Shown: piece by piece, positions 1-64,000 of the stretch | How positions within the stretch are numbered: position 1 is the stretch's first letter | Layout of the letters: each line of letters opens with the position of its first letter | Assembly: GCA_034440575.1 (NCBI GenBank) | Contig: JAOTOL010000904.1 | Coordinates: forward strand, 62,001 to 126,000 | Origin: Imbricaverruca yamaguchii | Lineage: Eukaryota > Arthropoda > Thecostraca > Neoverrucidae | Reading direction: 5' to 3' | Length of the DNA stretch: 64,000 nucleotides | Notes under the pieces: generated by a model | What the model saw: the letters and a program-made list of their open reading frames with translations, nothing else | Database searches by the model: none | Told to the model about the DNA's origin: nothing | Translations under genes and position numbers: made by a program

Positions 1-87
1 TGACAGTGAACTGACAGTGAACTGACAGTGAACTGACAGTGAACTGACAGTGAACTGACAGTGAACTGACAGTGAACTGACACTAGG
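1..87. repeat. 11-bp minisatellite (tgacagtgaac)n
   Basis: About eight head-to-tail copies of tgacagtgaac run from the first base, so the array is probably cut by the window edge. No spacers separate the units. No function is inferred. Confidence 0.95.
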
Positions 88-293
88 ACACAGTGTCTGT
101 GCCCCGACTATTCAGACATCGCCAGGTGACGCCCACTGGGCGAATGATGAGACATACATAGCGACAGGTGGTGAGCAAACAATCGCGCCGTACATGGACA
201 CAGACACCGCAGACTAGACATGGTCGGGGTAACTATTGGGAAACCGATGACACGGACACTGTATACTAGATCTGGCGTGGAAACTGGTGAGGA

Positions 294-385
294 ACTCTTG
301 AGGAACCCGTGAGGAACCCGTGAGGAACCCGTGAGGAACCCGTGAGGAACCCGTGAGGAACCCGTGAGGAACCAGTGAGGAACCC
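294..385. repeat. 11-bp minisatellite (gaggaacccgt)n
   Basis: About eight near-perfect units of gaggaacccgt, with degenerate copies trailing to about 430. The period equals that of the array at the window start, but the sequence differs. The apparent reading frames here (repeated Ser-Arg-Val-Pro-His-Gly-Phe-Leu-Thr-Gly on the minus strand) are by-products of the repeat. Confidence 0.93.
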
Positions 386-430
386 GTGAGGTATCCAATG
401 GAGCACCGGTGAGGAATCGGTGGGAGCCGT

Positions 431-1775
431 GAGATATATGTGAAGCACCAATGAGGAACGTGAACACCACCCGTGGAGAGGGCGGCAGACGGGTTCACCG
501 CGGACCCTTGAAGCAGCGATACATCCAGAGCAGCAGTACCAGCGGGCGTGGTCGAGGGTCGAGCCCGAGACTGCTGTGCAGGGATATAAGGACGGAGACC
601 TCCTTCTGAATCAATAGGTGTTGCCGGTATCTTCGATGTGTGTGGCCGGTGTCGCCAATGGGTGTGGCCCGCATCGAAGCTTCGTCTGAGGAAATCGCAA
701 CACGGAGCCAGGAATTCATAGTTATTAGAAACTTTGAAGTTCTGTGTGAGGAGAATACTGCAGACATATCGCAAAAACACTGCGAGTCGAATTCAAAGAT
801 ACTTCTTAATCAAAATAGATACTTTCATTCGTAAAGGAGGATATATTGCGGCAACCTCAACCTCGGCCTCAGTGCAGCAGCAGCCATGAGCTGGTGAATA
901 TGTACGCTGGAAGCTGGCAGATGCAGCGTTCCTTGCTGAGAGTGGACACGTCACGACTCAATCACGTGCCGACCGCGTGCTGCGCAGCCTCGTCTCGGGA
1001 GCTGACATGTGTTGCTGTATCACGCCGACAGCAGACGCTACCTCCACTCTGACCCGGCGGCATCTCAGTCACACATTCACTCGTGGTCATGCTACTTCAG
1101 GACGGGCCGGGGGGTGGGGGTGGGGGGCGTGCTACCCAAGGAGGGCACACCTGGATCCATACATGAACTAAAGGCAAGGCTAAATACGGACGGCATGCAG
1201 CCTACCACGGTAAGCTTCGTCCTGCGGGAAACACCCGCACGGTAGAGATGGGACCTCGTCACGTGACAGGTTCGAACGCAAGTTCGAGGCCAGAACACGT
1301 AACCTGCCGTCACAACTGACTTGGTGGTGCTCAGGACATCCGCCACGTGTCATTGAGTAAATGTGAACATATCATGTGTCACGTAGCAATGTGAGCATAT
1401 GATGTGTCACGTGTCTTAAGGCGCCGTCCGGCACGCCACGGCGCAACAGGGCCTTCTGACTGTTCGGGGAGCTGCCACAACGGCGGGAAGTGAGCAGTCG
1501 TTATCACACCGCCTGGCACCGGCTGGCACCGAGTTCCCGTGGTGAAGCCTCCCTGTGGCCTCAGTTGTCGTCTGCACCACTCGACCTTGAAAACTGCCGC
1601 AGGCGCAACGGCAAGAATCACTGCGCGGCTCGCATGAGAGGCTGACCTTGTGCAGGATGGGCAGCTGCAAGGACTGCCAGTGCAGCATCGCACGTTAGTG
1701 CACATTGTGCAGCGCAGATCTTTGTGCACCATCGCTGACCTGGCATCGCCTTCTGAGATGCGTTGACCACCGGCC
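431..1775. other. Unassigned stretch, no gene recognised
   Basis: Short open frames occur on both strands, but none shows a family motif, splice-site logic or codon pattern that I can support. A G-rich run lies near 1110-1130. Confidence 0.5.
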
Positions 1776-1778
1776 GCG

Positions 1779-1895
1779 CCCTGTTCTGGGCACCAAGCGC
1801 ACCGGGACGAACCCTGTTCTGGGCACCAAGCGCACCGGGACGAGTGCTGTTCTGGGCACCAAGCGACGGGACGAGCGCTGTTCTGGGCGACAAGC
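1779..1895. repeat. 33-bp minisatellite, about 3.5 copies
   Basis: Units contain ctgttctgggcaccaagcg followed by a caccgggacga segment. The 33-bp period keeps frames open on both strands, giving short spurious proteins. The last unit has a small deletion. Confidence 0.88.
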
Positions 1896-3594
1896 GCGTC
1901 AGGACTATTCGTTACTATGTTCATATTTATCCTCTGGCATATGCATTGACCCACATATACGTTCATACGGGCCGTTCTCGGAACCAACCAGTCACGAGTA
2001 TGAATTATGCACTGGTGTTCTCGAACTTTAGCGTTTGTGCGTAAGCTAATATGTAGTTAACATTTGCTCTGAACTGGAAACAGAGGTCAGGCGATATTTT
2101 TTATTTCTATGAAATTTGCTTATTGCAGCCAATTATGAACTCTACCATACCATACCACATGCAGCTTACAACATTATTCTAGCTAAATCTTGCCAACATC
2201 TTCACGTTTGGACGTCATCGCACGCCGACCATACCCCAGATGTCTTCCGATGTCATTCCTCCAGTTGACGTTGTTGCTTCCGATGGCGATGCTGCTGTAA
2301 ACGTTTTTGCTTGGTTTTAGAACTTTGATTCACTTCTTGGATGACAGATATCACAGATGAGATCATACCATAGAGATGTTTCAAGACAAGTCTAAAACGG
2401 CTACGTGATCTAGGCCCATCGAGCATATGACTTTTCTCGATCTGAGCTTTTCTGAAGCGGGTGACACCAATTACCACATGAAGCCTCCATTATTATCCGT
2501 GAAGTCAATGGAAAAGAGGATTCAGGATGCGGGAGTTAGCTCACGGATGTTGTCCCAGGGATTAAAGAAGATAAATGTACTGGTACCATGTGAGTCGTTG
2601 GGAGAGCATGCGGGTGACCTTCAGTTGGCTGGGAGTTCCAGGCATACCACAGTTCTAAGAACCTTGCTTCTGCACAGGACATACATTTACACGGCTAAGT
2701 CAGGTGCTACACCATGGTCAGTGTTACCAACGCCACCACCGCCACTAGCCCATTACAATGTTCAGTCAGATACTACGCCACATCGTACAAAATTATTAGC
2801 ACTTTTGCTGCTAATCGCATGCTAAATGGCTGCTTCCACCAACGCTGTTCGCTAGGGATGCTAGTAACAAGCACCACTCAAGCAATACCAAGCACCATAT
2901 GTACTATTCGGCTGGAAAGGGGCTAATTCTAGCCTGAAGATGCTAGACTGTAAGAATGAGGATGCTTGATCCTTGCAGCCATGGATGTTATGTCAAGCAG
3001 TCCAGAATAATTATACTGCTTATATCTAGCACTATTACAGTTCGTTTTTTTTTTGGCGGGAGTTTGAACGCTCCATGGCTGCTCACAGTTAGCACCTGGG
3101 TAGTTAAAATGAGCAGCGAGGAAAAATGGCGTGAACATTAGCACCTTAGCGCTGCTTAACGAAGCAAATGCGAACTGTCGGCCATTTTGGTTTGGAATAC
3201 GGTGGCGTGCAGATCGGTGCCGTTGTGCGGCAAGATTTCAGCGAAAAAGAGAAGTATGGCTGAGATTAAGTGAACCTCTGAATCCAGTCACAAGCCGGTC
3301 ATAGTCGGTACAAGGTGGGTGTGTCTTCATACCAAATGCATGTCCACATGGTATAAATATAAGTATGTCAGCATCCTACCAACCTCGCTGCATATACCCT
3401 TGAAATTACGGGCGCTCTATGACTTACGCAGTTGATGCACACTTAAGCTACAATAGCCAACATACCTGAGCTTGACAACATATAATAACTGGCGAGCTTA
3501 GCAAGGCATATGTGGTATTGCACTCGGACAAAGAAACTTAATTTATATTTTATAGCATCATTATTCAGCTATGGACACTGACATAAAGACATAA
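1896..3594. other. Unassigned DNA holding one solo satellite unit
   Basis: No gene is recognised. Positions 2710-2781 hold a single diverged unit (atggtcagtgttaccaacg...) of the 63/66-bp satellite that forms the large array at 13269-14345. The flanking part (about 2800-3145) is rich in tagcacc/ggtgcta words, as is the DNA just before the large array. Confidence 0.6.
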
Positions 3595-3683
3595 AACATA
3601 ACAAATTAGTGCAACTATGAGCCACAAGGGCCCTTCTTGGTTGCACTCTGTACACTGAACCAGTTGCCCACCAAATCTGTCAA

Positions 3684-4895
3684 TCAGCCCTCCCTGTAAT
3701 ACTGAAAAGCAAGCCCTCTATTCTTATAATGATTGTCTATGCTGTTTTTAAAGATGTTCAATGTGCTGCTACTGACAACGTTTTCTGGCAGCTGGTTCAA
3801 GTATTCTACTACCCTGTTGGTGAAGAAAGTTTGCCTTAACCTTGTTCTGCTGTGGTTAACTTTAATCTTGAATTCATGACCCCTAATTGCATCATTTCTG
3901 TTCAATTCAAACATTTTCCCAAGGTATCCCCTCTCCAGACCATGTAAAAATTTAAAGACCTCGATGAGATCTCCTCTCAGCCTTCTATATCTAAGTGAAA
4001 ACATATTCAATTTCTTCAATCTTTCCTCATATGCCAGGTTGCTTATGCCATTAACTATTTTTGTAGCCCTCTTTTGTACTCTCTCTAAAAGCCAACAATC
4101 TTTTTCATTGCTAGGAGACCAAGCTTGGATGCAGTATTCCAAATGTGGCCTGACATATGCACAATAAAGCTTCCTGATCACTTCCTCACTTCTGTATGAT
4201 ACATTCCTATGTATTGCCCCAGGCATTCTCAGTGCCTTTTTCCTGGCTTCCTTGGTGTGTTCTGATGGCCCCAGTTTTGTGTTTAGAATAACACCTAAAT
4301 CCTTCTCCTGTTGAGTCACTGATTGCACTTGGCCACCCATCAAGTATGGAGCCTTCATATGCTGCTTACCTACATGCATGATTTTGCACTTATCAAAATT
4401 AAATTTCATTTGCCATTCTTCGGACCACTTCACAAGTTCGTCCAAGTCTTTTTGCAGCGAGACATGCTCATCTTGACCTGCTATTGCCCTAAAGACCTTC
4501 AAATCATCCGCAAATTTCAAAACTTTACTGCTTAGGCCACTTTCAATGTTATTTACAAATATAATGAACAGTAGTGGCCCCAGTACTGACCACTGTGGGA
4601 CTCCACTAAGAACATTTTGCCATGATGACTTTGTACCATTTAGCATCACTCTTTGCTGTCTATCTGAAAGCCACAACTCTATCCATTTTAAGATCCTACC
4701 TGCAATACCATGGGACTGAAGCTGTATCATTAACCGTTTATGGGGTACTTTGTCAAAGGCCTTACTAAAGTCAAGATATGCTACATCAACCTGATTTCCC
4801 TGATCAAATTGTTCTGTGGCGAAGTTCAAAAAGTCCAAGAGGTTTGTGAGACACGATCGTCCTTTTCTAAACCCATGTTGAGTATCTTGAATCAA
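3684..4895 (-). pseudogene. LINE reverse transcriptase domain, 403-codon remnant
   Basis: RNA-templated DNA polymerase part of ORF2, which would copy LINE RNA at a nicked target. Visible motifs, in order: HGFRKGRSC, DVAYLDFSKAFDKVPH (motif A aspartate), SGVPQWSVLGPLLF (motif B, where the usual PQG glycine is tryptophan), LKFADDLKVFR (the catalytic FADD box), then the thumb and C-terminal region with RPHLEYC and RRLRGDLIEVFKFLHG. This is the longest open piece of the element. The upstream ORF2 parts are in other frames, so the copy is inactive as it stands. The conserved-position residues here match the family consensus, which makes this the reference for polarising changes in the plus-strand copy. 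Confidence 0.88.
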
Positions 4896-4922
4896 TCTGC
4901 TACCTTCCAGATAACTAACTAT

Positions 4923-5652
4923 TTAATCCTTGATAATTGATTTAAGTACCTTGCAGACTAGGGATGTGAGACTTGCTGGCCTATAATTTTCAACTTTCCC
5001 TCTTTCTCCTTTCTTGAAAATAGGAACTACATTTGCCCTTTTCCAATCAGTTGGAATTTCATTTTGTGAAACTGATCTACAAAATGTTATACTAAGTGGA
5101 AATGCCAGTTCCTTTTTTAGTTTCCCGCAACACCCTAGCATAAATATCATCAGGTCCTGCTGCCTTGTTTTGCTTTATTTTCATAATATGATTGTAAACA
5201 ACATCACTATGAATGAGATCAACATAATTTGTCAGATCCCATGTCACTGAACTATTGTGTACGGTCGGCAGATTGGTCATATCTTCCAATGTAAACACTG
5301 ATTTAAACTGCTTGCTCAGCTCCTCAACCATCTCACTATCCTCACCCAATGTAGTCTCGTTTACTTCCAGTGGACCAATTGTGCTAGAAATGTTACTCAG
5401 CTTGTAGAAACTAAAGAACTTTTTACTGTCCCCATTACAGTTTCTATCTAAATCCAGTTATCTTGCTCGTTTTGCCGCTCTGGTTTTTTGCGTCACAGTG
5501 TCTCTAGCTTTTCGATACGCTTTTATATTAACGATATTTGAGGCTTCTTTAAAGACTCTAAATGCAGTTTTCTTGGCCTTAATTGCTTTTATCAAGTCTG
5601 GTGTAAGCCATGCTTTCCTACCCTTCTTTTGCGTCATTGCTTGTGGGGACAT
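4923..5652 (-). pseudogene. LINE ORF2 linker and early RT, frameshifted
   Basis: Three overlapping minus-strand pieces in different frames (5652-5458, 5349-5092, 5150-4923) continue ORF2 between endonuclease and RT. Recognisable words include KIKQNKAAGPDDIYARVL and IPTDWKRANVVPIFKKG, followed by NYRPASLTSLVCKVLKSII. These are standard fingers-region motifs of CR1-like RTs. A stop and at least two frame changes separate the pieces. Confidence 0.82.
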
Positions 5653-6680
5653 GTCTAATCTGAATTTCCTTCAAGTAAGATTTGAACTTTTCCCACATTT
5701 CACAGGCGTTTAAATTGGAGAATTCTTCTTCCCATCTGATGGCACTTAAAGCCGCTCTCATGCAGTCAAAGTCTGCTCTGTTGAAATTTGGAACCTTTAC
5801 CAAATTATCCTTGATAATTTCCCCTACATTTGCCTTGAATCTAACTATGTTATGGTCACTTCTTCCCAGAGTTTCGCCTACAGTCAAGTCTTGAACCAAG
5901 TCACTTAAATCCGAGAATACAAGGTCCAAGAATGAACCATGCCTGGTAGGTTCCGATACAAACTGGTGTAAGAACAGGTCCTCTTCAAGGCATTTCCTAA
6001 ACATTTTGCATGATGGGGAGCCAACACCAGCATTTTCATAACCTTTTAGATTAAAGTCACCAAGAATAAGGCACTTCCTCGTAAAGTTTCTACTGATTTC
6101 CTCACAAATCACCTTGTCAAGCTCCAGTTGCTGAAAATGTGGCAGGGTTCCTGATCGGTAGAAAGCTCCTAACCTAAGAGTATTGCTGTTGCCTTTTCCC
6201 ACAGCGACATCAAGCCAAATGGACTCCACAGACATTTTTATCCCCATCTGCTACTTTTTGAGAACTGAATAAGCTATTCATATAGAGCATTACACCACCC
6301 CCTTTCATTGCTGGACCCCTATTGCACGAAAACATATTGTATCCCTGGATCTCATAGTCCTGCAAGTTATCTCCAAAATACCCTTCACTGACCCATGCCT
6401 CCGTAATGCAGACAAAATCTGGTTCCTCCTCAGCAACATAACACTTGAACTCATCAAATTTGGAACGGATACTCTGAGCATTAAACATCATACACTTAAC
6501 AACTGCTCCATAACCACCTTTGGCTTTTTCATACTGAGGAGTTCTTTTATCACTAGATGAACTATCACTCTGTCCCCTTGAACTGCTGCTGTCCCTATTT
6601 GCAGACTTTGAGGTTATATTGCCTTGGCTGACACTATTGGAATATTTCTGAGTTGGCAATGCAATTTCATCCCTCCCCAC
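5618..6680 (-). pseudogene. LINE AP-like endonuclease domain, two-frame remnant
   Basis: Two minus-strand frames (6680-6210, then 6247-5618) encode an exonuclease/endonuclease/phosphatase-type domain that would nick target DNA. Visible: MMFNAQSIRSKFDEF, DFVCITEAWVSEGYF (catalytic glutamate), GGGVMLYM, LGAFYRSG, LILGDFNLKGYE (GDFN box), SFLDLVFSD and GRSDHNIVRF (the SDH box). The frame change falls between GGGVMLYM and the LDVAVGKG stretch. The N-terminal Ser-rich segment (about 6530-6680) may be the end of ORF1 or the start of ORF2. Confidence 0.85.
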
Positions 6681-6739
6681 CCCATTTCCCAGTTTCCCTG
6701 AAGGACATGCTCGTACACGTTTCCTTCTTGGGAGTTAGT

Positions 6740-7240
6740 TTTGGGGATATATAAAAATATTTGGAATGAGAGAAGTGGAGCTAAATCGACCAGGGCTATA
6801 ATTTGTTTTGCCTCCCCCCAAACAAATATTTAAAAATGTAATTTCAAAATTTCAAAATTGTATGTTTCCAAGTTCTCTTTAATTTTCCTTTTCCAATGTG
6901 TAAAGCAGACCGAGAAACGTTGCTGGAAGTCAACTTTCCCTGGTAAAAAATGCTTACTTTAGCCTGAATCCTGTATTTGAACTACAATTTGGAAAATACC
7001 CAAAACTTGTGTAGTCAAAAACGAAAAAATGAAGAATTCCACTAGTACGTTTTGTTGTATCCGTAAAGATAAACAAACGCTGAAAGCTTCATTAAAATAT
7101 CTGTACCCGTTAAGGTCTGACGACTGGTTTACAGTTTTTGGAGGTGACCTCACCTGACCTTGATTAACTCATTGACCCTAGATGACCTGACCTAAAAAAT
7201 TTGAATCAGCATGTCAAATTGATGTGGGAATTTTCATGCA
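6740..7240. repeat. Dispersed repeat, diverged inverted partner at about 35215-35460
   Basis: The block with gaggtgacctcacctgacc and the following aactcattgaccctagatg matches, in reverse complement, the block at 35222-35280 (gtcaggtcgactagggtcaa). Weaker similarity extends outward for about 200 bp. No coding capacity is seen. Confidence 0.6.
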
Positions 7241-9850
7241 ATGCAGTGCAGATTTTCCAGGGCTGCGACGCGACTATTTTTTAGGCCAATGTCGTCTATT
7301 GGGCCAGACGTCCTTTGCTTGGAACCATAGCGCGAGCCTTAGCGGCCTCGATACTTTTGTGGGGTCCAATACGTTTTGGGGGCTTTTGGCGTCATTGTTG
7401 GATCCTCAGGGTGATTATCCATGTTTGAGTTGTTTTTCGTTTCTCCAGCTTCATTTGTTTTGGTCGCAATGAGACCGTTGTGGAAAGACCCGTCCTGCCC
7501 CTAGAGTGATTTTCATAGTCCGGCCGTTAATTTTTTTTTGTACCTCAGCGTGGTTTTCAGGGGACCCAGCCGGATCTTTTGGGGCCCATATCATGATAGT
7601 CCAGTACGCCGGCACGACTTTTACTACTTTTTTTGGCCTTCTTCTTGCGAAGTATAGGCCTCATTTCCCGTCTTAACCCGCGCACGCCCGGGGGGGGAGG
7701 AGGAGCAGATATCTGCCCCCTCCGGTTTTTCCTCATTTGCCACCAAACTAATAGGGTTAGCAAGGCAAATCCTTGCATAGCTGTTCATTGATCGTTTCCG
7801 CATACCCTCATACATGATTAATCCTGGGTCATCTCAGATCAGGTCACCAGGTCAGGCGAAGTGACCCAACTACACTCGGAGCTCTAGGTGGCATAACTTC
7901 CACAATAATTGGGCGATTTATTTCAAACTTATAGCATGTCATGATCTCACCAGGGACCATAAGATGTATGTCGTTTTTTTCTTCTTCTCGTAGCATTGAA
8001 CTCAGGTCAGGTCGCTGCCATGGCTTCCCCATTATAGGGCCATGGTAAAATATACAAATGTTTCCTAGTTACATATTTGCGCTCGGAATCATCTCACAAC
8101 GGTTGTGCCATGTAGATGGAAGCTGTGCTCAATGTTACCGCTGACATTTTTGCTCAGTGACTTCACCAAGGTCTCTGAGGTCACCTGAGATCACTACACG
8201 TGTATGCATATTACATCGCACTGTATTGAGCTAGAAGGCTGAAATTACCGTCATTGTGCTTGTATCGTCAAGACATGTCGATTGATACCTTACATGACCT
8301 CCCTATGCCCTAACCTGAGGTCATGACTTCATGACCTTGACCTGAGTTTCGGTTGACCTGACCTTAAATTATACCGCCTATTGTCGGTAGCGCATTTCAA
8401 GGACTGTCAAATAGCTTCGCCATTTGTTTCTATCTGTTACAGGTCCTGAGATATGTGTCAATATCTGAGTCCCACATGATCTGGTCGAATTTGACATATG
8501 ATGACCCAGTGACCTGAATGTTGACCTGAGCGAAAAAAATGGCCGAAGCACTTTCGGTAGAGCCCGTCACCAGCTATCCAACGCCGTTTTCCGTTTGTCG
8601 CTAGCTAGCATAGTTCCGGAGATCTTAGGGGGTGGCAGACATCTGCCCCCCGGACATGCGAAGTTGGCGCGGACCGCGGACGCCGACCGACGTGCGAGTG
8701 TTAAGGATCTAGTCTCATTTCCTGGAGCCTCTTTACCAGTTTTCAACGATTCCTCGTGTGTCCTATCCTCCTCCATATTCAATGGTCCTCGTCTCCCGTC
8801 TTGGAGGGCCTCCTCTTACGTCATAGGGCCTGTTTAACATGGCATGGCGCTTTCTCTTATGTTCCATGAGCATTTTCTGCCAAATTATGGGCCTCCTGCC
8901 ACGCCTTGTGGACCTCCTCATTTATCCTGGAGAAGCCTTACCCGTCTTGAGGGAGCTTAAATTTTTGAAACCGCACATCCTTGAATGCCTGCTACCACTC
9001 CCATCCTAAGCGCCTCCTCTCACTTCCTTGGAACTCGTTCCTTGGAACTCTATTTCTCTCATAGATACTTTTTTTTCTCAAATTAGGGGCCTCCTCTCAT
9101 GTCTTGAGGCCACCTGCTTTTGGTGTTGATTCGAATTTTGCCCATCTTAAGCATGGCCTCTTATCTCCTGGTGGGCTCCTCTTCTCTCCGATGTGCCTCC
9201 TCTTCAAAATTGCAGGCAACCTTTCCTATATCAGTGGCTTTGTTTTTTCCCGGGGATCTTCTTGGCCGTTTTCCAGTTTTCCTTTCCGCCTGAAAGCCAT
9301 CTCTCTGATTAAATGGCCTTTCTCTCTTATTGTAGGGTCCTCCTCGTTCATCATGGGTCTGATTTCCAATCCTGTGTCGTATCTTCCGAATTAGGTGCCC
9401 CCTGTCATGTCTCTGGGTTATCCTTTTCTATCTCAGTGGAACCTTGTCCGTTTTGCTGCCTGATTTTGCGTCTCCGGAACCTCATCTCATATCCACTGGT
9501 TTTCTTTTTCGTCTTAAGCCTCCTCTCATTTTCTGGGGTCTACCTTCCCTCTATTTCGTCCTGGGGGCCTCCTCAAAATCTCCGTTCTACGTCTCTTATA
9601 GGGACCTGATATTGTCCTGTCCTGGGAACCTCCTTTTCGTTCTGGGGGCCTCCTTTTCGTCCTGGGGGCCTCCTTTTCGTCCCGGGTGCCTCCACTTCGT
9701 CCTGGGCACCTCCTCCCAATCTCTCTTCTACGTTTCTTATAAGGAGCTGATGATATTTCCTGGGGACCTCGTTGTCAGTCTTGGGGCCTCCTTGACAGCA
9801 TTATTTTTTGTCCCATTGGCCTCCTAGCTCACCCTTTTTCCTGTGCATTT
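7240..9850. repeat. Degenerate ~20-22 bp tandem repeat, T-rich on plus strand
   Basis: The clearest part is 9634-9715, with four 20-bp units of the type ttttcgtcctgggggcctcc. Before it, decaying units (cctcctctcatgtcttg, gggcctcct) continue back to about 8850, and similar phrasing (tttgtggggtccaa, gttttgggggcttttgg) is seen at 7260-7600. Long open frames with Phe/Leu/Ser-rich products are artefacts of composition. Two copies of the agatct...tctgcccccc motif are embedded near 7690 and 8625. Confidence 0.6.
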
Positions 9851-10955
9851 CCGGATAGGGGCCTCCTTAAAATTCCGAAGGGGCGGCGCCCCCAGTCTCA
9901 CGTCAGGAGGGGATTGCTTCCGCTGCCCTCCGGTGGCGACGCCTCTGCATATGTATATGTATGTGGATGTATGTGACATAACCGTAGGGTTCAACGTTTA
10001 AACTTGAGACCAATTGAGAGAGCCAATCCGATCATTGAGGGGGCCCAGTGACCAACCATAGCATATACAAAATGCATCCGTATATTTTTAATATTTGATA
10101 TTTTGATGGGCATACCAAAGTTGACTTACGACCTTGAATGGAAAAGGCAGTCAGGTAAGCTTCCTTTACTTGAATTCTCCTCCGATCGATATTACCCAGA
10201 GGGCAGTGCTATCCTGGGTTCCCCTATTCTTTACTGAGCCCAGGCCACGACGTGGTATCACCTCCAATAACAGCAGGTGACAATCACTAGTGCAGGTTTT
10301 TGAAAGTTATTGGGAGGGCACGACGCATGAAGGAAATGGGTAGGCCCAAATGCATCGGTGTTCATGTCACATATAGTCCCATGTTAAAAATTAAAACTAT
10401 TAAGATGGCAAGGCCAACATTTAAATGGTGAGCAAGTGGCCACCCAAAGCATGTGAAGTTACACCCCTGGTACCTGGTACACATCAGTGGACCCACCCAC
10501 TATAAGACACCATGTTAGGGATTTCTAATATTCGGTTTCGAATGGCGTTAACCACATCCTCTCATTTCTTATATACGATTTTGAATCCGAATAGGTATCT
10601 TAACCACCAAAGAAGAAGTGCCAACAAGCCTTAAAATACATCCATGATCGAAAACCATCACATCGCAATGCACATATCCCCACTTTACCACGTTACGCAA
10701 ACTATTTCCTCCTTTCTATATTATTAACCCCTTCTATTAAATATTTCCGATCAGATCCTCATACACCGTCTCGGGGGAGGGGCTTCTTATATGCCCAACT
10801 CTTATTTCCAAACCAAGCATTGCATGGAAACGAAATTAATGGCGTCATTTTGTAGCTTGTGGTTTGGGTCACCATCAAGTAAAGCATGGCATGCTTATTT
10901 ATGGATCTGAATGTTTTAGAACATTTATATATTACAGGTCTTGGGATTTGATTTT
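9851..10955. other. Unassigned stretch, no gene recognised
   Basis: Moderate AT content. No open frame with recognisable motifs and no clear tandem structure. Confidence 0.45.
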
Positions 10956-10959
10956 TGCG

Positions 10960-11760
10960 GCCTGTTGCCATACTGGGATTAAAAATAGTTGATGATGTAG
11001 ATAGAAGGAAATGGTTCAAGTTTTCCTTCTCACAAAGCATGTGCAACTTTTGGAGCAAAGTTTGTATCTTGCCTAAGGCATCCAGTTCACCGGCGGCAGC
11101 TAGCGTGTGATCTGACAGCCGACAACATGGGTGACTAAATTATGTCATCAACTGCAACATATAATGTCAGTTCTTGCAACTAAATATGGTTTGTTTGTAT
11201 GTGAATCCAAGGGACATTCGTGCAACTACAAATCCGTTGGAACTGAGTCTTTTGGGCCGACCGTTGAAATGTTGGGATTGAAGATAATTACCGAGAAAGA
11301 TAGAAGAAAATAGCTTGCACGGCGCGAAGAAGTATGCCACAAAACGTCTGGAGGAACGCTTTGATTTTGCCCTAGGTACCTATGTCACACTGGCTCAAAA
11401 TAGTAATATCCTGACCTTCGTCAGCATTAGTCATGCATGATTGATACCATGTTGTATAGCACATGGTGTAGGTCAGCTTGAAACCAAATATGGCGATATG
11501 CGTCCATTGGATAGATTTGGAAAGTTCCTGTCATTGACGAAGTGTTGACAAATTATTTTTCAATGCCCTTTGCCATATTCAGATTCAAAATATTCAATAA
11601 TGGAGATAGAAGGAAAGAGTGTTCGCGGCGCGAAAGAGCATGACAACATGATCCGGGTCTGCCGTAAATGTGCATTTTGTACCGCTCTATAAGATGTTTC
11701 AGAACGTGTGTAGCGCTTTCAGGATCAGTTTGAAGCAAAACTAGTTTGTTGACTCCCTTA
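10960..11760. repeat. Three diverged copies of a ~305-bp unit
   Basis: Matching phrases recur at about 10970 (gggattaaaaatagttgatg), 11272 (gttgggattgaagataatta) and 11573 (cagattcaaaatattcaata), each followed by agatagaagraaa and a gcgcgaa-agcatg-like word. Spacing is about 300-305 bp. Divergence is high, so this is an old tandem duplication. Confidence 0.6.
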
Positions 11761-12640
11761 TACCCTAACGTTTTACCCGCTCATCGGTATGATTATGTAC
11801 ATACAAGCCATGCTTGGTTTTTGGTGCAACACTATGCCTAAATAATACATGGGTGATGGTTTTCTTTCTCTCGTGTGTTACAACCCATGCATAACTTCAC
11901 AATGACGACGGTTTACTGTTTTCAGACGATACCTCGAAGCAAGCCATCTGCCTATGGGGGAGTCCACATGCCACACTATTTGATGGTGTCAACGATAACA
12001 CTATACCGATGTTCCCCACAACTAAATATTCGGTTATTGCTGGAGATGTGGTGCTGGTGACCGCTGACGAGGAAATCAACCTTCAATTCTATCATGCTAA
12101 TATGCCATCTATTGTACCAGAATATTACTAATTCCTTGCTGAACCTGCGATTCACTGCGAAGTTAAACACGTTTTTGTACTACGTGCAACGGTGCAACGT
12201 ATACATCAACGATCATGTTTCTGTGCCTCAGAAAGTGCTAAAGTTCAGGCAATAAAAGACTCAAGGGTTTGTGGTGCACCGGATTGAATAGTAGGCCGGA
12301 TTGAAAGAAATCATCGTGATGAGTTTTGTTGCTTAACTACTTTTTATATCGGCTGACTTGGATGTTTGCTTCTATAAATTGCTTCCACTGAAGTCGCTGG
12401 TTTCACTGCGAAATGTTTCGACGGAGTGAAGCTTCATCCGATATGCACAATATTGGGGAAAAAACAGGTACATGATGACGATGCAGAACAGTAGTCCACG
12501 TGCAATCTGTACCATATCAGGAGTCAAAGCCTGCACTGGTCTGTACCGGATTCGCAGTCTGAACTACCACACTAACGAAGCCTAAAGCTAAATTGGTATA
12601 GAACTCTAAGTTGTTAACAAACTTGGAGCCGTCACACACA
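11761..12640. other. Unassigned stretch, no gene recognised
   Basis: Only short open frames on both strands and no motif that I recognise. Confidence 0.45.
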
Positions 12641-12642
12641 CT

Positions 12643-12684
12643 ATATATATATATATATAGTGTATGTGTGTGTATGTGTGATGG

Positions 12685-12719
<35 letters not shown>

Positions 12720-12755
12720 TATAACATATATATACAGATATATATATATATATTT
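12643..12755. repeat. (TA)n/(TG)n microsatellite cluster
   Basis: Alternating TA runs with an interposed tgtatgtgtg segment. Confidence 0.95.
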
Positions 12756-12948
12756 ACGTATTCCTTTGCATTGCTATTTGTATACGAATGCATTAAAAGA
12801 TTACATCGCCTGTCAGCATCCTGTTCGCTATAATATTTAAAATCGGTATCGGAAGCTAACATACAGCAAAAGAAGTTATCCGTCCACATAAACACAGTAA
12901 GCCACCAACACCTGTAACGTCACTATCAAGGAGACCAAATTGGATTCA

Positions 12949-13247
12949 AGCACCCAAGGGGTGCTAAATGTGCTAGCACCATAGGCGAGCCGTACCCCAG
13001 AAGTGCTGGTTTTTGGCGTGATACAAATATAGAACCCTGGGGAAGCTAAAACGCAAGCACACAATGTATACTCATTTGAAGCACCCCGTTACTAAATATA
13101 GCCAATGAAAAGGTGCTAGCTATAAGCACCATGCTTCTATTTAGCACCTGAAATTTTTCGATGTGATGCCAACTCTAGAAAGGTGCTTAATTCAATCAGG
13201 CCTGTGGTGCTGGAATTTGAAATCTGAAGTAGCACCCAAGGGGTGCT
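12949..13247. repeat. Pair of identical 17-bp hairpins flanking ~265 bp
   Basis: The palindromic word agcacccaaggggtgct (arms agcaccc/gggtgct, loop aag) occurs exactly at 12949-12965 and 13231-13247. The interval is full of shorter agcac/gtgct words. The second hairpin sits just upstream of the 63/66-bp satellite. Confidence 0.75.
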
Positions 13248-13268
13248 AATCATTTTTTTTTAAACAGT

Positions 13269-14345
13269 GCATGGTCAGTGCTGCCAACGCCACCACCGTC
13301 ACTAGCCCATTACAATGTTCAGTCAGATACTACGCCATGGTCAGTGCTGCCAACGCCACCACCGTCACTAGCCCATTACAATGTTCAGTCAGATACTACG
13401 CCATGGTCAGTGCTGCCAACGCCACCACCGCCACTAGCCCATTACAATGTTCAGTCAGACACTACGCCATGGTCAGTGCTGCCAACGCCACCACCGTCAC
13501 TAGTCAATTACAATGTTCAGTCAGATACAACATGGTAAGTGCTGCCAACGCCACCACCGTCACTAGTCCATTACAATGTTCAGTCAGATACAACATGGTC
13601 AGTGCTGCCAACGCCACCACCGTCACTAGCCCATTACAATGTTCAGTCAGATACAACATGGTAAGTGCTGCCAACGCCATCACCGTCACTAGTCCATTAC
13701 AATGTTCAGTCAGATACAACATGGTAAGTGCTGCCAACGCCACCACCGTCACTAGCCCATTACAATGTTCAGTCAGATACTACGCCATGGTCGGTGCTAC
13801 CAACGCCACCACCGTCACTAGTCCATTACAATGTTCAGTCAGACACTACACCATGGTCAGTGCTGCCAACGCCACCACCGCCACTAGTCCATTACAATGT
13901 TCAATCAGATACTACACCATGGTCAGTGCTGCCAACGCCACCACCGTCACTAGTCCATTACAATGTTCAGTCAGACACAACATGGTCAGTGCTGCCAACG
14001 CCACCACCGTCACTAGCCCATTACAATGTTCAGTCAGATACTACGCCATGGTCAGTGCTGCCAACGCCACCACCGTCACTAGTCCATTACAATGTTCAGT
14101 CAGATACTACGCCATGGTCAGTGCTGCCAACGCCACCACCGTCACTAGTCCATTACAATGTTCAGTCAGATACAACATGGTCAGTGCTGCCAACGCCACC
14201 ACCGTCACTAGCCCATTACAATGTTCAGTCAGATACTACGCCATGGTCAGTGCTGCCAACGCCACCACCGTCACTAGCCCATTACAATGTTCAGTCAGAT
14301 ACTACGCCATGGCCAGTGCTGCCAACGCTACCACCGCCACGCGTC
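13269..14345. repeat. 63/66-bp satellite array, about 17 units, open in frame
   Basis: Units begin atggtcagtgctgccaacg and end cagtcagatactacgcc (66 bp) or cagtcagatacaac (63 bp). Both lengths are multiples of three, so the plus frame reads through the entire array as repeats of MVSAANATTVTSPLQCSVRY plus YA or N. A second plus frame is also open for long stretches. There is no promoter, splice or start context that I can support, so I annotate a satellite, not a protein. A solo unit lies at 2710-2781. Confidence 0.93.
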
Positions 14346-14498
14346 CATTATGCCCCTCTTGTCAAGAAACATCGCCACAGCGTGTAACGGAGCCAAACTG
14401 CTCCCACGGTTCAGTGACGTTACATTATACATGATGGTGTTAGTTGGCGCCGAATGAAGGGAGCGATATAAGTAAATAAATAAATAATTCTAAAAAAT

Positions 14499-14501
<3 letters not shown>

Positions 14502-14558
<57 letters not shown>
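14502..14558. repeat. (AT)n microsatellite
   Basis: An uninterrupted AT dinucleotide run of about 55 bp. Confidence 0.97.
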
Positions 14559-14564
<6 letters not shown>

Positions 14565-14794
14565 GCTGTTCGGGGACCATTCGTTCATATGCACCCCGAC
14601 CTTTTCCGTGTAAGATGACTAGCTCCCAGAACATTTGGTAGATAAGTAAGTAGGAGGTTACCTGGTCACTTCAGATAACCACATTTTATGCAGTGTTCAG
14701 AATGCAGATGGTTGGCCTCATGATTCTATGCCTGCAACAGTGGAAACCCGTGAAACAAACAGCACGACAAAAGATATAATTAGCTGCTTTGATC

Positions 14795-15007
14795 GACGAG
14801 ACGTTCCTGAGGACTATATCGAAACGTTCCTGAGAACGAGATCAAGACGTTCCTGAGGACGAGATCGATACGTTCCTGAGGACGAGATCAAGACATTCTC
14901 GAGGACGGGATTGAGACATTCTTCAGGACGAGATCGTGACGTTCCTAAAGACGAGATCGAAACGTTCCTGAGGATGAGATCGAGACGTTACGGAGGACGA
15001 TATCGTA
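14795..15007. repeat. 23-bp minisatellite, about nine units
   Basis: Units read approximately gacgttcctgaggacgagat plus cga/caa, with point variants and one contracted unit. Confidence 0.88.
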
Positions 15008-17355
15008 AAGGGTTGACCTCAGTTCGGTGTCGTGCATGACACCGTATCAAATCAAGCGATCAATACATATCAAATCCAGAGCAGGCGGGAAACTGACGCC
15101 AACCAAAAATCGTTGCTGCGGCTCAGTAACAATCGCACTAATTTAATATTTATCATTGGGTTTTGCTGGCACATCCCCAATCTAAATATAGCATCTGGCG
15201 CTCATAGCAGATCAAGGGACTACCTACTCTGAGCCATGTTTAGCTAAGAAAGTTGGGTCAGTAATCTTCACCACCCTGAGTAAATAACTGAAAATCAAAC
15301 CTGTTCAAAGAAACGACACACTTATCGTAAGTAGTCCATGTCATCTCCAAGACGACTAGGTAACTACTGTTAGTTCCAAGATATCGAGTTCTCCCCTGTG
15401 TGTAGAGATGACGTGTGAGAATATAATGTAGTGTAAGTGAAGAATCGTATCAAGAATCGCATCACTTGGATTGGCTTCATTCCTTACGAGCTAATCCTGT
15501 TCACGCCTGAATATCGCACTAACCTGCCCACTGAATAGAGAAGCAATCAGCCGCCCGCTCACCACCCATGGTATGTGACAGGGTTGGAAGTGTAAACTAG
15601 ACCAGAAGGAAACACACTACGCTGCATGGAATGGGTCCATGTCTCACGGTGTCTCCCACGAAACATACTACGCTACCAGGTCGATGGTCGCTAGTTTTAC
15701 ACCACAAAGGTCTGCAGCAAAATATGTTAAACTCTATCACAGCATTGTTCTAACTGTTCATAGAAGTTGAAAGAAGTGGTGGCTTGATGGTGTGACACAT
15801 GTGACAGTCTTTAGAATGTTACAAAAGGTACTTAGAACGAGAAGAAATTACTGAACTACGTATCCCAATGCTCGTATACTACTGCTCCCTGTTGACGATA
15901 AGCGCAAACGCAGTTGCAAAATTGCACCGTGATGCAGGGGCGGTCCGTGGCACCCAAATGAGGTGAGGCAGAAAAGTATAGCCGGATTTCGACCAGCATT
16001 TTTCATAAGTACCCATTATTATTTTGCTAAGATGAGTATGAACAAATTAATTTAGTGCTGCAAGGTGCAAAACCTGTCACCATCATTCCAAAGCCAATGG
16101 ATTTCAACCCTCTCCCTCGTGTTCAAATGCTTCCGAAATTGCCGGGAAGTTTCCACATACAAAATATCATTGACGTTTTCATAAATTTCCATTTCATAAC
16201 CTGAAATGGTTGGCATACAAACACACACATTATATATATTATGTACATTATTCTTACTATTATTATGATTATTATGAGTATGTATAATTATTATTATTTT
16301 GTTATTCATCTTATTGATTATTTCGGTGCAAAATACATGAAGTTAATGGGAAACCCCACATCGATGGAGTGCATGATCCATGGTACCCCATGTTAAGAGT
16401 CCAAATTATTAGTGGACAGAGCCAGCATTGAGGAGTCACTTGCCCTTCAAAAATATACAATAAGAACACGCCCGGTCTAGACGTATATGAACCAGCTGTA
16501 GGTTCCGTATCTGCACATGGATTGGGCGTGCTATTCCCACCAGTATAAGTACCTCCGCCGGTAGCCTAAACATAATGTTGGCGCATTTTTTCTGGCCGGA
16601 TGGGTACCACCTCCCCATGGGGGCACATGACCCCAGTACCCCACCCTTGTTCATGCGCCTGCACAGAGTGGCGAGGAATTATGTTGTAACAGTTATCTCT
16701 TACTTGCTCCTACCCTTCCTACCCGGCCGTGATCTTCAGTTGGCCTGTCTCATCGTACTGCTACTACCCATTACACAGCGCGATTCTTGCGGCGCTTGAC
16801 ATGAATGCAGTCAGCGTGGGTCCAAGCTTAAAATCTTAGTGTTAGAGGGAATACGGCTCATATTCGTGGACAAGACTGTTCAAGCTTGCAAGCGAACCCC
16901 ATTTTGTCCAATTTCAATGGCATTTAAGATCGAAAATATCGTGTGGAAAATACGGAAGTTTGGCTGGAGCGCCTACGGGACTGAGCAATTGTCCAGCCAA
17001 TGTGACGTCACGGATTGCCAAACAATATTGGAGGGCCCCAGCCTACCCTGCGCTTGTTATGAAACGGAAACTTACTGTATGGCAATATGTGTGAGAGGCT
17101 AGCCTCTGCCGACCGGTGATAGAGCTGTTTGGAAGCTAAGATGTAAACGGTGTAAATGTAAATGAACTCAAATTTTCACCATAATTATGAGTCACCAATG
17201 CATATTTGTTTCCAGTCTTTCAAGTTTACTATTCTCCAGTGAATGAAAGCATCATTTTATGAAAATGACACAAAAATACTTCCCAGTTCTATTCAGGTGA
17301 GGCACTGCCTTAGTGCCTTACATGGGCCGACCGCCCCTGTCGTGATGGTATCATT
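15008..17355. other. Unassigned stretch, no gene recognised
   Basis: Contains a short ATT-rich patch at 16230-16320. Otherwise no open frame or repeat that I can name. Confidence 0.45.
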
Positions 17356-17541
17356 AACTCCGAAAGAAGGGGACGAGTGGCCTAGGGGTAAATTGCTCGT
17401 CTCACAATCGAAAGGTTGTGGGTTCGAGTCTCACCTGTCGCTACTCTTCGCCCGCGACCAATCGGCGTGAGAGATTGGCGACGCTACATGACTTAACGGT
17501 CGATGTGTCGTAAACCAATAACCAACCAACTCAGAAAGAAG
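17356..17541 (+). mobile_element. tRNA-derived SINE, family B, copy 1, with target-site duplication
   Basis: The body is 17370-17527. The head shows pol III promoter boxes: A-box-like agtggcctaggggtaa and B-box gggttcgagtct. The unrelated middle is followed by a tail ending tgtcgtaaaccaataacc. Imperfect 14-bp direct repeats flank it: aactccgaaagaag (17356-17369) and aactcagaaagaag (17528-17541). Copy 2 is at 34280-34441. Confidence 0.9.
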
Positions 17542-17544
17542 TGC

Positions 17545-18335
17545 TGTGATCAAAAGGAGGTACTTTTCGGGGTATGCAACAAGTGACAGTTTTCGCTCCT
17601 TTGCCACTTAGATCGGAGTCGGTTGCACGAAGATCAAAGTTCTTATGTGCCAGGGGTTTGTTCACACCAGGCCCAACTACCACAATCCTGCGTCGGTGAC
17701 GAATGCGCATATCTACATCACGAAATTGGCACACATCGCACTGCTGGATCACCGCTCGCACCGCTGACCGGGTGGCACGCGCGTCCTCGCTCCGACGCAC
17801 ATACCAGAGCGTCCGGCGGACCCCCTGGTGCCCGGTGTTCTCGTGCACCTCACGTATCCGGGCGGGGTCGGCGTCTGGTCGCGGGGCCACGGCTGCCGCG
17901 ACGGCGCCTGGTGGCGCGTCAGTTGATGAGTCCGGCAGTCGAAGCCACTCTTTTGGCACACGGGTGAGTGCGTCCGCCGGGTTGTCCGCGGATTTTACCA
18001 GGCGGACCGTCATCGTCAGGTGAAACTCCTCCACTAGCTGTCGAATGACGTCGATCCTCCGGCGGATAAGCATCTCCCCGTGCGCCTTAGTCCGCAGGCG
18101 AGACCGGCCGCTCAGGGCGTCATCGATCCACTTGTGAACCGTGGCCGGGTCGGTACGAAGGTCGATGGTGGTAATCCCCCACGCAACCGCCATTTTGACA
18201 CCGCTGAGCGCCGCGTCCAGCTCGGCCATGTTGATGTGCATGGCCGCCTTCGACTCCGGCCGTAGCCAGCTCGCGTCCTCCACGGCGCCACTGACCGGAT
18301 CCTCCAGGATGACCCCGGAGCGCCGTGAGCGCTAC
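17545..18335 (-). pseudogene. LTR-retrotransposon pol fragment: RNase H plus integrase zinc-binding domain
   Basis: About 250 codons are open. The N-terminal part looks like an RNase H domain: VILEDPVSGAVEDASWLRP, then HINMAELDAALSGVKMA (glutamate of the RNase H active site), LRTDPATVHKWIDD (aspartate), and SADNPADALTRVPKEWL (the final aspartate). An integrase HHCC zinc finger follows: EVHENTGHQGVRRTLW with downstream CDVCQ. The order RNase H then integrase zinc finger is that of Ty3/gypsy-like (or BEL-like) pol. The integrase core is missing and no LTR was seen. It begins just after SINE B copy 1. Its GC content is much higher than that of the neighbours, which supports an inserted coding fragment. 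Confidence 0.82.
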
Positions 18336-19371
18336 ATCACGAAATTACCCCTTCCCTACCCATAGGGCCGGATTCCGAAATTTTGAACAGTTTGCCTCTT
18401 GCTCTCGACGGGTGCAATCTCTTCGCATAGGAGCGCCTTTTCTGCTCCGAAGGACGCCATCTGCTGAAAAAAGCTCGTCGATCGGAGGGTGCATTTGAAC
18501 GTCCAGGAGAGGCGCATTTGTCCAGTTGAAGGGTCGCCACACCTTCACTGGAGGAGGAATTCCCTCATCTTCTTCTTCCTGGGTCCGCCATTACCCCTGC
18601 CCTTATTGCAGTGCAGAGCGACCCTGATGTGCGAACTGTGGTCGAAAAAATGCTCCCCACCACAGTTCAGACCCACCATATCCACATTATTGCAAGAAGG
18701 AAGCTAATCGCACTGAAACGTACCAGGGAAGTTACGAACGAAGACAACCGTTAATTTAACCAAAGAACACACCGGCAGACATTTAGCGCAGATTAGCATA
18801 GATGAGACATTAGCGGCAAGTAAAAACACATCGAGATGTTTCTCTACTACGAATGGCGGCAATTTGAAGATTTTGGAACATTACTCTTTTTGAACTAGCA
18901 ATGACCTTTGACGACTCCGAACTGAAACTTGTACGATATATGCAGAACAGATACAAAAAAACTAGCTACTCTATGTTTCATGTATCTATCTTTCATGATT
19001 TCATGTATCACTCAGTCGTTCTCCTGGAAAAGCCTCTCGAGAGCCCCTCCCAGGCCTGGCAACGGTTGAAGCGCAAATACAGGCACAGCAGCAACGAGTG
19101 CACTGTGCAACAGCAGCATGTGCACGGCGGGCCCTGCCAGAGGTCACGGCAGGGTCGGTCGTGGCCGCCGGACACAGACCGCTCCGGTGGGAAAACCACG
19201 GATGTTCGCTAAATAGTGTCCGGCAGACGGGCCGGGCTTTGTTCCGGTCCAGCGTCAGCGGGAGCCGGCCCACCGCTCAGGCAGCCATTGTGGCCCCATT
19301 GGGTAACGCCCGTGTGCATTGTCAAAGCATCGTGCTCTGCAGCCTGTGCACCTGTTCAACATTGGCAGGGG
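18336..19371. other. Unassigned stretch, no gene recognised
   Basis: A small minus-strand open frame at 18345-18548 (WRPFNWTNAPLLDVQMHPP...) abuts the pol fragment and could be part of the same element, but I do not recognise it. Nothing else is supported. Confidence 0.4.
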
Positions 19372-19755
19372 TCGAGGCTGGAGCCGTGTGTTCACCGACA
19401 GGGGTCGGGCTTGGGGCCGGGCATACACCGACAGGGGTTGGGCTTGGGGCCAGGCACATACCGACAGGGGTCAGGCTTGGGGCCAGGCATATACCGACAG
19501 GGGTCAGGCTTGGTGCCAGGCATGCACTGGTGGGGGTCGGGCTTGGGGCCGGGCATACACCGACAGAGATCGGGCTTGGGGCCAAGCATATACCGACAGG
19601 GGTAACGGCTTGGGGCCAGGCATATACCGACAGGGGTAACGGCTTGGGGCCAGGCATATACCGACAGGGGTCAGGCTTGGGGCCAGGCATGCACTGGTGG
19701 AGGTCGGGCTTGGGGCCGGGCATACACAGACAGGGGTCGGGATCGGGGCCTATGC
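19372..19755. repeat. 33-bp minisatellite, about 11 units
   Basis: Units have the form ataccgacaggggtcaggct plus tggggccaggc. The 33-bp period leaves all three plus frames and some minus frames open, giving Gly-rich or Pro/Cys-rich artefact proteins. Confidence 0.92.
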
Positions 19756-20027
19756 ATTTCAATTTCAGTGGAATTAACACGTTTTCAGTGGAATTAGACG
19801 TGATCTTTCGAACAGAATAGATGAGGTTACGTCAGAATGGCTTGAAAACCACCTTCTAACTATGCATCTCAGAGACGTCTGGAAAATGTCATTGGCAAGC
19901 TAATATAGCCTATAACTCGTACCACGTATTAGTTCTCCTTTTTCGGTTATGCTGAGGTTGCTAATAGTCATATTATGTTAACCCGGTAGCATGATCTTCA
20001 CCTTGGAGAATCACCTGGAATATATAT

Positions 20028-20047
20028 ATATATGTGTGTGTGTGTGT

Positions 20048-20142
<95 letters not shown>

Positions 20143-20170
20143 TGTATGTGTGTGCGTGTGTGCGTGTGTC
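20028..20170. repeat. (TG)n microsatellite
   Basis: About 130 bp of TG dinucleotides, preceded by a short TA run. Confidence 0.98.
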
Positions 20171-20719
20171 TCGGATCCTTCCAACAGAACCATTGAAGCA
20201 AAATATTCGGATCTGATTGACATCCACCAAATATAAGGTCATGTCAAGGTCATGCCATATGATCAGGTTATCAAGTTCAAGCTTGGAGATGTCCGGAACA
20301 TCACTTTGGAAGTATAAACTTGTGTTCTAAGACGAACTGATATGACACTGAAACATCTCTGTAAACTTTCCAGCTTCTGATTTTGTGATCTGACTCCAGG
20401 TGACGCTGGAATAATGCACACATAGATAGGCCGATAAATGCTCATATCAATACCTGCACCTGACGATGGCCTCTGCTTGGAGCATCCATGAATGGACTCG
20501 ACAAGTCGCAGAACTCCACCGGTCCGGTCACATAGGAGACAAACACATTCGTAGAGAGGTTCTGAGTTGACTTCGTGACAGTCGTCCTCTCGGCCCTGGT
20601 CACCATTATTTCGTGGCCGGTATTCGGCGAACGTCTTATTATCGTTGTGCAAGTGATAATTACTGGCAAATCATCAATTTCGCCATGAGACACGATCTTA
20701 CTTTATGTTTCCATTGCAG

Positions 20720-46418
<25,699 letters not shown>

Positions 46419-46739
46419 GTGAGTACTGGCTTGCGATCTCACGGCGTTTTCTTGGTCTGTCTGTCCGACTGCCTCTCCCCGCGACCTGCACCGGCGCCAA
46501 GCAGTGCCGCTGCCTGGCGACACCAGACGACATCGCCAGTCGCCCCGGCAGGCCAAGGTAGATGGAAAACCGAACGCCAGCTTCTCTCACGGTGACGGGA
46601 CTCTCTTGTTGGACGAGAATATCATTCCGCCAAGTTTATCAATATTAGGATATGTAACAATATGCTTAGCACGCGCACCTGAGAAGGGGGAGGGGACGAG
46701 GTCCTTCAGTAGGGAGGCTCGTAGAGGAGGTCGCCCCAA

Positions 46740-47520
46740 GCTCAAGCGCAACACGAGCAAGCACAGTAATGACAATAAGCCCAAGAAGCAAGAAGATAAA
46801 ACGAACAGGAAACAAGAGACGAGAGGAAATAAAGGAAGCAAAAAGAAGGAAGAAAGCAACACCATCATACAAGCCTTCCTTCACTTTTGCGGAATCACTA
46901 CCTCATATTCTGAGTACACCCCACATATCACCATCATTCGGCACACCATCCACTTCATAGTGCACACGGAAAAGCACGGAGAGACGAAAACTACTCGCCA
47001 CAAACACATTCAGCAATCATCGCTGTTCGTTCACACTGCATCGCGCCCTTAACATCAACTGGAGGTGTATTTTCACCTCCGAGCTGGATGAGATCCCACT
47101 CGTCAACATCGCTGCACTGCTCGCTGACACAGCCCTCCTCGGCGCCACAGCAACAGTATACAACTTCAGACTGGAGGCAAGACCCACACGTAACATCTTG
47201 GTACTGACATTCAACACACAACAGCTTCCACCCCGCTACACGAGAAGCAGCACGACGTATGTCGTTGCGTGCCTCCCCACAACACCCCACAACACCCCAC
47301 TCATGCTCGACATCACACTTACCACATCACTTCACTATGCATCTCGCCGTCAGCTACAACCCACACACAACGGGAGCTGAACCACTTGCTGCATCAGGCT
47401 CCTCCACAAGTTGCCATTATGGGAGACCTAAATGCTAGCTATCCCTCCTGGGAAGCAACCAGACGGACACTACTGGCCAGAGGTGAAAAAGTGCCCAGCC
47501 TGTCACCTACAGAATATTGA
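46740..47520 (+). mobile_element. Jockey/I-like LINE scrap with internal deletion
   Basis: A gag-like piece, NINWRCIFTSELDEIPLVNI then AALLADTALLGATATVYNF (about 47050-47180), is followed within about 200 bp by an endonuclease piece, ELNHLLHQAPPQVAIMGDLN then ASYPSWEA (about 47380-47460). The zinc knuckle and Pro-rich part present at 39510-41560 are missing. Lys-rich frames at 46700-46880 may be its ORF1 start. Confidence 0.65.
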
Positions 47521-47524
47521 ACAC

Positions 47525-49590
47525 CACCAGGCTGTCACATGTTGATGGCTCACACCCGTATGCATATGTGTGAGCGCGAAACATCGGCCATGACGCTGAA
47601 ATGGAACAAAGAAAAACGCTTTAGTCTATATATGATTTCCAATTTGTTCAATTGTATGCGACCTTCAATTATTAATTAATATGTCAAATTGCAACACACC
47701 CTATAAACCAATATTGCTTCTATGGTGCGTATCCATCAATATCCATCTATGGCGCGCATTATTGTGGTTTAATGTGTTCACAATATGTTGTGCACACATT
47801 TTACTTAGCAAAGCAAAACCACAAGTTAGGCTAGCTTTTATTGTGAAAATATGCTTAATTTATGTCGGACAAAAATACGATTTTTCTTTGAAAAAAGATA
47901 AGGCCAGGTTAGGTCTGTTAACATTTTTATTATTGAACACACAAATTGGGCTTATATTCAAGAAACAATTTAAAAGGAGGCATAGCAAGCCAGGCCAGGC
48001 TATTTTAGGTATCAAACAATAGTAACACGTTATTTTGCTTTCCAACTAAAAATAAGCATTCCTGAGGGGAATCAGTGCTAACATCATCCTAATCATGCTA
48101 ATAAACATGGTATTACAACAGACTGTTCTCCAAATCCAATGACTCATTGAAAATGAAATTCATCAATACAAATTGAATTCCCTTGTACAATAAGGAAGTC
48201 AATATAGCACCAATATGAAGGGCACAGTGTCATAGGTCGTATTTTGCATTAGTTTCAAGTAATGAAGAGAAAGAAAATTTGGTCAATGCGACAAGTTCTG
48301 CTTATGACAAAACATGGACCATGGCACAAATAAATAAAATTTATGGAAGTGACCGGATGAAATTATTAAAATAAATGCTCATATTGGAAGAACCAAAACA
48401 TTTTGTTCATAATAATGATTACAAAAGTCTGCAGTGTGGCAAAATGGCTAAAATGATATGTTAGACTGAGAAACGAGAATAGTGTCAAACTGAGAAACTG
48501 AGAAGTGTCACTTCAGTTAGGTATGACCAGGGTTGAGTTTATGTCTTGGAATTATGGAATTGGAAGGGAAAATTATGTAGAATTACAGGTTGGTATAGAG
48601 CAGAGGACTTTGAGGACTTCTCTTTTAATCTGAATCCTGGATTATGAGAGGAAAACTGTGCAGTGTTCCAAGCAGGAGAAAGATGTGATTTGTTTCTGTC
48701 ATCGAAAAACTATTTTCACACTTTTCACGGTAATGTTCCGTGGTTAATGCTCCCATGATCATGACCAAACATCAAGGAGATGGCAGTCATTGTCAAATTC
48801 AATTCCTCTTTTGCAAAAATAGAGTGGAAGACTTCCTGGGGATAAAAAAATGTTGGCGACGAACATCAAAGACATGACCATTTTTCCAATACTCGTCCTG
48901 ACTCTCAGAGACGAAACACCACCTACGCAAACATGCACAAGTTTAGCTTCAACAGCGCCTTGGTACTTAACCAGCTTTGAAAACAAACTGCGTTGGAAAA
49001 CGGAACTTTTGCATCGGGCTCAATCTCTGGACGGGGACGGGACAGTTCGTAGGTGACAGGCTTACCACGGCAATGTTAAAACCTATGGACTTTACCACGA
49101 GTGGTAGATATTTTGTTCAGCCTCCCCCCGTCCCCTCGATCATAGCTACTAAATTGTTTCTGTACGCTTCTGATACATGCACTGAAACAAAATGAATACG
49201 TATATGTTTGGATGGTTAGAAAATACAAATTGACTGGATATGTTAAGGGGCAAAACGGCCTGATGATAAATACAATCCATACGCAATGATAATGCGGTAC
49301 CGTAAGTTATCACCACAAGCGGAGATATTTGTGAAATATTTGTCACCCACGCTCGTGGTCGAGTAGCCGGTTTTTTTCACCTCTGCTACTTGCCGCGAAA
49401 TCCATTAGTATGACCCAGACCGCAGCTTATTACATCTAAACACAGAAGCCATCAACCGCCACTTAGGAGTATCGGACAAATGAATTGATCTAACGTGCTG
49501 CTTCCAACGAGTAAGTTCACTATTTGACTGGTCATCCTCCGACGACCCATGCTGAGCCCGCGCACTACCAAACCCGCCCCAATAAGAAAT
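47525..49590. other. AT-rich stretch, no gene recognised
   Basis: Several short frames without motifs. No tandem structure that I can see. Confidence 0.5.
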
Positions 49591-49638
49591 TTCAAAAAAA
49601 AAAAAATATTTGGGCCCCGGCCTTCAATTTTAAAAAAA

Positions 49639-49685
<47 letters not shown>

Positions 49686-49825
49686 TAAAAATTGTGCTTT
49701 TTTTGTGGTGATTTAAGTATTTTAAGGGGGGGGAGGAAAAAAAAGGGGAGGGTTATTTAAATAAAATTTTGGTTGGGGAGAAATAAAAAAAGAAAAGAAA
49801 AAAAAAAAAAAAAAAAAAAAAAGGG
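49590..49825. repeat. Poly-A / G-run low-complexity tract
   Basis: Three long A-runs are separated by G-rich and T-rich words. The base pattern resembles homopolymer sequencing noise as much as real sequence. Confidence 0.8.
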
Positions 49826-49890
49826 GCCGTCCCCGGCCTTATTGGGCCAGCTGTCAACAAACTGACACTCCCGGCCGGGGGCTGAATGAG

Positions 49891-49979
49891 AGCGCGCGAA
49901 GCGACTCGAACCCTGTGTTGCCAGGACAGGGGAGACCAGTGCAGACCAGCGCCCTGACCAACTGAGCTACCGGAGCGGC
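49891..49979 (-). mobile_element. tRNA-like SINE head (family C)
   Basis: The minus strand reads gctccggtagctcagttggt (A-box) and agggttcgagtcgc (B-box) with tRNA spacing. It continues without a clear acceptor-stem partner into a GC-rich body and a T-run at about 49822. It is more like a tRNA-derived SINE or tRNA pseudogene than a functional tRNA. Confidence 0.65.
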
Positions 49980-49984
49980 GGTAG

Positions 49985-51600
49985 TTGATAAGTTGTTCCT
50001 ATTTATCTCAGTATAAGATAACAATGGGTGCCTATGAAATATACTGATCGAAATCCGGCGACTATTTGTACGAGTTTTGCTTCAGCCGCCTTGAAATCCT
50101 TTTTCTCCCGCATGCAAATACTAGATAGGCCACTGTTCAAGCTACTCTATCTGGGATGTGTGAACCCCGAGTCTTAATCACCGAAAAGGGCTTTCTTAGA
50201 CCTCCGATGTAAAATACAGCTCATGAGATATAGGTGGTTCTGTTGTTGGGGAAGGGAAGGTGGTGCGAACAGTAGGAGAAGTCCCTCCTACAACCTCAAA
50301 ACACTGCAGCTTAAAGTTGTTGATTTCTTGATTTTTCAAGCAAACATTTGGAGACATCAGGATAAAGAGCTTGAATTTTCTCCTGCACCAGCCTTGAAGG
50401 CTTGTCGATAGCACTGACCATGAGTGTATCCTAGAGTGAGGAAACGGCGACCAACTCCCTCCCTGAAACAATGAAACCTCAATTGGAATTGACCTGAAAT
50501 TGAATACTCCGTGTATTCAGGCTTATAATATTGGCAGGAATGTACACAGACATGTTTCAGCCCCTTTTTCCACACCATTTTGGAATAAGGGAAACCACAC
50601 ATATGATTAATGCTCCAGCATTACAGCCAGGTATTTGTACGAAATGCTGACATTATTTCCTATCATAAAAAATGCGCCTTACTTGTTGTAAAAACTGTGG
50701 CTTAGTGCTTTATTCATTTTTTAGGCATGCATGGCCACAAATCCTCTTCTTAATAGCACACTTTGCACTGTAGTTGGTCAATTTCTCTCCAAAGTGCATT
50801 CGGTGTGCCCCTTTCTTCAGGGGTCATGTATCATTGTGAACCAGCTGATGCACACAGTGCACCTCAAATTACTGATATTTATGGTCTAGGATGTGACCAT
50901 GCAGAAATAATGCTTCAATGAATATGCACTCCCGTGAGAATATTTCATTAATTATGCATGGTAATTCATAAGCAAATTGAGTTCACAAAAGCATCATAGT
51001 TGGAAAGGAGGATATTTCCACCAAAATGCACTTTGATGCTGCCCTTAAAGCTCTGGAGCAACTCCGACATGCATATAATGAAACACAGATAAAATATTGA
51101 AATTAATTCTGATAAGCTGCATATCAGATACTTCCCACTTAATCTACAAAATACCTTACCTTCTTATTGCTTAGCACAGGGCTAGAGAGCAGATAATGAG
51201 GCACATGTCATGCCAAATATACTTACATTTTAGTGCCAGCTAATGGTTTCCATATGCTGGGCAATGGGTATTGAACTATGGTTATATCTGTCATACCATG
51301 TATGTTGCTTTCATCTGGTGTTCGCTGCACATTCAAGATTATAATATTCCAAGACATAGGTGGCAAAGTTTTTTTTTCTCCAAAGGGAGGTTAGCATATG
51401 TTAGATTAAGTTATGCCGCATTTTTGTATACATTTCGTTGAATGTTCTACTACCTAAATAAGTCATTTTTTGTTGTTATTTTGCATACCAACTGAAAGGT
51501 AAGCATTTGCACAGAAAATGAACGATTCCATCACCTTAGTCACCTTCATAAACATTGCATTAGAATGCTAAATTCCAAGGATTCATAGAACGAATAAAAG
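49985..51600. other. Unassigned stretch, no gene recognised
   Basis: AT-rich with short frames on both strands. Nothing is named. Confidence 0.45.
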
Positions 51601-51607
51601 CATGCAT

Positions 51608-52850
51608 GAACAATTTGATCAGGGAAATCAGGTTGATGTAGCATATCTTGACTTTAGTAAGGCCTTTGACAAGGTACCCCATAAACGGTTAGTGATACAG
51701 CTTCAGTCCCATGGAATTCCGGGAGCATCTTAAAATGGATAGAGTTGTGGCTTTCAGATAGACACCAAAGAGTGATGCTAAATGGTACAAAGTCATCATG
51801 GCAAAATGTTCTTGGTGGAGTCCCCCAGGGGTCAGTACTGGGGCCACTACTGTTCATTATATTTGTAAATAACATTGAAATTGGCCTAAGCAATAAAGTT
51901 TTGAAATTTGCGGATGATTTGAAGGTCTATAGGGCAATAACAGGTCAAGATGAGCATATCTCGCTGCAAAAAGACTTAGACGAACTTGTGTAGTGGTTCG
52001 AAGAATGGCAAATTAAATTTGATTTTGATGAGTGCAGGATCGTGCATGTGGGTGAGCAGCGTATGAGGGCTCCATACTTGATGGGTGGCCGGGTGCTATC
52101 GGTGGCTCAACGTGGGGGGGGGGATTTGGGTGTTGTTCTGGACACAAGGTTGGGGGCATCGGAGCAGACCGGGGAGGCCGGGAGGAGGGCGGTGGGAGTG
52201 CTCGGGGCGATGGGTGGGAGTGTGTCATGCGGAGGTGAGGAGGTCATCGGGAGGCTTTGCTGTGCATGTGTCGGGCCGCATTTGGAGTGCTGCATCCAGG
52301 CTTGATCTCCTGGCTATGAAAGGGATTGTTGGCTTTTGGAGAGAGTACGAGGGAGGGCTGCAAGAGTGCTTAATAGCTTGGGCAATCTGGCATGTGAGGA
52401 GGGATTGGGGAGGTTGAATGAGTTTTCACTTGGATATGGAAGGCTGAGAGGAGATCTCATCGAGGTCTTTGAATTTGTCCATGGAATGGAGAGGGGATGT
52501 CTTGGGGAAGTGTTTGAATTGAACGGAAGTGATGCAGATGGAGGTCATAGATTCAAAGTTGAAGTTGACCACAGCGGAGCGAGGTTGGGGCGGACTTTCA
52601 TCAGCAACAGGGTGGTGGAGCACTGGAGCCAGCTGCCGGAGAGCATTGTCAGTGGCAGCACGTTGAGCATCTTTAAAAGCAGCATGGACAATCATTGTAG
52701 GAATGGAGGGCTTGCTTTTCAGTGTTGCAGGGAGGGGTGGTTGACGGATTGGGGGGGGGGGGGGGCAACTGGTTCGGTGTAATGAGTGCAACCAGGAGGG
52801 GCCCTTGTGGCTCGTAGTTGCACTGATCTTTTATGTCTTTATGTCTTTAT
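51608..52850 (+). mobile_element. CR1/L2-like LINE 3' copy with A-to-G hypermutated 3' two thirds
   Basis: Same family as the minus-strand element at 3597-6735. It starts at the RT motif A region (DVAYLDFSKAFDKVP), keeps LKFADDLKVYRAI, and runs to the same 3' tail (tgtctttatgtctttatg). From 51616 to about 52010 it differs from the other copy by few, mixed changes. From about 52020 to the end it is saturated with A-to-G changes on the sense strand, turning lysines to Glu/Gly, Arg to Gly, Tyr to Cys and Asn to Ser at conserved RT positions. Small indels and stops also break the frame. Confidence 0.92.
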
Positions 52851-53105
52851 GAACCCAAACAATACTCCTCAGCCTCATATACCCACGCCAACAATCAGAA
52901 GCACTGTATGCCACACCACAACACACATGTCTTCACTGCGCCACAGCTGAATCTTAGCCAGTATTTAAAATGATTTGGAATGCTTACGTGACGTCACCAT
53001 ATATTCCAAAATCCTGGTAGATTATACTATAAATCTAGCACATTTCTGCTTATGTCACTCGGGCTGGAACTAGAAAACCTACTAGGTTCTGTTGTACCCT
53101 TTAGT
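52851..53105. other. Unassigned, no gene recognised
   Basis: No features seen beyond short frames. Confidence 0.4.
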
Positions 53106-53108
53106 CTT

Positions 53109-53138
53109 AGTACCCAGGTCCGGAGGGACCTGGGTACT
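53109..53138. repeat. Perfect 13-bp inverted repeat (hairpin)
   Basis: agtacccaggtcc, loop ggag, ggacctgggtact. It could form a stable stem-loop. No adjacent T-run suggests it is not a pol III terminator-type structure. Confidence 0.85.
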
Positions 53139-53223
53139 GCATCTGAGAGTGGGTTGATCAGCCCAAGTGATCAGACGCTCCAGCGATGCTGCAGAAGCAC
53201 CGCTTTGAGTTTGCCACCATCAG

Positions 53224-53345
53224 GTGTCTGGCAGATCGCAGTTCGTGGTGACGTGAGCTGGATAGACTCGTCCAGCTCGGTGGTCAGCTTCGCGCTGACC
53301 TACCGATCGAATGGCGTCTTCACCAGGCGAAAGGGCGTGGGGCAG
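53224..53345 (+). CDS. Candidate downstream exon of the DOMON/EGF gene (weak)
   Basis: Between a gccaccatcag acceptor and a gttgaa donor lie two bases plus 40 open codons, VWQIAVRGDVSWIDSSSSVV then SFALTYRSNGVFTRRKGVGQ. The entry phase fits exon 10, and GC and codon use resemble the gene's other exons more than the surroundings. I do not recognise the domain, the donor is weak, and 6.8 kb of intron would be needed. It could also belong to an unrelated gene or be chance. Confidence 0.25.
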
Positions 53346-54255
53346 GTTGAAGGTTGCTTTGGGTTTCAGGGACAGAGCTCAGCTCCTAGGTTAGGACGTA
53401 CAGGTCAGGTGGATTATTTTTATTTTCACCACCATATCCATTCTACTAGCACCATGCATTGTATTACACATGACATCAGATGCATGAAGTTCAGTTAACA
53501 AATGTTGATTTAGGCATCACCATTTGCATTTTCGTGTGTGCCATCATGACCTCGTGCCATCATGGCTTCTGATATAAAAATGTAGCATGCTAGATTTTCG
53601 TTTAGTCAAGAACATTGGAAATTGTCAACGTATTACACAGCAAATGCATGGCGCGTCTTATTACCAGAAGTTGAGTAGACAATTGCCCTCTTTCATTTTG
53701 AGGTCAAAGTGACATGATTCGACAAGATTGACATGATGTGACAATGCAATTAACTACACATCATAAGAGAGCTTGTTTCAATGTGGTTCATATTTGAATA
53801 TTGGAAATTACTTGCACCTCCTCTGGAAACTAAAATATGGCATTAATCTTAGCAAGCCCACTCTGATGGTGTTCCTTCATAAACCCACCACCAGAGTGGC
53901 GCCTCCGGTATTAGGTCCGCTCATGACGCCTGACGTTACCTAGAGGTATTGTCGGACGTAAATGAGCTGGCTTGCCCTAAGAACTAGCATAATGTAAAAC
54001 AATTACACAGAGGTGCCATCGGACGTCAATGAGCCGATTTGCCATGTAATCCATAACGTTAAACGGCTACCCAACGTAATTTGTGTCTTCCGAATTCAAT
54101 TTTTGGATGAGGGGTGAGCGGTGCCTTCTAGCAGATGTCTGCATGACTAGCATGTGCTTCACAGCTTAATCTTTATTCTCCAAAACATGACAGCTCTTGC
54201 CTTATCTCGCATGACCACTCATCCCCAGGAAAATCGACGGGAGGTGGGTAAGCTG
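53346..54255. other. Unassigned, with a short diverged duplication
   Basis: 53945-54040 contains two related blocks (agaggtattgtcggacgtaa / agaggtgccatcggacgtca, each followed by atgag and tttgcc-like words). Nothing else is recognised. Confidence 0.5.
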
Positions 54256-54258
54256 TCT

Positions 54259-54562
54259 GGCTGGTGCTGCGGCCGCTCGTCAGCAGGTGCTGCGGCCGCC
54301 CGTCAGCTGCTGCTGCGGCCGCCAATCAGCTGGTGCTGCGGTCGTCCGTCAGCTGCTGCTGCGGCCACCCGTCAGCTGCTGCTGCGGCCGCCCGTCGGCT
54401 GATGCTGCAGCCGCCCGTCGGCTGATGCTGCAGCCGCCCGTCGGCTGATGCTGCGGCCGCCCGTCAGCTGATGATGCAGCCGCCCGTCGGCTGATGCTGC
54501 AGCCGCCCGTCGGCTGATGCTGCAGCCGCCCGTCGGCTGATGCTGCGGCCGCCCGTCGGTTT
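54259..54562. repeat. 24-bp GC-rich minisatellite, about 12 units
   Basis: Units are cgtcggctgatgctgcagcc plus gccc, with NotI-type gcggccgc words in several units. Ala/Arg/Ser frames on both strands are artefacts. Confidence 0.93.
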
Positions 54563-54689
54563 GTGGTGTGGCAGTTTCGGGCTGTCGGCTGGATTTCGAG
54601 GGCCGGCTGCCTGTGTTATGTTTCTGCCGCCTGGGCTGCTGTTGATGTTCGTCGCTGGCGACTGCGGCTGGATGTGTCTGTGTCGGGAT

Positions 54690-54800
54690 GGCCTCTCCAG
54701 TCACGTGACCGCCGGCGGGATGGCCTCATTAGTCACGTGACCGCCAGTGGCGGTGACCTCACCAGTCACGTGACCGCCGGTGGTGGTGGCCTCACCAGTA
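54690..54800. repeat. Three ~36-bp units with a TCACGTGA palindrome
   Basis: agtcacgtgaccgcc is repeated three times with variable ggcggtg spacers. TCACGTGA matches an E-box-type (bHLH) site, but a regulatory role is not supported by anything else. Confidence 0.8.
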
Positions 54801-56160
54801 ACTTAGTCCTCTTAGTGATGCACATATTTTAACTTGGAAGGCAATATTTGTGGATTTGAATGAAACACAATTTTTCCTGATGATATTCTGTCGTCGGACC
54901 TCAGTTTTGTGTGGAAGCGCCAGGATGGATGAGATTTGGATGCTCCATGTATTCCTGAAATAAAACAGGTCTTTCCTCGGAGCACTTGTGCATCTAGCCA
55001 GTCGGTTTAGGTGGCTGACTTCTGAGAAATCTTTTTTTTTAATCCTAAAATTCCTCCAATATTATGGCTGTTGTAGACAAGCATCGAAAGGATATTGTTG
55101 AGGTGGAACGAACCACAGTCGCATCAGTAAGAAATATTTCCTTCGGTTAGGCGGGGGGGGGGGGGGGGGGCGACGGCCGGTCAAGACATATTGGTCTCCC
55201 TCTCTGCCTTTGTTGGGGCATTGCCGGAATGGCTCCATGGGTCCACCATGTCTGAGAGTATTTTACGTTGCTTAAAAATCAACATAAATTCCACGAAATC
55301 TACCCGAGGGGCTGATGAAGCCCAAAGTCAGTCTTCACCAACTAGGATAATTTTAAAGTATTGCCAGTGAGAGAACATTTCATGGTGCTGGCCTGATGAA
55401 CAAAACTTGACCATGGATATTAAGGACAGAATACATGCAGGAAATTGGAGGACTCACATCGGTTGGAGGCCTGCTCAGTGGGGCTCCATGGTAAGCGGCG
55501 GTATTATGGGGTATGTCAGCTTTGACAGGCGCCCTCCCGAAATGCATACAAAGCACGCACATAGCCGGCTCCCTGGACTGGAATCAGAGGAGTTACCCAC
55601 GCATGCCTCTGGTTAAGTAATCTCAAATATGCCATGCTTTGAAGCCGATTCTTTCAATGCATTGCCATTGGTCGCACGCTAAACTTAGGAATCATTGGTG
55701 GTTCCAATCCTATCCAACATAAATGCACGTGACATCCCACGCGTAAGTCCTATCATTTCCATGGTGAATCTAACTTGACGAGCGTAATTTTGGAAGCGGA
55801 AATATCAAACTGGCAATACTTTTCCTCTATGTAGTATTTAGGAACTAAAGGACAATCTTTGAGAACAACGCCTACCAAAAATTGTTTGTATCCAGCAGTC
55901 AACACTCAACACCATCAAAGAGAGCAAAACAGACCCCCCACAATGCAGTTCCAAATATTTCGTCAGCCGTTGATAGTGCTGCAAGGTACGCAGCAATATA
56001 TGTTCTACTAAAGTAAAATAAATTGTTATATAATAATAAATACCCAAATTGGACCTATAGTGTAAGTAAGATTTATCCATGTACTCAATTCGATATCTTT
56101 CCACAGCAACATTACCACAGATATATAAAATAAACAATCCACCACTATTGGAACATTCTC
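54801..56160. other. Unassigned stretch with a poly-G run
   Basis: About 20 consecutive G near 55150. No gene recognised. Confidence 0.45.
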
Positions 56161-56169
56161 ACCCATGCC

Positions 56170-57240
56170 AGTTGCCGTTCACCCGTCCCAGCTGACGTCA
56201 TCTGGTGGCAGTTTCTCACCAGTGATGCGTAGAGGGCAGGGGGGAAAAGGAACAAATTTCCCCCGGGAGTTGCTGAGCCTGAAAGAATCACGCCGTGGGC
56301 TGCAAAAACAATTCACCGGGGTGTCGAAAAATAACATTATAACATTGTGGCCAGAAAAAAACTTGCGCAGGGACCACAAATACCGCATTGGGGTTAAAAA
56401 GATCAGACAGTATCCCAAAGGATTAGACATATACCCAGAAATAAGCATGGAACCCAAAAATGTACCTGGACCCTCAAATTGCATTAAAAGCCACATAATC
56501 GCGAAGGGCCCAAAACCAGCGTACCGAGGTATCGAAAACCAAATCGCTCCGCTAAAAAAATATCCACACCGGGCCCAAAATATTACGACTATGCCAGAAA
56601 ATTCGTGCCTAGCTCGAAAATTCGCACATGGGCGCTGACAAATCTGCGGAGATATGAAATATCCCGTTGTGGTCCTAAGTATTTTTTGGGGCAATCGCCA
56701 AAATAAGTTGAGCGAGGCCCCAAAATCGCACCTGAAGGAGAAAAATGTAGCCGAAGCGCCTCGAAAGCAAGGAACTAGAAAACATAATTCGAGGGCAGGA
56801 AATGCATTGAATCTCGACACAAATCGTACCAGAGGCACCTAAGTATCACCTAAGGCCTGGAAATCGTACCGGAGCCCCGACAAGTTGTACCTGGGCACCA
56901 AAACAACATCAAGAGTCCCAAGACAATCGCACCGAGGGCCCGAAAATATTGTGCCGGGGCTCCGAAGGAAATAATTTCGTCGAAATCCGGAACACGACCT
57001 AGGCTCCAGGAAATTCAGAAGAAGTCCAGAACAATCACATCGAACTTAGAACGTCGCCACGATAGCTCATGTCGGCGCTGGGAGAAGCTCATGATTTGAC
57101 GCAAATGCTCACACCGAAGCCCTGAGACGTTGAGCCGAAACCCTTACAAATCACGCTGTGGCACAAATTTCCGTCGTGGGACCGAAACTTCGCCTCGAGA
57201 ATCCAAGTAATTACAACGTAACCCCAAAAGCACACAGGAC
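56170..57240. repeat. Degenerate ~21-23 bp tandem repeat, A-rich on plus strand
   Basis: Best seen at 56845-56990, where units such as aaatcgtaccggagccccga, aagttgtacctgggcaccaa and caatcgcaccgagggcccga follow one another. Conservation within units is low. It is the strand-swapped look-alike of 7240-9850. Open frames (157 codons plus, 219 codons minus) reflect the lack of stops in the repeat. Confidence 0.65.
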
Positions 57241-58617
57241 GCCAGAAAACAAGCATTCTTTTTTTCATTGCTTCCAATGATTCCAAGAAAATTATCGTGC
57301 GCGTGCAATGCTCGATATCATTGCTAGAAATTCACTCAACGTCATCTTGTTTGCGGTACTTGAATCTCAAGCTACGACCACCACATCCTGGCTCCATCCT
57401 GGCCACTTCGTTCTCGCGACGGATCCATAGAAGCTTATCTAACATGTTACCTGGAGAGGAAAACTGTCCTAATCATCAAAATATAATACTTTTCGCGATA
57501 AACACGCAGTTATCGACCAAGTTTATCATTTTCGACATACTTTGCCGCTGCCATTTTCCCGGGATAACATTTTTATAACTTGTCCTAGGATCCAGAGTGT
57601 GTCACCGTATTACCTATGTCGAGTAAAATATGTGGAGGAGATTGTCAGTGGATTCACCAGAACGGCATTCCTCCAGGAACGGTCGACTGCTTCCTCTCCT
57701 CTTCCTGTCTTTTCAGCCAATCTCACATCGCTGGAAAATATGGGCGTCTTGCTGAAGTCAAAATTTACTCCATGTATTGCTCTTGATTAGTGGCGCTGCC
57801 TTTGCACCGCTCCCCCGGTAACCAGCAGGGGGAAATTATCTGACAAAGTTGCGTCGAGTGAACCAGACTGTGAGACATTTTTGTGTTACCCAACTTCTCC
57901 AATGGCCATCTTGGTCATGTTGGGACAGCTATTGCAGCATATTGCAGGGAGTGTGCTTACAGTGCCAGGAGGCGCGCTCACGTGGCTCAGGGGGTGAAAG
58001 CATTCTAGGAAGACGTCCAGATGGGTGTCTGTACTAGCGCTGTCAAGGGAGGTGAAAACGTTTCACAAGTGGGTCCTTAGGTTTGCATTAGGGGTGCCAG
58101 CTATTTGAAACGGCGTCCTTGTTTTCAACAGTCCCATCATCTGACTCAAAGAGTCTGACTGCAAAGAGAGAACCGAGTGACCCAGGAGGGTGCCTCCATC
58201 CTCAAGGTATCAAACTGCCAAGAAGAACGCATTTGTTGCCGGGAGAGGAACATATGTAGCTGATAACTGCCCCATGCTATGAAGAGCGGTGTCAGAATGG
58301 ACAAGGCATGGGGGCGTCTACATTCCTAAGGCACACAGATGTACGGAAAGGTGCATACGGGTAGCTTCCATCGTTCTTAGTAGTTTGCAGATTGTTGTTG
58401 GGTGGATAAACTCCACCGATTTGGAGGCCAGCTGGTTGGTTCAACTGGATGGACACTTGCCCACCCAGTCCATATCCTATCCGAAGTACTGCTTCCCTTG
58501 ACGATGGTGTTCAATTTCTGGACCGATGGTGCTCCCATTGTCGATGGCGCCCTATTGCCAAAGACATGGACGTCGTAGTGTTATATCAGAGTGTAGCCTC
58601 TGATGGTAGACTCCTTA
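57241..58617. other. Unassigned stretch, no gene recognised
   Basis: Fragments such as WINSTDLEASWLVQLDGHLP and VFNFWTDGAPIVDGALLPKT hint at an old coding relic on the plus strand. I cannot assign it to a family. Confidence 0.4.
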
Positions 58618-58625
58618 GTGTAGGC

Positions 58626-58636
58626 CAGGGGCGCCG
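58626..58636 (+). repeat. hAT left terminal inverted repeat
   Basis: caggggcgccg, the reverse complement of the right end at 63478-63488. Confidence 0.96.
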
Positions 58637-59206
58637 CCACGAATTTTTGGCTGGGGGGGTCAGGCTCCACAGTTCAGCAACGACCTATGGGGTTCAATGT
58701 CCGGTGAGCGGGGGGGGATGGAGAAAGCAAAGCTTGGTGTGTACAGCCAACCAGTCAAAGACAATAAACTGGGAACACTTCATGCTTTATCCATGAACAG
58801 CAACTCTGCATTGATAATCATAGCAACTTTTCTACCATTGCCCCGGATTCGGCGACAAGCGTAACATTCCCCGACTATGGCAACATTTTCAGCATTCAGA
58901 AGCGTAGACTTGACTCGTACATCATCGACTGCATCAGCGACACCGATGCGGACTAGATAAATTCAGCGACTGCCACGAGGAATTCATGCCTACAAACATA
59001 CAACAACTGTTCGTGAGGAATTAAATCAAAATGCTACAACGTTCTTCGAAATAAAAATTGGCGCTCCCGTCCCAGGCAAAGCACAAAATCAGGTAATGTA
59101 TCGCGATGCGTCGGCAGTTCAATCAAGCAATCTGAAATTAGAGGGCTCATAAACAAACTGGAGCTCCCGCTGCCGCTGTGACACATGCGCGCCACTCGCC
59201 AGTCCT

Positions 59207-61552
59207 TTACGCGAGTCCGAACACCCGCTCTCGCCCAGGGTTCTGAAGGATGAAGGCAGCCGCGACCTGGTCGACATCCACGCGAGTCAGGCGGTCGCGG
59301 TGGACGTGGCACACAGCTACTGCGTTGAGGCGCGCCTGCCCCATTGTGACGCGCAGCCATGTCCTCAGCCGGCGGAGCGTACTGAAGCTGCGCTCAGCCG
59401 TGGCGGAGCTGGCCGGCAGGGTGAGGAGCAGGCGCGTCAGCTTCACTGCGTCCGGGAACATCTTGCGTGTGGGCTCATCCAGGTTCCGGATTATATCTGC
59501 CGCTTCTTCGAGGCTTTCCGGCCGCCTGCTTTTAAACAGGACGCGTAGTTGCGGCGCCAGGTCAGCAGCTGACAGCTCCGCTGACCAGGGAGAGCTGCTC
59601 AGGAACTCTCTGAGGCCTGCGGCGCCACCGTCAGCCAGCAGCGCCTGCTCCGCCTTGGCGTGATGCTTGACGCCTTCCTGGTCCAGGCGGTCACTCAGCT
59701 GGATGCAGGCGGTGTCGATGGCCAGCAGCAGCTCTCGCCGTAGGTACTGTTGGATGTCAGCTGGCTCGTCTGGTTCACCGCCGTCGCCGTCGGCGTTGCT
59801 GGCTGAAGCGCGCTTCTCCCGCGGCAGCACGATTGGCACGTCGCAGCCTGATCCCTTCACCTGCTGCAGGCACTCCTGGATGGCTTCGTCCGCCCCGTCG
59901 CGCTGAGCCTGCAGCTGCTGCTTGGCGGACTCGGCTCCACGCAGAAGCTGGGAGACAGTGCAGCGGGAACCCTGGACGCTGCGGTTAAGCCGGTCCAAAG
60001 GCGACAGCACTGCACGCGCCAGGTGGAGCGCCAGCAGGGTTGACTCCTTGCGCAGCTGGGCGTGAAGGCCCGCCGCTCTCGCCGCCACGTGGCGACCAGC
60101 GCCCAACTCCGCCACCGTGGCCAGTACCTCGCTGTACTGGTTGATGGCAGCATCCACTGCCTGTAGCCGCACTGTCCACCTGGTGGGGCAGAGCGGCCGC
60201 AGCTTCCTTGGCACCTCCTCCCCCTTGCCCACGCACAGCTGCCGGAACTTCTCCCGGAAGGTGAGGGACTGGCCGAAGAGGCGGCCCAGCTCGTTCAGTG
60301 TGTAGAGGGCGTTGCGGATCAGCTGGGAGGCGTCGGCGCTCTCCTTCGCCACTAGGTTGATGCAGTGGGCGCCGCAGTGGACAAAGAGCGCTGCTGGCTG
60401 TTTGCCGCGCAGGATGGCTTGGGCGCCGCGGAAACCTCCCGCCATGTTTGCGGCCCCATCGAAAGTGAGGCCGCGAAGGCCAGCCAGGCGGAGGTTCAAG
60501 CGCTGAAGCGAGTCCTCGATGATGCGCGCCAGAGCAGCACCCGTCGTCGACGGCGTCTCGTGAAACCCCACGAACTCCTCGTGGACTTGGAGGGCCTGGT
60601 CTGTATACCGGATGCACACCGACTGCTGCTCGTGGCCGCTGAGGTCTTGGGTGCCGTCGACGATCACGGAGTAGCAGAGGTCGCCGGCCGCACTGTCTTG
60701 GATCTCCGTGATGATCTCTCGCAGCACCTGATGACTGGCGAGCAGCAGCAGCTCATTCTGACAGTCTGAATGCGTGAATCGCTCCCTTCTTTGCAGCCAC
60801 TGCTGTAGCTCGGGGCAGTCGGCGGCTCGCAGCTGCAGCAGCTCGATGAAGTTGCCCTGGTCCTGTTCATGCCCTCTGAGGGCCAGACCCTGTCTGCCTA
60901 GGTGCACGAGGCTGGTGATTATCTTCACGAGGCAGGCCCTGTTGGTCTGCTGCTGGCGCTGATTGGCCGTCTGAATGACGTCTACGATCGGGCGGCTCGC
61001 AGTTGGGAGGTTGTCCCCGTGATCTGTGGAGATGGCGTGCTGCTTAAACTTCTCCAGCGCCTTCTTCCAGTTGTTGAAGCCGCCAGCCCAGAAGCCAGGT
61101 TTCTGAGCTGGGTTGGCGGTGCCGCGCTCGTGCGCGCGGACGCAGTAGAAACATAATACTTTTCCACGGACTAGGTCGAAGTGCAGCCATGGGTACTGCT
61201 GGTACCAGTGATCATGGAAGACCACAGTCTTGCCTTGAAGCACCTGCTTAGGGATCGTCCTAGCTGGCGGCTGATTTGGCGTCTCTAAATCCAGGAGGCG
61301 CCATGGCGACTGCTGCGGCGATGATGTTGAGTCACGACTGAGACCAGGATCTGGAAGAAAAGGAGGAGGAAGGGCATACAAATGGCCAGAAAATGGATGT
61401 GTGGGAAAATCACTCGCGTCGAACGCACGTTTTAGACGACGAGATGGTGTTCCTTCATTGACCACTGGTTTCACAACTCTAGCTATAGCTCCAGCACAAC
61501 TCCAGCACAACTCCAAAGAAAACCCCAAGAAACTTTGCGAGCGGAAAGCCAA
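59207..61552 (-). CDS. hAT transposase (TTF-type zinc finger, DUF4371-like core, C-terminal dimerisation region), 781 codons
   Basis: Cut-and-paste transposase, uninterrupted. Visible in order: an N-terminal TTF/BED-like zinc finger at about residues 108-180 (PWLHFDLVRGKVLCFYC with downstream histidines); the RNase-H-like core with YSVIVDGTQDLSGHEQQ (aspartate near 299), GLTFDGAANMAGGFRGAQ (aspartate near 365) and VHCGAHCINLVAKES; an all-helical insertion; then the C-terminal LPASSATAERSFSTLRRLRT (glutamate near 720) with RLNAVAVCHVHRD. All three acidic catalytic residues expected for hAT are present. The layout matches the ZMYM/THAP-repressor-like hAT group. The start methionine chosen is the first in frame; the real protein may begin at a later one or use an upstream exon. 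Confidence 0.93.
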   Translation of the reverse strand: MAFRSQSFLGFSLELCWSCAGAIARVVKPVVNEGTPSRRLKRAFDASDFPTHPFSGHLYALPPPFLPDPGLSRDSTSSPQQSPWRLLDLETPNQPPARTIPKQVLQGKTVVFHDHWYQQYPWLHFDLVRGKVLCFYCVRAHERGTANPAQKPGFWAGGFNNWKKALEKFKQHAISTDHGDNLPTASRPIVDVIQTANQRQQQTNRACLVKIITSLVHLGRQGLALRGHEQDQGNFIELLQLRAADCPELQQWLQRRERFTHSDCQNELLLLASHQVLREIITEIQDSAAGDLCYSVIVDGTQDLSGHEQQSVCIRYTDQALQVHEEFVGFHETPSTTGAALARIIEDSLQRLNLRLAGLRGLTFDGAANMAGGFRGAQAILRGKQPAALFVHCGAHCINLVAKESADASQLIRNALYTLNELGRLFGQSLTFREKFRQLCVGKGEEVPRKLRPLCPTRWTVRLQAVDAAINQYSEVLATVAELGAGRHVAARAAGLHAQLRKESTLLALHLARAVLSPLDRLNRSVQGSRCTVSQLLRGAESAKQQLQAQRDGADEAIQECLQQVKGSGCDVPIVLPREKRASASNADGDGGEPDEPADIQQYLRRELLLAIDTACIQLSDRLDQEGVKHHAKAEQALLADGGAAGLREFLSSSPWSAELSAADLAPQLRVLFKSRRPESLEEAADIIRNLDEPTRKMFPDAVKLTRLLLTLPASSATAERSFSTLRRLRTWLRVTMGQARLNAVAVCHVHRDRLTRVDVDQVAAAFILQNPGRERVFGLA

Positions 61553-62730
61553 GAAACTGGTTACGCTAAACCAGTTTCTCAGCTAGGAAACTGGTTTAGA
61601 GCAAATGGTTTCCTAGCTAGGAACCGGCATTGATTTGCCCCCAAAATTTGGCTCTGAACAGGGGCCTAAAATACTGTTCGGAAGTGAGATGAGTTCAAGT
61701 TTCAGAGCACTTCCCAGCACAAACAATCCCATTTTACCTTTCGACCTTACATACATTTGATTTGACGGCAAGTATGTCTAGTTGCTCATACAAGGGACGA
61801 TCGTTTCTGTGTTTCTATGCATCGCACCATTTATCAAAAAAGGGAAAAGATGAAAGTGAGAATCAATCGATACAAAAATGAAAGATCTGAAAGCGAAAAT
61901 AGGGTTACCTTCGAACCCAGTGAAAAGGCACTGGGTACTAGGGGAGGGTACCTGCGGGGCCAATATCTCACTTAAAAAAGGGGAAAATAGACATTTTCAT
62001 ATCGAGACAACAACAGCACCACATAATGGGCGACAGGTGCGTTATAAACTCACCAGTGCAGGCGCGCTTGGAGGGTGGAGGTGTAACAGGAGCTGAGGCT
62101 CCGGTGGAGGAGGATGACGTGGCAGCTGGACGAGGGACTAGTGAGGCTGACTGTGGCTCCTGGGAAGTGGTGAAACATATGTGAGTTGGAAAGTTGACAG
62201 AAAAGTTAACAGGGGTAGGTGAGGCAGATCACATGGGGGCATCTGAGTTCTCCCAACTTCCCTGCCTGAGTGCACCACTGACAGTTTTGTGTGCATATAT
62301 GCAGCCTTTATGGCGCATGCGACTGTTTAGACCCATTAATTGGCCATGCCTTTGGTTTCTCAACCCTAGACATGATGACTGATAAAACTGATCTGGTACC
62401 TACATACAGCAGTGCAGCCAGGAAATTTGTAAGGGGGGAGGGAAGTGGGTGGGGCTAACACAAAAGGGGCCCCGACAGTGCTAGATGGGCCCATCTCCCA
62501 GGGAGGCCCAGGCCTCTATGTCTCCCCATCAATGACTCAGCAACCAGGGGGGGGGTGCATTCCCGACATTTTGAGGGGCCCGGCGGCTTCCCTTCCAAAA
62601 CTCACCTTCTTAGAAAAAAAAGATCGGATGTCCATGGTGAGAGCAAGTCTCAGGCAGTAGGTGGCTATTAGGAGACACCGGCACTGAATTGTTTATTTAT
62701 ATGTCCAAGGCCCTAATGGACTGTTCAGAC
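61553..62730. other. hAT interior upstream of transposase, including a 13-bp hairpin
   Basis: 61566-61599 is ctaaaccagtttc, an 8-base loop, then gaaactggtttag, followed by the related ggtttcctagctaggaacc. It lies just upstream of the transposase start and could be regulatory or a transposase site. A poly-G run lies near 62550. No second gene is recognised. Confidence 0.6.
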
Positions 62731-62734
62731 CTAG

Positions 62735-62815
62735 CGTAATTTCGACGCAAAAAAGACAGCGCAATGACAGACTAGGCGTAATCCCGACGCACTGGGCGTA
62801 ATTTCGACGCATCAG
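62735..62815. repeat. hAT internal short repeats (gcgtaatttcgacgca)
   Basis: Three copies: agcgtaatttcgacgca, ggcgtaatcccgacgca and ggcgtaatttcgacgca. Short clustered repeats in the subterminal half of hAT elements often bind transposase. That role is inferred. Confidence 0.7.
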
Positions 62816-63477
62816 CAGACCAGTGCAGTGACATCGCCTGGACGCGAGTATGCCAGCGATCAACTGACAGATCGGTTGCTATGACAACAAAATCAGCTGT
62901 TTAGATTGGGTTCAAATGTGGCACAGATGTGGCGACTGAGTTTTGTCATTGCAGATGATACCAAGGCGTTAATTTGTGAGTTGCTGCGATTTAGGGTGAT
63001 GCTTCTCTGTGTTGGTAATTTTTCGAGAGTGGTTAGAAGTATATCTCGCTTTTGTCGTAAGCAGTTTTCCTCGTTAGCATTTTCATTATCCGTTTAGTTT
63101 CGCACCATTTCTAGCTTTGCTGTCTGTCGACCTTGCGTCAAAGTCGCTGTGCGCCGAGCGGAAAAAGTTGAGAAAATCCAACATTGTGCGCTCGGAAAAC
63201 GCCAGCGTTTTGTAGGAATCGGCAGACAGCTGACGCAAGACCGGCGCAAAGCGCTGTAAACAACACTAGTGCGCCAAGATACCTGTTTTACATATTTGCT
63301 ACCATATGCTGGGAGAAGTGTTTTCCTTCATTCTGGTTCATTTATGAATGCGGAAAAATCCATTGACTGGGGCCCGACAGGTCTCGAAAGTGGGCCCGGC
63401 AGGTTTCAAAACTTGGGGGGTCAACCCCCAGCTCTGCCGGCTGGGGGGTCGCGACCCCCCCCCCACCCCCCTGCTCA

Positions 63478-63488
63478 CGGCGCCCCTG
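63478..63488 (-). repeat. hAT right terminal inverted repeat
   Basis: cggcgcccctg. Next to it internally are C-runs and the ggggggtcgcgacccccc palindrome, possible transposase-binding sequence. Confidence 0.96.
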
Positions 63489-63524
63489 GTGTAGGCTTCG
63501 TTTCACCGCTCTTTTATGGGTCAA

Positions 63525-63800
63525 AGCCTCATTACTTCAGTTCCTGTATTAGGCGTACAATCTGCACCGGCAGTCGGCCGGGTCACTACCGGACTGCGCC
63601 GCACCCGCACCTCGCGATATCGCGTCCCGATACCGAACTCCCGCTTCGCCGACCTCGGTGGCCTTGTTGGCGGAGCCGGCGGTCGAGCCCGGGACGCGAT
63701 GGCGCGAGGTTGTGGGTACGGTGCTGTACAGTAGTGACCCGGCCGACTGCAGGCGGAGATTGTACCATCAAATACAGGAACGGAGGTCATGAGACTCGAG
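63525..63800. repeat. Foldback (long inverted repeat) element
   Basis: The left arm from about 63525 (gttcctgtatt, gtacaatct, gcagtcggccgggtcactac, cctcgcg-atcgcgtcccg) pairs with the right arm ending about 63800 (the same words in reverse complement, ending aatacaggaac). Arms are about 110-120 bp around a GC-rich centre. It lies 30 bp outside the hAT target-site duplication. Confidence 0.8.
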
Positions 63801-64000
63801 TCAGCAAGCGAGCAGTGAAACTGAGCCTATACTATAGAGCTTACCCTCGGAGCTTGCACTCGGAGATTACACATGTCGCATTAGCTATCAAAAACACCCG
63901 CGCGTTCGCGCAAACCGTTTTTCATTTAAGCTACAAAACTACACAGTGGATGTGCACCCCCCCCCATCGGCTACTACTAATATTAGGAAAAACATTCACC
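63801..64000. other. Window end, nothing recognised
   Basis: A short C-run near 63957-63965. No gene or repeat named. Confidence 0.5.

Follow-up and report, generated by a model that had tools for sequence, protein, structure and literature searches.

A LINE copy with an A-to-G hypermutated 3' part in Imbricaverruca yamaguchii, a very probable trace of ADAR editing

A truncated LINE copy in Imbricaverruca yamaguchii carries a dense tract of A-to-G changes on one strand over its 3' part. Very probably, the copy descends from a LINE RNA whose 3' ∼0.8 kb lay in a duplex and was hyper-edited by ADAR before the RNA was reverse transcribed into the genome. The sequence-only reading of this DNA had proposed ADAR-type deamination followed by reverse transcription, and the proposal is supported by the type of change, its strand and polarity, the sharp edge of the tract, the neighbouring bases, the lack of a matching subfamily among the copies listed and a second copy of the same kind. 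From this pattern we infer that ADAR is the enzyme, that an antisense RNA was the partner and that editing preceded reverse transcription. The window, i.e., the whole 64,000-nucleotide stretch analysed (positions 62001-126000 of its contig, in a 767-Mb assembly), holds two copies of one LINE.

The LINE and its copies in the window

One of the two copies is hypermutated and the other serves as the reference:

51608..52851, plus strand: 5'-truncated LINE copy (3' part of the reverse-transcriptase frame and 3' end) with a frameshift and stops, aligning over its whole length to 4814-3582 on the minus strand
51608..52019, plus strand: unedited 5' part of this copy, 3 A>G at 129 usable A sites and 16 other differences in 412 columns
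52021..52825, plus strand: A-to-G hypermutated tract from first to last A>G, 120 A>G at the 274 usable A sites from 52020, with ADAR-like neighbours
52005..52030, plus strand: 5' boundary of the tract, the interval that holds the ten best positions in a change-point analysis
52114..52123, plus strand: run of 10 G, made up of A>G sites and inserted bases in the alignment
52751..52765, plus strand: run of 15 G, partly common to another genomic copy (L027) on copy comparison
3582..4814, minus strand: reference copy for comparison, the 3' part of a longer LINE, from the whole-length alignment
3684..4922, minus strand: open reverse-transcriptase frame of the reference LINE, 412 aa (Pfam RVT_1, E 5e-27)
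5618..6734, minus strand: endonuclease part of the reference LINE, two overlapping frames with weak Pfam matches

The reference copy has the features of an APE-type non-LTR retrotransposon (LINE), with an RVT_1 match well above its cut-off and an upstream endonuclease whose matches are weak and lie under the curated cut-offs (Exo_endo_phos_2, 24.1 bits against 27.4; Exo_endo_phos, 19.6 bits against 24.5). The genomic copies listed likewise vary in 5' extent and share one 3' end, as APE-type LINEs do. In a protein search the closest relatives of the reverse transcriptase are unnamed sequences (94% and 84% identity), and the named relatives are mostly bird and turtle proteins at ∼39-49% identity. 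The latter are presumably CR1 elements; their reverse transcriptase is of the same broad kind, but the present LINE belongs to a distinct family. No relatives were found in the viral contigs searched, and a collection of bacterial and archaeal genomes gave a single match, a LINE-like piece with 72% protein identity (L001, 3-324). It lies at the contig end of a turkey-gut bacterium assembly and is probably host contamination.

Elsewhere in the window, a hAT-type transposase frame (59207-61582, minus strand, 791 aa stop to stop) has DUF4371 and hAT dimerisation matches, and its best named relatives are barnacle proteins at ∼61% identity. A frame with a DOMON domain (44024-44977, plus strand, E 8e-21) is likely a piece of a host gene broken up by repeats. 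A long tandem-repeat stretch (25697-27257) is open in several frames. Rfam and tRNA scans of the window gave no matches.

The hypermutated tract

The sequence-only reading had aligned the copy to the reverse complement of 3597-4400. The two copies do align, but the shared span is longer and runs end to end, from 51608-52851 on the plus strand to the reverse complement of 3582-4814. The same reading had counted roughly 70 A>G in about 385 bp from 52020, a bias running on toward the 3' end and only a few mixed differences upstream. The recount bears it out on all three points: exactly 70 A>G fall in 52020-52404, the tract reaches 52825 with 120 A>G in total, and the part before 52020 differs from the window's other copy by 3 A>G beside 4 G>A and 12 substitutions of other kinds. 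Against that same copy, 52020-52851 shows 6 G>A, 4 T>C and 4 C>T beside the 120 A>G, and other substitutions at A are few (A>T 4, A>C 1). About 44% of the adenosines in the tract are thus changed, and the share of A sites that are now G differs sharply between the upstream and downstream parts (Fisher p=5.5e-21). Differences other than A>G are equally frequent on either side of 52020 (16 in 412 columns vs 38 in 820, p=0.66), so the tract is not more diverged save in A>G. The asymmetry of A>G over T>C (p=9e-31) amounts to the one-strand A>G clustering that marks ADAR hyper-editing.

A neighbour model fitted to the tract predicts 58.1 A>G in the 5' part, where 3 are observed. Density within the tract is uneven, with 2 of 16 A changed in 52440-52499 (5.4 expected) and 2 of 8 after 52800 (4.5 expected), which counts against the editing explanation. 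So does the result at the insertion ends of the 51608-52851 copy, where no clear target-site duplication was found, just a 6-bp shared word. The two G-runs are not simple edits. Both hold inserted bases, and since part of the run at 52751-52765 is common to L027, that run partly predates editing. A>G editing may have lengthened G-rich stretches, which then slipped.

The 5' edge

A sharp 5' boundary near 52020, noted from the letters of the two copies, is recovered by the change-point analysis, which places the best change point at 52021 (posterior 0.36). Sharp edges, present in both hypermutated copies, fit a duplex substrate. The 5' part and the tract have similar self-folding energies per base (-0.23 and -0.24), so a hairpin within the LINE is not indicated. 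The copies listed include no antisense partner that ends near 52020, and this counts against the editing explanation.

Two long copies of the LINE stand head to head with almost no spacer at another locus (L032, 1231-3274), with more inverted pieces adjoining; this is the one inverted LINE pair among the copies listed. Judging by this arrangement, a transcript across the pair could fold into a ∼1 kb hairpin, a natural ADAR substrate. As a source of the edge the pair was rejected, because its duplex would start near consensus position 242 while the edge lies at ∼412.

Neighbour preferences

The bases flanking the changed adenines follow the order expected of ADAR, a test that the sequence-only reading had proposed. 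Changed fractions in the tract by 5' base are T 38/51 (.75), A 48/92 (.52), C 25/69 (.36) and G 9/62 (.15) (p=8e-10), and by 3' base G 47/78 (.60), C 16/39 (.41), A 33/90 (.37) and T 24/67 (.36) (p=0.006). The order is therefore T>A>C>G on the 5' side and G>C>A∼T on the 3' side, with 5' G depleted (p=8e-8) and 3' G enriched (p=7e-4). Taking the genomic majority as the ancestral state leaves the order unchanged (5'.69,.55,.35 and.10; 3' G.58, C.44, A.35, T.33). Human ADAR1 acting on a ∼800-bp dsRNA is described as preferring U>A>C>G on the 5' side and G>C∼A>U on the 3' side (PMC11276115), and the order found here agrees with it on both sides. An excerpt of a survey across animals gives a 3' G preference in mammals and reptiles and 3' A in amphibians and invertebrates (PMC5625713); on that account the tract follows the mammal and reptile pattern, not the amphibian and invertebrate one.

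Polarity and coding effects

The 51608-52851 copy had been read as the derived one, and outside proteins agree. At the 69 amino-acid-changing codons that differ by A/G only, the closest outside protein (P0001, which shares 94% identity with the reference frame) agrees with the A state at 66 and with the G state at 1, while 2 codons match neither state. The more distant proteins P0002-P0005 favour the A state over the G state by 59:2, 40:0, 44:1 and 41:2, the remaining codons matching neither. At the 13 codons that differ without A>G, P0001 agrees with the 51608-52851 copy at 8 and with the reference at 5. Since relatives carry the A-state residues while the other codons split 8:5, the A>G changes arose in the 51608-52851 copy, which apart from them stays close to the family.

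Of the edits that fall in coding sequence within the tract, 83 are nonsynonymous, against 85.6 +/- 3.0 expected under neighbour-matched placement, and the three codon positions are hit 41, 37 and 36 times. The edits ignore the code and no codon selection is seen, whereas a replicating subfamily should show constraint. As a set, the edited residues occur in none of 130 related LINE proteins, including those from a search with the edited frame that was aimed at a G-rich subfamily; the highest share in any of them is 18%.

Other copies of the family

The genome search for copies of the LINE gave 44 matches, with 40 of 5049 initial candidates scored. A majority sequence was built from 31 other copies (30 loci less the 51608-52851 copy itself, together with a second copy in L027 and the window's other copy). 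Relative to this majority of the copies listed, the 51608-52851 copy has 156 differences, comprising 120 A>G, 1 T>C, 4 G>A, 7 C>T and 24 transversions; 4 of these A>G lie before 52020 and 116 after. A whole subfamily with the same G-rich 3' sequence had been named as the finding that would overturn the editing reading. No such G-state subfamily is present among the copies listed: 64 of the 116 edited sites are G in none of the 31 copies and 39 are G in one. The sole listed copy that shares many edited sites, 37, is L003, which is itself A>G-hypermutated and lacks the subfamily markers of the 51608-52851 copy.

These markers are seven substitutions of an older set of copies that comprises the window's other copy, L009, L005, L025, L027 and, for most of the markers, L008 and L023. 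They lie on both sides of the edge, at 51847 and 51948 before it and at 52023, 52269, 52480, 52521 and 52647 after it. Position 52150 was discarded as a marker because it is common to another set of copies.

As controls, 43 copies of ∼990 nt or more were available among those listed, i.e., 42 distinct ones (L042 was left out, being L003 again) and the other window copy. Two of the 43 are A>G-hypermutated; all 43 were chosen by likeness to an A>G-rich query, so no frequency can be derived from them. The highest A>G count in the other 41 is 9, in L039, alongside 8 T>C. The opposite T>C bias, which had also been put forward as a test, occurs in none of the 43, a set in which the same choice by likeness under-samples T>C-rich copies. 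Identical difference counts in several copies (L028-L031, L033) indicate that the long copies are not all independent.

Background A>G, at 53 distinct sites in 30 copies, does not avoid a 5' G (5' T 19/80, A 13/139, C 13/101, G 8/90) and falls on either side of 52020 (14 of 133 A sites upstream, 39 of 277 downstream). Taken together, the 30 other rows hold 97 A>G against 42 T>C, along with 89 G>A and 59 C>T. The mild excess of A>G over T>C, which may reflect low-level editing or ordinary mutation bias, counts against the editing explanation. Three other, non-LINE repeat pairs checked in the window have no A>G bias.

A second hypermutated copy

The best-scoring other copy in the genome search carries the same kind of tract:

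C731:27276-28505, minus strand (2730-1500 within L003): second A>G-hypermutated copy of the LINE, on another contig
4506-3276 within L042, minus strand: the same copy again

The LINE at L003 continues for at least 3.1 kb. Over 1.23 kb this copy differs from the majority at 58 positions (47 A>G, 1 T>C, 1 G>A, 3 C>T and 6 transversions). Its A>G changes are confined almost entirely to the window equivalent of 52067 to 52705, with 46 there and 1 in the equivalent of 51608-52019; the ∼1.84 kb of L003 that precedes the edge has no more than 2 A>G. Changed fractions by 5' base are T 19/39 (.49), A 19/82 (.23), C 7/56 (.12) and G 1/54 (.02), and by 3' base G 20/63 (.32), C 8/34 (.24), A 12/81 (.15) and T 6/53 (.11). 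Both hypermutated copies thus show the ADAR order 5' U>A>C>G with G avoided and a preference for 3' G (L003 p=0.009).

L003 carries 0 of the 7 older-set markers. As the 51608-52851 copy carries all seven, the edits in the two copies were most likely made as independent events. The sites common to both number 37 of the 46 in L003, against 29.7 +/- 2.6 under neighbour-matched placement, an excess that is biased upward because L003 was found through its likeness to the 51608-52851 copy. A common duplex structure may add to the overlap, and a shared history is the less likely reading.

Mechanism and alternatives

In the proposed sequence of events, an antisense LINE RNA ending at ∼52020 would have formed a duplex with the 3' ∼0.8 kb of the LINE RNA. 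Host ADAR would have turned about 44% of the adenosines in this part of the LINE RNA to inosine. The edited RNA would then have served as template in target-primed reverse transcription, in which inosine is copied as G, and the 5'-truncated cDNA would have become a fixed genomic copy. Candidate partners would be a transcript that crosses a 5'-truncated LINE copy in antisense, or an antisense transcript with its far end at the edge. Truncated copies of this kind retain the 3' end, and their 5' limit is arbitrary; the first kind of partner would give exactly the geometry seen here. Editing begins at almost the same position in both copies and runs toward the 3' end, which suggests that the antisense partner is recurrent and ends at this position.

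One alternative has ADAR act on DNA. ADARs can deaminate DNA in RNA:DNA hybrids, and editing of the sense DNA strand paired with antisense RNA, during or after insertion, predicts the same strand, the same neighbours and a sharp edge. It is very unlikely here, as the event would have to occur at two loci, each time over the same 0.64-0.8 kb, and the last edits end within the element (52825 of 52851). A related alternative keeps ADAR editing of the RNA and changes the meaning of the edge at 52020, which would mark a jump of the reverse transcriptase from edited to unedited LINE RNA instead of the duplex end. Template switching during LINE insertion is known and would also leave a sharp edge, but the older-set markers continue across it, and in L003 the edge lies within ∼50 bp (first tract edit 52067 vs 52021), a coincidence that chance jumps would not produce. 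This origin of the edge is unlikely.

A normal diverged subfamily, or a recombinant with one, would account for the tract without any editing, and the 51608-52851 copy does belong to an older set through its seven markers. These markers, however, stand on both sides of the edge, and the older set itself is not A>G-rich. The flat rate of other differences across the edge, the lack of codon constraint and the lack of a protein relative with the edited residue set weigh against a subfamily as well, and the copies listed already contradict it; it is extremely improbable. Other mutators, namely APOBEC/AID, GC-biased gene conversion, polymerase errors resembling somatic hypermutation and an error-prone reverse transcriptase, are all able to cluster mutations. 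APOBEC acting on cDNA would yield G>A, yet the tract has 6 G>A against 120 A>G and so no sense-strand G>A signature. Gene conversion would yield A>G and T>C alike (120 vs 4), and a polymerase that errs at A should also produce A>T and A>C, seen 4 times and once. None of them predicts that 5' G is depleted while 3' G is enriched and that two copies share one edge, and a role for any of them can scarcely be credited.

ADAR editing of LINE RNA before its reverse transcription would have a wider consequence, offered here tentatively and as somewhat doubtful. Germline ADAR might restrict an active LINE family by mutating it, with a recurrent antisense RNA that covers the 3' ∼0.8 kb only. The genome would then archive A>G-marked copies that are dead on arrival, from which ADAR specificity and the antisense source could be read without an RNA sample.

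Comparison with known systems

Genomic records of APOBEC editing of retroelements are already known; in 2011 Carmi reportedly described such 'DNA editing' as recorded in genomes. Two LINE insertions that bear the mark of ADAR would demonstrate that RNA, once hyper-edited, can still be retrotransposed and then retained in the genome. If so, sequenced animal genomes would be a readable archive of RNA editing on their own retroelements, and the strand-specific mark would locate natural LINE double-stranded RNA and its antisense partner. No earlier report of a fixed ADAR-edited LINE copy was found among the matches listed from the open literature, which is no proof of priority. A 2016 review states, in the part available, that roles of ADAR editing in Alu subfamily evolution and in mutational suppression of Alu retrotransposition had not yet been determined, though they were logical to assume (PMC4982230).

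According to an excerpt of PMC2873906, G-to-A clusters in retroelement DNA reflect APOBEC editing and A-to-G clusters in RNA-derived traces reflect ADAR editing. APOBEC editing resembles the present case in that a deaminase leaves clustered changes of one type that persist in retroelement DNA, but its record is G-to-A, via cytidine deamination of cDNA, whereas the present LINE has A-to-G with ADAR neighbours. In that excerpt, A-to-G clusters in DNA form the comparison class, and ADAR is deduced from RNA-derived traces (PMC2873906).

Among targets of ADAR itself, the hypermutated Drosophila sigma virus, as far as the available text describes it, likewise has regional A>G clusters, avoidance of 5' G and many nonsynonymous changes, and the share of A changed in a defined region, ∼44% here, is as in ADAR-hypermutated viruses (PMC2790459). 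The edited sigma virus genome is RNA with clusters of at most 21 changes, whereas here retrotransposon RNA would have become fixed as chromosomal DNA. Suppression of LINE-1 by ADAR1 is described as editing-independent in work cited in the accessible part of PMC5974252; ADAR meets LINE RNA in both cases, and in the present LINE the editing itself would be recorded. Hyper-editing of repeat transcripts across animals shares ADAR neighbours and repeat targets with this LINE, but the edits reported in the excerpt are in transient RNA, whereas those described here lie in heritable DNA copies (PMC5625713).
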